DNA of 55,741 nucleotides, taken from contig CANRYZ010000004.1 of the NCBI GenBank assembly GCA_947644365.1, positions 1 to 55,741 of the forward strand. Direction: 5' to 3'. The notes beneath the pieces are model-generated. The model was not told the origin of the DNA. It saw only the letters and a program-made list of their open reading frames with translations, and made no database searches. A program made the position numbers and the translations under genes. Shown piece after piece: positions 1 through 55,741 of the stretch. This DNA is from an uncultured Oscillibacter sp. Lineage in GTDB: Bacteria > Bacillota > Clostridia > Oscillospirales > Oscillospiraceae. The first letter of the stretch is position 1. Every line of letters begins with the position of its first letter.

Positions 1-914
1 GCCTGCTGCTGATCACCGACCAGTGCTCCATGTACTGCCGCCACTGCACCCGCCGGCGCTTCGCCGGCCAGAAGGACGCCGGCCTGCCGGTGGACCAGGT
101 GGATCAGGCCATTGAGTACATCCGCAAGACGCCCGTCATCCGCGACGTCCTGCTCTCCGGCGGCGACGCTCTGCTCTGCTCCGACGAGCGGCTGGAGTAC
201 ATCATCGCCAAGCTCCGGGAGATCCCCCATGTGGAGATCGTCCGCATCGGCTCCCGCACCCCGGTGGTCTGCCCCCAGCGCATCACCCCCGAGCTGTGCG
301 CCATGCTGAAAAAGTATCACCCCATCTGGCTGAACACCCATTTCAACCATCCCAACGAGATCACCCCCGAGTCCGCCAAGGCCTGCCAGATGCTGGCTGA
401 CGCCGGCATTCCCCTGGGCAACCAGAGCGTGCTGCTGGCCGGCGTGAACGACTGCGTCCACACCATGAAGAAGCTGGTCAACGAGCTGGTGAAGATCCGG
501 GTCCGCCCCTACTACATCTACCAGTGCGACCTGTCCATGGGCCTGGAGCACTTCCGCACCCCCGTCAGCAAGGGCATCGAGATCATCGAGGCTCTGCGGG
601 GCCACACCTCCGGCTTCTGTGTGCCCACCTTCGTGGTGGACGCCCCCGGCGGCGGCGGCAAGACTCCCGTCATGCCCCAGTACGTCATCTCCCAGACGCC
701 TCACAAGGTCATCCTCCGCAACTACGAGGGCGTCATCACCACCTACACCGAGCCCGAGCACTACGAGGAGACCTGCCAGTGCGAATACTGCAGGGCCGAG
801 CGCGAGGGCAAGCGCAAGGTGGAGCTCATGGGCGTCGCCGGGCTGGAGCGGGGCCAGGCCCTCTCCATGGAGCCCGCCAATCTGGAGCGTCACAAGCGTT
901 CTCACCACGAATAA
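1..914 (+). CDS. kamA: L-lysine 2,3-aminomutase (5' end cut by window)
   Basis: Radical-SAM, PLP-dependent enzyme converting L-lysine to L-beta-lysine, the first step of lysine fermentation. The reading frame is open from base 3, so the N-terminus lies outside the window; about 304 codons remain of the roughly 415 usual for the family. The radical-SAM cluster motif CSMYCRHC sits at the very start. The PLP-lysine motif DAPGGGGK is at bases 640-663, and a C-terminal Cys triplet (TCQCEYC) fits the structural zinc site known in this family. It is followed by kamD and kamE, giving the expected order for conversion of lysine to 3,5-diaminohexanoate. KamB/KamC-type genes, found between kamA and kamD in some lysine fermenters, are absent here. 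Confidence 0.95.
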
Positions 915-929
915 ACCTTTACCGGCTCA

Positions 930-960
930 CCCGCGGACCCGCCTGAGGCGGGCCCGCGGG
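930..960 (+). other. GC-rich intergenic hairpin between kamA and kamD
   Basis: Inverted repeat CCCGCGG-A-CCCGCC / GGCGGG-C-CCGCGGG around a TGA loop, giving 13 base pairs with one A.C mismatch. A short T run (TTTTT) follows about 11 bases later. It could be a partial terminator or an mRNA-processing or stability element that uncouples kamA from kamDE expression. Confidence 0.6.
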
Positions 961-1013
961 CAAAGCCCGGTTTTTGCGTATCCCAATAAACAGATGATTG
1001 GATGTGAGCGTAT

Positions 1014-2612
1014 TTGGAATCCAAACTGAACCTTGATTTTAAGCTGGTAGAGCAGGCCCGCGCCCACGCCGCCCAGGTCGCCGACGAGACCCAGCGGTTT
1101 ATCGACGGCTATACCACCGTGGCCGTGGAGCGCACCATCTGCCGCCTGCTGGGCATCGACGGCGTCGGCGGCGGAGAGGCCCTGGACATCACCGGCGAGA
1201 ACAGCCTGGGCGTGCCCCTGCCCAGCGTGGTCGTCGACCACCTGATGGAGAAGGGCGCGCTGTCCCAGGGCGCCGCCTTCTGGCTGGGCAACGCCATGGT
1301 GGAGACCGGCAAGGGCCCCCAGGCCCTGGCTGAGGAGGTCGCCGCCGGCACTCTGGACCTGACGGCCCTGCCCGCCCACGCCGAGGCGGACATCCACGCC
1401 GCCCTGGCCCCCATCGTGGAGGAGAGCCTGAAAAAGATCCGCACCCGCCGTCAGCGCCGGGAGGATTTCATCGCCTCCCACGGCGGCGAGAAGGACGGCC
1501 CCTGGATCTACCTGATCGTGGCCACCGGCAACATCTATGAGGACATCGTCCAGGCCACCGCCGCCGCCCGCCAGGGTGCCGACGTCATCGCCGTCATCCG
1601 CACCACCGGCCAGTCCCTGCTGGACTACGTCCCCTACGGCGCCACCACCGAGGGCTTCGGCGGCACCTACGCCACCCAGGAAAACTTCCGCCTCATGCGG
1701 GAGGCCATGGACAAGGTGGGCGAGGAGCTGGGCCGCTATATCCGGGTGTGCAACTACTGCTCCGGACTGTGTATGCCTGAGATCGCCGCCATGGGCGCCT
1801 TCGAGGGCCTGGACGTCATGCTCAACGACGCCCTCTACGGCATCTTGTTCCGGGACATCAACATGCAGCGCACTCTGGTGGACCAGTCCTTCTCCCGGGC
1901 CATCAACGCCTACGCAGGCGTGGTGATCAACACCGGCGAGGACAACTACCTCACCACCGCCGACGCGGTGGAGGAGGCCCATACCGTGCTGGCCTCTCAG
2001 TTCCTCAACGAGGCCTTTGCCCTGAAGGCGGGCCTGCCCGAGGAGCAGATGGGCCTGGGCCACGCCTTTGAGATCGACCCCGACGTGGAGAACGGCTTCC
2101 TGTACGAGCTGGCGCAGGCCGAGATGGCCCGGGAGATCTTCCCCAACGCGCCGCTGAAATACATGCCGCCCACCAAGTTCATGACCGGCAACGTCTTCCG
2201 GGGCCACGTGCAGGACGCCCTGTTCAACATGGTCACCATCCTCACCGGCCAGAAGATCCACCTGCTGGGCATGATGACCGAGGCCATCCACACCCCCTTC
2301 CTGTCCGACCGCTTCCTGGCGATCCAGAACGCCCAGTACATCTTCCGCACCATGCAGGACCTGGGCGGCGAGATCGTGTTCAAGGACGGCGGCATCATGC
2401 AGACCCGGGCCAACGAGGTCCTGAAAAAGGCCACCGACCTGCTGGCGCAGATCGAGCAGCTGGGCATCTTCGAGACCCTGGAGCGGGGCATCTTCGCCGA
2501 CATCAAGCGTCCCCGTGACGGCGGCAAGGGCCTGGACGGCGTCGTTAGCAAGGCGCCGGGCTATTTCAACCCGTTCCTGGAACCCATGATGAAAGGGGGC
2601 GCCGGTAAATGA
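1014..2612 (+). CDS. kamD: Lysine 5,6-aminomutase alpha subunit
   Basis: Large subunit of the adenosylcobalamin- and PLP-dependent D-lysine / L-beta-lysine 5,6-aminomutase, which moves the terminal amino group to carbon 5. Length 532 aa, slightly above the roughly 515 aa of characterised KamD proteins. The start is taken as TTG at 1014 (MESKLNLDFKLVEQAR). An in-frame ATG at 1002 is followed at once by TGA, so it cannot be the start, and no strong Shine-Dalgarno precedes the TTG. The 3' end overlaps kamE by four bases (ATGA), which suggests translational coupling of the two subunits in equal amounts. The B12 operon that begins about 5.4 kb downstream would supply its cofactor. Confidence 0.94.
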   Translation: MESKLNLDFKLVEQARAHAAQVADETQRFIDGYTTVAVERTICRLLGIDGVGGGEALDITGENSLGVPLPSVVVDHLMEKGALSQGAAFWLGNAMVETGKGPQALAEEVAAGTLDLTALPAHAEADIHAALAPIVEESLKKIRTRRQRREDFIASHGGEKDGPWIYLIVATGNIYEDIVQATAAARQGADVIAVIRTTGQSLLDYVPYGATTEGFGGTYATQENFRLMREAMDKVGEELGRYIRVCNYCSGLCMPEIAAMGAFEGLDVMLNDALYGILFRDINMQRTLVDQSFSRAINAYAGVVINTGEDNYLTTADAVEEAHTVLASQFLNEAFALKAGLPEEQMGLGHAFEIDPDVENGFLYELAQAEMAREIFPNAPLKYMPPTKFMTGNVFRGHVQDALFNMVTILTGQKIHLLGMMTEAIHTPFLSDRFLAIQNAQYIFRTMQDLGGEIVFKDGGIMQTRANEVLKKATDLLAQIEQLGIFETLERGIFADIKRPRDGGKGLDGVVSKAPGYFNPFLEPMMKGGAGK

Positions 2613-3397
2613 GCTCCGGACTGTATCAGATTCGCGATAAAAACCTGGACACCACCCTGGACCTGACCCGTCTGAAACCTTACGGCGACACCATGAACGA
2701 CGGCAAGGTGCAGACCTCCTTCACCCTTCCGGTGAAGGACGACGACCGGGGCGCGGCAGCCGCCGTGCTGGTGGCCCAGAAGATGGGCCTGTCGGAGCCC
2801 AACGTGGCGCTGCGTCAGAAGCTGGACGAAAACTTCACCTTCTATGTGGTCTACGGCTCCCTGACCCACACCGTCAACTACAACGAGATCGTGGTCCAGA
2901 CCGTCACCGACGAGGTGATGGACATGCACGAGACCGACGAGTTCTTAAAAGAGCGCCTGGGCCGCAAGATGGTGGTCATCGGCGCGTCCACCGGCACGGA
3001 CGCCCATACCGTGGGCATCGACGCCATCATGAACCGCAAGGGCTTCGCCGGACACTACGGCCTGGAGCGCTATGAGATGGTGGAGGCCTACAACCTGGGC
3101 AGCCAGGTCCCCAACGAGGAGTTCCTGCGCAAGGCCGCCGAGGTCAACGCCGACGTGCTCCTGGTCTCCCAGACCGTCACCCAGAAGGACGTCCACATCC
3201 AGAACCTCACCGAGCTCATTGAGCTGGCGGAGGCCGAGGGCGTCCGTGAGAAGTACATCTTCTGCTGCGGCGGCGCCCGCGTCACTCACGCCCTGGCCAA
3301 GGAGCTGGGCTACGACGCAGGCTTCGGCGCCGGCACCTATGCCGACGACGTGGCGACCTTCACCTCGAAGGAGCTGGTCCGCCGCCTGAACAAGTGA
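2609..3397 (+). CDS. kamE: Lysine 5,6-aminomutase beta subunit (B12-binding)
   Basis: Cobalamin-binding small subunit of lysine 5,6-aminomutase, 262 aa, the usual length. The base-off/His-on cobalamin motif DxHxxG is visible as D131-A-H133-T-V-G136. K144 is at the position of the lysine known to form the PLP Schiff base in the Clostridium sticklandii enzyme. The Rossmann-like C-terminal half (ADVLLVSQTVTQKDVH) is typical of the family. The ATG lies inside the end of kamD. A short stem-loop follows the stop, then the antiporter gene. Both catalytic landmarks are intact, so the enzyme should be functional. Confidence 0.95.
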   Translation: MSSGLYQIRDKNLDTTLDLTRLKPYGDTMNDGKVQTSFTLPVKDDDRGAAAAVLVAQKMGLSEPNVALRQKLDENFTFYVVYGSLTHTVNYNEIVVQTVTDEVMDMHETDEFLKERLGRKMVVIGASTGTDAHTVGIDAIMNRKGFAGHYGLERYEMVEAYNLGSQVPNEEFLRKAAEVNADVLLVSQTVTQKDVHIQNLTELIELAEAEGVREKYIFCCGGARVTHALAKELGYDAGFGAGTYADDVATFTSKELVRRLNK

Positions 3398-3428
3398 TCC
3401 GTCTGTCCCGTCTGAGGGAAACGCGGAA

Positions 3429-3454
3429 GGCCGGGAGTCCAACCACTCCCGGCC
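3429..3454 (+). terminator. Perfect 10-bp hairpin after kamE
   Basis: GGCCGGGAGT and ACTCCCGGCC are exact reverse complements separated by CCAACC. There is no T run directly after it, so it may only attenuate transcription into the antiporter gene or protect the 3' end of the kam message. Confidence 0.5.
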
Positions 3455-3512
3455 CCTGCGGTATCCATTTTCAGAAGGGAGGTATTAAGACCTCAGGCTG
3501 GACGGCTGATTG

Positions 3513-3563
3513 GGAGCATATCCTCAAATTTTTCCACTCAACAAACGATTTGGGATACGCTCC
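3513..3563 (+). promoter_or_regulatory. Long imperfect hairpin in the leader of the antiporter gene
   Basis: GGAGCATATCCTCAAAT (3513-3529) pairs with ATTTGGGATACGCTCC (3548-3563) except for one bulged base and one G.U pair, enclosing an 18-nt loop. It lies about 90 bases upstream of the antiporter start in the 252-bp gap after kamE. No other element is clear in that gap apart from the 10-bp hairpin. The function is not known. Confidence 0.4.
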
Positions 3564-3649
3564 GAGGCAAACCCCATCCCCGGCGCATTCATCCGCGCGG
3601 GCCCCGGCGGAGAGAACCGGAGGCCCAAGAGAGAAAAGGAGGTTTCGCA

Positions 3650-5311
3650 ATGCAATCCCTGAAAAACTTGAAGGACAAACTCGGCAAGGTCCTGCTGGTC
3701 ATGTACGCGCTGGTACCCCTCATGACCACCTTCGCCCTGGCGGCTGAGGACGGCCAGAGCAGGTTCTACGGCACCATCTGGTCCCTGGTTCCCCCCATTG
3801 TGGCCATCGGCCTGGCTCTGATCACCAAGGAGGTCTACTCCTCCCTGTTCCTGGGCATTCTGGTGGGCTACCTCATTCAGATGGAGTTCAACCTCGTGGC
3901 CGCCGTCACCACTCTGATCGCGGACCTGGGCGACAACATCGGCGGCAACGCCGGCATCCTCATCTTCCTGGTGGTCCTGGGCACCATGGTGGCCCTGATG
4001 ATCCGCGCCGGCGGCTCCAAGGCCTACGGCGACTGGGCTGTGGAGCACCTGAAAACCAAGAAGAGCGCCCTGTGGTCCACCTTCATCCTGGCCATTGTGC
4101 TGGGCGTGGACGACTACTTCAATAACCTGACCACCGGCAACGTCATGCGTCCCGTCACCGACCGGCATCAGATCTCCCGCGCCAAGCTGGCCTACATGTG
4201 CGACGCCACCGCCGCCCCCATCTGCATCATGATGCCCGTCTCCTCCTGGGCTGCCGCCGTCACCGGCGTCATCGACAACGAGGAGCTGGGCTTCCAGATC
4301 TTCTGCCGGGCCATCCCCTATAACTTCTACGCGATTTTGACCATCGTGTTCATCATCGTCATGATCACGCGGGACATCGACTTCGGCCCCATGAAGACCC
4401 ACGAGGACAACGCCAAGAAGGGCGACATCTACACCACTCCCGAGCGTCCCTTCGCCGGCGCTGAGGAGATGAAGTTCAACCCCAACGGCAAGGTCATCGA
4501 CCTGGTGATCCCCGTCATCATCCTGATCATCGGCTGCGTGGGCGGCCTGATGTATGCCGGCGCCGTGAACGGCGGCGAGGGCCTGCTGGGCATGTTCGCC
4601 AACACCGACGCCTTCGTGGGCCTGCCTCTGGGCTCCACCGTGGCTCTGATCATCAACTTCATCTACTTCTCCTTCCGCCGCTCCATGAAGTTCACGGAGC
4701 TGATGGACTGCATCCCCGAGGGCTTCAAGCAGATGGTTCCCGCCATCCTGATCCTGTGCTTCGCCTGGACCATCGGCGGCGTGACCCGGTACGGCCTGGG
4801 CGCTCCCGAGTTCGTGGCCGGCCTGGTTGAGTCCTTCGGACCCACCCTGTACAACATGCTGCCCGCCGTGATCTTCCTCATCGCCTGCGGCCTGGGCTTC
4901 GCCACCGGCACCTCCTGGGGCACCTTCGGCATCCTGCTGCCCATCGTGCTGGACGTGTTCACTCCCGGCGGCTTTGCCAACCTCACCGCCGAGGCCCTGA
5001 ACGAGATCCCCATCCTCATGGTCGGCATCGGCGCCACCCTGGGCGGCGCGGTCTGCGGCGACCACTGCTCTCCCATCTCCGATACCACCATCATGGCGTC
5101 CTCCGGCTCTCAGTGCTACCACCTGAATCACGTGCTCACCCAGATGCCCTACGCCGTGTGCGTGGCGGCCATCTCCTTCGTCAACTACGTGATCACCGGT
5201 TTCCTGATTCAGGTCGTGCCGGAGATCGTCTGCCTGGCTATCGCCATCGTCTCCACGGTTGTGGTGATGGTCGTTCTCGACAAGATGGCCAAGTCCAAGA
5301 AGGCGGCGTAA
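3650..5311 (+). CDS. NhaC-family Na+/H+ antiporter
   Basis: Polytopic membrane protein of 553 aa resembling the Na_H_antiporter (NhaC) family. Many hydrophobic segments are visible, starting with one near residues 15-32. The conserved stretch GVDDYFNNLTTGNVMRPVTD and the GGAVCGDHCSPISDTT motif near the C-terminus are hallmarks of the family. A good ribosome binding site (AAAGGAGG, 3637-3644) precedes the ATG. Such antiporters commonly accompany lysine-fermentation genes. It could handle the ion or pH balance of fermentation, or may carry an amine or amino acid, since NhaC-like proteins are broader in substrate than their name. It ends the kam operon at a strong terminator. Confidence 0.85.
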   Translation: MQSLKNLKDKLGKVLLVMYALVPLMTTFALAAEDGQSRFYGTIWSLVPPIVAIGLALITKEVYSSLFLGILVGYLIQMEFNLVAAVTTLIADLGDNIGGNAGILIFLVVLGTMVALMIRAGGSKAYGDWAVEHLKTKKSALWSTFILAIVLGVDDYFNNLTTGNVMRPVTDRHQISRAKLAYMCDATAAPICIMMPVSSWAAAVTGVIDNEELGFQIFCRAIPYNFYAILTIVFIIVMITRDIDFGPMKTHEDNAKKGDIYTTPERPFAGAEEMKFNPNGKVIDLVIPVIILIIGCVGGLMYAGAVNGGEGLLGMFANTDAFVGLPLGSTVALIINFIYFSFRRSMKFTELMDCIPEGFKQMVPAILILCFAWTIGGVTRYGLGAPEFVAGLVESFGPTLYNMLPAVIFLIACGLGFATGTSWGTFGILLPIVLDVFTPGGFANLTAEALNEIPILMVGIGATLGGAVCGDHCSPISDTTIMASSGSQCYHLNHVLTQMPYAVCVAAISFVNYVITGFLIQVVPEIVCLAIAIVSTVVVMVVLDKMAKSKKAA

Positions 5312-5342
5312 TTCCCGCTGGAGCCGTTTTCAGCGCATACAC

Positions 5343-5388
5343 AATTCCGCTCCACTCCGTCTGGAGTGGAGCGGAATTTCTCTTTCAG
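5343..5388 (+). terminator. Rho-independent terminator of the kam/antiporter operon
   Basis: A perfect 16-bp stem, AATTCCGCTCCACTCC / GGAGTGGAGCGGAATT with loop GTCT, is followed by TCTCTTTC. It separates the + strand operon from the convergent small ORF whose stop is at 5385. Confidence 0.85.
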
Positions 5389-5519
5389 CGGGCGAGGGCA
5401 CGGAAGGCCGCCCAGGGACTCTCGGACCAATACAGCCGCTTCTGGGCGGCGGGCACGCCGGCCAGGTACTCCAGTCCCATCTCCTTCTTCACTTCGGCAA
5501 ACTCATAGATCTTCTTCAT
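5385..5519 (-). CDS. 44-residue hypothetical protein divergent from lysR
   Basis: Small ORF MKKIYEFAEVKKEMGLEYLA..., 44 aa, ending AAFRALAR. The frame stays open further upstream, but the ATG at 5519 is chosen because AAAGGAG lies about 9 bases before it and a promoter lies just beyond. The peptide is charged and contains a probable amphipathic helix (KKIYEFAEVKKEM); no membrane segment or metal motif is evident. I do not recognise the family. Its position back-to-back with a LysR gene is typical of a regulator's target. Confidence 0.6.
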   Translation of the reverse strand: MKKIYEFAEVKKEMGLEYLAGVPAAQKRLYWSESPWAAFRALAR

Positions 5520-5550
5520 AGCTGTATGCTCCTTTCTTGTTTCTGTACCC

Positions 5551-5579
5551 AGTATACTCCAACCCGCAGCATTACACAA
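5551..5579 (-). promoter_or_regulatory. Promoter of the 44-residue ORF
   Basis: Read on the minus strand, TTGTGT (5574-5579) and TATACT (5551-5556) are separated by exactly 17 bases, a sigma-A-like promoter. The predicted start is about 25 bases before the ORF's Shine-Dalgarno sequence. Confidence 0.65.
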
Positions 5580-5589
5580 GCGAATAATT

Positions 5590-5606
5590 CTCATATTTTA
5601 TATGAG
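5590..5606. promoter_or_regulatory. Palindrome between divergent genes, probable LysR operator
   Basis: CTCATAT-TTT-ATATGAG, a 7-bp perfect inverted repeat with a 3-base centre. It fits the dyad T-N11-A logic of LysR-type binding sites and lies just upstream of the -35 of the divergent small ORF and 17 bases before lysR. Confidence 0.5.
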
Positions 5607-5622
5607 CAAAAGGAATGATTAG

Positions 5623-6501
5623 ATGAACACCATCAAGTGTCAGATCCTTCTGAAAGCCGTGGAGCTGGGGAGCATCACGCGGGCGGCGGAGGAGATGGGC
5701 TACACCCAGTCGGCTGTGAGCCGCTCCATCGCCGACCTGGAGCGGGAGTGGGACGTCACGCTGCTGACCCGGAACAAGGACGGGGTGGTTCTCACCTCCC
5801 AGGGGGAATCGCTGCTGCCGGACATCCAGTCCCTGTGCAACGCCCAGCGGACCCTGGAGACCCAGGTCTCCGCCCTCCACGGACTCACCAGCGGCACGCT
5901 GCGGGTGGGAACCTTCACCAGCGTCTCCAACCACTGGCTCCCGGGCATCATGAAGGAGTTTTTGGCCCTCTACCCCGGCATTCAGTTCCAGCTGGTCAGC
6001 AAGTGGGAATTCAGCGAAGTGGAGGAGCTGGTGCGCCGGGGCCAGGTGGACTGCGGCTTTTTGGGCCTTCCGGCGGGAGACGGGCTGGACATCTCCTTCC
6101 TGCGCCGGGACCGGCTGCTGGCGGTGCTGCCTCCGGACCACCCTCTGGCGGGGGCGGCCTGCTATCCCATGGCCCGTCTCACACAGGACCCCTTTATTCT
6201 CATTCAGGAGAATTGGGATATGGAGATCTCCCGAATCTTTCAGGAGGAGGGCCTCCGGCCCAATGTCCGGTACACCCTTAACGACGACTTCTCCATTCTG
6301 GCGATGGTAGAGCAGGGCCTTGGCGTCAGCATCCTCTCGGAGATGATGGTGCGCAGCACCGGCCGCCGGATCTCCGCCATCCCCCTGGAGCGGCCCCGCC
6401 ACCGGGAGATCGGACTGGCCGTCCGCCGGGGCGGCCCCATTCCGCCCCTGACCCGCCGCTTCCGGGACTTTGTCCTCCAGTGGCTGGAACAGTTTCCATG
6501 A
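5623..6501 (+). CDS. LysR-family transcriptional regulator
   Basis: 292-aa LysR-type regulator. The N-terminal winged helix-turn-helix covers about residues 1-60 (GSITRAAEEMGYTQSAVSRS is the recognition region). The effector-binding domain follows from about residue 90 (SGTLRVGTFTSVSNHWLPGI). The ATG at 5623 has AAAGGA 8 bases upstream. A lysine-exporter-like gene lies immediately downstream and AT-rich palindromes flank the gene on both sides. It may therefore sense lysine or a fermentation intermediate and activate lysO and the divergent small ORF; the ligand is inference. Confidence 0.88.
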   Translation: MNTIKCQILLKAVELGSITRAAEEMGYTQSAVSRSIADLEREWDVTLLTRNKDGVVLTSQGESLLPDIQSLCNAQRTLETQVSALHGLTSGTLRVGTFTSVSNHWLPGIMKEFLALYPGIQFQLVSKWEFSEVEELVRRGQVDCGFLGLPAGDGLDISFLRRDRLLAVLPPDHPLAGAACYPMARLTQDPFILIQENWDMEISRIFQEEGLRPNVRYTLNDDFSILAMVEQGLGVSILSEMMVRSTGRRISAIPLERPRHREIGLAVRRGGPIPPLTRRFRDFVLQWLEQFP

Positions 6502-6528
6502 ACCGGGGGCAGCACAGCGGAGGCATAC

Positions 6529-6615
6529 ATTATATATAATATGGTCCCCGCAGCGGCCCACCCGGTTCTCCACAGCAAAGACCCATGATTTTTATGAATG
6601 GATACAATTATAATT
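6529..6615. promoter_or_regulatory. AT-rich palindromes upstream of lysO
   Basis: Two perfect palindromes occur in the lysR-lysO gap: ATTATATATAAT (6529-6540) and AATTATAATT (6606-6615). The second ends six bases before the lysO -35 box, the usual place of a LysR activation half-site. They are the only conspicuous elements in this 185-bp gap besides the promoter. Confidence 0.4.
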
Positions 6616-6621
6616 CCTCAC

Positions 6622-6650
6622 TTGCACGAATGGCAGCAACAGGCTATACT
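6622..6650 (+). promoter_or_regulatory. Promoter of lysO
   Basis: TTGCAC (6622-6627) and TATACT (6645-6650) with a 17-base spacer, 36 bases upstream of the chosen ATG. Confidence 0.7.
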
Positions 6651-6686
6651 GGATAAAACGACAACTTGTTAAAATGGAGTGATCGA

Positions 6687-7655
6687 ATGAATACCGCTCT
6701 TGGCACGCTTTGGAATCTGGCGGGTTATATCGCCGCGGTGGCGTTGGGCGCCTGGCTGGGCTCCCGCCCCAATGTGCGCGCACGGCCCCTCCCCTGGCTG
6801 GGGAAGCTCCAGCTGGCGGCGCTGATGATCCTGATCGTCTCCCTGGGCGTAAAGCTGGGAGCTGACGACGAGGTGATCGCCTCCCTGGCCGAGATCGGCT
6901 GGACCGCCTTTTTGATCACCGTGGCCGCCATGGCCGGGTCCGTGCTGGCCCTGTGGCTTCTGCGCCGCTTTGTGCTGCGGCTGGACCGCCAGGGCCTCCC
7001 GGCAGGAAGCGCCGCCTCTGCGGAGGCGGGGGGCGAGGGCGGTCAAAAGGCCGACAACTCCCTGACAAAGTGGATCGTTGGCGCGGTGGCCCTGGGTATG
7101 CTGGCGGGCTACTTCGTGGTCCCGGACGCCATTGTGGCCTACTGCGGGCAGGTGATCGATCTGGGACTGTATCTGCTGCTGTTCCTGGTGGGCATGGATA
7201 TGGGCCGGCAGGGCACGGTATTCTCAGACATCAGGGCCGCCGGATTCAAGGTCCTGCTGATTCCCGTGGCGGTGGCCGCGGGTTCCCTGGCCGCGGCGGC
7301 CCTGGCGGGGCTGGCGCTGGAGATCGGACCCAAAGACGCCATGGCAGTGGCCGCCGGCCTGGGCTGGTACTCTCTGGCCCCCAGCCTGCTGGCCCCCTAC
7401 TCCCTCCCGGTCTCCGCCGTGTGCTTTCTGGCCAACGTCATGCGGGAGGTGTTCGCTATTCTGGCCATTCCCCTGGTGGCCCGGCGCGTCGGCTTTGTGG
7501 AGAGCGTGGCCCTGCCGGGGGCGGCGGCCATGGACACCGTTCTCCCGGTGGTGATCGGCGCCACCCACGAGCGGATCACCATCTACTCTTTTACCAGCGG
7601 CGTAGTTCTCTCCCTGGCGGTGCCCCTGCTGGTCTCCGCCATCGTGGCGCTGTGA
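6687..7655 (+). CDS. lysO: LysO-family lysine exporter
   Basis: 322-aa integral membrane protein resembling the LysO (DUF340, YbjE) family of lysine/thialysine exporters, with about eight hydrophobic segments. The C-terminal half carries family-like stretches such as GLGWYSLAPSLLAPY and MDTVLPVVIGATHERI. The frame can be read from TTG 6666, but ATG 6687 is preferred because TGGAGTG lies 6 bases before it. The neighbouring LysR gene and the kam cluster support a role in relieving cytoplasmic lysine or related cations. Transport of lysine specifically is inferred from the family. Confidence 0.85.
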   Translation: MNTALGTLWNLAGYIAAVALGAWLGSRPNVRARPLPWLGKLQLAALMILIVSLGVKLGADDEVIASLAEIGWTAFLITVAAMAGSVLALWLLRRFVLRLDRQGLPAGSAASAEAGGEGGQKADNSLTKWIVGAVALGMLAGYFVVPDAIVAYCGQVIDLGLYLLLFLVGMDMGRQGTVFSDIRAAGFKVLLIPVAVAAGSLAAAALAGLALEIGPKDAMAVAAGLGWYSLAPSLLAPYSLPVSAVCFLANVMREVFAILAIPLVARRVGFVESVALPGAAAMDTVLPVVIGATHERITIYSFTSGVVLSLAVPLLVSAIVAL

Positions 7656-7691
7656 CGCCGCCGTATGACAACAACAGAGAGGAGCTTTCCC

Positions 7692-7970
7692 ATGGATGAA
7701 TCCTGGCGCGATAAACACTACTCCCACTTCTCCCACAGGGACTGCGAGTTCTTCCCCTGCCACCAGGGGGTGGACGAGGCGTCCTTCAACTGCCTTTTCT
7801 GCTACTGCCCCCTGTACCTCATGGGGGACCGGTGCGGCGGAAAATTCACCTACACCGCCTCCGGCGTCAAGGATTGCAGCAGCTGCACCATCCCCCACCG
7901 GCCGGAAAACTACGGCTATATCATCCGGAAATTCTCGGAGGCGGCGGCGAAGCAAACCGGGGGAGAATGA
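7692..7970 (+). CDS. Cysteine-rich small domain protein
   Basis: 92-aa protein rich in Cys and His (CEFFPC, CLFCYCPLY, CGGKF, CSSCTIPH), matching the 'cysteine-rich small domain' pattern (PF04071-like) often found beside cobalamin genes. The Cys spacing suggests a zinc site. The start at 7692 is chosen over ATG 7665 because GAGAGGAG (7677-7684) is correctly spaced before it. It lies directly after lysO and just before the promoter of the B12 riboswitch, so it is probably cotranscribed with lysO rather than B12-regulated. Its molecular function is not known. Confidence 0.75.
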   Translation: MDESWRDKHYSHFSHRDCEFFPCHQGVDEASFNCLFCYCPLYLMGDRCGGKFTYTASGVKDCSSCTIPHRPENYGYIIRKFSEAAAKQTGGE

Positions 7971-7989
7971 AAATAATCCCAGCTTGGTC

Positions 7990-8018
7990 TTGCGTTCCCC
8001 GGAACGCCATGGTATAAT
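7990..8018 (+). promoter_or_regulatory. Promoter of the cobalamin operon
   Basis: TTGCGT (7990-7995), 17-base spacer, perfect TATAAT (8013-8018). Transcription would begin near 8025, shortly before the riboswitch aptamer. Confidence 0.8.
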
Positions 8019-8044
8019 ATTGTCGAAAAATAAATATCGCAAAG

Positions 8045-8240
8045 CAGTCGGAGCCGTCTCCCCTCTCAGGGGGGACGGGTAATAGGGAAACAGGTGCAAG
8101 GCCTGTACGATCTCGTCACTGTATGTAATGAGCGCGCTGTCTCAGTCCAACCAGGACAGCCACTGGCGAAAGCCGGGAAGGCGATGGCGCGCGATGATTT
8201 ACGAGTCAGGAAACCTGCCGTCTGCTGGTACAGGAATACC
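8045..8240 (+). promoter_or_regulatory. Adenosylcobalamin riboswitch
   Basis: Conserved blocks of the cobalamin riboswitch class occur in order: AATAGGGAAACAGGTGCAAG (8081-8100), CCACTGGCGAAAGCCGGGAA near 8160-8179, then GAGTCAGGAAACCTGCC (8203-8219), the B12-box region. The spacing and order are canonical. The leader continues to a T-tailed hairpin at 8301-8330, the likely expression platform. It precedes a run of corrinoid genes to 28809, so vitamin B12 should repress the whole run. Confidence 0.93.
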
Positions 8241-8300
8241 GTCCGGTGTTCCAGATCACGAGGGCTTGATTGTACCGCTTCCCCCTAAGGGCTTGCGCTT

Positions 8301-8333
8301 GTGGTCATCTAAATTTAGATGACCGCTTTTTTT
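8301..8333 (+). terminator. Riboswitch-controlled intrinsic terminator
   Basis: A 22-base perfect palindrome (8303-8324; arms GGTCATCTAAA / TTTAGATGACC), extended by a G.U and a G-C pair, is followed by GC and seven T residues. It lies about 80 bases after the aptamer and 105 bases before the first gene, as expected for transcriptional OFF switching by B12. Confidence 0.88.
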
Positions 8334-8437
8334 GTCCTGCGTATTCCTGTACCTTGAACCGGCTGATGTAAAATTTCACCATACATCAGAGGGGCGGGGC
8401 CGGTCCCCGCCCCGGAAACACAAGGAGGAGTACACAG

Positions 8438-9457
8438 ATGAATAAGAAAAAACTGCTTTCCCTGCTGATTACAGCCGCCCTGGCAGCGGGCCTTCTGGCC
8501 GGATGCGGCGGAAACAGGACCTCGGAGCCCGCCCAAAACCCTGCCCCCAAGGAGGACGTCCCCGCCTCCGCTCCCGCGGAAACCGAGACGCCGGAGCCTG
8601 CGGAAGACGACGAGGACTACACCACCGGCGACGCCTCCCTGGACAATCCCCGGAATCAGGACGGCATCGGAGAGGACGAGCTGCTGGTCATCAGCTTCGG
8701 CACCAGCTTTAACGACAACCGCCGCCTGACCGTCGGCGCCATTGAGGATGCCATGGAGAAGGCCTTCCCGGACTGGTCCGTCCGCCGGGGCTTCACCGCT
8801 CAAATCATCATCGACCACGTCCAGCGCCGGGACGGCGAGATCATCGACAATGTGGGCCAGGCCCTGGACCGGGCCGTGGAGAACGGCGTCAAGCGTCTGG
8901 TAATCCAGCCCACCCACCTGATGGACGGCCTGGAATACAACGATGTGGTCAACGAGGTCGCCCAGTACGCCGACGCCTTCGAGTCCGTCTCCATCGGCGC
9001 GCCCCTGCTGACCTCCGACGAGGACTTCCAGATTGTGGCCAGGGTCATGGCGGAGGCCACCGCCCAGTACGACGACGGCAAGACCGCCATCTGCTTCATG
9101 GGCCACGGCACCGAGGCCGCCTCCAACGCCATCTACGCCAAGATGCAGCAGGTGATGACCGACGCCGGGTACGCCAACTACTTCATCGGCACCGTGGAGG
9201 CCGCCCCCACTCTGGACGACGTGCTGGCCATGGTCCAGGCGGGCAGCTATGAGCGGGTGGTGCTCCAGCCCATGATGATCGTCTCCGGCGACCACGCCAA
9301 CAACGACATGGCCGGCGACGACGAGGACACCTGGAAAACCGTGTTTGAAAACGCCGGCTACCAGGTGGAGTGCGTCCTGAAGGGCTTCGGCGAGTACGCC
9401 GCCATCCAGGATCTGCTGGTCGCCCACGCCCAGGCCGCCATCAATCAACTGGGATAA
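8438..9457 (+). CDS. cbiK: CbiK-like sirohydrochlorin cobaltochelatase, predicted lipoprotein
   Basis: 339 aa. Residues 1-23 form a lipoprotein signal with lipobox LLAGC (lipidated Cys23). A Pro/Glu-rich linker of about 50 residues follows, then a chelatase domain from about residue 80 (ELLVISFGTSFNDNRR). The histidines expected for CbiK metal insertion are present in FMGHGTEAASN and VSGDHANNDM, plus a His in QPTHLMDGLEY. Canonical CbiK inserts Co2+ into sirohydrochlorin in the cytosol. Here the lipobox puts the enzyme on the outer face of the membrane, recalling periplasmic CbiKP of Desulfovibrio and the heme-handling lipoprotein IhtB of Porphyromonas. It is the first gene behind the riboswitch, with RBS AAGGAGGAG. 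Confidence 0.88.
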   Translation: MNKKKLLSLLITAALAAGLLAGCGGNRTSEPAQNPAPKEDVPASAPAETETPEPAEDDEDYTTGDASLDNPRNQDGIGEDELLVISFGTSFNDNRRLTVGAIEDAMEKAFPDWSVRRGFTAQIIIDHVQRRDGEIIDNVGQALDRAVENGVKRLVIQPTHLMDGLEYNDVVNEVAQYADAFESVSIGAPLLTSDEDFQIVARVMAEATAQYDDGKTAICFMGHGTEAASNAIYAKMQQVMTDAGYANYFIGTVEAAPTLDDVLAMVQAGSYERVVLQPMMIVSGDHANNDMAGDDEDTWKTVFENAGYQVECVLKGFGEYAAIQDLLVAHAQAAINQLG

Positions 9458-9490
9458 CCCCGTTTACCGCATTCCATCAGTTGTTTTTCT

Positions 9491-9517
9491 GCGGCAGACC
9501 GGTCTTCGGTCTGCCGC
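9491..9517 (+). other. Intercistronic hairpin after cbiK
   Basis: GCGGCAGACCG / CGGTCTGCCGC with loop GTCTT, 11 perfect base pairs, no T run after it. It probably adjusts mRNA stability between cbiK and the next gene rather than ending transcription. Confidence 0.5.
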
Positions 9518-9539
9518 GCAAATCAAGGAGGTCATTCCT

Positions 9540-10472
9540 ATGAAAAAATTCATCCCGCTTTTCCTCTCCCTGGTTCTGACGGCCCTGCTGGCAGCCGGCT
9601 GCGGCGCCGCGAAGGACACGCCCGCCGCCCCTGCGGCACCGCCCCCGGCGGCGGAGCCGGCGGCCCCCGAAACTCCGGAGGCCTCCAAAGACGCGGTGGC
9701 CTCCGCCGACCAGATGGCCCCGGTGGAGGACGTGGTGGACCCGGACATGGAGCCCATTTTCGCCGACGCCCTCCAGGACGGCACCTATGAGATCGCCGTG
9801 GACTCCAGCTCCTCCATGTTCAACATCACCGCCTGCCAGCTGACCGTGGCGGAGGGAAAGATGACCGCCGTGATGCACATGGGCGGCAAGGGGTATTTGT
9901 ACGTCTTCCCCGGCGCCGGTGCGGAGGCCGCCCAGGCGGAGGAGAGCGCCCTGATCCCCTTCGCCGAGGACAGCGGCGGCGCCCACACCTTCACCGTGCC
10001 GGTGGAGGCCCTGGACATGGGGATCGACTGCGCGGCATACAGCAAAAAGAAGGAGATGTGGTACGACCGCACCCTGGTCTTCCGGGCGGACTCCCTGCCG
10101 GCCGGAGCCTTCCGGGAGGGCGCCTTCGCCACGGTGGAAACCCTGGGCCTGGCCGACGGCAGGTACACCGTCTCCGTAGCGCTGGAGGGCGGCTCCGGCA
10201 AGGCCAAGGTGGAATCCCCCGCCGCTCTGCGGGTGGAGGACGGCGCGGCCTACGCCACTGTCGTCTGGGGCAGCTCCAGCTACGACTATATGCGCATTGA
10301 AGAGGAGAAGTTTCTCCCCCTGAATACGGAGGGCAGCTCCACCTTTGAGATCCCGGTGGCGTCCTTTGACCGCAAGCTGGTGGTCTACGCCGACACCACC
10401 GCCATGAGCACCCCCCACGAGATCGAGTACACCCTGTGCTTCGACTCCGCCACCATCGAAAAAGCGCCATGA
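9540..10472 (+). CDS. Lipoprotein with two tandem beta-rich repeats, possible tetrapyrrole/metal-binding
   Basis: 310 aa. Lipoprotein signal with lipobox LAAGC (Cys21), then an Ala/Pro-rich linker. Two related domains follow at about residues 78-185 and 205-300. Each opens with a D-G-x-Y motif (DGTYEIAV, DGRYTVSV) followed by beta-strand-like sequence. The second contains SSYDYMRIEEEKF, reminiscent of the Ser/Tyr elements of NEAT and 'iron transport-associated' domains that bind heme. The resemblance is weak and by eye only. Its place between a surface chelatase-like protein and an ABC importer under B12 control suggests capture or relay of a corrinoid, tetrapyrrole or cobalt. The stop overlaps the next start (ATGA). 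Confidence 0.6.
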   Translation: MKKFIPLFLSLVLTALLAAGCGAAKDTPAAPAAPPPAAEPAAPETPEASKDAVASADQMAPVEDVVDPDMEPIFADALQDGTYEIAVDSSSSMFNITACQLTVAEGKMTAVMHMGGKGYLYVFPGAGAEAAQAEESALIPFAEDSGGAHTFTVPVEALDMGIDCAAYSKKKEMWYDRTLVFRADSLPAGAFREGAFATVETLGLADGRYTVSVALEGGSGKAKVESPAALRVEDGAAYATVVWGSSSYDYMRIEEEKFLPLNTEGSSTFEIPVASFDRKLVVYADTTAMSTPHEIEYTLCFDSATIEKAP

Positions 10473-11626
10473 GCAGAAAAACCCGCCTGTCCCTCCGGGG
10501 ATTTCTGGCGCTGGCGCTCCTGCTGACCCTCTGCGGCTGCGCCCGAAGCGCGGAGCCGCCGCCGGCGGAACCGGAGGAGGTCCTCTCTTGGAACGCGCTG
10601 GAGTATGAGCGCAGCCTGGAGCTCCTCTACGCGGAACAATTCTCTGTGGAGCGCTGCACCGGCGGTTATCAAAAAATCGCCATTGGAGACGGCAACCGCT
10701 ATCTGGTGGTGCCGGAGGGGGCGGAGGTCCCCTCCGGCGTTCCGGCGGAGGTCACGGTGCTGCGCCAGCCCCTGGACAGCATCTATCTGGTGGCCACCTC
10801 CGCCATGGACCTCTTCCGGCAGCTGGACGCCATCGACGCCATCACCCTCTCCGGCGTGGACGCCTCCGGCTGGTACATCCCGGAGGCCCGGGAGGCCATG
10901 GAGGCCGGCCGCATGGTCTTCGCCGGAAAGTACGGCGCTCCGGACTACGAGCGCATCCTGGACCTGGGGTGCAACCTGGCGGTGGAGTCCACCATGATCT
11001 ACCACAATCCGGAGGTCAAGGAACAGCTGGAGCGGCTGGGCGTACCGGTGCTGGTGGAGCGCTCCAGTTACGAGAGCCACCCCCTGGGCCGCATGGAGTG
11101 GATCAAGCTCTACGCCGCCCTGCTTGGAAAAGACACGGAGGCCGCGGAGTATTTTGACGGTCTCATGGAACGGCTGGCCCCCATCCTGGAACAGGAGAAC
11201 ACAGGAAAGACCGTGGCCTTTTTCTACATCACCTCCACCGGCGCAGTCAATGTGCGCCGTGCCGGGGACTACATCGCCAAGTCCATCGGCCTGGCCGGAG
11301 GCGTCTACGCCTTTCCAGACCTGGAGAGCGGCGAGGGGACCAAATCCACCATGAACATGCAGATGGAGTCCTTCTACGAGGGAGCCCGGAACGCCGACGT
11401 GCTGATCTACAACAGCGCCATCGACGGCGAGCTTGAGACCACGGAGCAGCTGCTGGAAAAAAGCGGCGTGCTGGCGGATTTTAAGGCTGTGCGGGAGGGC
11501 GCTGTGTGGTGCACCGGGAAAAACCTCTTTCAGGAGAGCTTGGGCCTGGGGGACCTGATCGCGGACCTTCACGCCGTCTTCTCAGGGGAGGACGTTCCCC
11601 TGACATACCTGCACCATCTGGACTGA
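10469..11626 (+). CDS. ABC transporter substrate-binding lipoprotein (BtuF/FepB class)
   Basis: 385 aa. Lipobox LCGC with lipidated Cys24. The rest resembles class III periplasmic binding proteins for iron-siderophore, heme or cobalamin. Typical features are an early strand-helix unit (VTVLRQPLDSIYLVATSAMD), a long linking helix (GRMEWIKLYAALLGKDTEAAEYFDGLMERL) and a C-terminal lobe with ADVLIYNSAIDGE. The ATG at 10469 is in a four-base overlap with the preceding gene; an upstream in-frame ATG at 10436 would disrupt the signal peptide and is not used. The permease and ATPase follow. Substrate is unproven; a corrinoid, cobalt-tetrapyrrole or heme is favoured by the riboswitch and the chelatase-like neighbour. 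Confidence 0.82.
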   Translation: MSRKTRLSLRGFLALALLLTLCGCARSAEPPPAEPEEVLSWNALEYERSLELLYAEQFSVERCTGGYQKIAIGDGNRYLVVPEGAEVPSGVPAEVTVLRQPLDSIYLVATSAMDLFRQLDAIDAITLSGVDASGWYIPEAREAMEAGRMVFAGKYGAPDYERILDLGCNLAVESTMIYHNPEVKEQLERLGVPVLVERSSYESHPLGRMEWIKLYAALLGKDTEAAEYFDGLMERLAPILEQENTGKTVAFFYITSTGAVNVRRAGDYIAKSIGLAGGVYAFPDLESGEGTKSTMNMQMESFYEGARNADVLIYNSAIDGELETTEQLLEKSGVLADFKAVREGAVWCTGKNLFQESLGLGDLIADLHAVFSGEDVPLTYLHHLD

Positions 11627-11639
11627 TGGAGGCGAGACT

Positions 11640-12659
11640 ATGAGACGAGCCCGCTCCCGCTATTGGGCGGCCTTCCTGCTGCTGCTGGCTCTGCTGGCGG
11701 CGCTGGTGGTGTGGAACGTCAACGCCGGCAGCGTTTCCCTGTCCGGGGCGGAGATCCTCCGCATCCTTTGCAGCCCCTCCGACGGCAGCACGGAGTACGG
11801 CATCGTGCGCACCCTGCGGCTGCCCCGAATCTGCGCCGCGGTCCTCCTGGGGGGCGGCCTGTCCGTCTCCGGCTTTCTGCTCCAGACCTTTTTCGCCAAC
11901 CCCATCGCCGGTCCCTTTGTGCTGGGCATCTCCTCCGGGGCCAAGCTGGCGGTGTCCCTGGTCATGATCTCCCTGCTGAGCCGGGGGATCGCGGCGGGCT
12001 CGGCGGCCCTGATCGGCGCGGCCTTTCTGGGCGCCATGCTGTCCATGGGGTTCATCCTGCTGATCTCCCAGCGGGTGAAGCGCATGAGTATGCTGGTGGT
12101 CTGCGGCGTGATGATCGGGTACATCTGCTCCGCCATCACGGACTTCGCCGTTACCTTCGCCGAGGATTCCAACATCGTCAACCTCCACAACTGGTCCATG
12201 GGCAGCTTTTCCGGCATCTACTGGGACAGCGTGGCGGTGATGGCGGCGGTGATCGGCATCGCCATGGCGCTCTCCTTCTTCCTCTCCAAGCCCATTGGGG
12301 CCTATCAGATGGGGGAGGTGTACGCCCAAAACATGGGCGTCAATATCCGGGCCTTCCGTCTGGCGCTGATCCTGCTCTCCAGCGTTCTCTCCGCCTGCGT
12401 CACGGCCTTTGCCGGTCCCATCTCCTTTGTGGGCATCGCCGTGCCCCACCTGGTGAAGAGCCTCTTCCGCACCGCCAAGCCCATCGTAATCATCCCCGCC
12501 TGCTTCCTGGGCGGCGCGGTGTTCTGCCTGTTCTGCGATCTCATCGCCCGGACGGCCTTCGCCCCTACGGAGGTCAGCATCAGCTCCGTCACCGCCGTCT
12601 TCGGCGCGCCCATCGTGATCTACATGATGGCCTTTCAGCGGGGAAAATCCAATCTGTAA
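11640..12659 (+). CDS. ABC transporter permease, FecCD/BtuC family
   Basis: 339-aa polytopic membrane protein with about nine to ten hydrophobic segments. The FecCD-type pattern is visible in LRLPRICAAVLLGGGLSVSGFLLQTFFANPIAGPFVLGISSGA (residues about 58-100; quoted as motif region, key residues RLPR and NPIAGP). A near-C-terminal segment with SFVGIAVPHLVKSLF also fits. It would form the homodimeric translocation channel with the ATPase downstream. It starts 13 bases after the binding-protein gene, behind a GGAGGCGAG ribosome site. Confidence 0.87.
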   Translation: MRRARSRYWAAFLLLLALLAALVVWNVNAGSVSLSGAEILRILCSPSDGSTEYGIVRTLRLPRICAAVLLGGGLSVSGFLLQTFFANPIAGPFVLGISSGAKLAVSLVMISLLSRGIAAGSAALIGAAFLGAMLSMGFILLISQRVKRMSMLVVCGVMIGYICSAITDFAVTFAEDSNIVNLHNWSMGSFSGIYWDSVAVMAAVIGIAMALSFFLSKPIGAYQMGEVYAQNMGVNIRAFRLALILLSSVLSACVTAFAGPISFVGIAVPHLVKSLFRTAKPIVIIPACFLGGAVFCLFCDLIARTAFAPTEVSISSVTAVFGAPIVIYMMAFQRGKSNL

Positions 12660-12682
12660 CACGGACAAGGAGGCGGCCTTCC

Positions 12683-13774
12683 ATGCGGGACTATCTCTCC
12701 GCGGAAAACCTGGCTGTGGGCTACGGCGGCCAGATTCTCATTCAGGACATCTGCCTCCGCCTGCGCCGGGGGGAGATCATGACCCTCATCGGCCCCAACG
12801 GCTCCGGCAAGTCCACCATCCTGCGCAGCGTCATCCGCCAGATCGCCCCCCTCCGGGGCACGGTGTACCTGGACGGCCGCCCCATGGACCGCATGACGGC
12901 TCTGGACGTCGCCCGGCGCCTCTCCGTGCTGATGACGGACCGGGTCCACCCGGAGCTGATGACCTGCCGGGACGTGGCGGCCACCGGCCGCTACCCCTAC
13001 ACCGGAAAGCTGGGACTGCTGACGCCGGCGGACTGGGAGAAGGTGGACGAGGCCCTGGCTCTGGTCCATGGAGAGGACCTGGCGGAGCGGGACTTTGCCC
13101 AGATCAGCGACGGGCAGCGGCAGCGCATTCTGCTGGCCCGGGCCCTGTGTCAGGAGCCGGAGGTCATTGTGCTGGACGAGCCCACCTCCTTCCTGGACAT
13201 CCGCTACAAGCTGGAGCTGCTCTCCATTCTCAAGGATATGGTGCGCCGCCGGGGGCTGGCGGTGCTCATGAGCCTCCACGAGCTGGACCTGGCCCAGAAG
13301 ATCTCCGACTGTGTGGCCTGCGTCCACAATCACGCCGTGGAGCGCTGCGGCCCGCCGGAGGAGATTTTCACCGCCAAATACATCCTGGAGCTCTACGACG
13401 CCGGCCGGGGCAGCTATAACCCGGACTTTGGCTGCCTGGAGCTGGAGCCTCCCGCCGGGGCTCCCCAGGTCTTTGTCATCGGCGGAGGAGGCAGCGGCAT
13501 CCCGGTGTACCGCCGCCTCCAGCGGCAGGGGATTCCCTTCGCCGCCGGGGTGCTCCACGAAAACGACCTGGACTACCCGGTGGCCCGGGCCCTGGCGGCG
13601 GAGGTGATCGCCGAGCCGCCCTTCTCGCCCATCGGCGAGGACCGCTTTCGTCTGGCGGCAGAGCGCATGGCGTCGTGCGGCAAGGTCCTGTGCCCTCTCT
13701 CCGCCTTCGGGCCCATGAATGAAAAAAACCGGCTCCTCCGGGAACTGGCGGAACAGGCGGGAAAACTGATATGA
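12683..13774 (+). CDS. ABC transporter ATPase (BtuD/FecE class) with a C-terminal extension
   Basis: 363 aa. ATPase domain in about residues 1-255: Walker A GPNGSGKST, signature ISDGQRQRI (Asp replacing the usual Gly) and Walker B VIVLDEPTSFLD, then a switch His in MSLHELDLA. A further 105 or so residues follow that FecE/BtuD proteins normally lack. This part begins QVFVIGGGGSGIPVYRRLQR, is glycine-rich and Rossmann-like, and ends EQAGKLI. The start at 12683 has AAGGAGG (12667-12673) upstream. The gene overlaps cbiD by four bases. The role of the extension is unknown; it could sense or handle the imported ligand. Confidence 0.85.
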   Translation: MRDYLSAENLAVGYGGQILIQDICLRLRRGEIMTLIGPNGSGKSTILRSVIRQIAPLRGTVYLDGRPMDRMTALDVARRLSVLMTDRVHPELMTCRDVAATGRYPYTGKLGLLTPADWEKVDEALALVHGEDLAERDFAQISDGQRQRILLARALCQEPEVIVLDEPTSFLDIRYKLELLSILKDMVRRRGLAVLMSLHELDLAQKISDCVACVHNHAVERCGPPEEIFTAKYILELYDAGRGSYNPDFGCLELEPPAGAPQVFVIGGGGSGIPVYRRLQRQGIPFAAGVLHENDLDYPVARALAAEVIAEPPFSPIGEDRFRLAAERMASCGKVLCPLSAFGPMNEKNRLLRELAEQAGKLI

Positions 13775-14910
13775 GCCCTGGATTTGAACACTATATCCTC
13801 TCCGGCGGCAAGCGGCTCCGGTGCGGCTACACCACCGGCACCTGCGCGGCTCTGGCGGCGGCGGGAGCCGTGCGCCTGCTGCTCACCGGGACTCCGCCTC
13901 CCTTCGTCTCCCTGGAGACCCCCAAGGGGATCACCGTGGAGGTCCCCCTGGAATCCTGTGCCCTTGCGGATGGCAGGGCCTCCTGCGCCGTTCGCAAGGA
14001 CGGCGGGGACGACGTCGACGCCACCGCCGGGCTTTTGATCTTCGCCCGCGCGGAGCGCCAGGACCTCCCCGGCGTGGCCATCAAGGGCGGCCGGGGCGTG
14101 GGCCGGGTGACCAAACCGGGGCTGGACCAGCCGGCGGGTGCCGCCGCCATCAACCGCGTGCCCCGGCAGATGATCCGGGAGGCCGCGGCGGCGGTGTGCC
14201 GGGAGCTGGGGTACGGCGGCGGCATACGGATCACCATCTCCGTCCCCGGCGGGGAGGAGGCGGCAAAGAAGACCTTCAACCCCGCCCTGGGCATCCAGGG
14301 GGGCATCTCGATCCTGGGCACCTCCGGCATCGTGGAGCCCATGAGCCTCCGGGCCCTGGCGGACACCGTATCCCTGGAGATCCGCCAAACCGCGGCCCTG
14401 GGCGGCCGCCATATCATCCTCACTCCCGGAAACTTCGGGCTGGATTTCCTCCGGGCCCAGGGGCTGGACAGGCGCGGCGTTCCCGTGGTGAAGTGCTCCA
14501 ATTTCCTCGGAGACGCCCTGGACGCCTGCGGGGCTTCCGGCTTTGAGAGCGTCCTGATGGTGGGGCACATCGGCAAGCTGGGAAAGCTCTCCGGCGGCAT
14601 CATGAACACCCACAGCCGCTGCGCCGACTGCCGGACGGAGCTGTTCTGCGCCCACGCGGCGGTGTGCGGGGCCTCCCCGGAGGTCTGCCGGGCGCTGATG
14701 GAGGCCGTCTCCTCCGACGCCTGCATCGCCATTTTGGACGCGGCGGGACTGCGAAAAGACGTGCTGGAGAGCATGCTCTCCGCTGTCCAGCGCCATCTGA
14801 ACCGCCGGGCCGCCGGGGCGTTTCGGGTGGGTGCAATGCTGTTTTCCAACGAGTACGGCCCCTTGGGGCAGACGGAAACTGTAAAGGAGATCATGGAAGC
14901 ATGGAAATGA
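13771..14910 (+). CDS. cbiD: Cobalt-precorrin-5B C1-methyltransferase
   Basis: SAM-dependent methylation at C1 of the corrin ring in the anaerobic pathway. Length 379 aa, normal for CbiD. The N-terminal RCGYTTGTCAALAAAGA and the mid-protein GGISILGTSGIVEPMS region are family hallmarks. It begins within the ATPase gene (ATGA) and its end overlaps the start of cbiL by ten bases, placing it firmly in the operon. Confidence 0.93.
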   Translation: MSPGFEHYILSGGKRLRCGYTTGTCAALAAAGAVRLLLTGTPPPFVSLETPKGITVEVPLESCALADGRASCAVRKDGGDDVDATAGLLIFARAERQDLPGVAIKGGRGVGRVTKPGLDQPAGAAAINRVPRQMIREAAAAVCRELGYGGGIRITISVPGGEEAAKKTFNPALGIQGGISILGTSGIVEPMSLRALADTVSLEIRQTAALGGRHIILTPGNFGLDFLRAQGLDRRGVPVVKCSNFLGDALDACGASGFESVLMVGHIGKLGKLSGGIMNTHSRCADCRTELFCAHAAVCGASPEVCRALMEAVSSDACIAILDAAGLRKDVLESMLSAVQRHLNRRAAGAFRVGAMLFSNEYGPLGQTETVKEIMEAWK

Positions 14911-15596
14911 GACCAGGCGTATTCTACGGCGTAGGCGTGGGCCCCGGGGACCCGGAGCTGCTGACAGTAAAAGCCCTGCGGACACTGGAGCGCTGCGAAG
15001 TAATCGCGGCCCCCCGGACGAAGGGCGGCGAGACGCTGGCGCTGGACATCGTCCGGCAGGCCGTCTCCCTGGAGGGCAAAACCATTCTTCCCCTGGACTT
15101 CACCATGTCCCGGGACCCCGCCGTTCTCCGGGCCTCCCATCTGCGGGCGGCAGAGGCCGTGGCGGCCCATCTGACGGCGGGGCGGGCTGTGGCCATGCCG
15201 AACCTGGGGGACGTGTCCATCTACGCCACCTTCGCCTACGTGGCGGACATTCTCACCGCCAGGGGATATGAGGCGGTGATGGTGCCCGGCGTGCCCAGCT
15301 TCTGCGCCGTGGCGGCCCGCTTGGGCGTCAGCCTCACCACCGCCGCCTCCTCCCTCCACATCCTCCCCGCCGGCAGGGACGCTCTGGAGGAGCAGCTGGA
15401 CCTGTCGGGGACCAAGGTGCTGATGAAATCCGGCCGGCAGCTCCCCCAGGCGGCGGAGGCCCTGCGGAAAAGGGGACTTCTGGAAAAAGCCGCCATGGTC
15501 CGGGACTGCGGCCTGCCCACGGAGCAGGTCTGCCGGGACCTCCGGCGCCTGCCGCAGGACCCGGGATACTTTGCCACCGTCATTGTAAAGGAGTAA
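14901..15596 (+). CDS. cbiL: Cobalt-precorrin-2 C20-methyltransferase
   Basis: 231 aa tetrapyrrole methylase that adds the C20 methyl group. It opens with the SAM-binding loop GVGVGPGDPELLTVKAL and contains VPGVPSFCAVAARLGV, typical of CbiL/CobI. ATG 14901 is chosen because AAAGGAG (14884-14890) lies 10 bases upstream; the frame continues upstream inside cbiD but without a start signal. The gene order cbiD-cbiL-cbiF-cbiG-cbiH is a common one. Confidence 0.92.
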   Translation: MEMRPGVFYGVGVGPGDPELLTVKALRTLERCEVIAAPRTKGGETLALDIVRQAVSLEGKTILPLDFTMSRDPAVLRASHLRAAEAVAAHLTAGRAVAMPNLGDVSIYATFAYVADILTARGYEAVMVPGVPSFCAVAARLGVSLTTAASSLHILPAGRDALEEQLDLSGTKVLMKSGRQLPQAAEALRKRGLLEKAAMVRDCGLPTEQVCRDLRRLPQDPGYFATVIVKE

Positions 15597-15599
15597 GTT

Positions 15600-16355
15600 A
15601 TGGTTCATTTTGTGGGAGCGGGGCCCGGGGCGCCGGACCTCATCACGCTCCGGGGCGCGGAGCTCTTGAAGACCGCGGACGTGGTCATCTACGCCGGCAG
15701 TCTGGTGAATCCCGCGCTGCTGGCGCTCTGTCCGGCGGGCTGCGAAATCCACAACAGCGCGGAGATGACGCTGGAGCAGGTCCTCTCCGTCATGGAACCG
15801 GCGGAGCGGGCCGGAAAGTCCACCGTCCGCCTCCACACCGGCGACCCCTGCCTCTACGGGGCCATTCGGGAGCAGATGGACGCATTGGACGCCCTGGGCA
15901 TCCCCTATGACGACACGCCGGGGGTCTCCAGCTTCTGCGGCGCGGCGGCGGCGGCCCGGGCGGAGTACACCCTGCCGGGGGTGAGCCAGTCGGTGGTCAT
16001 CACCCGCATGGCCGGGCGCACCCCTGTGCCGGAGCGGGAGTCCATCGCCGCCTGGGCGGCCCACGGGGCCAGCATGGCGATCTTTCTGTCGGCGGGGATG
16101 CTGGAGGGCCTCCAGGCCGAGCTCTTGAAGGGAGGCTGCGCCCCCGCCACCCCGGCGGCCCTGGTGTACAAGGCCACCTGGCCGGAGGAGCAGGTGGTCC
16201 GCTGCACCGTGGGCGCCCTGGCGGCATCGGGCCGGGAGCACGGTATCTCCAAAACGGCTCTGGTGCTGGTGGGGAACTTCCTGGACCCGGACTACCAGCG
16301 CAGCAAGCTCTACGACCCTTCCTTTGCCACGGGATTCCGTGAGGCCTCCCGATGA
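15600..16355 (+). CDS. cbiF: Cobalt-precorrin-4 C11-methyltransferase
   Basis: 251 aa. VHFVGAGPGAPDLITLRGAE at the N-terminus, LVNPALL with the GDPCLYGAIREQM block, and TPGVSSFCGAAAAA are diagnostic of CbiF/CobM, which methylates C11 and triggers ring contraction chemistry with CbiG. It starts three bases after cbiL behind AAAGGAG and overlaps cbiG by four bases. Confidence 0.94.
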   Translation: MVHFVGAGPGAPDLITLRGAELLKTADVVIYAGSLVNPALLALCPAGCEIHNSAEMTLEQVLSVMEPAERAGKSTVRLHTGDPCLYGAIREQMDALDALGIPYDDTPGVSSFCGAAAAARAEYTLPGVSQSVVITRMAGRTPVPERESIAAWAAHGASMAIFLSAGMLEGLQAELLKGGCAPATPAALVYKATWPEEQVVRCTVGALAASGREHGISKTALVLVGNFLDPDYQRSKLYDPSFATGFREASR

Positions 16356-17347
16356 CCCTCCGTCTGCTGGCCTTCACGGACCGGGGATACGCCCTCGCCC
16401 GGTCCTTGGCCGGGGAATTGGAAGGCGAGGCCGCCCGCTGCGGTGCGCCCCTGGGGCTGGCGGAGTGGACCGCCGAAGCCTTCTCCCAGGCCGGCGCTCT
16501 GATCTTCGTGGGCGCGGCGGGCATCGCCGTGCGGGCCATCGCCCCCCACGTCCGCCACAAGGCCGTGGACCCGGCGGTGGTGGTGGTGGATGAGGCGGGC
16601 CGCTTCGCGGTGCCCATTCTCAGCGGCCACCTGGGCGGGGCCAACGACCTGGCCCGGCGGATCGCCGCCCGTCTCGGCGGAACGGCGGTGATCACCACCG
16701 CCACGGACGTCCGGGGCCTTTTCGCCGTGGACGAGTGGGCCAAACGCCAGAACTGCCGGGTCCAGAATCCGGAGGCCATCCTCCGGATGTCCTCCAAGGT
16801 GCTCTCCGGCGAAACCGCCGGGATCTACAGTCCCTGGCCCATCGCAGGCCGGCCGCCGGAGGGGGTGGCCCTGGCGGCAGAGCATGACTGCGACGCGATG
16901 CTCACCCTCCGCAGGGGGAGTGGGGACGCTCTGCGTCTGATCCCCGCCATCGCCGTGCTGGGGGTGGGGTGCAGGAGGGGCGCCTCCCAGGCGGCCCTGG
17001 AGCGGGCCTTCGCCGGGCTCCTGGAAGCCGGCGGCCTGAGTCCCCTGGCCTTCTATAAGGTTTGCAGCATCGACCTGAAACAAAATGAGCCGGGACTTCT
17101 GGCCTTCTGCGAAAACCACAGCCTTGCCCTTGAGACCTTCTCCGCCCAGACCCTCCAGGCTGTGGAGGGGGACTTCTCCCCCTCCGCCTTCGTCCGGAGC
17201 GTCACCGGGGTGGACAATGTCTGCGAGCGGGCCGCGGCCCTGGGCAGCGGCGGAACTCTGACAGTAAAAAAACAGGCGGGAGACGGCGTGACGATGGCCG
17301 CGGCCCTGGCGCCCTTCTCCCCGGATTGGAGTTGGCGGGATGAATAA
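16352..17347 (+). CDS. cbiG: Cobalt-precorrin-5A hydrolase
   Basis: 331 aa. CbiG opens the delta-lactone of cobalt-precorrin-5A and releases acetaldehyde. The N-terminal domain has FVGAAGIAVRAIAPHVRHKA and the conserved DEAGRFAVPILSGHLGGAND segment. The C-terminal domain (IAVLGVGCRRGASQAALERA) matches the CobE/GbiG-C fold. Four-base overlap with cbiF; it overlaps cbiH by eight bases. Confidence 0.93.
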   Translation: MTLRLLAFTDRGYALARSLAGELEGEAARCGAPLGLAEWTAEAFSQAGALIFVGAAGIAVRAIAPHVRHKAVDPAVVVVDEAGRFAVPILSGHLGGANDLARRIAARLGGTAVITTATDVRGLFAVDEWAKRQNCRVQNPEAILRMSSKVLSGETAGIYSPWPIAGRPPEGVALAAEHDCDAMLTLRRGSGDALRLIPAIAVLGVGCRRGASQAALERAFAGLLEAGGLSPLAFYKVCSIDLKQNEPGLLAFCENHSLALETFSAQTLQAVEGDFSPSAFVRSVTGVDNVCERAAALGSGGTLTVKKQAGDGVTMAAALAPFSPDWSWRDE

Positions 17348-18074
17348 AGTGTATGTAGTGGGCCTGGGCCCCGGCGGGGCGGAGCAGATCACCCCCCAGG
17401 CGCGCTCGGCCATGGACCAGGCGGAGGTGCTGTGCGGCTATACGGTATATATTGACCTTGTGCGCCCCCTGTACCCGGACAAGGAGGTTTTCACCACCCC
17501 CATGACCCGGGAGTGGGAACGCTGCCGCCGCTGCCTGGAAATCGCCCAATCCGGGCGGACTGCCGCCATGCTGTGCAGCGGCGACGCCGGCGTGTACGGT
17601 ATGGCCGGTCCCCTCTTGCAGCTCTGCCCGGAGTTTCCGGAGGTGGAGGTGGAGGTGGTCCCCGGCGTCACCGCCGCCCTCTCCGGAGGCGCGGTGCTGG
17701 GCGCGCCGCTGACCCACGATTTCTGCGTCATCTCCCTCTCGGACCTGCTGACCCCCTGGGAGACCATTGAAAACCGCCTCCTCTGCGCCGCCAGGGGGGA
17801 CTTCTCCATCTGCCTGTACAACCCCTCCTCCAAAAAGCGGGCGGACTACCTGCGGCGGGCCTGCGATATCCTGCTGCGGGAGAAGGGCGCGTCCACCGTC
17901 TGCGGCTGGGTGCGGAACATCGGCCGGCAGGGACAGACGCACCGGGTCCTGACTCTGGGGGAGCTGCGGGAGGAGGCGGTGGACATGTTCACCACCGTGT
18001 TCGTGGGCAGCAGCGCCACCCAGGCGGTAAACGGCCGGATGGTGACCCCCCGGGGCTACGAGGCGAAGCCATGA
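17340..18074 (+). CDS. cbiH: Cobalt-factor-III C17-methyltransferase
   Basis: 244 aa tetrapyrrole methylase performing C17 methylation and ring contraction. KVYVVGLGPGGAEQITPQA gives the SAM-binding loop, LCSGDAGVYGMAG and VVPGVTAALSGGAVLGAPL follow, then CLYNPSSKKR, all typical of CbiH/CobJ. No ferredoxin-like C-terminal fusion, so it is the short form. Confidence 0.94.
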   Translation: MNKVYVVGLGPGGAEQITPQARSAMDQAEVLCGYTVYIDLVRPLYPDKEVFTTPMTREWERCRRCLEIAQSGRTAAMLCSGDAGVYGMAGPLLQLCPEFPEVEVEVVPGVTAALSGGAVLGAPLTHDFCVISLSDLLTPWETIENRLLCAARGDFSICLYNPSSKKRADYLRRACDILLREKGASTVCGWVRNIGRQGQTHRVLTLGELREEAVDMFTTVFVGSSATQAVNGRMVTPRGYEAKP

Positions 18075-18811
18075 AACTGCTGATCTTTGGAGGCACCACC
18101 GAGGGCCGTGTGCTGGCGGAGGAGGCCGCCGCCCTGGGGGCGGCGGTCACGGTCAGCGTGGCAACGCCCCTGGGGGCCGAAGAGCTGGCAGGCCTCGCCG
18201 GCGTCCGCGTACTGACGGGCCGTCTGGACCAAAGCGCCATGGAATCCCTGCTGGCGGACTTTGACCGCTGTGTGGACGCCACTCACCCCTACGCTAAGCT
18301 CGTCACCGCCGCGGTCCGGGCCGCCTGTGCGGCGGCGGGCACGCCCCTGCGGCGGCTGATGCGGTCCGAGAGCCCCGCGGAGGGTGCGGTCCGGGTTCCC
18401 GGCTGCGGCGAAGCCGCCGCCTTCCTGGCGGGACAGGAGGGCAATATTCTGCTGGCTACGGGCTCCAAGGAGCTCCCGGCCTTTGCGGCCCTGCCGCCGG
18501 AGCGGCTCTACGCCCGGGTGCTCCCCACCCGCGAGAGCATCGCCGCCTGCGAGGCCCTGGGCCTGCCGCACCGGAATATCCTGGCCCTCCAGGGCCCCTT
18601 CACGCAAAAGCTGAACGAGGCCATGCTGGAACAGTACCAAATCGCGTGGCTGGTCACCAAGGACGGCGGGGCTCCCGGCGGCTTTGGGGAAAAGCTGGCC
18701 GCCGCCCGAAGCACCGGGACCCGCCTGGTTCTGGTGGAGCGCCCCGCCGACGGCGGCGACGATCTGGGGACGGTATTAAACTGGATCAAGGAGGGTCTAT
18801 CATGCGAGTGA
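18071..18811 (+). CDS. cbiJ: Cobalt-precorrin-6A reductase
   Basis: 246 aa. The N-terminus LLIFGGTTEGRVLAEEAAAL and the segment CVDATHPYAKLVTAAVRAAC are characteristic of CbiJ/CobK, the NADH/NADPH-dependent reductase. The mid-protein LLATGSKELPAF and the C-terminal WLVTKDGGAPGGFGEKL also fit. Overlaps cbiH by four bases and the next gene by ten. Confidence 0.93.
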   Translation: MKLLIFGGTTEGRVLAEEAAALGAAVTVSVATPLGAEELAGLAGVRVLTGRLDQSAMESLLADFDRCVDATHPYAKLVTAAVRAACAAAGTPLRRLMRSESPAEGAVRVPGCGEAAAFLAGQEGNILLATGSKELPAFAALPPERLYARVLPTRESIAACEALGLPHRNILALQGPFTQKLNEAMLEQYQIAWLVTKDGGAPGGFGEKLAAARSTGTRLVLVERPADGGDDLGTVLNWIKEGLSCE

Positions 18812-19995
18812 TACTGGCGGGCCTGGGCTGCGGAACGGCGGCCACCGTCACGGCGGAGGTCCGGGAGGCCCTGGACCGGGCGGACTGTCTGGTGGGGGCT
18901 CCCCGGCTATTGGAGAAGCTGCCGGAGGGAACCACCCCCCGGCAAAAGAGCGCCGCCAAGCCCCGGGAGATTTTGGAATATCTCCTGGCCTCCGGCTGTG
19001 AAAACGCCTGTGTGCTCTACAGCGGCGACACGGGCTTCTACTCCGGTGCCCGGAGCCTCCTGCCCCTCCTGGCAGAACAGGGGATTGAGACCCGGGTCCT
19101 GCCCGGCGTCTCCAGTGTGCAGTACCTGGCGGCGAAGCTGAGCCGCCCCTGGCAAACCTGGGTCCTCCGCTCCGCCCACGGGGTGGACTGCGACCCCGTG
19201 GAGGCGGTGTGCCGGGGCCGGCCCGCCTGCTTTCTCACCGGCGGCGCCCTGGGCCCCGGAGACCTGTGCCGCCGTCTGGCGGAGGCGGGCCTGCCCTCCC
19301 TGCCCGTCACCGTGGGGGAAATGCTCTCCTATCCGGAGGAGCGCGTGCTTCAGGGCACGGCGGCGGAGTTCGCCGGCCGGTCCTTCGCCCCTTTGAGCGT
19401 GCTCCTGGCGGAGGCCGCCCCCACTCTCCCCCGGCGGACGCCGGGCATCCCGGACGGCGAGTTTCAGCGGGGCAACGTACCCATGACAAAACAGGAGGTC
19501 CGGGCCGCCGCCCTGGGAAAGCTGGCCGTGGGACCGGAGGACGTATGCTGGGACGTGGGCGCGGGCACCGGCGGCGTCAGCGTGGAGCTGGCGCTCCAGT
19601 CCCGGTCCGTCTGGGCCGTGGAGCGGAATCCGGAGGCCCTGGAGTTGCTGCGGGCCAACCGGGAGCGGTTCTGCGCCTGGAAACTGCGGATCGTGGAGGG
19701 CCGCGCCCCGGAGGCGCTGGAGGGGCTTCCCGCCCCCAACGCCGTGTTTGTGGGCGGCAGCGGCGGGGAGCTGCCCCGAATTCTCCAAGCCGTCCACGAC
19801 GCAAATCCCGGCGCCCGGATCTGTGTCTCCGCCATCGCCCTGGAGACGCTACACACCGCTCTGGACTGTCTCACGGCCCTGGGCTGTGAGACGGAGGTAA
19901 CGCAGATCTCCGTCAGCCGCTGCCGCCCCGCCGGGAAGCTCCACCTGCTCACAGCCCAAAACCCGGTGTTCCTCGTCACGGGGGTGCGGCCTTGA
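18802..19995 (+). CDS. cbiET: Fused precorrin C5,15-methyltransferase / decarboxylase (CbiE-CbiT)
   Basis: 397 aa. Residues about 1-205 are the CbiE tetrapyrrole methylase (VILAGLGCGTAATVT, LYSGDTGFYSGARSL, LPGVSSVQYLAAKL). Residues about 215-397 are the CbiT class I methyltransferase/decarboxylase (FQRGNVPMTKQEVRAAAL, DVGAGTGGVSVELAL). The fusion is equivalent to CobL of the aerobic pathway but in the CbiE-CbiT domain order. ATG 18802 is preceded by AAGGAGGG (18788-18795). The frame is open upstream within cbiJ without support. Confidence 0.93.
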   Translation: MRVILAGLGCGTAATVTAEVREALDRADCLVGAPRLLEKLPEGTTPRQKSAAKPREILEYLLASGCENACVLYSGDTGFYSGARSLLPLLAEQGIETRVLPGVSSVQYLAAKLSRPWQTWVLRSAHGVDCDPVEAVCRGRPACFLTGGALGPGDLCRRLAEAGLPSLPVTVGEMLSYPEERVLQGTAAEFAGRSFAPLSVLLAEAAPTLPRRTPGIPDGEFQRGNVPMTKQEVRAAALGKLAVGPEDVCWDVGAGTGGVSVELALQSRSVWAVERNPEALELLRANRERFCAWKLRIVEGRAPEALEGLPAPNAVFVGGSGGELPRILQAVHDANPGARICVSAIALETLHTALDCLTALGCETEVTQISVSRCRPAGKLHLLTAQNPVFLVTGVRP

Positions 19996-21335
19996 GGCGG
20001 CTGATGCTCACCGCCATGGCCAGCGGCAGCGGCAAGACCACCGTCACCTGCGCCCTTCTGGCGGCGCTAAAGCACCGGGGCATCCCCGTGCAGTCCTTCA
20101 AGTGCGGTCCGGACTATATCGACCCCATGTTCCACACCCGGGTGCTGAGGGTACCCAGCCGGAATCTGGACCTCTTCCTCCAGGGCCGGGAGGGGATGCG
20201 CCGCACCCTGGCCCGGCAGCAGGCGGACTTCGCACTGGTGGAGGGGGCCATGGGATATTACGACGGCGTGGGCGGCACGGCGGAGGCCAGCGCCTGGGAG
20301 ATCGCGGAGACAGCGGACATCCCGGCGGTATTGGTGCTGCGGCCCGCCGGTTCCAGCCTGACCCTGGCGGCCCAGGTGCGGGGGCTCCAGTCCTTCCGGC
20401 CCTCCAGCCGCCTGTCGGGGCTCATCCTCAACGGCTGCAAGCCCGCCCTCCACGCCCACCTGGCCCCCATCCTGGAGCGGGAGACGGGCCTTCCGGTGCT
20501 GGGGTATCTGCCCCCCATGGAGGAGGCGGTCTTTCCCAGCCGTCACCTGGGGCTCTTCACCGCCGGGGAAATCGCGGACCTCTCCGCCCGGATTGAGGCC
20601 CTGGCCGCCCAGGCGGAGCGGACCGTAGACATCCCCGGCCTGCTGGCTCTGGCGGGCACGGCGCCCGGGCTATCCGCCGCCCCCGCGCCCGCACCGGTCC
20701 GCTGCCGCATCGCCGTAGCCCGGGACGAGGCCTTCTGCTTCCTCTATGAGGATAACCTGGACGCCCTGAGAGAAAACGGCGGGGAACCGGTCTTTTTCAG
20801 CCCCCTGCGGGACCGGCGGCTGCCCTCCGGCGTCCACGGGCTGTATCTGGCGGGGGGATACCCGGAGCTCTACGCCCGGGCCCTGAGTGAAAACGCCTCT
20901 ATGCGTCAAAGCGTCCGTCAGGCTGTGGCCGCGGGCCTGCCCACCGCGGCGGAGTGCGGCGGCTTCCTCTATCTCCAGCAGACGCTGGAGGACCAGCGCG
21001 GGACCCCCTGGCCCATGGCCGGCGTGCTGCCGGGCCGGGGCTTTCCCACCGGCGGCCTGCGGCGGTTCGGCTATCTCACCATGACGGCGGAAGCGGACAG
21101 CCTTCTTCTGCGCCGGGGAGAGACGGTTCCCGCCCACGAGTTTCACTACTGGGACTGCACGGAGAGCGGCGCCGCCCTGGCGGCCCGAAAGGCGGGCCGG
21201 GAGACCGCGTGGCGCTGCGGCTTCGCCGCCCCCACCCTGTACGCCGCCTTCCCCCATCTGCATTTCAACGGTCCGCTGCCCCTGGCTCGGCGTTTTACGG
21301 ACCGGGCCGCCCGCTGGAGAGAGGAGCACACATGA
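19992..21335 (+). CDS. cbiA: Cobyrinate a,c-diamide synthase
   Basis: 447 aa. ATP- and glutamine-dependent amidation of the a and c side chains. N-terminal P-loop MASGSGKTTVTCALLAAL with FKCGPDYIDPMFH; C-terminal glutaminase-like domain with GLYLAGGYPELYA, catalytic Cys in AAECGGFLYLQ and His in AHEFHYWD. The start is given as TTG 19992 in a TTGA overlap with cbiET; ATG 20004, four codons later, is an alternative and loses nothing essential. Confidence 0.93.
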   Translation: MRRLMLTAMASGSGKTTVTCALLAALKHRGIPVQSFKCGPDYIDPMFHTRVLRVPSRNLDLFLQGREGMRRTLARQQADFALVEGAMGYYDGVGGTAEASAWEIAETADIPAVLVLRPAGSSLTLAAQVRGLQSFRPSSRLSGLILNGCKPALHAHLAPILERETGLPVLGYLPPMEEAVFPSRHLGLFTAGEIADLSARIEALAAQAERTVDIPGLLALAGTAPGLSAAPAPAPVRCRIAVARDEAFCFLYEDNLDALRENGGEPVFFSPLRDRRLPSGVHGLYLAGGYPELYARALSENASMRQSVRQAVAAGLPTAAECGGFLYLQQTLEDQRGTPWPMAGVLPGRGFPTGGLRRFGYLTMTAEADSLLLRRGETVPAHEFHYWDCTESGAALAARKAGRETAWRCGFAAPTLYAAFPHLHFNGPLPLARRFTDRAARWREEHT

Positions 21336-22390
21336 AGACCCTTTCGGAAATTTTAGCGCAGATCGCGGGCCCTGATGAGACCACCAGGGCCGCCTGTCTG
21401 GCCCGGTGGGACGGCCTGGCCAAGCCCCTGGGCAGCCTGGGCCTGCTGGAGAGCGCCCTGGCCCGCATCGCGGCGGTGACCGGAAGCCCGGACATCGCCC
21501 TGGACCATCGGACGCTGCTGGTTCTGTGCGCCGACAACGGCGTGGTGGCCCAGGGGGTGACCCAATGCGGCAGCGCCGTCACCGGCTCCGTGGCCCGGGC
21601 CCTGGCGGCGGGGGAGAGCACCGTCTGCCACATGGCTCGGACCGCCCGGTGCCGGGTGATCCCCGTGGACATGGGCATGGCGGACTTTCCCCCCACGCCC
21701 GGCGTCTGGAACCGCCGGGTGCGAAACGGCACGGCGGACATCACCCAAGGCCCCGCCATGACCCGGGCGGAATGCGTCCGGGCTATCGAGCTGGGGGCGG
21801 ACCTGGTCCGGGAGTGCCGGGATCAGGGCGCGGACATTATCGCCACCGGGGAGATGGGCATCGGCAACACCACCACCTCCAGCGCCCTGGCCTCCGTCCT
21901 GCTGGAAAGACCGGCGGCAGAAGTCACCGGGCGGGGGGCGGGCCTCTCCGACACGGGACTCGCCCGGAAAATCGCCGCCATCCAGCGCGCCGTTCAACGC
22001 AGCTGCCCGGACCCGGCGGACCCCATCGACGTTCTCGCCAAGGTGGGCGGGCTGGACATCGCCGGTCTCTGCGGCGTGTTCCTGGGAGGCGCGCTATACC
22101 GTATCCCCGTGGTGATCGACGGATTCATCAGCGGCGCGGCGGCGCTGTGCGCCGCCCGGCTGCGGCCCGGGGCGGAATTCGCCATGCTCCCCAGCCACGT
22201 CTCCGCCGAACCGGCGGGGGGATTGATGCTGGAGACCCTGGGCCTTACGCCTCTGATCACCGCCGGGATGCGCCTGGGAGAGGGCAGCGGCGCCGCGGCG
22301 CTCCTGCCCCTGCTGGACATGGCCCTGGCGGTCTACCGCAGCGGCCAGACCTTCGGCCGCCTAGGCATCGACGCCTACACGCCGCAGTAA
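21332..22390 (+). CDS. cobT: Nicotinate-nucleotide:dimethylbenzimidazole phosphoribosyltransferase
   Basis: 352 aa, normal length. Makes alpha-ribazole phosphate, the lower-ligand nucleotide. Motifs include KPLGSLGLLE, LCADNGVVAQGVTQ, GEMGIGNTTTSSAL and the C-terminal GMRLGEGSGAAAL containing the catalytic Glu. ATG 21332 overlaps the cbiA stop (ATGA) and has GAGAGGAG upstream. The base substrate cannot be read from sequence; no bza genes for dimethylbenzimidazole synthesis are in the window. Confidence 0.94.
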   Translation: MKTLSEILAQIAGPDETTRAACLARWDGLAKPLGSLGLLESALARIAAVTGSPDIALDHRTLLVLCADNGVVAQGVTQCGSAVTGSVARALAAGESTVCHMARTARCRVIPVDMGMADFPPTPGVWNRRVRNGTADITQGPAMTRAECVRAIELGADLVRECRDQGADIIATGEMGIGNTTTSSALASVLLERPAAEVTGRGAGLSDTGLARKIAAIQRAVQRSCPDPADPIDVLAKVGGLDIAGLCGVFLGGALYRIPVVIDGFISGAAALCAARLRPGAEFAMLPSHVSAEPAGGLMLETLGLTPLITAGMRLGEGSGAAALLPLLDMALAVYRSGQTFGRLGIDAYTPQ

Positions 22391-22402
22391 GGGGGGCCCC
22401 CT

Positions 22403-22918
22403 ATGTTCACACTGATCACCGGCGGCTCCGCCAGCGGCAAGAGCGAGTACGCCGAGTCCCACGTCCTGCGCCTGCCCGGGCGGCGAATTTATCTCGCCAC
22501 CATGCGGCCCTGGGACCAGGAGTGCCGCGGCCGCATCGCCCGGCACCGCCTTCTCCGGCGCGGCAAGGGCTTTGAGACCGTGGAGCGGTACACGGACCTG
22601 GCGGGGCTGGAGCTCCCGGCGGGGGCCAACGTCCTGCTGGAGTGCCTGGGCAATCTGACCGCCAACGAGCTCTACGATCCGGAGGGCGGCGGCGGAGAGG
22701 CGGTCCTCCGGGGGATCGCCGCCCTGGCGGCCCGCAGCCTCCACCTGACCGTCGTCACCAACGACGTCTTCTCCGGCGGCGCGTCTTACGACGCGGACAC
22801 CCTCCGCTACCTGCGGGTCCTGGCCGAAATCAACCGCGCCCTGGCGGCCCAGGCGGACGCCGTGGCGGAGATCGTCTGCGGACTGCCCAACTATTTGAAG
22901 GGAGGCCCTGTCCCGTGA
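22403..22918 (+). CDS. cobU: Adenosylcobinamide kinase / guanylyltransferase
   Basis: 171 aa, near the usual 180. P-loop TGGSASGKSEYAE, the RIARHRLLRR segment with the His that becomes guanylylated, the LLECLGNLTANE strand and the C-terminal ADAVAEIVCGLPNYLKG all match CobU. Both kinase and guanylyltransferase motifs are present, so this is the functional copy; a second shortened CobU-like gene lies after cobS. AGTAAGGGGGG precedes the ATG. Confidence 0.9.
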   Translation: MFTLITGGSASGKSEYAESHVLRLPGRRIYLATMRPWDQECRGRIARHRLLRRGKGFETVERYTDLAGLELPAGANVLLECLGNLTANELYDPEGGGGEAVLRGIAALAARSLHLTVVTNDVFSGGASYDADTLRYLRVLAEINRALAAQADAVAEIVCGLPNYLKGGPVP

Positions 22919-23697
22919 AAACCGTCCTGGGCGCCGCCGCCGCGGCGTTTTCCATGTTTTCGGCCCTGCCGGTTCCCCATGTGCCCTGGGATGAAGGACA
23001 CATGCGCTGGATGCTGGCGGCCTTCCCCCTGGTGGGCCTGGCGGCCGGCGGAGCCTGCTGGGCCTGGGACGCCCTGTGCGGCCTTCTGGCCCTGCCGGAC
23101 GTCCTCCGGGGCGCGGGGATGTGCCTGCTGCCGGTGCTCATCACCGGAGGCGTCCACCTGGACGGCTACGCCGACACCTGTGACGCCCTGGCCAGCCACG
23201 CCTCGCCCCAGCGGCGGCAGGAGATCTTAAAGGACCCCCATCTGGGGGCCTTTGCCGCCATCCGGCTGTGCTGTTATTTCCTGGCCTCCTTCGCCCTGTG
23301 GACGGCCCTGCCCCGGCGCGACGGCCCCGCCCTCCTGCTGACCTTCTGTCTCTCCCGGACCCTGTCCGGACTGGCCATCGCCGTCCTTCCCCTGGCCCGG
23401 GACACAGGGCTCGCCCACGCCTTCGCCGCAGCGGCGGACCGAAAACGCCTCCGGGCCCTGCTGGCATCGCTGGCGGTCCTACTGGCAGTTCTCCTCTGCC
23501 TGCGGGGCCCCGCGGGCGCCGCCATGGCGGCGGCGGCCCTGTGCGCGTTTCTCCGCTTCCGCTCCATGGCCCGAAACGCCTTCGGCGGCATCTCCGGGGA
23601 TCTGGCGGGCTGGTTCCTGCAGACCGCCGAGCTGTGGATGCTGGCCGCGGCCTGCGCCGCGCAATATCTGGAGCCGTTTATCAGGAGGCTGTTATGA
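22915..23697 (+). CDS. cobS: Cobalamin-5'-phosphate synthase
   Basis: 260-aa membrane protein that joins AdoCbi-GDP and alpha-ribazole. GGVHLDGYADTCDALAS contains the conserved acidic metal site, followed by EILKDPHLGAFAAI. About six hydrophobic segments. GTG start at 22915 overlaps cobU (GTGA) and has AAGGGAGG ahead of it. Confidence 0.92.
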   Translation: MKTVLGAAAAAFSMFSALPVPHVPWDEGHMRWMLAAFPLVGLAAGGACWAWDALCGLLALPDVLRGAGMCLLPVLITGGVHLDGYADTCDALASHASPQRRQEILKDPHLGAFAAIRLCCYFLASFALWTALPRRDGPALLLTFCLSRTLSGLAIAVLPLARDTGLAHAFAAAADRKRLRALLASLAVLLAVLLCLRGPAGAAMAAAALCAFLRFRSMARNAFGGISGDLAGWFLQTAELWMLAAACAAQYLEPFIRRLL

Positions 23698-24032
23698 TTT
23701 TTATCACAGGCCCGCTGCTGGCGGGCAAACAGAGCTATATCTGCGGCGCCCTGGGTCTCTCGCTGGATGAGTTCGCCCGGCGGGCCGTGTGGGACGTGCA
23801 GGACCTGGCGGCCCGGGAACCGGACCTGCCCGCCCTGGCGGACGCCCTCTCCCGGCGGGAGATCGTCATTGCCACGGAGGTGGGCGGCGGCGTGGTACCC
23901 ACGGACCCGGAGGAACGGGCGGCCCGGGAGGCCGCCGGCCGGCTCAGCTGCCTGCTTGCGGAGCGGGCGGACACGGTGGTACGGGTGTGCTGCGGCCTGC
24001 CCCAGGTGCTGAAGGGACGGCTCCCGTGCTGA
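23694..24032 (+). CDS. Shortened CobU-like protein (112 aa)
   Basis: 112 aa, starts ATGA-overlapped with cobS behind AGGAGG. It retains a degenerate P-loop (GPLLAGKQSY) and the C-terminal CobU pattern IATEVGGGVVPTDPEERAAR plus ADTVVRVCCGLPQVLKG. The central part of CobU, including the RIxxHR guanylylation region, is missing. It cannot therefore be a normal bifunctional CobU. It may be a regulatory or scaffolding partner, a stand-alone kinase, or a decaying duplicate; the intact frame, good RBS and overlaps with both neighbours argue against simple decay. Confidence 0.8.
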   Translation: MIFITGPLLAGKQSYICGALGLSLDEFARRAVWDVQDLAAREPDLPALADALSRREIVIATEVGGGVVPTDPEERAAREAAGRLSCLLAERADTVVRVCCGLPQVLKGRLPC

Positions 24033-24616
24033 TCTATCTTCTGCGCCACGGCGCAACGGCCTATAACGCGGAGGGCCGCTATCAGGGCCGGACGGACGTC
24101 CCCCTCTCCGCCGCGGGGCGGGCGGCCCTCAATCGGGCGGACTTCTCCCCGGAGACCGTCTACGTCTCCCCCCTCTCCCGGACGGCAGAGACCGCCGCCA
24201 TCCTGTTCCCCGGTGCGGAGGCCGTCCCCGTCCCCGCCCTGGCGGAGATGGACTTCGGCGCCTTCGAGGGGCGGAGCTTCCGGGAGATGGAGCATAACGC
24301 CGCGTACCGCGCCTGGGTAGAGGGCGGCTGCGGAGGCCGCTGCCCCGGCGGCGAGGACCGGGAGACGTTCTCCGCCCGGGTCTGCGGGGCCTTCGCCCAT
24401 CTGGTGGACCAGTGCCTGGACCACGGCGCGGAGCGCCTTGTGATCGTGGCCCACGGCGGCGTTCAGATGGCGGCGCTGGAGCGCTTCGCCCTGCCGCGCC
24501 GGGGGTATTTTGAATGGAGCGCCCCCTGCGGAGGCGGCTTTGTCCTGGACGGCGCCCCCTGGCGGAAGCGCCGTATGCTGGACCTCGCCGGGGAAGTACG
24601 ATACGCAAAGGACTGA
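24026..24616 (+). CDS. cobC: Alpha-ribazole-5'-phosphate phosphatase (histidine phosphatase)
   Basis: 196 aa. Histidine-phosphatase signature LLRHGATAYN with nucleophile His8, second His in VIVAHGGVQMA, and acidic EMDFGAFEGRSF. In this operon the expected substrate is alpha-ribazole phosphate or cobalamin phosphate. Translation is predicted from GTG 24026, overlapping the mini-cobU by seven bases; AAGGGA is upstream. Confidence 0.88.
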   Translation: MLIYLLRHGATAYNAEGRYQGRTDVPLSAAGRAALNRADFSPETVYVSPLSRTAETAAILFPGAEAVPVPALAEMDFGAFEGRSFREMEHNAAYRAWVEGGCGGRCPGGEDRETFSARVCGAFAHLVDQCLDHGAERLVIVAHGGVQMAALERFALPRRGYFEWSAPCGGGFVLDGAPWRKRRMLDLAGEVRYAKD

Positions 24617-24620
24617 TCTC

Positions 24621-25592
24621 ATGGAAATCCTCTATGCCGCCCTGGGCGGCTTCGCGCTGGACCTGCTGCTGGGAGACCCGTCCTGGATGCCCCACCCTGT
24701 GGTGGGGATGGGCCGGTGCATTACATTTCTGGAACCGCGCCTCCGGGCCGTCTTTCCCAAAACGCCTCTGGGTGAGCGGGCCGCCGGGACGGTCCTGGCC
24801 GCGGCGCTGCCTCTGGGGACCCTGATTCTCTCCCTGGGCCTGCTGCGGCTGTGCCGTGCGGCGCATCCCGCTCTGGCCTTTGCGCTGGAGACCCTCTGGT
24901 GCTGGCAGTCCCTGGCGGTGCGGGGCCTGGCGGCGGAGAGCGAAACTGTCCGCCGGCGCCTGGCAGAAGGCGCCCTGGCGGACGCCCGGAGGGCTGTGGG
25001 CCGCATCGTGGGACGGGACACCGGCGCTCTCAGCGCCCAAGGCGTGACCCGGGCGGCGGTGGAGACGGTGGCGGAGAATTTCGCCGATGGCGCGGCGGCC
25101 CCTATGGTCTATATGCTTATCGGCGGCGCGCCTCTGGCCCTGTGCTGCAAGGCCGTCAACACCATGGACAGCATGGTTGGCTACAAAAACGACCGTTACC
25201 TCCACTTCGGCCGCGCCGCGGCCAGGCTGGACGACGCCGTTAATTTCCTCCCCGCCCGGCTGGCGGCGCTGCTGCTGGTCCTCTCCGCGGGCCTTGCGGG
25301 TGAGAGCCTCCCCGGCGCCTGTAGGATCTGGCGGCGGGACCGCCGCTGCCACGCCAGCCCCAACTCCGCCCAGACGGAGTCCGCCATGGCCGGGGCACTG
25401 GGCATCCAGCTGGGCGGCCCGGCGTCCTACTTCGGAAAGCTCCACGACAAGCCCGCCATCGGCGACCCCTTGCGGGAGCCGGAGCCCCGGGACATCCGCC
25501 GGGCCAACCGGATGCTGTACATCGCCAGCGTCCTGTGCCTGGCGCTGTTATGTATGCTGCGGATACTCATCGTCAAAGGAGTGAGCACATGA
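24621..25592 (+). CDS. cbiB: Adenosylcobinamide-phosphate synthase
   Basis: 323-aa membrane protein that attaches aminopropanol (or its phosphate) to cobyric acid. LDLLLGDPSWMPHPVVGMGR at the N-terminus, VETVAENFADGAAAP and the long NTMDSMVGYKNDRYLHFGRA region are diagnostic. The ATG at 24621 directly follows the cobC stop by four bases; the open frame upstream lacks support. Overlaps cobD by four bases. Confidence 0.93.
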   Translation: MEILYAALGGFALDLLLGDPSWMPHPVVGMGRCITFLEPRLRAVFPKTPLGERAAGTVLAAALPLGTLILSLGLLRLCRAAHPALAFALETLWCWQSLAVRGLAAESETVRRRLAEGALADARRAVGRIVGRDTGALSAQGVTRAAVETVAENFADGAAAPMVYMLIGGAPLALCCKAVNTMDSMVGYKNDRYLHFGRAAARLDDAVNFLPARLAALLLVLSAGLAGESLPGACRIWRRDRRCHASPNSAQTESAMAGALGIQLGGPASYFGKLHDKPAIGDPLREPEPRDIRRANRMLYIASVLCLALLCMLRILIVKGVST

Positions 25593-26638
25593 CGGACCAC
25601 GGCGGCGATTGGGCCGGCTTTATGGAGTCCTGCGGCGCGCCCCCTCTGGACTTCTCCGCCAACGTCAGCCCCCTTGGAACGCCGGAATCCGTCCGGCGGG
25701 CGGCGGAGGCGGCCCTGGCGGAGACGGAACGATACCCCGATCCCCAATGCCGCGCCCTGCGCAGGAGCCTGGCCGCCTGTCACGGCGTCCCGATGGAGTG
25801 GATCCTCTGCGGCGGCGGGGCGGCGGATCTGATCTACCGCCTGGCGGCGGCCCGGCGGCCCCAAAAAGCCCTGGTCACCGCCCCCACCTTCTCCGAATAT
25901 GAAAATGCTCTGACCCTGTGGGGCTGCCGCGTCTCCCGCTTTCCCCTGTCCGCGGAAACCGGGTTCGCCGTCACAGAGGAGATTCTCTCCGCCATCACGC
26001 CGGGGCTGGATCTGCTGTTTTTGTGCGAGCCCAACAACCCCACAGGCCGCACCACGGACCGGCATCTGCTGGCGCGCGTTCTGGAGCGCTGCGCCGCCTG
26101 CGGCACGCTGCTGGCGGCGGACGAGTGCTTCAACGACCTTCTGGACGACCCGGCGGCGCACACTCTGCTGAAATCGCTCCCCCAATACAAAAATCTGCTG
26201 ATCCTGCGGGCCTTCACCAAGAGCTTCGGCATGGCGGGCCTCCGGCTGGGGTATGCCCTCAGCCAGGACGTCTCCCTGCTGGAGGCCATGGCCCGCGGCG
26301 GCCCGCCCTGGCCGGTGTCCGCCCCCGCCCAGGCGGCGGGGACGGCGGCCCTGGAGGATGGGGAGAGCCTGGAGACCCTCCGGCGGCTCATCCGCCGGGA
26401 GCGGCCGCGCCTCTCGGCGGGACTGTCGGCTCTGGGGTGCCGGGTCTGCCCCGGGGAGGCCAACTACCTCCTGTTCTTCTGCGGCGCGCCCGGCCTGCCC
26501 CAAAGGCTGGCGGAGCGGGGCGTTTTGATCCGGGACTGCTCCAACTACCACGGGCTGGGTCCCGGCTGGTACCGGGCGGCGGTGCGCACCGGGCCGGAGA
26601 ACAAGCAATTTCTGAAAATTATGGAGGAGGTGCTGTAA
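25589..26638 (+). CDS. cobD: Threonine-phosphate decarboxylase
   Basis: 349 aa, PLP fold type I enzyme of the histidinol-phosphate aminotransferase-like group producing aminopropanol phosphate. LDFSANVSPLGTPESV at the start, EPNNPTGRTT and the PLP-lysine segment RAFTKSFGMAGLRLGY are visible. The neighbouring cbiB and cbiP favour CobD over an aminotransferase. No threonine kinase (PduX-like) gene is in the window. Confidence 0.88.
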   Translation: MTDHGGDWAGFMESCGAPPLDFSANVSPLGTPESVRRAAEAALAETERYPDPQCRALRRSLAACHGVPMEWILCGGGAADLIYRLAAARRPQKALVTAPTFSEYENALTLWGCRVSRFPLSAETGFAVTEEILSAITPGLDLLFLCEPNNPTGRTTDRHLLARVLERCAACGTLLAADECFNDLLDDPAAHTLLKSLPQYKNLLILRAFTKSFGMAGLRLGYALSQDVSLLEAMARGGPPWPVSAPAQAAGTAALEDGESLETLRRLIRRERPRLSAGLSALGCRVCPGEANYLLFFCGAPGLPQRLAERGVLIRDCSNYHGLGPGWYRAAVRTGPENKQFLKIMEEVL

Positions 26639-28141
26639 ATGGCGCGGTGCATTATGGTGCAGGGCACCATGTCCGGCGCGGGGAAGAGCCTGCTGGCGGC
26701 GGCCCTGTGCCGCATCTTCCGCCAGGACGGCTGGCGGGCGGCCCCTTTCAAGGGCCAGAACATGGCCCTCAACAGCTATATCACCCGGGACGGTCTGGAG
26801 ATGGGCCGGGCCCAGGCGGTCCAGGCCCAGGCGGCGGGCATTGAACCGGACGTACGGATGAACCCCGTGCTGCTCAAGCCCTCCAGCGACACCGGGAGCC
26901 AGCTCATCGTCCTGGGGGAGATCCGGGGCCAGTACGAGGCCGCCAGCTACTTCCGCATGAAAAGGAGCCTGATCCCGGAGGTGTTGGGGGCCTATAACAG
27001 CCTGGCGGCGGAGTACGACATCATCGTTATTGAGGGGGCCGGCAGTCCCGCGGAGATCAACCTGCGGGATGCGGACGGCTTTGTGAACATGGGCCTTGCC
27101 GAGCTGGTGAACGCCCCGGTGCTGCTGGTGGGGGACATCGACCGGGGCGGCGTGTTCGCCCAGCTCTACGGCACCGCCGCCCTGCTGGAGCAGCGGGAAC
27201 GGAGCCGGATCGCGGGCCTTGTCATCAACAAATTCCGGGGGGACCAGGCCCTGCTGGAGCCGGGCCTCTCTATGCTGGAGGAGAAAACCGGCATCCCGGT
27301 GCTGGGGGTCGTCCCCTACACCCGGGCGGACATCGACGACGAGGACAGCCTCTCCCCCCGTCTGGAGGAGACCCAGGCCCGCCGGGCCGTGGACGTCGCC
27401 GTGGTCCGCCTGCCCCGCATCTCCAACTTCACGGACTTCTCCCCCCTGGAGAGCCACAGCGCCCTGGGAGTGCGGTACGCGGACAGCGCCGCCGCCCTGG
27501 GGATTCCGGACCTTGTGATTCTGCCGGGCACCAAGAGCACCATGGAGGACCTCCTCTGGCTGCGGCAGAGCGGTCTGGAGGCCGCCGTCTTAAAGCTGGC
27601 GGCAGGCGGCGTCCCGGTGCTGGGCGTCTGCGGCGGCTATCAGATGCTGGGCCAAACCCTCTCCGACCCGGAGGGTGTGGAGCGGGGCGGCGTTCTGCGG
27701 GGTATGGGCCTGCTCCCCTGTGAGACCGTGTTCTCCTCCCGGAAGACCCGCACCCGGGCCGCCGCCGCCGTCACGGCGGAGCCTTTCGCCGGGGCGGCGG
27801 TGGAGGGCTACGAAATTCACATGGGCCTCACCCGGCGGACGGGCGGCGTTCCCTTCTGCCGCCTGGAAAACGGACGGGAGGACGGCGCGGCAGCCGGAAA
27901 CGTGTTCGGCACCTACCTCCACGGCCTCTTTGACAGCGGCGCCCTGACGGAGCGGCTGGCAGCCTGGCTCCTGGGGCGCAAGGGCCTCTCCGCCGGGGAG
28001 GCCCCGGTGGAGAATCGCCGGGCCTATCAGGAGCGGCAGTACGATCTGCTGGCGGACGCCGTGCGCTCCGGCCTGGACATGGCCGCCGTCTACGAGATCA
28101 TGGACCGGTACGCCGCGCGCGGAACAGGAGGACAACCATGA
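26639..28141 (+). CDS. cbiP: Cobyric acid synthase
   Basis: 500 aa, glutamine-dependent amidation of side chains b, d, e and g. N-terminal P-loop-like VQGTMSGAGKSLLAAAL with FKGQNMALNSY, then NPVLLKPSSDTGSQ and the glutaminase domain with catalytic Cys in GVCGGYQMLGQ and GTYLHGLFDS. The ATG abuts the cobD stop with GGAGGAGGTG upstream; it overlaps cbiC by four bases. Confidence 0.95.
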   Translation: MARCIMVQGTMSGAGKSLLAAALCRIFRQDGWRAAPFKGQNMALNSYITRDGLEMGRAQAVQAQAAGIEPDVRMNPVLLKPSSDTGSQLIVLGEIRGQYEAASYFRMKRSLIPEVLGAYNSLAAEYDIIVIEGAGSPAEINLRDADGFVNMGLAELVNAPVLLVGDIDRGGVFAQLYGTAALLEQRERSRIAGLVINKFRGDQALLEPGLSMLEEKTGIPVLGVVPYTRADIDDEDSLSPRLEETQARRAVDVAVVRLPRISNFTDFSPLESHSALGVRYADSAAALGIPDLVILPGTKSTMEDLLWLRQSGLEAAVLKLAAGGVPVLGVCGGYQMLGQTLSDPEGVERGGVLRGMGLLPCETVFSSRKTRTRAAAAVTAEPFAGAAVEGYEIHMGLTRRTGGVPFCRLENGREDGAAAGNVFGTYLHGLFDSGALTERLAAWLLGRKGLSAGEAPVENRRAYQERQYDLLADAVRSGLDMAAVYEIMDRYAARGTGGQP

Positions 28142-28809
28142 AAACACGCCACACCCTTCCCGGGGACATTGAGCGCACCAGCATGTCCATCATCGCCGCG
28201 GAGCTGGCGGAGCGGGGCGTCGTCCTGCCGCCGGAGCACGAGGCGGTGGTAAAGCGGGTCATCCACACCACGGCGGACTTCGACTATGCCAACACCCTCC
28301 GTTTCACTCCCCGGGCGGTGGAGCTGGCGCAGGCGGCGCTGAGACGGAGCGTCCCCATCGTCACAGATACCAACATGGCAAAGGCGGGCGTCAGCAAACC
28401 GAGCCTGGAAAAGCTGGGCTGCACCCTCCACTGTTTCATGGCGGACCCGGAGGTAGCGCGGGAGGCCAGCCGGCGGGGCCTCACCCGGGCGGCGGTGTCC
28501 ATGGAAAAAGCGGCCCGGGAATACCCCGACGCCATTCTGGCAGTAGGCAACGCCCCCACGGCGCTGCTGCGAATCGCGGAGCTGATAGAGGAGGGACTGC
28601 GGCCCGCCCTGGTGGTGGGCGTACCGGTGGGCTTCGTCAACGTGGAGGAGAGCAAGGAGATCCTCTTCGCCGCCTGTGAGGCCCACGGCGTCCCGGCCAT
28701 CGCGGCCATGGGCCGCAAGGGCGGCAGCAGCGTAGCCGCCGCCGTCTGCAACGCCCTGCTGTACGCCGCCACGGAGACCCTGGACCCTGCCGCCCGGGGG
28801 TGGCAATAA
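28138..28809 (+). CDS. cbiC: Cobalt-precorrin-8 methylmutase
   Basis: 223 aa. Catalytic His in RVIHTTADFDYANTL, then TDTNMAKAGVSKP, AVGNAPTALLRIAEL and the GVPVGFVNVEESKE segment identify CbiC/CobH. Last gene of the B12 operon, followed by a strong hairpin at 28814-28847. Confidence 0.95.
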   Translation: MKTRHTLPGDIERTSMSIIAAELAERGVVLPPEHEAVVKRVIHTTADFDYANTLRFTPRAVELAQAALRRSVPIVTDTNMAKAGVSKPSLEKLGCTLHCFMADPEVAREASRRGLTRAAVSMEKAAREYPDAILAVGNAPTALLRIAELIEEGLRPALVVGVPVGFVNVEESKEILFAACEAHGVPAIAAMGRKGGSSVAAAVCNALLYAATETLDPAARGWQ

Positions 28810-28813
28810 ATAA

Positions 28814-28847
28814 GAGGGGGCCGGACGCTTTTGCGTCCGGCCCCCTC
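28814..28847. terminator. Terminator-like hairpin after the cobalamin operon
   Basis: A perfect 15-bp stem, GAGGGGGCCGGACGC / GCGTCCGGCCCCCTC with a TTTT loop, begins four bases after the cbiC stop. The T run is weak (CGGTCTTGCC), so termination may depend on the great stem strength. Confidence 0.7.
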
Positions 28848-28868
28848 CGGTCTTGCCTATATCGTCAG

Positions 28869-28937
28869 CGCACTTGAAAATCGGCAGCCGATTTTCAAAG
28901 CGGGCTTGGCCTGCCAGCGCATGGAATGCGCCGTGCG
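28869..28937. repeat. 69-nt cloverleaf-like palindromic element
   Basis: Closing stem CGCAC / GTGCG (28869-28873 with 28933-28937) encloses three hairpins in a row. These are an 11-bp stem TTGAAAATCGG-CAG-CCGATTTTCAA (28874-28898), a 6-bp stem GCGGGC-TTG-GCCTGC (28900-28914, one G.U) and a 6-bp stem GCGCAT-GGA-ATGCGC (28917-28931). Only a few bases are unpaired. It lies between convergent genes and carries no tRNA consensus boxes or CCA end. It resembles REP/BIME-type mobile palindromic units. Confidence 0.6.
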
Positions 28938-28941
28938 GTGA

Positions 28942-29757
28942 TTATAAAAACACCTGGTTCTCCTTTGGCTCCCGGAAGTGCTGTTCCAGCATGGCCACAT
29001 GGGACAAAAACGCCGGATCGTCGAAGTATTTAGCGCCCCGGGTGCACTTGCGCACACAGCTCTGGCATTTGATGCACGTCCCCGGCACCTGGGATACATC
29101 CGCCGGGTCAATAGCTCCCATGGGACAGGCCCGGACGCAGGCGCCGCAGCCGTTGCATCTGCTCAGATGCGTCTTCGGCTTGGCCTTGAGAAACTTCACC
29201 GGCTCCCCGTCCACTCCCTTGGGGACGTAGTAGGGCGCCGCCGGGTCTCCGGGCACCTGCACCGGCGTGAGATCTCCCGCCAGCACCTTCTCCGCAGTCT
29301 TTCCGGCAAATTCCCGGACCTCCGCCAGATCGCTCCAGCCGGGACGGCCGAAGGCCAGCTCGTCCGTGAAGGCGTGGCGGCCCACGAAGGCCCCCGCCGC
29401 GATGGGGCGGAAGCCGTCCGCCTCCAGCACCGCCCGCAGCTCCGCCAGGGAGTTGTCATAGCTCCGGTTGCCAAAGAGCACCACAGCCACAGCCAGGGCC
29501 CCGTTCCCCCGGAGCTTCTCCTGGAAGTCCGGCAGCAGCTTGTTTGGCAGCTTTCCGGCATAGGTGGGCGAGCCCGCCACCACCAGGTCCTCCGCCGTAA
29601 AATTCAGGGTCTCCGCCCGCTCCCCGGGCCGGGTAAAGCTCCGCTCCTCCATGGGCAGACCCAGCTTTTCCGCTATTCCCTCCGCCGCGGCGCGGACCAC
29701 CTTGGCCGTGGTCCCCGTGGCGCTGTAATACACCGCCCAGACCTTTTTCAGCTCCAT
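28942..29757 (-). CDS. Flavodoxin-ferredoxin fusion protein (EFR1-like)
   Basis: 271 aa. The N-terminal flavodoxin-like domain (about 1-160) has an FMN-binding loop VYYSATGTTAKVV and a Gly-rich VVAGSPTYAGKLPN. The C-terminal two-cluster ferredoxin domain has CNGCGACVRACP (about 200-211) and CIKCQSCVRKCTRGAKYF. This EFR1-type architecture is common in gut Firmicutes and suggests electron transfer to an unidentified partner. Terminal gene of the minus-strand block; a hairpin follows the next upstream gene. Confidence 0.85.
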   Translation of the reverse strand: MELKKVWAVYYSATGTTAKVVRAAAEGIAEKLGLPMEERSFTRPGERAETLNFTAEDLVVAGSPTYAGKLPNKLLPDFQEKLRGNGALAVAVVLFGNRSYDNSLAELRAVLEADGFRPIAAGAFVGRHAFTDELAFGRPGWSDLAEVREFAGKTAEKVLAGDLTPVQVPGDPAAPYYVPKGVDGEPVKFLKAKPKTHLSRCNGCGACVRACPMGAIDPADVSQVPGTCIKCQSCVRKCTRGAKYFDDPAFLSHVAMLEQHFREPKENQVFL

Positions 29758-29793
29758 CTTTCTCTCTCCTCTCCCCTGCCGCCGCAGGGCCGC

Positions 29794-29822
29794 ACAGGCG
29801 CCGGGAGATTCCCGGCGCCTGT
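29794..29822 (-). terminator. Hairpin between the 69-residue gene and the flavodoxin gene
   Basis: ACAGGCGCCGGGA / TCCCGGCGCCTGT, a perfect 13-bp stem with a 3-base loop, lies 16 bases after the stop of the 69-residue gene. There is no T run, so it may be a weak terminator or a 3' stabiliser. Confidence 0.5.
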
Positions 29823-29837
29823 CTCTCCGTCATACGG

Positions 29838-30047
29838 TTATATGGCAAAATCCTCCGGTTTCAGCTTTCGGGTCTCCAGCACCGCCGGCCGGGGCGGCAC
29901 CCGCTTCATGGGGTCATACCGAAAGGCCCGGCAGCTGTCCTCCACCGGCACGATGCCCCGCTTCACGCAGGCCACCTCCCGCTCGTTGATCTGCTGCCCC
30001 CGCTGGCAGTAGGCGCACCGGGGGTCTATATCCCTGCGAAACAGCAT
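29838..30047 (-). CDS. 69-residue Cys-containing hypothetical protein
   Basis: 69 aa: four Cys in the pattern CAYC...C...C (C11, C14, C27, C39) suggest a small zinc-ribbon-like fold, followed by a basic, Pro-rich tail (YDPMKRVPPRPAVL). I recognise it as a commonly seen small protein of Clostridia, without known function. GGAAGGGAAG precedes the ATG. It lies 24 bases downstream of clpE and is probably cotranscribed with it. Confidence 0.7.
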   Translation of the reverse strand: MLFRRDIDPRCAYCQRGQQINEREVACVKRGIVPVEDSCRAFRYDPMKRVPPRPAVLETRKLKPEDFAI

Positions 30048-30071
30048 CCGTCCGCTTCCCTTCCATCAAAA

Positions 30072-32387
30072 TTACAGGCAGTACAACCTGACTTCTCCAT
30101 CCTCCGCCGTGGCTCTGATCTGGGTGATGGGGCTCTCATAGCTGTCGATGATCTTCGTGGCCATGGGGTCCTCCAGCTCCTTCTGGATGGTCCGCCGGAG
30201 ATTCCGGGCGCCGTAGGTCCGGGAGTAGGACTTGTGGGTCAGCAGCTCCACCAGGGCGTCGTCATAGGTGAGGGTGATCGCCTTCTCCTTCAAGGAGGCC
30301 GCCAGCTCGCCCAGCATGATCCGGGCGATGGACTGGAAGTGCTCCTCCGTCAGGCGGTTGAAGGTGATGACCGCATCCACCCGGTTGATGAACTCCGGCC
30401 GCAGGAACTGCTGCAAGGCCTTCATGGCCCGGTCGGCGTCCTGCTCCTGCTGGGTGCGGCCAAAGCCCACGGTGCCCTCCTTGGTGGCGCTGCCGGCGTT
30501 GGAGGTCATGACGATGATGGTGTTCTCAAAATTCACCTTCCGCCCGTGGGCGTCGGTAATCTCGCCGTCGTCCAGAATCTGGAGCAGCACGTTCAGCACG
30601 TCCGGGTGGGCCTTCTCGATCTCGTCGAAGAGCACCACGGCGTAGGGCTTGCGGCGAATCTTCTCCGTCAGCTGGCCCGCCTCGTCGTAGCCCACGTAGC
30701 CCGGCGGAGAGCCCACGATGCGGGAGACGGAGTGCTTTTCCATAAACTCGGACATATCCAGCCGGATCAGGGCGTCCGGCGTGTTGAAGAGATCGGCGGC
30801 CAGCTGCTTGACCAGCTCCGTCTTGCCCACGCCCGTGGGGCCCACGAAGATGAAGCTGACGGGCTTGTGCTTGGGGGAGATGCCCACCCGGTTGCGGCGC
30901 ACGGCGGCGGACACGGCGGACACCGCCTCGTCCTGGCCGATGATATGGTCCTTGAGCCGCCGCTCCAGCTGGCTCAGGCGCTGGAACTCCTGCTCCCGGA
31001 TGCGGGAGGCGGGGATCTTGGTCCAGAGCTCGATGACGTGGGCCAGGTTCTCCATGGAGAGCTGAGGGTCCCCCTTCTCGCACAGGGCCGTCAGCTCCGT
31101 GTTCAGCTGCATCTCCCGGCTCTTGAGCTCCGCCATACGGGCGTAGTCCTCCTCGACCTTCTCCTCCTTCTCCTCCAGCATGGTACGCTCTTTCTCATAG
31201 TCGTCCAGCTCCCGCTGAATCTGCATCCTGCGGGAGATGTCCGGGTCCTTGAGGTTCAGATCGGAGCAGGCCTCGTCAATGAGGTCGATGGCCTTGTCCG
31301 GCAGGAAGCGGTCGGTGATATACCGTTCGCTGAGCACCACCGCCTGGCGGAGGATGCCCTCGGAGATCTTCACGCCGTGGAACTTCTCATAGTTGGGGGC
31401 CAGGCCCTTCAAAATCTCCACGGAGTCCTCGATGGAGGGCTCGTTCACCGTCACCGGCTGGAAACGCCGCTCCAGGGCGGTGTCCTTCTCGATGGACTTG
31501 CGGTACTCGTTGAAGGTGGTGGCGCCGATCACCTGAATCTCCCCCCGGGAGAGGGCGGGCTTCAAGATGTTGGCGGCGTTCATGCTGCCCTCAGCGTCGC
31601 CGGCGCCCACAATGCTGTGGACCTCGTCGATCATCAAAATGATGTTGCCCAGCCGCTTCACCTCGTCGATGAGGCCCTTCATGCGGCTCTCGAACTGGCC
31701 CCGGAACTGGGTGCCGGCCACCAGGGCGGTGAGGTCCAGCAGGTAGACCTCCTTCTCCCGCAGCTTGAAGGGCACGTCCCCGTTGGCGATCCGCTGGGCC
31801 AGGCCCTCGGCGATGGCGGTCTTGCCCACGCCGGGTTCGCCGATGAGGCAGGGGTTGTTCTTCTGCCGGCGGTTCAGAATCTGCACCACACGCTCGATCT
31901 CCTGGGCCCGGCCGATGACCGGGTCCAGCTTGCCCTCCTTGGCCTTGTCGCTGAGGGAGATGCAGTAGCTGTTCAGATACTTCCGCTTGCCGTTTTTGGC
32001 GTCCTTCTTCTCACGGCCGCCCCGGGCGCCGCCCTCCTCAGAGGCGGGCTCCTCCTTGGCGGGCTTATCGCCGGAGGAAAACAGGCGGTTCAAAAACGGG
32101 AAGGTGGCGGTCTTGCCGTCCTCTTCCTCTCCGCCGCCCTCCTCGCCGCCGGGAAGATCCTCGATATTCTCCACACCGTCAAAGGCCTGCATCATCTCGG
32201 TGTTGATGGTCTCCAAGTCCTCGTCGGAGATGCCCATGCGCTTCATCATATCGTCCACCTGGGGAAGCCCCAGGTCCTTGGCGCACTTGAGGCACAGTCC
32301 CTCGTTGATGGGCTTATCGCCGTCCAGCTTGGAGATGAACACCACGGCGACGTTTTTCTTGCATCTTGAACATAGTGTAGGCTGCAT
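30072..32387 (-). CDS. clpE: ClpE-type AAA+ ATPase with N-terminal zinc finger
   Basis: 771 aa, ATP-dependent unfoldase of the Clp/Hsp100 class. N-terminal zinc finger C6xxC9...C32xxC35 as in ClpE, a long acidic linker (about 75-135), first AAA+ module with Walker A GEPGVGKT (183-190) and Walker [10 protein letters not shown], a coiled-coil middle domain (about 385-435), and a second AAA+ module with GPTGVGKT (516-523). VGF near residue 640 sits where ClpP-docking loops are found, so it probably feeds ClpP. Good RBS TGGAGG. No CtsR-type heptad repeat was seen upstream. Confidence 0.9.
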
Positions 32388-32526
32388 CGTATACCTCCAG
32401 AAAACCAGCGGCCCCGCCGCTGAACTTGCAAAGCGGTCACATTCAGGCCGCCAGGGAAGCGCTGATTCGATCCACGCGCGCAGGTCAGCGGGAATTTGTG
32501 ACTTGAAGGCGTGCGCGGGGACCGGC

Positions 32527-33153
32527 TCAATGGCTCCCTAATTGTAAAATGTAGCTCCCCTCCGGGGAGATGCCCAGTCTCTGCGCCAGCAGGACCAGGA
32601 GAAACACGGCCAGCGCGCCCTCCACCAGGCCCACCGCCGCACCGCCCAGGGCGTTGGCCCCGTGGAGCACCGGCAGCTTCAGCGCCAGGTCCAAAACCTT
32701 TGCCGCCAGATTCAGCAGAACCGTCAGCAACAAAAAGGCCAGTACGTAGATAACGCCGTAAAACAGGGATTCCGCCATGCTTCTGGCCACAGAGGCCAGT
32801 ATGGATGCCCCGGTCTCCCGGACGTCCTCCCGGGCCTGCTCCGCCAGATCCTCCAGCCGGTCTCCCGAGATTCCCAGAAGGCCCAGCAGCTCCGGAATCT
32901 CCTCCGGAAGCTGGCCTACGGCGTCCGGCAGCGCCTCGTCCAGCTGCTTTTCAATGCGCCGCTGGATGACGGGCGACGCCAGCCGCGCCGCGGGCGGCGT
33001 CAGGGCCTCCGCCGCGAAGCGGGCCCCCGTCAGGGCCAGCACCACGATCAAAAGCCCCGCCAGGGCCCGAAACAGTCCCCGGTAGGCCCCATAGAGGGCG
33101 AAGCCCAAGAGCAGGGCCGCCGCAATGATGTCTATTATAGCAGGTGCCGTCAC
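32527..33153 (-). CDS. CvpA family membrane protein
   Basis: 208 aa. Hydrophobic segments near residues 5-25 and 27-47, a long amphipathic middle part, and two to three hydrophobic segments at the C-terminus. The opening DIIAAALLLGFALYGAYRGLF resembles CvpA-family proteins (colicin V production, purF-linked in E. coli). The gene lies between a DUF5711-like protein and clpE on the same strand; the 139-bp gap to clpE holds only a small hairpin (CAGCGG/CCGCTG) and no clear promoter. Confidence 0.75.
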   Translation of the reverse strand: MTAPAIIDIIAAALLLGFALYGAYRGLFRALAGLLIVVLALTGARFAAEALTPPAARLASPVIQRRIEKQLDEALPDAVGQLPEEIPELLGLLGISGDRLEDLAEQAREDVRETGASILASVARSMAESLFYGVIYVLAFLLLTVLLNLAAKVLDLALKLPVLHGANALGGAAVGLVEGALAVFLLVLLAQRLGISPEGSYILQLGSH

Positions 33154-33210
33154 ATTTTCCTACCTTTCACGCTGTAAACGTTTTGTGAACTCACCGAAAA
33201 TTTTTTGCTC

Positions 33211-34413
33211 TTATGGCAGGAACTGACTGGCGGACTCCGCCGACAGCAGCAGCGCCGAGCCGTCCGGCCGCATCAGCGCCCCGGACACGCCGATAATGCC
33301 CCGCAGGGAGGCATATACCTGGAGGTTTTCATTATACACCACCAGCCGGTCCGTGTACAGTACCGCCAGATACCGCCCCGCCGCGGAGAGGCCCCGGACC
33401 TCCTCGTGGATCTCCAGGTTCCCCAGCTCCGCGCCCTCCGCGTCCAGCGTGACCAGCCGCCCCACGTTGCCGGCCTGGTAGCGGTTCAGCAGCAGGGCGG
33501 TGAAGTCCTCCCCCAGGCTGTAGCTGCGCAGGTAGGCTCCGCCGCAGTCGTAGCTGGCCGTCACCTCTCCGGAGTAGGAGGCGCAGGTAACGCAAGTGTC
33601 CGACACGGTCACAAATTTCCCGTCCTGCTGCCCGGCGGCAAGCACCAGCCCGTTTGGAATACTGTATTCCGCAAAGGGCTCGATCTCCCCGGGCTCCCGC
33701 AGGTCATAGAGCAGCACATTGCTGACAAACACGCCGTTCTCCTGCCCCAGCCGCACCGCCGCCAGGGTGTTTCCGTCGTCGCTGACCCGGGCCTCCGTCA
33801 CAAACCGCTCGTCGGAGGTCATGGCAAACACCACCTGCGTCATGTCCGCGCTGTAGGCGGTGACAGCGCCCTTGGCGTTCCGCCGCCCCGACGTCACCGC
33901 CAGCATCCCCTTGGCATTCAGGCTGGCAGAGATCAGCGGCTCATCCTCCTCCGTCTCCAGGCGGAACACCTCGCCCTTTCGGTCCAGGACGTACAGCGAC
34001 CTGCCGCCGACGTCGTAGGCCGCCACCCGGCCGCCGCCCTGGCAAAGGGCCGGAACGCCCATCTTCACCTGGGCGGACCAGGTCTCCCCGCCGTCCTTGT
34101 TCAAAAGCCGCAGAGAGTTTTCCGACAGCACCACCAGCTGGTCTCCCAGCGCCGCGAAGCGGCTGTCCGGAGAGAAGTCGTAGCGGTACCGCTCCTCGCC
34201 GGAGCTGGCGGAACCGCCGTAGTTGAGATAGCGCCGCAGCACGTCAAAGCCGGTGCCGTCCCGATAGGCCGCCGCCAGTACGATCCCCAGCACCGCCGCC
34301 AGGGCCAGGAAGAATACGAGAAACCGCCGCAGGCGGCCGGAGCGCCGCTCCGCCCGCTCCGCCTTTCCCGCTCCGTCGTCGTCATTCCAAATGTCCTTCG
34401 TCCTGTTAGCCAT
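33211..34413 (-). CDS. Membrane-anchored DUF5711-like beta-propeller protein
   Basis: 400 aa from ATG 34413 (an upstream ATG at 34431 is possible). A single N-terminal hydrophobic segment (about 24-45: FLVFFLALAAVLGIVLAAAY) is followed by repeating beta-strand-rich units (RFAALGDQLVVLSENSLRLL, RVAAYDVGGRSLYVLDRKGE), consistent with an extracellular WD40-like propeller. It overlaps the end of truA by eight bases and a GAGG lies about 10 bases before the chosen start. Function unknown. Confidence 0.7.
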   Translation of the reverse strand: MANRTKDIWNDDDGAGKAERAERRSGRLRRFLVFFLALAAVLGIVLAAAYRDGTGFDVLRRYLNYGGSASSGEERYRYDFSPDSRFAALGDQLVVLSENSLRLLNKDGGETWSAQVKMGVPALCQGGGRVAAYDVGGRSLYVLDRKGEVFRLETEEDEPLISASLNAKGMLAVTSGRRNAKGAVTAYSADMTQVVFAMTSDERFVTEARVSDDGNTLAAVRLGQENGVFVSNVLLYDLREPGEIEPFAEYSIPNGLVLAAGQQDGKFVTVSDTCVTCASYSGEVTASYDCGGAYLRSYSLGEDFTALLLNRYQAGNVGRLVTLDAEGAELGNLEIHEEVRGLSAAGRYLAVLYTDRLVVYNENLQVYASLRGIIGVSGALMRPDGSALLLSAESASQFLP

Positions 34414-35161
34414 TGAGCCGTTCATCCTCATACCAAAGTCTTGTGAGGTACAGTCCCCCCGGCGGCGCCGTGGGCCCCGCCAGGGTCCGGTCGCCGCTGT
34501 CCAGAATGGCGGGAATGTCCTCCGGGGTGAATTTCCCCTCCGCCGCGTAGAGCACGGTGCCGGTGATGGCCCGTACCATGTTATACAAAAACCCGTTGGC
34601 GCAGACCTTCAATTCCAGAAGGTCCCCGGCGCGGGATACCTGGCAGTAGTAGATGGTGCGGACGGTGGACCTTGTCTCCGTGCCCACGGAGCGCACCGCC
34701 CGAAAGTCGTGGGTGCCCACAAACTGGCGGGCCGCCCGGTTCAGAAATTCCTCGTCCAGCCGCTTGGGGTAGAAGTACGCCCGGTTGACATAAAACGGGT
34801 TCTTCACCCGGGAGTTGTAGATGCGGTAGGTGTACTCCTTTTTCAGGCACGAGCCGATGGCGTTGAAGCCCTCGTCCACCTCATAAGCCGCCTCCACGGC
34901 GATGTCCTCCGGCACATGGGTGTTGACGGCGAAGGGCAGCCGCTCCACGGGGATGCGGCTCTCCGTGCGGAAGTTGGCCACGTACCGCTCCGCGTGAACG
35001 CCGGCGTCGGTCCGGCCGCAGCCGGTGAGATGCACCTGCTCCCCGGTGATCTTCTCCAGGGCCCTCTGCAGGGTCTCGCAGACGGAGGCGGCGTTTTTCT
35101 GCACCTGCCAGCCGTGATAGGCGGTGCCGTTGTACATGAGTTTTAAGGCGATGTTGCGCAT
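34406..35161 (-). CDS. truA: tRNA pseudouridine synthase A
   Basis: 251 aa, usual length. Isomerises uridines 38-40 in the tRNA anticodon stem. The catalytic Asp52 lies in CGRTDAGVHA, with YNGTAYHGWQVQKN near the start and the NGFLYNMVRAITG motif near the C-terminus. It is part of a minus-strand block with the ECF ATPases, a linkage common in Firmicutes; here two unfamiliar membrane proteins are inserted between ecfT and truA. Confidence 0.95.
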   Translation of the reverse strand: MRNIALKLMYNGTAYHGWQVQKNAASVCETLQRALEKITGEQVHLTGCGRTDAGVHAERYVANFRTESRIPVERLPFAVNTHVPEDIAVEAAYEVDEGFNAIGSCLKKEYTYRIYNSRVKNPFYVNRAYFYPKRLDEEFLNRAARQFVGTHDFRAVRSVGTETRSTVRTIYYCQVSRAGDLLELKVCANGFLYNMVRAITGTVLYAAEGKFTPEDIPAILDSGDRTLAGPTAPPGGLYLTRLWYEDERLNG

Positions 35162-35171
35162 AGGTTCTCCT

Positions 35172-36092
35172 TTAATCCCAGCTCAAAACCGGTCTGGCCC
35201 CCGGGGCGGTCACAGGCATCCTGCCGCCGCTCTCCACCTGCCATCTCTCCAGCGGAAAGGTGTACCGCAGTCCGTATTCATCCCGACAGGCAAAAAACAG
35301 CGCCACGGCGTCCCCCTCCTGGCACGGGATCTCCACGGGTCCGCCGGTGGAGTAGGCGCCCTGCTGGGGGGCCATCGCCAGGATGTCCGCCGCCGGAACG
35401 CCCGCCGCCATGGCGTCCTCCGGCGACAGCCCCGGGCCCTCCCAGACGGTCACGCCATTGCACCGGAGGGAAAACTCTGGCTCTGTCACTGATACGGGCG
35501 CGTAGTCCGGGCCGGACAGGTTCAGGATATACTCCCCCAGGGAGAAGACGCCGCTCTTCCAGTCAGGCCCGCCGTAGCCGCTGCCGTTGACCCGGACGGG
35601 CAGCAGCATGGACATGTCCGTCCAGCCCTCCAGGTCTTCCCGGCGGCTGGTCTCATCGCTCTCCACCAGCACCTCCAGGGACAGCTCCCCCTCCAGGGAG
35701 ACCGGCAGGGGGCCGGAGAACCGCCCCGCTCCGTCGCTCTCCAGCGCCACGATCTTCGTACCAGAGCCCTGATGGGCGGTAAGCCAAACCTCCGTGTCCG
35801 CTCGCCACTCCTTCAAGGTCAGGGAGACCTCCGTCATAAGGCCGCTCTTCCGATCCATACCAGTGGGGGACAGCTCCCAGTCCCGCACCAGCTTTTCCCC
35901 TTCCGCCATCCGCGAAGAGAGATCCTGGATTGCCATTCTCGTATTCTGAGCGGTCTCAATCACCCTGCGGTCCAGGGCCGCCCCCTGTGCCTCCAACGCA
36001 TCGATTCTCCGCCCCTGCCAGAGATTCAGCCCCAGCAGCGCGGCGCACAGGGCCAGCGCCGCCATCTGGCCCCAGTCTCTCTTTCCGTCCAT
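35172..36092 (-). CDS. Membrane-anchored hypothetical protein, paralogue 1
   Basis: 306 aa from ATG 36092, preceded by GGGAGGG; the frame is open further upstream but without support. One N-terminal hydrophobic segment (about residues 9-22), a coiled-coil-like stretch (IDALEAQGAALDRRVIETAQ) and an extracellular beta-rich region. The C-terminal portion (IPCQEGDAVALFFACRDEYG, LRYTFPLERWQV) aligns well with that of the neighbouring gene. I do not recognise the family. The duplication suggests a function specific to this lineage. Confidence 0.7.
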   Translation of the reverse strand: MDGKRDWGQMAALALCAALLGLNLWQGRRIDALEAQGAALDRRVIETAQNTRMAIQDLSSRMAEGEKLVRDWELSPTGMDRKSGLMTEVSLTLKEWRADTEVWLTAHQGSGTKIVALESDGAGRFSGPLPVSLEGELSLEVLVESDETSRREDLEGWTDMSMLLPVRVNGSGYGGPDWKSGVFSLGEYILNLSGPDYAPVSVTEPEFSLRCNGVTVWEGPGLSPEDAMAAGVPAADILAMAPQQGAYSTGGPVEIPCQEGDAVALFFACRDEYGLRYTFPLERWQVESGGRMPVTAPGARPVLSWD

Positions 36093-36126
36093 GGCGATCC
36101 CTCCCTTCTCCGGAAATTCCACCGCC

Positions 36127-37044
36127 TCACTCCCAGCGCAGGTCCGGCCTGGACACGCTGGGCCAGTGGCGCACCGCGGCGCCGTTTCTGACCTCCCACC
36201 ACCCGACGGAGAAGACATACCGCAGGCCGTATGGGCCCGTACAGACAAAATTCACGCCGATGGAGTCCCCCTCTTGGCAGGCAATTCCCAGGGAGTCCGG
36301 CGTCTGTACATAGGAATCCCCCTCTTTCGTCAGGCCAAAGTCCATCAGCGGCTCCCCTTTCTGAAAGAGCTCCAGCTTGGGCTCCCCGATCTCCGCCGGG
36401 CCGCCCTGTCCGTCCTCCGGGCAGAAGGTCCAGCCGGAGAAGATCAGCTTGCCGTCCTCATACGCCACATCCCCGCTCCACTTGTTCAGCTGGACCGGCA
36501 GCAGCTCCATGAGGGAGTAGTAGGACCAGAGGGTCTCGGCGTACTTGGCGCCCCCCACCGTGGACAAAAGCCGCATCTGCACCCGGTCGCCGGGCTCCAG
36601 GGGCAGGGTGACGCTCCCGGTATACCGGCCGTCCTTCCCCCTGGTCAGGGCCGTTTCCACGGCGTCGTGGTGCTCCGCCGCGTCCGTCACCACGGAGGCC
36701 CTGGCGTTCTCATCCGCCGCGGCCAGGTCCACGGACACTCCCAGGGTAACGGTCCGCTCCGTCAAGTCCACACCCCGAACGTCCACAGCGTAGGCCGCGG
36801 CGGGCCTTGTCCGCAGCTCCGCCTCCAGCTCCTTCTCCCGCTCCAGCATCTTCCGCAGATCGGCTTTCATTGCGTTAAATTCCATCCGCAGCGTGTCGCA
36901 TTCATTCCGCAGCGCGCCGTACTCCCGCGCCGCCTGTTCCAGGGTCTCCACCCTCCGCTGCTGGAGGAGCAGCGCCAGCGCCAGGACCACGCACAAAACC
37001 GCCGTCACAGCCGTTCCCCAGTTTTTTCTCACGTCCGCCTCCAA
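36127..37044 (-). CDS. Membrane-anchored hypothetical protein, paralogue 2
   Basis: 305 aa with the same architecture as the gene downstream: hydrophobic segment at about 10-27, coiled coil rich in Glu/Arg (about 30-75), then a beta-rich ectodomain. The C-terminus GIACQEGDSIGVNFVC with YGLRYVFSVGWWEV mirrors CQEGD...YGLRYTF of its paralogue. It starts just after ecfT, 27 bases away. Likely a tandem duplication; the partner molecules are unknown. Confidence 0.7.
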   Translation of the reverse strand: MEADVRKNWGTAVTAVLCVVLALALLLQQRRVETLEQAAREYGALRNECDTLRMEFNAMKADLRKMLEREKELEAELRTRPAAAYAVDVRGVDLTERTVTLGVSVDLAAADENARASVVTDAAEHHDAVETALTRGKDGRYTGSVTLPLEPGDRVQMRLLSTVGGAKYAETLWSYYSLMELLPVQLNKWSGDVAYEDGKLIFSGWTFCPEDGQGGPAEIGEPKLELFQKGEPLMDFGLTKEGDSYVQTPDSLGIACQEGDSIGVNFVCTGPYGLRYVFSVGWWEVRNGAAVRHWPSVSRPDLRWE

Positions 37045-37070
37045 TTCCTGACCGCTCTTTTCCAGTTAAA

Positions 37071-37877
37071 TCAAATCCCAAACCGCCCCAGGGCGATGAC
37101 GCCCGCCAGGATCACGGCGCCCATCGCCAGCGCAGCATAGTCCCGCCCCTGGTATTTCAGCACATGGAGCTTCGTCCGTCCCTCGCCGCCGTGGTAGCAC
37201 CGGCACTCCATGGCCGTGGCCAGCTCGTCGGCCCGGCGGAAGGCGCTGATGAACAGCGGCACCAGAATGGGGATCAACGCCCGGGCCTTCTGAATCAAAT
37301 TCCCGCTCTCAAAGTCCGCTCCCCGGGCCTTCTGGGCGGACATGATCTTGTCCGTCTCCTCAATTAACGTCGGGATGAACCGCAGGGCGATGGACATCAT
37401 CATGGCCAGCTCGTGGACCGGCACATGGAGTTTTTTCAGTCCGTTCAGCAGCCGCTCCAGCCCGTCGGTGAGGCTGATAGGGCTGGTGGTGTATGTCATG
37501 AGGAAGGTGCCCATGATCAGCAGCATGATCCGCAGTACCATGAACACGGCGTTGTGAACGCCGGCGTCCGAGATCCGCACCGGGCCCCACTCCACCAGGT
37601 TCCTCGTCCCCGGCGTAAAAAACAGGTTCAAAAGCCCGGTAAAGATGATGATGAACAGCACCGGCTTCAAGCCCCGCACCAGGGCCCTGAGCCCCACCTT
37701 GGAAATTCTGACACACACCGCCAGGGTCAGGGCCAGAACGCCGTAGCCCGCCGCGCCCTTGGCGCAGAACAGGGCGATGATGTAGAACAGCACCAGCAGT
37801 ATCTTTGTCCGGGGGTCCAGACGGTGGGCCGGGGTGTCGCCCGGGAAATACTGGCCCAATGTGATGTCTTTCAGCAT
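37071..37877 (-). CDS. ecfT: ECF transporter T component
   Basis: 268-aa membrane protein that couples the two ATPases to interchangeable vitamin-binding S components. Multiple hydrophobic segments. Two Ala-Arg-Ala/Gly-type coupling motifs are visible: SAQKARGADFESG and SAFRRADELATAMECR. It overlaps ecfA2 by seven bases. No S component gene lies nearby, so it belongs to a group II (shared) ECF module. Confidence 0.92.
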   Translation of the reverse strand: MLKDITLGQYFPGDTPAHRLDPRTKILLVLFYIIALFCAKGAAGYGVLALTLAVCVRISKVGLRALVRGLKPVLFIIIFTGLLNLFFTPGTRNLVEWGPVRISDAGVHNAVFMVLRIMLLIMGTFLMTYTTSPISLTDGLERLLNGLKKLHVPVHELAMMMSIALRFIPTLIEETDKIMSAQKARGADFESGNLIQKARALIPILVPLFISAFRRADELATAMECRCYHGGEGRTKLHVLKYQGRDYAALAMGAVILAGVIALGRFGI

Positions 37878-38746
37878 GGGGCCCCTCCCTTCCGCAGCGC
37901 CAGCAGCTGCCGCTCCAGGTCCTCCACGGTGTACACCGCCGGGTCCACGTCCAGACCCCGGGCCCGCAGGGCCATGGCCACCCGGGTCACCTGGGGCACG
38001 TCCAAGCCCGCCTCCAGCAGCGCGTCCGCCTGGGCGAACACCTCCGCCGGCGTGCCGCTCATAAGGATATGGGCGCTTTTCAGCACCAGAATCCGGTCCA
38101 CATTTTGGGCGATCTCGTCCATGCTGTGGCTCACCAGGATCACCGTAGTGCGGCGGTTTCTGTGGAAGTCCCGGATGTTGGCCATGAGATTTTCCCGGCC
38201 CGCGGGGTCCAGGCCCGCCGTGGGCTCGTCCAGCACCAGGACCTCCGGCTCCATGGCCAGGACTCCCGCCAGGGCCACCCGGCGCTTCTGCCCGCCGGAG
38301 AGCTCGAAGGGGGACTTGTCCAGCTGGTCGTCCCGGATGCCCACCAGCCGCGCCGCCTCCCGAACGGCATGGTCCAGCTCCGCCCCAGTCTTTCCCTGAT
38401 TCATGGGGCCGAAGGAGATGTCCTTGTACACCGTCTCCTCGAAGAGCTGGTACTCCGGGTACTGGAACACCAGTCCCACCCGGAACCGCACGTCCCGAAT
38501 CTTCTTGGGCTCCGCCCAGATGTCCCTTCCGCCCAGCAGCACCTGTCCGGAGGTGGGCCGCAGGAGGCCGTTGAGGTGCTGGATCAGGGTGGATTTTCCG
38601 GAGCCGGTATGGCCGATGACGCCCAGAAACTCCCCCGGCTGGACGTCAAAGCTCATGTCCTCCACAGCGCTGCGCTGGAAGGGCGTGCCGACGCCGTAGG
38701 TGTGGGTCAGGTTTTTGACTTGTAGAATTGGTTCTAAATGTTCCAC
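37871..38746 (-). CDS. ecfA2: ECF transporter ATPase A2
   Basis: 291 aa from GTG 38746 (VEHLEPILQVKNLTHTYG), chosen because GGAGGG lies 11 bases before it. The open frame continues upstream to 38893, but that extension is encoded by a transposon-like element and is not part of the protein. Walker A GHTGSGKST, Q-loop FQYPEYQLFEETV, signature LSGGQKRR and Walker B VLVLDEPTAGLDP are intact. C-terminal domain typical of EcfA. Confidence 0.9.
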   Translation of the reverse strand: MEHLEPILQVKNLTHTYGVGTPFQRSAVEDMSFDVQPGEFLGVIGHTGSGKSTLIQHLNGLLRPTSGQVLLGGRDIWAEPKKIRDVRFRVGLVFQYPEYQLFEETVYKDISFGPMNQGKTGAELDHAVREAARLVGIRDDQLDKSPFELSGGQKRRVALAGVLAMEPEVLVLDEPTAGLDPAGRENLMANIRDFHRNRRTTVILVSHSMDEIAQNVDRILVLKSAHILMSGTPAEVFAQADALLEAGLDVPQVTRVAMALRARGLDVDPAVYTVEDLERQLLALRKGGAPC

Positions 38747-38799
38747 TTGGTTTGTTTCCCTCCGGCTGGATTTTTGATTGGCTTCTTTGGCTTCTATTC

Positions 38800-38964
38800 T
38801 AGGCCCTGTTTGAAAATTGGCAATATGCCCAGCGGCGAGGGATTTTTTCGCCAGACAAGGCAAAAATTCGCAGGAATACTTTTTGTATTTCAAGAATTTT
38901 TAACGCAGTATGGCGGAAAAAGACCCGCCGTTTGGGCGTGTTGACAATTTTCAAACAAGGCCTA
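38800..38964. mobile_element. MITE-like element with terminal inverted repeats
   Basis: About 161 bp bounded by GGCCCTGTTTGAAAATTG (38802-38819) and its near-perfect reverse complement CAATTTTCAAACAAGGCC (38945-38962), one mismatch. A TA dinucleotide flanks each end (38800-38801, 38963-38964), consistent with target duplication by an IS630/Tc1-type transposase. There is no ORF of its own. It is inserted between ecfA1 and ecfA2. Confidence 0.75.
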
Positions 38965-39031
38965 GTGTGCCGGACCGCATTGGCTTCGCCTCGCGGTCTT
39001 CGGGGGAGCTTGCCCGGCTCCGCCGGACAAC

Positions 39032-39073
39032 CCAGGGGCTCTGCCCCTGGACCCCGCGGCCTTTGTAAAGGCC
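39032..39073. repeat. Pair of GC-rich hairpins downstream of ecfA1
   Basis: Two hairpins lie in a row: CCAGGGGC-TCT-GCCCCTGG (39032-39050) and GGCCTT-TGTA-AAGGCC (39058-39073). Units of this kind (GGGGCTCTGCCCC...GACCCCG) are, from memory, common at gene ends in Clostridial genomes. Here it sits 11 bases beyond the ecfA1 stop and may stop or protect its message. Together with the MITE-like element it fills the 337-bp ecfA1-ecfA2 gap. Confidence 0.55.
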
Positions 39074-39083
39074 GGCGAAACTT

Positions 39084-39944
39084 TTATACCTGTCTCATGT
39101 TATCGAAAGCCTCTGCGATTACATCCGCGCAGGCCTCCACCGTCAGCGCGTCCAGGGGTACGTCCACCCCGTCCCGGCGCAGCCGGTCCAGCAGGTCCAC
39201 TGTGTCCGGCACCGTCAAGCCCATGTGCCGCAGGTCGGCCACCTGAGTGAACACCTCCGCCGGCGTACCGTCCATGGCGATTTTCCCGTCGTCCATCACC
39301 ACCACCCGGTCCGCCTCCTCCGCCTCGTTCATGTGGTGGGTGATGAGCACCACCGTAATGCCCTTCTCCCGGTTCAGCCGGTGGACGGTGCTCAGCACCT
39401 CCCGCCGTCCCACGGGGTCCAGCATGGCCGTGGCCTCGTCCAGCACAATGCACTCCGGCTCCATGGCCAGCACCCCGGCGATGGCGATGCGCTGCTTCTG
39501 TCCGCCGGAGAGGAGGTGGGGCGCGTGGCGCACAAAGTCATACATGCCCACCGTCCGCAGGGCGTCGTCCACCCGCTTCCGAATCTCCTCCGTGGGAACG
39601 CCCAGGTTCTCCGGGGCGAAGGCCACGTCCTCCTCCACCACATTGGCCACGATCTGGTTGTCCGGATTCTGGAACACCATGCCCACCCGCTGGCGGATGG
39701 CCAGCAGCAGGCTCTCGTCCAGGGTGTCCATGCCCTTCACATAGACCTTGCCCCCCGCCGGCAGCAGCACGGCGTTGAAGGTCTTGGCCAGCGTGGACTT
39801 CCCGGAGCCGTTGTGCCCCAGCACCACCACAAAGCTGCCCTTCTCAATTGTCAGGTCCACGCCCCGCAGGGCGAAGACCGGCTGTCCGCCCTCGTCCGCC
39901 GGGTAGGCGAAGCGCAGGCTCTCCGTCTCGATCATCTCATTCAT
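39084..39944 (-). CDS. ecfA1: ECF transporter ATPase A1
   Basis: 286 aa. Walker A GHNGSGKST, Q-loop FQNPDNQIVANVV, signature LSGGQKQR, Walker B CIVLDEATAMLDP and switch His in LITHHMNEAEEAD. The FQNPDNQ variant and ATAMLDP are typical of EcfA1. It forms a heterodimer with EcfA2. The N-terminus overlaps the VanZ-like gene by eight bases. Confidence 0.92.
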   Translation of the reverse strand: MNEMIETESLRFAYPADEGGQPVFALRGVDLTIEKGSFVVVLGHNGSGKSTLAKTFNAVLLPAGGKVYVKGMDTLDESLLLAIRQRVGMVFQNPDNQIVANVVEEDVAFAPENLGVPTEEIRKRVDDALRTVGMYDFVRHAPHLLSGGQKQRIAIAGVLAMEPECIVLDEATAMLDPVGRREVLSTVHRLNREKGITVVLITHHMNEAEEADRVVVMDDGKIAMDGTPAEVFTQVADLRHMGLTVPDTVDLLDRLRRDGVDVPLDALTVEACADVIAEAFDNMRQV

Positions 39945-40548
39945 GAATATTTTCCCCGCTCAAATCCACATGGAATTTTTCTGTGAACCCCGGGGCCACC
40001 CGCCTCAGCCCCCTCCAGAGGAAGAAGCCGCAGAGGACCCCCAAGGTGTTCAAAATGATGTCGTCAATGTCAAAAAAGCGCCCCACAAGAATCTGCCAGC
40101 ACTCAACACATGCCGTGATCCCAAAGCCCGTGCCCAGCGCCCTCCGCCAGCTCCAGCCCCGCCACAGCAGGGCGGCCAAAAAGCCAAAGGGCAGAAACAT
40201 CACCACGTTTCCGATGATGTTGAACAGGCTGTCCCCCTGGGAGAAGGGGATCAGGTTCACCCGGTGGGCCAGCGGCAGCCCCGTGCCGCCGAAATACGGC
40301 GTCCAATACCCCTGGAGCCCGGCCCAGAGCCAATCCGGCCACGGGCACAGCGTCAGCACCGCCATGCCCCCGGAGAAAAGAAAGAGCACCAGCAGACCGG
40401 CCTCCCGCGCCACGCCGCTGCGCAGCCCCCGGGCGGCCAGACGGCGCCTTCTTCCGGGGAGCAGGCCCAAAAACAGCCCCAGCGCCGCCGCCAGCCCCGG
40501 CAGCATCCACTCCAGATACCGCAGGACACGAATCAAAAAATAGACCAT
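39937..40548 (-). CDS. VanZ-like membrane protein
   Basis: 203 aa from ATG 40548, with AGGAGG 6 bases upstream; the longer open frame has no support. Four to five hydrophobic segments. The conserved VanZ-like core NLIPFSQGDSLFNIIGNVV followed by MFLPFGFL and FFDIDDIILNTLG is clear. VanZ of enterococci gives low-level teicoplanin resistance, but most relatives have unknown roles, and no van cluster is present here. Confidence 0.85.
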   Translation of the reverse strand: MVYFLIRVLRYLEWMLPGLAAALGLFLGLLPGRRRRLAARGLRSGVAREAGLLVLFLFSGGMAVLTLCPWPDWLWAGLQGYWTPYFGGTGLPLAHRVNLIPFSQGDSLFNIIGNVVMFLPFGFLAALLWRGWSWRRALGTGFGITACVECWQILVGRFFDIDDIILNTLGVLCGFFLWRGLRRVAPGFTEKFHVDLSGENIHE

Positions 40549-40603
40549 GGGCCCCCTCCTAAACCGTCCCTCTTTCCGCGCTTCGTGCGGAATCGGCCCG
40601 TCT

Positions 40604-41119
40604 TCACTCCCGGGGCTCAATGTGGAACACAAGCGCCCGGCCCTTCTGTTCCGCCGCCCGGTCCAGCCCCTGGGAGAGCGTCCCCCGGTACAGCAGCACC
40701 CGCCGGGCCCCAGCCTGGAGCAGCGCGTCCGCCAAGGCGATCTCCTCCACCTGCGTGGCGCAGTCCTGCGCCCGGACCAGAACCACAGGTTTAGGCAGCG
40801 GCGGGCCCATCTGCCGCAGAAGGGTCTTGAACAAAAACCGCGCCCCGTCGTAAGAGGCTACCTGTCCCTCCCGCAGGGGCGAGAACACCGCCGCGCCCGG
40901 AGCATCCTCATAGGCCCTGGCCGCCTCTCCGGCGGCGAGAAACCTTGCAATCGTCCCATCCTCCGGCCGGACCTGAACCGCCACCAGGGACGGCTCCCGC
41001 GCCTGCTCTCCCGACCTGGGACAACAAACCGTGATCTCCGCCGGGGCATAGGACCGGTACCAGTCCTCCAGCACCGGCCTGCCGGCCTGATACAATCCGT
41101 CCCCCATCTCCGGCCTCAC
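40604..41119 (-). CDS. MreB N-terminal-domain-like protein (171 aa)
   Basis: 171 aa; GTG start overlapping the methyltransferase stop (GTGA). Read against MreB it matches the first half: EPSLVAVQ...GTIARFLAAGEAAR, then VFSPLREGQVASYDGARFLF, then TQVEEIALADALLQAGARRV. These are equivalents of MreB 'EPSVVA', 'AxRPLRDGVIADFD' and 'TEVEKRAVxDAAxQAGA'. The second actin subdomain, with most of the nucleotide-binding site, is absent. It is thus a half-length actin-like protein of unknown function, or the remnant of an mreB. ATG 41107 is a possible alternative start. Confidence 0.6.
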   Translation of the reverse strand: MRPEMGDGLYQAGRPVLEDWYRSYAPAEITVCCPRSGEQAREPSLVAVQVRPEDGTIARFLAAGEAARAYEDAPGAAVFSPLREGQVASYDGARFLFKTLLRQMGPPLPKPVVLVRAQDCATQVEEIALADALLQAGARRVLLYRGTLSQGLDRAAEQKGRALVFHIEPRE

Positions 41120-41979
41120 TCACTGAACCATCTTCCCGTGGCTCCGCAGGGCAGGGCCAGCCCCGTCTCCGTGACGGGCAGGCCCAGCTCGTCCCAGGTA
41201 CACTTTCCGCCGTACTTCGACCCCACCAGAAGATTCAGCAGATACCCCAGCACCGACGGGGCCAGCCCCGTGGTGTAGGAGTTGATGAGCACAAACAGGG
41301 GCTTGTCCGAAAGCACCCCGGCGCACAGCTTCACAAAGAGGTACAGGTTCTCCTCCAGCTTCCACACCTCGCCGCCGGGCCCCCGGCCGTAGCTGGGCGG
41401 GTCCATGATGACGGCGTCGTACTGCCGCCCCCGGCGGATCTCCCGCTCCACAAACTTGGCGCAGTCGTCCACGATCCAGCGGATGGGGGCCTCCCCCAGT
41501 CCGGAGAGCCGCGCGTTCTCCTTCGCCCAGGCCACCATGCCCTTTGCCGCGTCCACGTGGCACACGCTGGCCCCGGCCCTGGCGCAGGCCACGGTGGCCC
41601 CGCCGGTGTAGGCGAAGAGGTTCAGCACCCGCACGGGCCGCCCGGCGGAGCGAATCTTGTCCATGACAAAGTCCCAGTTAGCCGCCTGCTCCGGGAAGAG
41701 GCCCGTGTGCTTGAAGTTCATGGGCTTGACCTGGAAGGTCAGCTCCCCATAGCGAATCCTCCAGTTCTCCGGCAGGGCCTTTTTCTCCCAGTGGCCGCCG
41801 CCGGTGTGGGAGCGGAGATACCGCCCGTCCGCCCGCTTCCAGGCGGGGTTTTTCCGGGGCGTCTCCCAGATGGCCTGGGGGTCCGGACGCACCAGCACCT
41901 GACTGTCCCAGCGCTCCAGCCGCTCCCCTCCGCCGCAGTCCAGCAGCTCATAGTCCTCCCACTTGTCCGCGATCCACAT
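41116..41979 (-). CDS. Class I SAM-dependent methyltransferase (RlmI-like)
   Basis: 287 aa from ATG 41979, preceded by GAGAGGAC; the extra 73 codons upstream cross the promoter and are discarded. NLFAYTGGATVACARAGASV is the SAM-binding motif I, VDAAKGMVAWAKENAR motif II and DPPSYGRGP the catalytic motif IV of RNA cytosine-C5/N-type methyltransferases. It resembles the RlmI/RlmK family but lacks an N-terminal PUA domain, so the RNA target is uncertain. Confidence 0.85.
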   Translation of the reverse strand: MWIADKWEDYELLDCGGGERLERWDSQVLVRPDPQAIWETPRKNPAWKRADGRYLRSHTGGGHWEKKALPENWRIRYGELTFQVKPMNFKHTGLFPEQAANWDFVMDKIRSAGRPVRVLNLFAYTGGATVACARAGASVCHVDAAKGMVAWAKENARLSGLGEAPIRWIVDDCAKFVEREIRRGRQYDAVIMDPPSYGRGPGGEVWKLEENLYLFVKLCAGVLSDKPLFVLINSYTTGLAPSVLGYLLNLLVGSKYGGKCTWDELGLPVTETGLALPCGATGRWFSE

Positions 41980-42048
41980 AATCGTGTCCTCTCTTTCCCG
42001 CCGTCCCTGACCGGGCGCGGCGGAACCGTTGGCATAGTATATCATGTT

Positions 42049-42078
42049 ATTATACCGCCAGCCGCCCGCTTCCGTCAA
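42049..42078 (-). promoter_or_regulatory. Promoter of the methyltransferase operon
   Basis: On the minus strand TTGACG (42073-42078) and TATAAT (42049-42054) are separated by 18 bases, a strong sigma-A-like promoter. It sits immediately downstream of the malQ terminator. Confidence 0.75.
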
Positions 42079-42121
42079 CAAAAAAACAGCCTGACTTTCA
42101 GATACTTCTCTGAAAGTCAGG
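42079..42121 (-). terminator. Terminator of the malQ operon
   Basis: On the minus strand a perfect 13-bp stem CCTGACTTTCAGA / TCTGAAAGTCAGG with a 6-nt loop is followed by a run of seven U residues (poly-A at 42081-42086 on the + strand). It ends the sugar operon just before the methyltransferase promoter. Confidence 0.88.
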
Positions 42122-42142
42122 CCGTTATCGTCTTGCACGGCT

Positions 42143-43633
42143 CTACCGGACCGGAAGCCGCTGGTAGACCTCCATCTCTCGGCGCAGCCGCCGGGCAAGG
42201 TCCGCCCCGTAGGTCCCCGGCAGGGTCCGCCAGCGCCAGTTGTTTCCCCCCAGGGTGGAGGGGATATTCATCCGGGCCTCGCTGCCCAGGCCCAGCAGGT
42301 CCTGAAACTGCATCACCGCCAGGTCCGCCGCGGAGGCCCAGGCGGAGCGCATCATGCCCCAGTGGTAGCCCTCCTGCTGGTTTAAGCGCAGATAGGCCCG
42401 GGCCAGCGCCGTGTCCGCCGGGGGAGCGTTCTTCATCCAGCCCTGGATGGTGTCGTTGTCATGGGTGCCGGTGTAAACCACGCAGTCCGGGGTATAACAG
42501 TGGGGCAGGTAGCCCCCGCCGGTGTCCCGGCTGTCGAAGGCAAACTCCAGCACCTTCATACCGGGGTAGCCCGCCTCCTCCAGGAGCTTCCGCACGGAGT
42601 CCGTGAGGAAGCCCAGGTCCTCGGCGATGATGTCCCGGGGCCCCAGGACCCGCTCCACGGTCTGAAAGAACCGAATGCCGGGGCCGGGCCGCCAGCGGCC
42701 GTTTTTGGCCGTGGTCTCCCCATAGGGGATGGCATAGTAGGCGTCAAACCCCCGGAAGTGGTCAATGCGCAGCGTGTCGTAGATTCTGAACTGGAAGGCG
42801 ATGCGGCGCAGCCACCACTGGTAGCCGTCGTCCTCCATCCGCTCCCAGTCAAAGAGGGGGTTGCCCCACAGCTGGCCGTCGGCGGAAAAGCCGTCCGGCG
42901 GACAGCCCGCCACCTCGGTGGGCCGCCCCTCTCCGTCCAGCTGAAACAGCGAGCGGTGGGACCACACGTCGGCGCTGTCCCCGGAGACGTAGATGGGCAG
43001 GTCCCCGATGATGGAGACGCCCCTGCCGTTGGCATATTCCTTCAGCGCTTTCCACTGGCGGAAGAACAGGTACTGCACCGCCCGCCAAAAGGCGGTCTCC
43101 TCCGCCAATTCCCGCCCCGCGGCGGCCAGGGTCTCGGGGCGGCGGAGCCGCTCCCCCTCCGGCCACTGGAACCAGGAGGCGCCGCCGTGCCGTTCCTTCA
43201 AGGCCATGAACAGGGCATAGTCCTCCAGCCAGTCCCGGTGCTCCCGGCAGAACCGCGCGAAGTCCGGCGGGTCCGCCTCCAGCAGGCGGCCGCAGGCCCG
43301 CCTCAGCACAGGGTAGCGCTTCTCATACAGCAGCCCGTAGTCCACGCGCCGGGGGTCCTCCCCCCAGCTCAGCCGGCAGAACTCCTCCGGCTCCAGCAGC
43401 CCCTCCGCCGCCAGGTCGTCCAGGTCGATGAAATAGGGATTCCCGGCGTAGGAGGAGAAGGACTGATAGGGGGAATCTCCAAAGCTGGTGGGACACACCG
43501 GCAAAATCTGCCAGCAGGACTGCCCCCCGGCTGCCAGGAAGTCCGCAAACTCCCGGGCCGCGGCGCCCAGCGTCCCGATCCCCCAGGGGGACGGCAGGGC
43601 GGATATGGGCATCAGGATTCCGGCTCTTCTCAC
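42143..43633 (-). CDS. malQ: 4-alpha-glucanotransferase (amylomaltase)
   Basis: 496 aa, the usual length. Transfers alpha-1,4-glucan segments between maltodextrins, releasing glucose. The glycoside hydrolase family 77 core is clear: GILMPISALPSPWGIGTLG, PYQSFSSYAGNPYFIDLDDL, LRIDHFRGFDAYYAIPYGE (Asp nucleophile region), IAEDLGFLTDSV and YTGTHDNDTIQGW. GTG start at 43633 with AAAGGGGA upstream. It is the last gene of the operon and argues for maltodextrin as the transported sugar. Confidence 0.95.
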   Translation of the reverse strand: MRRAGILMPISALPSPWGIGTLGAAAREFADFLAAGGQSCWQILPVCPTSFGDSPYQSFSSYAGNPYFIDLDDLAAEGLLEPEEFCRLSWGEDPRRVDYGLLYEKRYPVLRRACGRLLEADPPDFARFCREHRDWLEDYALFMALKERHGGASWFQWPEGERLRRPETLAAAGRELAEETAFWRAVQYLFFRQWKALKEYANGRGVSIIGDLPIYVSGDSADVWSHRSLFQLDGEGRPTEVAGCPPDGFSADGQLWGNPLFDWERMEDDGYQWWLRRIAFQFRIYDTLRIDHFRGFDAYYAIPYGETTAKNGRWRPGPGIRFFQTVERVLGPRDIIAEDLGFLTDSVRKLLEEAGYPGMKVLEFAFDSRDTGGGYLPHCYTPDCVVYTGTHDNDTIQGWMKNAPPADTALARAYLRLNQQEGYHWGMMRSAWASAADLAVMQFQDLLGLGSEARMNIPSTLGGNNWRWRTLPGTYGADLARRLRREMEVYQRLPVR

Positions 43634-43657
43634 GTTGGAATCCCCTTTCCTATAAAA

Positions 43658-44683
43658 TCAGATGGCGGAGAGCTCCCCCTCCAGCCGGGCCACGCTCTCG
43701 CCCGGAATCAGCTGAAAGGGCACCACCTCGTGTACAGGGCGGTTTCTCCGCTCGATGTTGTGCAGCAGGATCTCCACCCCCCGCTCCGCCAGCCGCTGGG
43801 TGTCCTGGCGGACGGTGGCCAGCCGGGGCACGGAGTACCGGGCCATGGAGATGCCGTCAAAGCCCACCACGGAGATGTCCTCCGGCACCCGCCTGCCCAG
43901 GTCCCGCAGCGCCCGGATGGTGCCCATGGCCATCACGTCGCTCATAGCGAAAATTGCCGTGAGGTCCGGGCACCGCTCCAGCAGCCGCAGCGTGGCGGCA
44001 TAGCCCTCCCCCATGGAGTAGCGGCAGGGCTCGCATTGGCGGTCCTGGTCAAAGGGCAGATTCAGCCGGGCGAAGGTCCGCCGGCAGCCCTCCAGGCGGC
44101 GATAGCTGATCTGGGAGCAGGACCAGTTGCCGCCCAGAATGCACACCCGCCGGTGGCCCTGTCCGGCCAGAAACTCAATGACTTGGGCGGCGGCCTCGCC
44201 GTCGTCGGTGGTCAGGGAGGAGAGATTCTCAAAGCCCAGGTCCCTGGCCGTATTCGTCAGCAGCACGCAGGGGATGGTGATGGGCTGGAACCGGGCCCGG
44301 AAGAGCTCCAGGTCCCCGCCCAGGAAGAGGATGCCCAGGGGCTTGCGCTCCCGGCACAGCTGGAGGGCATAGCCCACCTCGTCGGCGTCCTCGTCCAGGT
44401 AGTAGACCACGGCCTCCCGGTCGTCCTCCTGCAATCGTGTCTGCACCCGCTCCACCAGGTCGGCAAAGAGCATATTCTGGGTGCCCTTCACCAGGATGAT
44501 GATGCCGTTTCCCCCCTGCTGTTTCAGGTGCTTGGCGTTGTTGTTGGGCTGAAAGCCGTACTCCTCCACCACCGCCAGCACCCTCCGCCTCGTCTCCTCG
44601 CTGACGTCGGGGTGCTGGTTCAGCACACGGGACACGGTGGCCACACCGCACCCGGACAGCCGGGCAATATCCTTGATGGTCAT
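43658..44683 (-). CDS. LacI-family transcriptional repressor
   Basis: 341 aa from ATG 44683, preceded by AGGGGAG. The N-terminal helix-turn-helix (about 1-20: MTIKDIARLSGCGVATVSRV) carries the LacI hallmark, followed by LNQHPDVSEETRRRVL. The periplasmic-binding-protein-like ligand domain covers the rest (IAFDG-like VVGFDGISMARYSVP). The CTCF-free 24-bp palindrome upstream of the operon (47895-47918) is a typical LacI operator. It probably senses maltose/maltodextrins and represses its own operon. Confidence 0.9.
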   Translation of the reverse strand: MTIKDIARLSGCGVATVSRVLNQHPDVSEETRRRVLAVVEEYGFQPNNNAKHLKQQGGNGIIILVKGTQNMLFADLVERVQTRLQEDDREAVVYYLDEDADEVGYALQLCRERKPLGILFLGGDLELFRARFQPITIPCVLLTNTARDLGFENLSSLTTDDGEAAAQVIEFLAGQGHRRVCILGGNWSCSQISYRRLEGCRRTFARLNLPFDQDRQCEPCRYSMGEGYAATLRLLERCPDLTAIFAMSDVMAMGTIRALRDLGRRVPEDISVVGFDGISMARYSVPRLATVRQDTQRLAERGVEILLHNIERRNRPVHEVVPFQLIPGESVARLEGELSAI

Positions 44684-44749
44684 ACCGTCTCCCCTCTCTC
44701 CGCCGGTCCGGCCAATCATAGCACACCGGCGGTGAAAACGCAATATCTC

Positions 44750-45583
44750 TTACCCCTTCACCGCGCCGGCGGCCACGCCCTTGATGATATACTTCTGGCA
44801 GCTGAGGTAGAAGACGATGATGGGAATAATGGCCAGCACCAGGGAGGCCATGATGGCGCCCATGTCCACCCGGCCGTAGGAGCCCTGCATCCGCTGGATG
44901 GTGATGGGGATGGTGCTGAACTTGTTCAGGTCCAGGGTCAGGTAGGGGAGCAGGAAGTCGTTCCAGATCCACATGGTCTCCAGGATGCCCACGGAGATGT
45001 AGGTGGGCTTCATGATCGGGAGCACCACGGAGAAGAAGGTGCGGAGGGGAGAGCAGCCGTCGATCATGGCCGCCTCCTCGATCTCGATGGGGATGGATTT
45101 CACAAATCCGCAGAACATGAACACCGCCAGTCCCGCGCCGAAGCCCAGGTAGATGATGATAAGGCCCCAGGGGGTGTTCAGCCGCAGCCGGTCGGTGACC
45201 AGGGAGAGGGTGAACATCACCATCTGGAAGGGCACCACCATGGAGAACACGCACAGGGTGTAGAGGCCTCTGGTGGTCCGGTTGCTCACACGGGTGATGA
45301 ACCAGGCGAACATGGACGTGCAGATCAGGATCACCACCACGGAGCCCACGGTGATTACCAGGGTCCACAGCACGGCCTTCAAAAAGCCGTAGTCGCTGAT
45401 GGCATTGGCGTAATTCTCCCCGCCGATCCAGGTCTTCTCACTGGGCATATTGAAGGGCTCCAGATTGATGAAGGCCTTTTTCTTAAAGGAGTTCATCAGC
45501 ACAATGAACAGGGGCGACACATAGAAAACCGCCACGATGGTGAGGATCGCCGTGGCGATCCAGCCCTTTTTCCTGTTTTTCAT
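44750..45583 (-). CDS. Sugar ABC transporter permease (MalG-like)
   Basis: 277 aa. Six hydrophobic segments and the ABC permease EAA loop EIEEAAMIDGCSPLRTFFSV, which docks the ATPase. The start ATG at 45583 overlaps the stop of the MalF-like gene by one base (TAATG), with AAGGAGGTG upstream. The operon encodes no ATPase, so an MsmX-type shared ATPase elsewhere is likely. Confidence 0.92.
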   Translation of the reverse strand: MKNRKKGWIATAILTIVAVFYVSPLFIVLMNSFKKKAFINLEPFNMPSEKTWIGGENYANAISDYGFLKAVLWTLVITVGSVVVILICTSMFAWFITRVSNRTTRGLYTLCVFSMVVPFQMVMFTLSLVTDRLRLNTPWGLIIIYLGFGAGLAVFMFCGFVKSIPIEIEEAAMIDGCSPLRTFFSVVLPIMKPTYISVGILETMWIWNDFLLPYLTLDLNKFSTIPITIQRMQGSYGRVDMGAIMASLVLAIIPIIVFYLSCQKYIIKGVAAGAVKG

Positions 45584-46425
45584 TACTGCTGCACCTCCTT
45601 GGAGCGGGTCATCCGCAGCTGGAGCAGTCCCAGCCCCACCACCAGAATGAAGAACACCACGGCCTTGGCCTGGCCCACGCCCTGGTAGCCCACCCGGGCG
45701 TAGAACGTGTTGAAGATGTTCAGGGCCAGTCCCTCGGTCTGCTTCATGGGCTCGCCCGCGGTGAGGGACAGGTTCTGGTCGAAGAGCTTGAAGCCGTTGG
45801 TCAGGGTCAGGAACGTGCAGATGGTGATAGAGGGCATCATATTGGGGATCGTCACGTTCCACAGCCGCTGCCAGGCGCCCGCGCCGTCGATCTCGGCGGC
45901 CTCGTTCAGATCCCCGGGGATGGACTGGAGGCCGGCGATGTAGATAATCATCATGTAGCCGATCTGCTGCCAGCACAGCACGATCACCAGGCCCCAGAAG
46001 CCGTACTTGGCGCTGATTTTCAGCGCCAGGTCGTACCGGGCCAGGATTCCGTTGAAGATCAGCTGCCAGATGTAACCCAGCACGATACCGCCGATGAGGT
46101 TCGGCATAAAAAACGTGGTGCGGAAGATGTTGGTGCCGGGGACATTCTGGGTCAGCACCATCGCCACCGCGAAGGCGATCACGTTGATGAGCACCACCGT
46201 CACCACGGTAAAGGCGGAGGTAAAGAGAAAGGCGTGGAGAAATTCAGCGTCCTGAAATGCCTTGGCGAAATTGGAAAAACCCACGAATTTGGCGTCCGTC
46301 ACCGTGCGGAAGTCGCACAGAGACAGGTACAGCCCCATGAGGAAGGGGACGATGAAGCCGATGATAAACGCCAGGAACGTGGGCCCCAGGAAGATGGGAA
46401 AATAGCGCTTGATGGATTTTTCCAT
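45583..46425 (-). CDS. Sugar ABC transporter permease (MalF-like)
   Basis: 280 aa. Six hydrophobic segments and the EAA loop DLNEAAEIDGAGAWQRLWNVT. N-terminal YFPIFLGPTFLAFIIGFIVP is the first membrane segment; there is no long MalF-like extracellular loop. It pairs with the MalG-like permease immediately downstream. Confidence 0.92.
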   Translation of the reverse strand: MEKSIKRYFPIFLGPTFLAFIIGFIVPFLMGLYLSLCDFRTVTDAKFVGFSNFAKAFQDAEFLHAFLFTSAFTVVTVVLINVIAFAVAMVLTQNVPGTNIFRTTFFMPNLIGGIVLGYIWQLIFNGILARYDLALKISAKYGFWGLVIVLCWQQIGYMMIIYIAGLQSIPGDLNEAAEIDGAGAWQRLWNVTIPNMMPSITICTFLTLTNGFKLFDQNLSLTAGEPMKQTEGLALNIFNTFYARVGYQGVGQAKAVVFFILVVGLGLLQLRMTRSKEVQQ

Positions 46426-46481
46426 GGCTTACGCAGCCTCCTTGATCTCAGAGTATCGGCCCTGTGAGGCGGAAAATGACC

Positions 46482-46510
46482 GGGGCGGGCGGATCAGTTC
46501 CGTCCGCCCC
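46482..46510 (-). other. Intercistronic hairpin between the binding-protein and permease genes
   Basis: GGGGCGGGCGGA / TCCGTCCGCCCC, 12 bp with one G.U pair, lies 16 bases beyond the stop of the binding-protein gene. Such hairpins commonly allow more of the binding protein than of the permeases to be made. Confidence 0.6.
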
Positions 46511-46526
46511 GAAATGGCGCCGCCTC

Positions 46527-47852
46527 TTACTTGGACTTCTCGGCGGCCCAGTTGTCCACAAAGGCCTGACGAACGGTCTCCCAGTTGGCGTCGGTCTGGT
46601 CCGCGGCATAGGCGGTCAGCGCGGAGCCCAGGACGTTCTTCCACTCCTCAGAGGGCATGGTGGGGAAGCACCACTTGATGCTGGTGGTGCCCTTGGCCAC
46701 ATAGTCGTTGGCGATGTTCACCAGCAGGTTGCTGGACTCCAGATTGCCCTTGAAGGGAATCACAAAGCCCATGTGGTCGCCGGAGCACAGGTACTCCAGG
46801 CCGGTGTCGGAGGTGACGCACCAGTACATGAAGTCCAGGGTGGCCTGGATATCCTCCGGGGAGGCGTTCTTGTTCACGCACCAGTAGTTCTCGGTGCCGG
46901 TGCACAGGCCCTGGTTGGCCTCGTCGCCCACGCCGATATAGATGGGCAGCATGCCCAGGTTCTCCTCGCCCACGTCGGCCACGTCGCCGTAGGCCCAGGT
47001 GCCGTTCTGATAGAACACGGCCTGCTCGGTGACAAACTCCGCCACGGAGTCATCGCCGGTCTTGGCGGAGAGCAGCGTGGGGGCGCAGGTGCAGTTGTTG
47101 ATATACAGATCCCAGATCTGGCGGTAGTTGTCCAGATACGTGCCCTTGATGGCCTCGGTGTCGCCGATGCCGTCGGCCTCATACTCAAAGTAGATGGGCA
47201 GGTTGGCCAGGTGGGTCTTGAAGCGCCAGTCGGAGGAGCCGTCCATGCCGGCGGAGGTGAAGGCGGCAAAGCCCAGCTCGCCGGAGCGGGCGGTGATGTC
47301 CTCGGCCACCTTCTTGAGGTCGGCGAAGGACTTGATGTCGTCCATGGTGTAGCCCGCGTCGCCCAGCAGCTTGGTATTGACGATGATGCCGTAGGTCTCG
47401 ATGACGTAGGCGATGCCGGACATGGAGCTGCCGTCCATCAGGGCGAAGTCGTCGCTGGCCAGCTCACCCGCCAGGGCGGAGCCGGACATGTCATAGCAGT
47501 AGTCCTTCCAGTTGGCAAGACCCACGGGGCCGTTGACCTGGAACAGGGTGGGGGCCTCGGTCTTGGCCATCTCGCTCATGAGGGTGGCCTCGTACTGGCC
47601 GGAGGCGGCGGTCTGGACCTTCACCTCCACGCCGGTCTCCTGGGTGTAGAGCTTGGCCAGCTCCTGCCAGTCGCCGTCCTGCTCGGGCTTGAAGTTCAGG
47701 TAGTACACGGAGCCGGATGCGGCGGGAGCGCCGCCAGAGCCGCTGTTTCCGCTGTCGGCGGGCTGGCTGCCGCCGCTGTTTCCGCCGCCGCAGGCGGCCA
47801 GGGACAGCGCCATGACGCCGCACAGGACCAGGGTCAAGAGTCTCTTCTTCAT
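46527..47852 (-). CDS. Sugar ABC transporter substrate-binding lipoprotein
   Basis: 441 aa from ATG 47852. Lipobox LAAC with lipidated Cys21, a Ser/Gly-rich linker to about residue 50, then an extracellular solute-binding domain of family 1 (VYYLNFKPEQDGDWQELAKL, GTWAYGDVADVGEENLG). An AGGAGG site lies 8 bases before the start. The 92 codons upstream in the frame run through the operator and promoter and are not translated. In context it binds maltodextrins, though the sequence alone does not identify the sugar. Confidence 0.9.
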   Translation of the reverse strand: MKKRLLTLVLCGVMALSLAACGGGNSGGSQPADSGNSGSGGAPAASGSVYYLNFKPEQDGDWQELAKLYTQETGVEVKVQTAASGQYEATLMSEMAKTEAPTLFQVNGPVGLANWKDYCYDMSGSALAGELASDDFALMDGSSMSGIAYVIETYGIIVNTKLLGDAGYTMDDIKSFADLKKVAEDITARSGELGFAAFTSAGMDGSSDWRFKTHLANLPIYFEYEADGIGDTEAIKGTYLDNYRQIWDLYINNCTCAPTLLSAKTGDDSVAEFVTEQAVFYQNGTWAYGDVADVGEENLGMLPIYIGVGDEANQGLCTGTENYWCVNKNASPEDIQATLDFMYWCVTSDTGLEYLCSGDHMGFVIPFKGNLESSNLLVNIANDYVAKGTTSIKWCFPTMPSEEWKNVLGSALTAYAADQTDANWETVRQAFVDNWAAEKSK

Positions 47853-47894
47853 TTCATGTTCCTCCTGTTTGTTATTGTAAACCGGGCATATCTT

Positions 47895-47918
47895 GGAAAC
47901 GTTACTGGTAACGTTTCC
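47895..47918. promoter_or_regulatory. LacI-type operator
   Basis: GGAAACGTTAC and GTAACGTTTCC are exact reverse complements around a TG centre, 24 bases in all. The site lies just downstream of the predicted start (about 47925) of the sugar operon, ideal for repression by the operon's own LacI protein. Confidence 0.85.
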
Positions 47919-47931
47919 ATTCCTTGTGCTT

Positions 47932-47960
47932 ATCATATCCCTTTTTACCGCGGGATGCAA
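47932..47960 (-). promoter_or_regulatory. Promoter of the sugar operon
   Basis: On the minus strand TTGCAT (47955-47960) and TATGAT (47932-47937) with a spacer of exactly 17 bases. The operator lies immediately downstream. Confidence 0.78.
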
Positions 47961-48136
47961 GAAAAATCTGAGCATATTTTCCAATTTCAGAGGATCAGGA
48001 AAAAGCGGCCCATTTATTTTGTACAATTTACCCAGTCTTACGCAAATTACGCGGAACGATGTGCAAAAAGTCCGCTCCCCGCGCCTCTTTCCGTTCAGCG
48101 GAGACAGCCCTTCTCGGAGGAAGTACAAATTTTCAC

Positions 48137-48179
48137 TTGACAGTATGATGTCTACATTTTATAATTGTTGTATGATGTC
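48137..48179 (+). promoter_or_regulatory. Consensus promoter of PFOR with direct repeat
   Basis: A perfect sigma-A promoter: TTGACA (48137-48142), 17-base spacer, TATAAT (48160-48165). The 10-mer GTATGATGTC occurs twice, at 48143-48152 (inside the spacer) and 48170-48179 (at the start site), with 27 bases between their starts. Such placement suggests a repressor site. The rest of the 371-bp gap between the binding-protein gene and PFOR holds no clear feature beyond the two promoters and the operator. Confidence 0.8.
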
Positions 48180-48223
48180 AATAACTGCCACTCAGGCAGT
48201 CCAATCAGAGAAGGGGGAGCACT

Positions 48224-51200
48224 ATGAAACGCAAGACCATGGACGGCAACGAGGCCGCCGCCTACGCCAGCTACGCCTTTACCGAGGTCGCCACGATCTA
48301 TCCTATTACGCCCTCCAGCCCCATGGCGGAGCACGTGGACACCTGGGCCGCCAACGGCATGAAGAACATCTTCGGCCAGAGCGTGCGGCTCATGGAGATG
48401 CAGAGCGAGGCCGGGGCCTGCGGGGCTATGCACGGGTCTCTGGAGGCCGGGGCCCTCACCACCAGCTATACCGCCAGCCAGGGCCTCATGCTCATGGTGC
48501 CGCCCCTGTACCGCATCGCGGGGCAGCTGCTCCCCGGCGTCATCCACGTGGCCGCCCGGACCGTGGGCACCAGCGCCTTCTCCATCTTCGGCGATCACTC
48601 CGATGTCATGGCCTGCCGCCAGACGGGCTTCGCCCAGCTGGCCTCCTCCTGCGTGCAGGAGTGCATGGACCTGGCCGCCGTGGCCCACCTCTCCGCCATC
48701 AGGAGCCGGGTGCCCTTCATGCACTTCTTCGACGGCTTCCGCACCTCCCACGAGATCCAGAAGATCGACGTGCTGGACTACGGCGATTTGGCCAAGATGG
48801 TGGACCGGGAGGCCCTGGACCGCTTCCGGGCCAACGCCCTGAACAGCGAGCACCCCCTCATGCGCTCCACCGTCATCAACCCGGACACGGCCTTCCAGCT
48901 CCGGGAGGCGGTGAACCCCTACTACGACGCCGTCCCCGGCATCGTGGAGGACTACATGGCCCGGATGTCCGCCCTGACGGGCCGGGACTACAAGCTCTTC
49001 AACTACTACGGAGCCCCGGAGGCGGAGCAGGTGGTGGTGGCCATGGGCAGCGTGTCCGGCTGTCTCCAGGAGGTGGTCGGGCATCTGAATGCCCAGGGCC
49101 GGAAGGTGGGCTTCCTCCAGGTGCGGCTGTACCGTCCTTTCAGCGCCGCCCATTTCCTGGCCGCCCTGCCGGGGAGCTGCCGCCTGCTGACGGTGCTGGA
49201 CCGCACCAAGGAGCCCGGCGCCGGGGGTGAGCCCCTGTACAAGGACGTATGCTCCGTCCTCCAGCACGGCAGCCGCCAGGTCCAGGTGCTGGGCGGGCGC
49301 TACGGCCTGTCCAGCAAGGACGTCACCCCCGCCCAGATGATCGCCGTGTACGACAACATGGCCGGGGAGCAGCGGGACCACTTCACCGTGGGCATCACCG
49401 ACGACGTGACGTTCCACTCCCTGCCCGTAGGGGAGAACGTGGTCACGGCGGACAGCCGGACCATCAGCTGCAAATTCTGGGGCCTGGGGTCCGACGGCAC
49501 CGTGGGCGCCAACAAAAATTCCATCAAGATCATCGGGGACAACACAAACCAGTACGTCCAGGCCTACTTTGAGTACGACACCAAGAAGTCCGGCGGCGTC
49601 ACCAAGAGCCACCTGCGCTTCGGCCATACGCCCATCCTCTCCACCTATTACGTCACCATGGCGGACTTCATCGCCTGCCACAACCAGAGCTACATCGCCA
49701 AGTACGACATTGTCAATGAGCTGAAGCCCGGCGGCACCTTCCTGCTGAATTGCAGCTGGTCCGACGGGGATTTGGAGGCCCGTCTGCCGAATAAGGTCAA
49801 GCGCCTTCTGGCGGAGCGGAAGGCGAAATTCTACACCATCGACGCCAACGCCGCCGCCGAGGCCATCGGCCTGGGAAACCGGACCAACAGCGTCCTCCAG
49901 GCCGCCTTCTTCAAGCTCTCCGGCGTGCTGCCGGTGGAGGATGCCGTGGACTACATGAAGTCCGCCATCCGTAAGACTTACGGCCGCAAGGGCGACAAGG
50001 TGGTAAACATGAACTGCGCCGCCGTGGACGCGGGGCTCACCGGGCTCCGCGAGATCCCCGTTCCCGCCGCCTGGGCGGACCTCACCGACGAGCCGGAGCC
50101 GCAGGACACCACGTCCCCCTGGTACGTCCGCACGGTGATGCGGGCCGTCAACGCCCAGAAGGGCGACAGCCTTCCCGTCAGCGTCTTCAAGGACGCGGCG
50201 GACGGCAGCGTGCCCATGGCCACCTCGAAATACGAGAAGCGGGGCTTTGCCTCCCACGTGGCCAGCTGGATTCCTGAAAACTGCGTGGGCTGCAACCTGT
50301 GCTCCCTCATGTGCCCCCACGCCGCCATCCGGCCCTTCCTCTTAAACGAGGAGGAGGTCCAAAAGGCCCCGGCGGACTATGTCACCAAGGAGGCCCGGGG
50401 CAAGGGCTTTGAGGGCCTGCGGTACCGCATTCAGGTAGACCCCCTGGACTGCACCGGCTGCGGCACCTGCGCCGCGGCGTGCATCGCCAGGGAGAAGGCC
50501 ATCGTCATGAAGCCCATCGAGGAGGAGATGCCCCAGCAGCTGGGCTGGGACTACAGCCTCTCCCTCTCCCCCAAGGAAAACCCCATGAGCAAATTCACCG
50601 TCAAGGGCAGCCAGTACGAGCAGCCCCTGCTGGAATTCTCCGGGGCCTGCGCCGGCTGCGGCGAGACGCCCTACATGAAACTCCTGACCCAGCTCTTCGG
50701 CGAGCGGATGGTGGTGGCCAACGCCACGGGCTGCACCCAGGCCTGGGGATTCAGCGTCCCCAGCTACCCCTACACAACAAAACCCAACGGCCGAGGGCCA
50801 GCCCTCTCCAACTCCCTCTTTGAGAACAACGCCGAATACTCCCTGGGCATGGTCCTCAGCGTCCGCCAGCAGCGTCTGCGGCTGAGAAACGATGTGGAGT
50901 CCCTGCTGGAGGAGACCCGGGACGAATCGCTGAAAGCCGCCCTGGCCGCCTGGCTGGAGGGATTTGAGGACAAGGACCGGACCATCGCCCTCAGCGACAC
51001 GGTCATCACCGCCCTGGCCGCCAGCCCCGAGACCGGGGAGAAGATCGAGGCCGTCCGCCGGGCCCAGGACCAGCTGGTGAAGAAGAGCATGTGGATGTAC
51101 GGCGGCGACGGCTGGGCCTACGACATCGGCTACGGCGGGCTGGACCACGTACTGGCCTCCGGGGAGGACGTGAACATTCTGGTGGTGGACACGGAGGTAT

Positions 51201-51796
51201 ACTCCAACACCGGCGGACAGTCCTCCAAGGCCACGCCCTTCGGCGCGGTGGCTCAGTTTGCCGCCGCGGGCAAGCGGACGGAGAAGAAGGACCTGGGGAT
51301 GCTGGCGTCCCAGTACCAGAACGTGTATGTGGCCTCTGTGGCCCTGGGGGCGGACCCCGCCCAGTACATCAAGGCCCTGCGGGAGGCGGAGGCCCACGAC
51401 GGGCCGTCCCTGATCGTGGCCTACGCGCCGTGCATCAACCACGGCATCGTCAAGGGCATGGCCTGGGCCCAGGAGGAGGCCAAGCTGGCCATCAAGAGCG
51501 GCTATTGGGTCCTCTACCGCTATGACCCCAAGCGGAAGGCGGAGGGGAAGAACCCCTTCATGCTGGACTTCAAGGACCCCAAGTACGACCTGCGGGAGTT
51601 CTTCATGGGCGAGGTCCGGTTCAACTCCCTCCAGCGGACCTTCCCCGAGGCGGCGGAGGCCCTGCTGGCGGAGGCCCGGAACCAGTGCCGCAACCGCTGG
51701 GCCCGCTACACTCACCTGGCGGCCCAGGACTACTCCCGCCTGCTGGACGTGCTGGAGGACTATCCCATTACGGAGCAGGCGAAGAGCGCGGAGTGA
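48224..51796 (+). CDS. nifJ: Pyruvate:ferredoxin (flavodoxin) oxidoreductase
   Basis: 1190 aa, normal for single-chain PFOR, which oxidises pyruvate to acetyl-CoA, CO2 and reduced ferredoxin. Visible are the N-terminal domain I (YPITPSSPMAEHVDTW, FGDHSDVMACRQTG), the two-cluster ferredoxin domain with CVGCNLCSLMCP (about 688-699) and CTGCGTCAAACIAREKA (about 745-761), and the TPP domain with FSGACAGCGETPYMKL and GDGWAYDIGYGGLDHVLASG ... DTEVYSNTGGQ. Good RBS AAGGGGGAG. All motifs are intact. Confidence 0.96.
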   Translation: MKRKTMDGNEAAAYASYAFTEVATIYPITPSSPMAEHVDTWAANGMKNIFGQSVRLMEMQSEAGACGAMHGSLEAGALTTSYTASQGLMLMVPPLYRIAGQLLPGVIHVAARTVGTSAFSIFGDHSDVMACRQTGFAQLASSCVQECMDLAAVAHLSAIRSRVPFMHFFDGFRTSHEIQKIDVLDYGDLAKMVDREALDRFRANALNSEHPLMRSTVINPDTAFQLREAVNPYYDAVPGIVEDYMARMSALTGRDYKLFNYYGAPEAEQVVVAMGSVSGCLQEVVGHLNAQGRKVGFLQVRLYRPFSAAHFLAALPGSCRLLTVLDRTKEPGAGGEPLYKDVCSVLQHGSRQVQVLGGRYGLSSKDVTPAQMIAVYDNMAGEQRDHFTVGITDDVTFHSLPVGENVVTADSRTISCKFWGLGSDGTVGANKNSIKIIGDNTNQYVQAYFEYDTKKSGGVTKSHLRFGHTPILSTYYVTMADFIACHNQSYIAKYDIVNELKPGGTFLLNCSWSDGDLEARLPNKVKRLLAERKAKFYTIDANAAAEAIGLGNRTNSVLQAAFFKLSGVLPVEDAVDYMKSAIRKTYGRKGDKVVNMNCAAVDAGLTGLREIPVPAAWADLTDEPEPQDTTSPWYVRTVMRAVNAQKGDSLPVSVFKDAADGSVPMATSKYEKRGFASHVASWIPENCVGCNLCSLMCPHAAIRPFLLNEEEVQKAPADYVTKEARGKGFEGLRYRIQVDPLDCTGCGTCAAACIAREKAIVMKPIEEEMPQQLGWDYSLSLSPKENPMSKFTVKGSQYEQPLLEFSGACAGCGETPYMKLLTQLFGERMVVANATGCTQAWGFSVPSYPYTTKPNGRGPALSNSLFENNAEYSLGMVLSVRQQRLRLRNDVESLLEETRDESLKAALAAWLEGFEDKDRTIALSDTVITALAASPETGEKIEAVRRAQDQLVKKSMWMYGGDGWAYDIGYGGLDHVLASGEDVNILVVDTEVYSNTGGQSSKATPFGAVAQFAAAGKRTEKKDLGMLASQYQNVYVASVALGADPAQYIKALREAEAHDGPSLIVAYAPCINHGIVKGMAWAQEEAKLAIKSGYWVLYRYDPKRKAEGKNPFMLDFKDPKYDLREFFMGEVRFNSLQRTFPEAAEALLAEARNQCRNRWARYTHLAAQDYSRLLDVLEDYPITEQAKSAE

Positions 51797-51819
51797 TTTC
51801 AGGGGAATGTACGAAAAGC

Positions 51820-51851
51820 GGGCGGGCCGGCTTTTGCCGGCCCGCCCTTTT
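51820..51851. terminator. Bidirectional terminator between PFOR and the recombinase
   Basis: GGGCGGGCCGGC-TTTT-GCCGGCCCGCCC, perfect 12-bp stem, followed by TTTT on the + strand and preceded by AAAA (which reads as U run on the minus strand). It ends both the nifJ and the recombinase transcripts. Confidence 0.85.
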
Positions 51852-51866
51852 GGTTCCAGCGGGAAG

Positions 51867-53534
51867 TTACAGGGACTTCTCGTAGGACTCGATCATCTTC
51901 TTGAACGTGTGACCCGTACGACTTCTTAGGTTGGCAAGGTATTTGTCGGTGGTCTCGCCGGTGAAAACCTTGATTTGCAATCGCAGGGAGCCGTCCTCCT
52001 CCGGGGTGGCGAAGATCTTGTCAATATACCTGTCCACAAACTCCTTGCTGATGAGGCCCTGGGCCGCGTCCCGCTCCGCCTCCCGGAGCACCCGTCGGAT
52101 GGTCTCAATCTGCTTGCGGAAATCCTCTCGGGACATTTGCTGCTGCTCCAGGTCGTAGATCTGCCGCTCCGCCTCGCTGATCTCCCGGTCACAGTCCTTG
52201 TTCATGGAGAGGAAATCCCGGTCGGAGAGCTGGCCCGCCGCGTTGTAGCCCAAGAGCTTGCTTTTCTTCTTTTGGACCAGCTCGATCTGCTGACGCAGTG
52301 TGGCGATTTGTCTCGCCGTGTCCTCCCCATCCCCCAGGACCTTGTACATCTCGATGTACTCCTCCACCAGGGCCTGGGCATCCGCCTCGGTCTCCCGGAA
52401 CACCTCAAACAATAACGGCTTCAACTCCTCCTCGTAAACGGGGAAGGAGGGGCAGCTATCCGCTCCATTTTTGATCTTCCCGGAGCACACCCACTTGCTG
52501 TTTTTGTTCCCATGCCGGTCCACCGACTCCCGGCGGTAGTAGGCTGCGCCGCAGTGGGTGCAGTAGATCTTTCCGGTGAGGAGGTTGGCGTGGTTGCAGA
52601 TGCCCTGACGGCCCTTCACGTCCTCGCTGCGCTTTTTCAATACGGCGTTGGCCTTGTCCCACAATTCCTCGGAGACGATGGCAGGAACGATCTCTCCGCT
52701 TTCGTCCTTGAACATCACCCACTCCTCCGGCGGGAGGAATTTCTGCTTCTTGGTAAACAGGTCGATGACCTTCACCTTATTGCCCACATAGTAGCCCTTG
52801 TACTTGGGGTTCGAGATCATGCCGGACATGGTGGTGTGGGCGATCCTTTTGCCGTTGTGGTTCCGATAGCCCTTGTCCCAAAACAATGTCTCAATCTGTT
52901 TCATGGAGCAGTCCCCGGTGGCGTACAGCTCGAACAGCTCCCGGACCATGGGGGCCTCGTCTTCATCGATTATCAACCGCCCGCCATCCTTGACGTAGCC
53001 GAAGATGCGGCTGTTGCCCAGCACCACGCCGTTTTTGATTGCCTGTGCATGGCCAAATTTCACACGGCCTGACAACTTGCGCAATTCATCCTGGGCGATT
53101 CCGGACATGATAGTCAGCCGCAGCTCGCTGTCCTCATCAAAGGTGTTGATGTTGTCGTTTTGGAAGAATACCCCTACCCCGGCGCTGAGCAGTTCCCGGG
53201 TGTAGAGGATGGAGTCCAGGGTGTTTCGGGCGAAACGGGTGATCTCCTTGGTGATGATGAGGTCGAAGAGGCCCGTCCTGCCGTCCTCCACCATGCGGTG
53301 GAAATCCTCCCGCCTCTTGGTGGTGGCGGCGGACAGGCCCTCGTCCACATAACCGGGGACATATTCCCAGGCAGAGTTTTTCCGGATGAACTCTTCGTAG
53401 TAGCTCACTTGGTTGCCCAGGGAGTTGAGCTGTTCATCGCTCTCGGAGGACACCCGGGCGTAAAAGGTCACCCGAAGAGGGATATCGTAGACGGATTTTG
53501 TGCGCAAGGCCTGACGAATGCTGTGTATATCCAT
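51867..53534 (-). CDS. Large serine site-specific recombinase
   Basis: 555 aa. The resolvase/invertase catalytic domain (about 20-170) has the nucleophile Ser29 in YARVSSES, then GLSAATTKRREDF and ITRFARNTLDSILYTR. A recombinase domain (about 185-290) and a zinc beta-ribbon with CTHCGAAYYRRE...CSGK...C (about 355-390) follow, and a coiled coil (about 420-500). It probably integrates and excises the mobilizable element it belongs to. Only 16 bases separate it from the PFOR terminator, so the element's left junction is close. Confidence 0.93.
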   Translation of the reverse strand: MDIHSIRQALRTKSVYDIPLRVTFYARVSSESDEQLNSLGNQVSYYEEFIRKNSAWEYVPGYVDEGLSAATTKRREDFHRMVEDGRTGLFDLIITKEITRFARNTLDSILYTRELLSAGVGVFFQNDNINTFDEDSELRLTIMSGIAQDELRKLSGRVKFGHAQAIKNGVVLGNSRIFGYVKDGGRLIIDEDEAPMVRELFELYATGDCSMKQIETLFWDKGYRNHNGKRIAHTTMSGMISNPKYKGYYVGNKVKVIDLFTKKQKFLPPEEWVMFKDESGEIVPAIVSEELWDKANAVLKKRSEDVKGRQGICNHANLLTGKIYCTHCGAAYYRRESVDRHGNKNSKWVCSGKIKNGADSCPSFPVYEEELKPLLFEVFRETEADAQALVEEYIEMYKVLGDGEDTARQIATLRQQIELVQKKKSKLLGYNAAGQLSDRDFLSMNKDCDREISEAERQIYDLEQQQMSREDFRKQIETIRRVLREAERDAAQGLISKEFVDRYIDKIFATPEEDGSLRLQIKVFTGETTDKYLANLRSRTGHTFKKMIESYEKSL

Positions 53535-53606
53535 GGCTCGTCTCCTTTGTAGTTCGTTTTATCATTTTTTATCTTGCAGTATATCACAGAATATGAAGCA
53601 AAGCAA

Positions 53607-53633
53607 GGGGGACCGCAACAATTGCGGTCCCCC
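53607..53633 (-). terminator. Terminator after the 53-residue gene
   Basis: GGGGGACCGCAA-CAA-TTGCGGTCCCCC, perfect 12-bp stem. On the minus strand it is followed by UUGCUUUGCUUC, a moderately U-rich tail. It lies just past the stop at 53640 and upstream of the recombinase gene. Confidence 0.7.
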
Positions 53634-53639
53634 TGTCTG

Positions 53640-53801
53640 TCAGGTCATGGTCATTTTCCAGCCATCGATTTTCAGCGCCATCTTATTGCGCTCCCGCTCC
53701 GTGATGACGCCCTTTTCATACAGCACCCGGTTGTAGTAGGACAGCCAGATCTTTGCCGCTGTCTCCTTCCTGCGCTGTTCAGTGGACTTTTGCTCAGACA
53801 T
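53640..53801 (-). CDS. 53-residue helical protein of the mobile element
   Basis: Too short to be called automatically: 53 aa, MSEQKSTEQRRKETAAKIWL to the end ALKIDGWKMTMT. ATG 53801 has GGAGGG 7 bases before it. It is charged and mainly helical, with the pattern YYNRVLYEKGVITERERNKM that recurs in small proteins encoded next to recombinases in Firmicutes integrative elements. Its function is unknown; an accessory role in recombination or excision control is a guess. Confidence 0.75.
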   Translation of the reverse strand: MSEQKSTEQRRKETAAKIWLSYYNRVLYEKGVITERERNKMALKIDGWKMTMT

Positions 53802-53895
53802 GACTGTCCCTCCATTCTATAAAATAATTTCCGTATTTTACCTGATTTATACGGCTGTCGATAGGCTTCTCCTTTCTTCCCGCACCAACGGGATA

Positions 53896-53927
53896 ACAAA
53901 AAGCAGACCATCATCACATGGTCTGCT
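53896..53927 (-). terminator. Terminator of the relaxase operon
   Basis: On the minus strand AGCAGACCAT / ATGGTCTGCT with a 6-nt loop is followed by UUUUUGUU. The stem overlaps the relaxase stop codon (53914-53916). Confidence 0.8.
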
Positions 53928-55215
53928 GCCAGGTTTGCTCCTCTTCATGGTCGTCCTCTTTGTGACCGAGGGCGATTTTCTTTTCCCGCTCTCTGCGGAG
54001 TGTCTTGCTGTCGGCGTGCTTGTGTGCAGTTGCGGCGTCGCTTACGGGAACAGGGTTGTCAGACCGTTCCAGAGCGTGGCCCAACCGTACCACAGTGCCA
54101 GCAATCCCACCAGCACCGTCGGAATCAATAGCCACTCCGGTGAGGGGCGGGGAAGTCGGATCGTTGGCAGGGAAAAGTGCTGCTCTCTCTTCTTCCCAGC
54201 CTGTTCCAACAGGCGGTGTATCTCCCTTGCCTCTCGAATCAATTCCGTCATCTGTTCCTGTGTCGCCCAGGGATTGGGCCTTGCGGCTATCTCCTCCAGC
54301 AGAAGCATCTGCTCCGCCAGGAGTTCTCCCATTGCCGTCAGTGCAGCGGTCAACCTCTGCCACTCCTCCGCTGTGGGATGCAGTGTCTCTGCTGGCGGCT
54401 TCTGCATATTCCGCCGGCGCAGCTCCTCCATGGATAACTGCCTGTCGGATTCTGAACTCAAGCTCCATCCTCTCCTTCAAATATTTTTCGTCGTGGAGCC
54501 GGTCGTCCCGGCATCTCATACCGCCGGGAGTGGTGTAGGTGATGCTCTTTCGGCTATCCGTCCAGCGGACATCATAGCCTTCGCTGCGCATCAGCGCAAT
54601 GAACTCCTCCCGGCTGCGGGCGTACCGCATACATGCGTCGATGGTGTTCATCAGCCGGAACTTCCAGCTCTCTCCTCTGGCTGCGGTGTGGTACTCCGCC
54701 CCGGACATAGACTTAACCTTTCGTCTTTTCTGAGGTTGGAACACCGGCAGACCGAACTCCATACAAACCTGGTCGTTGCGCTGGCGCAGCTGTGTCAGCT
54801 CCGGCTCACTGATGTGCAGTTTCTTTCCGTCCTCGAAGCTGACACTGTTGATAAGGAAGTGGGAGTGGATGTGGTCCCGGTCCACATGGGTGCAGACCAG
54901 AACCTCCCGCCCTTGGAACCACTTTGCCAGCTTCAGTGCGGCGGCGTGCGCGACGACAGGGTCAACTTTCTCGTCCGCCGGGAAGGACTGCACCATGTGA
55001 TAGAACATCGTGCCGCCCTCCTTGTGGTACAGCAGCTTGGTGCGCAGGAAGTCATCGTAGACGCTCTCCGGACGGCAGTTGATGCCACTGACCAGCTGGC
55101 GGCCCTCCCACAGTGTTTTTTTCTCCTGCTGTGTGTACCTTATCACCGCTCCCATACAGGCGCGGCTCTGGCCCTTGGGATAGTTGGTAAAGTGGATAAT
55201 GGCTATCTGTTCCAC
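53914..55215 (-). CDS. MOBP-like relaxase
   Basis: 433 aa from GTG 55215, overlapping mobC by 13 bases; the frame upstream of that (into mobC and beyond) is spurious. It nicks oriT and leads transfer of the single strand. N-terminal IHFTNYPKGQSR with Tyr in GAVIRYTQQEKK, and the three-His metal motif HVDRDHIHSHFLINS are diagnostic. The C-terminal third (from about residue 255) is low-complexity, charged and Gly/Ala-rich, and another protein is encoded there in a second frame. The relaxase lies in a mobC-relaxase order common in mobilizable elements. Confidence 0.9.
   Translation of the reverse strand: MEQIAIIHFTNYPKGQSRACMGAVIRYTQQEKKTLWEGRQLVSGINCRPESVYDDFLRTKLLYHKEGGTMFYHMVQSFPADEKVDPVVAHAAALKLAKWFQGREVLVCTHVDRDHIHSHFLINSVSFEDGKKLHISEPELTQLRQRNDQVCMEFGLPVFQPQKRRKVKSMSGAEYHTAARGESWKFRLMNTIDACMRYARSREEFIALMRSEGYDVRWTDSRKSITYTTPGGMRCRDDRLHDEKYLKERMELEFRIRQAVIHGGAAPAEYAEAASRDTASHSGGVAEVDRCTDGNGRTPGGADASAGGDSRKAQSLGDTGTDDGIDSRGKGDTPPVGTGWEEERAALFPANDPTSPPLTGVAIDSDGAGGIAGTVVRLGHALERSDNPVPVSDAATAHKHADSKTLRREREKKIALGHKEDDHEEEQTWQQTM
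54042..54461 (-). CDS. Membrane protein gene nested out of frame in the relaxase gene
   Basis: 139 aa read from TTG 54461 in a different frame of the same strand as the relaxase, entirely inside it. AGGAGAGG lies 7 bases before the TTG, inside the relaxase coding sequence. The sequence is protein-like: an N-terminal charged part (MEELRRRNMQKPPAE), a helical part (LTAMGELLAEQMLLLEEIA), and a C-terminal transmembrane segment (PTVLVGLLALWYGWATLW) ending LTTLFP. By contrast the relaxase frame over the same bases is low complexity. The arrangement parallels mobB within mobA of plasmid RSF1010, where the nested protein is a membrane protein aiding mobilization. Confidence 0.65.
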   Translation of the reverse strand: MSSESDRQLSMEELRRRNMQKPPAETLHPTAEEWQRLTAALTAMGELLAEQMLLLEEIAARPNPWATQEQMTELIREAREIHRLLEQAGKKREQHFSLPTIRLPRPSPEWLLIPTVLVGLLALWYGWATLWNGLTTLFP

Positions 55216-55520
55216 CTCCCACGCTCCTGGATCTCCCGCAGGGCGGCACTGATCCCGGCCAGCTCCTGTGTCATGCCGTCCAAGTTGGCGATACTGACAC
55301 GGCCCATGTTCGCCAGCATCGTCAGCTGGTTCAGGTTCCCGCCGATGGCCCGGAGCTGTTTGGCCACTTCTTTCAGATCTTCGATCACCACCACCTGCCG
55401 TCCCAGGCAGCAGCGGGTGACATAATCGCTCTGGGACATCCGGGCCTGCTTTGCTTTCTTCTTGATGGTATCCAAATCGCTGGACGCGATCCGGATACTG
55501 AATGTGGTGTCTTTGTTCAT
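55203..55520 (-). CDS. mobC: Relaxosome accessory protein MobC
   Basis: 105 aa. SIRIASSDLDTIKKKAKQAR is ribbon-helix-helix-like, and LKEVAKQLRAIGGNLNQLTM (about 48-67) is the MobC consensus. It helps the relaxase reach the nick site by extending strand separation. GGAGG is 5 bases upstream of the ATG, and its end overlaps the relaxase gene. Confidence 0.9.
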   Translation of the reverse strand: MNKDTTFSIRIASSDLDTIKKKAKQARMSQSDYVTRCCLGRQVVVIEDLKEVAKQLRAIGGNLNQLTMLANMGRVSIANLDGMTQELAGISAALREIQERGRWNR

Positions 55521-55741
55521 CGTTCCTCCGTTCTAAAAGTGGGTCCGGGCTTCTGTCCGGAAACTGCGTTTGGCAGGGCGACGGCGAAAGCCGGCGTCCA
55601 GACAAACGCGATGCTGGCTTTCTCCTAAAGGAGAAAAATTTTCCTTTTCCCATCTCGCCGCACAAGAAGGCAACCGGGCAGCGCCCTTAACACGTTACCC
55701 CCTTACCCTCTTGACCAGGATCCGATAGTCTGGCGTACCAG
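55521..55741. other. Probable oriT region, cut by the window edge
   Basis: 221 bases without a gene upstream of mobC, where oriT usually lies in such elements. It contains inverted repeats: TCCGG...CCGGA (about 55551-55561 around GGGCTTCTG), TTTCTCC-TAAA-GGAGAAA (55619-55636) and GGGCAGCGCCC. On the minus strand ATCCTGG, like the nick region of RP4-type oriTs, occurs at about 55715-55721. The exact nick site cannot be fixed from sequence. Confidence 0.4.

Follow-up and report, generated by a model that had tools for sequence, protein, structure and literature searches.

In a few mobilizable plasmids, a mobB gene is known to overlap the relaxase gene. In RSF1010, mobB lies within mobA/repB in another reading frame, and, according to passages of one report, the activities of MobA, MobB and MobC are essential for mobilization (PMC2200642). 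MobB is described, in a section of a second report that cites Meyer 2011, as having a C-terminal membrane domain and a MobA-interacting N-terminal domain and as raising the transfer frequency (PMC4655240), and a passage on ColE-type plasmids refers to MobB and MobD as ‘internally encoded’ (PMC9282650). Here we describe a gene that is fully nested within the relaxase gene of an integrative element from an uncultured Oscillibacter sp., a form that is new; the titles of the open-access literature surveyed report no nested gene in this relaxase family.

The window, i.e. the whole stretch of 55,741 nucleotides analysed (CANRYZ010000004.1), is one entire contig of an incomplete genome. At its right end, genes encoding MobC, a MOBP relaxase and a serine recombinase lie side by side on the minus strand (Table 1), in agreement with the integrative element of the original prediction; elements of gut bacteria carrying these three genes are classed as integrative mobilizable elements in the part of a study that deals with them (PMC12904643). 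Among the ORFs of 51867–55741 no coupling-protein gene was noticed on inspection, and Rfam gave no match within 51500–55741. Some 70 bases lie between the end of the recombinase gene and that of the neighbouring gene 48224–51796, which we take to encode a pyruvate:ferredoxin oxidoreductase. Similarity to related loci begins at 51845–51880 in six of eight cases, and the locus L011 is cut earlier; the neighbouring gene is also common to the window and L004 (Oscillibacter sp. 1-3). Between the relaxase and recombinase genes there is a short minus-strand ORF (53640–53801, 53 codons), presumably SHOCT-like, judging by eye from the motif.

Table 1. Features of the mobilization region at the right end of the window
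Feature	Position	Strand	Remarks
MobC/NikA-like relaxosome protein	55203..55520	(-)	overlaps relaxase start
MOBP relaxase	53914..55215	(-)	433 aa, GTG start, PF03432 E 3.4e-31
Nested gene (mobB-like)	54042..54461	(-)	139 aa, TTG start, frame +1 of relaxase
Shine-Dalgarno-like AAGGAG of nested gene	54472..54477	(-)	the relaxase’s own K-E codon pair
Codons for C-terminal hydrophobic helix	54051..54140	(-)	AlphaFold helix 108-137 of nested protein
Large serine recombinase of element	51867..53534	(-)	

The 139-codon out-of-frame ORF originally predicted inside the relaxase gene is indeed present: it is followed by a stop codon, starts over relaxase codon 252 of 433 and has its own predicted ribosome binding site, AAGGAG, 11–16 bases upstream of the start. 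The relaxase continues for about 43 codons beyond the nested stop, and this tail is conserved in most relatives. Its sequence (53917–54045) resembles KKIALGHKxDDHEEExTWQQTM, a type kept in most of 58 relatives and differing from the tails of L059, L061, L066 and L067. AlphaFold assigns a pLDDT below 50 to relaxase residues 264–401, which make up most of the overlap, and the nested gene thus sits in a part of the relaxase that is predicted to be unstructured. Measured by entropy, the proposed contrast between a protein-like nested frame and a low-complexity relaxase frame is mild, the values being 3.80 bits for the nested frame and 3.76 bits for the Gly/Ala/Asp-rich relaxase frame there (4.22 bits for the catalytic part of the relaxase).

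An open frame of this kind could in principle be a by-product of relaxase codon usage that arose by chance and yields no product. When synonymous codons were redrawn with the relaxase protein held fixed, the window’s nested frame still remained open in 113 of 2000 redraws, and that of one relative in as many as 743 of 2000, and so openness alone is weak evidence for a gene. However, none of the 2000 redraws produced a hydrophobic helix within the C-terminal 50 residues, where the window protein reaches its hydropathy peak of 1.71. The helix is kept in relatives, as are the start codon and selection on the nested frame, and the two-frame statistics already contradict a chance origin, to which we give next to no credence.

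The comparison with relatives is decisive. Of 400 genomes from the same family, 42, counting the source genome, contain homologues of the nested protein, with identities of 29–97% (own copy aside). Stop codons in the nested frame of related relaxase genes, which had been named as a point against the original prediction should mobilization be unchanged, are largely but not wholly absent: 58 of the 60 family matches lack them, and in L055 (one locus with L072, from genome G077) a TAG interrupts the nested frame, the relaxase frame being open, so that this natural copy would lack the full nested protein. L006 (Flintibacter muris) shows the reverse, an open nested frame and a relaxase frame that is open from roughly residue 180 onward only, while L004 (Oscillibacter sp. 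1-3, a cultured carrier) has both open. Across 68 loci – the window plus L001–L067, of which the window and L001 are the same place, with a few other repeats – the nested frame is always on the relaxase strand and in 67 cases in frame +1. L054 had been considered as a partial overlap and was rejected, being a frameshifted copy.

The start codon is conserved. Among 63 loci matched from the start onward (the window being entered twice, and the partial matches L054, L058, L062, L063 and L064 excluded), it is ATG in 29, GTG in 20, TTG in 11 and CTG in two, that is NTG in 62; the remaining locus reads AAA, its match beginning past its start. At the relaxase position over the nested start, nine different residues occur (Y, R, H, L, C, A, F, V and N), and yet the third base of that relaxase codon is T in 58 of 58 cases, as compared to 5–34% of T-ending codons for the same residues upstream. 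A Shine-Dalgarno-like stretch, judged by eye and with a loose pattern, is conserved ahead of the nested start codon. These features bear on the possibility that programmed +1 frameshifting appends the nested frame to the relaxase, yielding a membrane-anchored fusion and no separate protein. While the position of the frame, +1 and directly behind the catalytic domain, would suit such a mechanism, a frame headed by a conserved start codon and Shine-Dalgarno-like stretch would not, and many loci have an upstream stop, within about six codons, that closes the nested frame; we consider frameshifting very improbable.

To the selection acting on the two frames, for which the original prediction had proposed a test, we applied our own script, which sorts substitutions according to their consequences in each of the two frames, in the manner of OLGenie, with confidence intervals from bootstraps over codons. 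The nested alignment does not include L055 and L065, nor the duplicates L010 and L060. In 20 pairs with 70–98.5% identity, which share no sequence yet are not proven independent by descent (57 of 58 sequences, L036 being left out for its N bases and X letters), dN/dS was 0.31 (0.25–0.38) for the nested frame and 0.59 (0.49–0.73) for the relaxase frame. At 70–80% and 60–70% identity the nested values are 0.48 and 0.56, clearly below 1, whereas those of the relaxase, 0.90 and 0.91, no longer are. Purifying selection is thus seen in both frames, with that qualification for the relaxase of the more diverged pairs.

Controls in 16 pairs place the signal in the overlap: dN/dS in frame +1 is 0.27 (0.23–0.33) there, 0.87 (0.71–1.06) upstream and 1.06 (0.70–1.61) in the tail. 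Frame +2 gives 1.29 (1.08–1.59), 0.80 (0.67–0.97) and 0.60 (0.43–0.85), respectively, and since its upstream and tail values are also below 1, the method has some bias in regions where the relaxase is under constraint. Raw divergence in 17 pairs (L003 occurs in two pairs of both the 17-pair and the 16-pair set) shifts in the same region: at position 3 of relaxase codons it is 0.222 upstream, 0.087 in the overlap and 0.207 in the tail, at position 1 it rises from 0.059 upstream to 0.141 in the overlap, and in 14 of the 17 pairs the nested codons vary most at position 3. Both proteins are thus maintained by selection in related bacteria, and two frames selected over such divergence are good material for studies of dual coding. 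At the level of sequence comparison, we regard the ORF as confirmed to be a real nested protein-coding gene: a conserved mobile-element protein of Oscillospiraceae-like bacteria, encoded within another gene.

Outside the family, the nested profile matches 16 of 295 genomes of the order and six of 398 of the phylum, own genome included and some matches being weak or false; those at L088 and L089 lie inside long frames that look unrelated, and that at L078 is a 63-aa fragment. A search of 197 order and 299 phylum genomes with the relaxase catalytic domain only retrieved 25 distinct relaxases at E <1e-88. The genes of 24 contain an internal frame +1 ORF with a C-terminal hydrophobic helix (peaks 1.6–2.75), including L096, L097, L102–L104 and L122, where the nested-profile match is absent or marginal, and the remaining one, L101, is broken and lacks the nested ORF. 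No nested frame of such form was seen among the more distant relaxases examined, and in one of these, L107, the frame runs beyond the relaxase end.

The gene might be real and yet serve another purpose, for instance in entry exclusion, in regulating the host or the channel of the helper, or as a small membrane-active product, and simply travel with the relaxase. The role we assign below rests on architecture and position, and the second nested gene of ColE1, mbeD, is annotated ‘mobilization/exclusion’. However, a gene that stays with a single relaxase clade (24 of 25) across deep divergence, in a form unseen in the distant relaxases examined, suits a partner of the relaxase, and we therefore judge such other functions unlikely, if clearly less so than frameshifting.

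From N- to C-terminus, the window’s nested protein has the motif LSMEELRRRN, a helical central part, a run of basic residues and a hydrophobic helix. In the family the start is conserved as MSSESE..LSMEELK.RN, the central part is likewise helical, the basic stretch EQAGKKKERRFSLP.IRLP precedes the hydrophobic helix, and the latter, correctly foreseen as a membrane segment, is found in 54 of 58 members (at least 1.6 on a 19-residue scale). AlphaFold predicts helices at residues 11–19, 31–60, 67–90 and 108–137, with modest confidence (pLDDT 71.6, pTM 0.28). Basic residues mark the cytoplasmic side of a membrane helix (the positive-inside rule); here they lie before the helix and none after it, which suggests that the N-terminus stays inside. 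The window protein belongs to no Pfam (none at E 1), NCBIfam or PHROG family, and the plasmid and viral collections searched hold no relative; the 37 members of set A1 give scattered weak Pfam matches (3e-4 at best among the matches listed). Foldseek against the PDB returned no fold match at E 0.001, and a sequence search of solved structures returned six weak matches, the best of which (1e-4) is a designed protein.

From its MobB-like layout and its tie to the relaxase we infer that the nested product is a membrane anchor for the relaxosome. Ribosomes would start at the gene’s own NTG, behind the Shine-Dalgarno stretch formed by the relaxase K-E codons, and the product would most likely be a helical protein anchored in the membrane by its C-terminus. 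Its cytoplasmic part would bind the relaxase or relaxosome and keep it at the membrane, ready for uptake by the coupling protein and channel of a helper element, which is the part that MobB plays for RSF1010/R1162. We put the probability that the gene functions in this way – holding the relaxase or relaxosome at the membrane for a small integrative mobilizable element – at roughly three in four, which takes in its translation in the cell, the binding of the relaxase and a role in transfer. Such a protein would add a likely missing part to the use that small integrative elements make of the secretion channels of others. A coiled helix followed by a single membrane helix is a common architecture, which counts against reading the protein as a MobB.

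Among described genes, the closest in relaxase and start position are the mobB genes of pC221-like Firmicute plasmids (DUF334, PF03904), one relative of which is DUF6040 (PF19506). They overlap a homologous relaxase gene in frame +1, their start codon falls in the identical aligned relaxase column, a Shine-Dalgarno-like stretch lies over relaxase K-E/G codons and the product is helical with one or more hydrophobic segments. In contrast to the nested gene, they pass the relaxase stop, with 27–80% of their length overlapped (ten unsplit cases), whereas the window relaxase reads past the nested stop into its conserved tail. We inspected 16 plasmid records with related relaxases (L149–L158 and L162–L167; L156–L158 were chosen by their match to pC221 MobB). 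Twelve contain a frame +1 ORF running from behind the relaxase domain to past the relaxase stop and encoding hydrophobic segment(s), that of pC221 lying in an unjoined piece and that of L157 being judged by eye; L167 has a short gene wholly inside the relaxase and without a hydrophobic segment, and L153, L154 and L155 have no overlapping frame +1 ORF of mobB type. The mobB-type frames of L150, L152, L163, L164 and L166 are missing from the (incomplete) gene tables of these records.

In an alignment built with the relaxase profile of the nested-gene family, a start codon followed by an ORF of at least 70 codons is found at this column in 46 of the 55 rows in which the column is present (37 distinct places). 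Seven of the other nine have no start codon at the column and no overlapping gene of mobB type, L102 starts elsewhere and L072 has a stop; 38 further rows are gapped at the column, among them L158, L162 and L167, which have an overlapping frame. Pairwise, hhalign sets the start residue in line for pC221, L. fermentum and L107 with probabilities of 98–100%. Since they start at one and the same column of the relaxase, the nested gene and the mobB-type genes of Firmicute plasmids likely share descent. The proteins themselves do not align (hhalign of pC221-type MobB against the nested protein); PF03904 has no match to the window protein and none in G000 or G433. As the nested protein aligns to none of the known mob proteins, homology to their genes is argued from position.

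The likeness to RSF1010 from which the original prediction set out extends to architecture and nested position and stops short of sequence homology, none being detected between the two proteins (hhalign probability 0.8). The mobB gene of RSF1010/R1162 (IncQ, MOBQ) is likewise fully nested in frame +1 and encodes 137 aa; it starts behind the relaxase domain, over H-E, and its product carries a membrane segment towards the C-terminus (seen by eye and described in the section cited above, PMC4655240). In contrast, the relaxase is of another family and MobA continues as a primase. ColE1 mbeB (PF04837) is also fully nested in frame +1, starts over Y-E behind AAAGGAG and encodes a helical protein with a hydrophobic segment (by eye); ColE1 differs in having mbeD as a second nested gene and in its relaxase, which is HEN-type according to a passage of one article (PMC12857230). 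MbeB and the nested protein give an hhalign probability of 0.5, and the latter has no match to MbeB_N (PF04837).

ColE1 mbeB and IncQ mobB follow the pattern of the nested gene and the Firmicute plasmid genes, with frame +1, a purine-rich Shine-Dalgarno stretch over K/R-E/G and an ATG over Y/H-E. Their start column cannot be placed, since the relaxase alignments to the window family are too weak (probability 7.7 for ColE1, where other residues are set at the column, and 29 for IncQ, where the alignment ends before it). Whether relaxase-overlapping MobB arose once, long ago, or several times over can be tested through the shared start column. That RSF1010 mobB, ColE1 mbeB, pC221 mobB/DUF334, the DUF6040 proteins and the present family all go back to one ancestral overlapping gene seems to us a tentative idea, with the odds against it. 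On such an ancestry, the start codon and Shine-Dalgarno stretch would have become fixed within the relaxase codons that close the catalytic domain, at a time before the relaxase families diverged, and later drift would have touched no more than the extent of overlap and the sequence of the protein.
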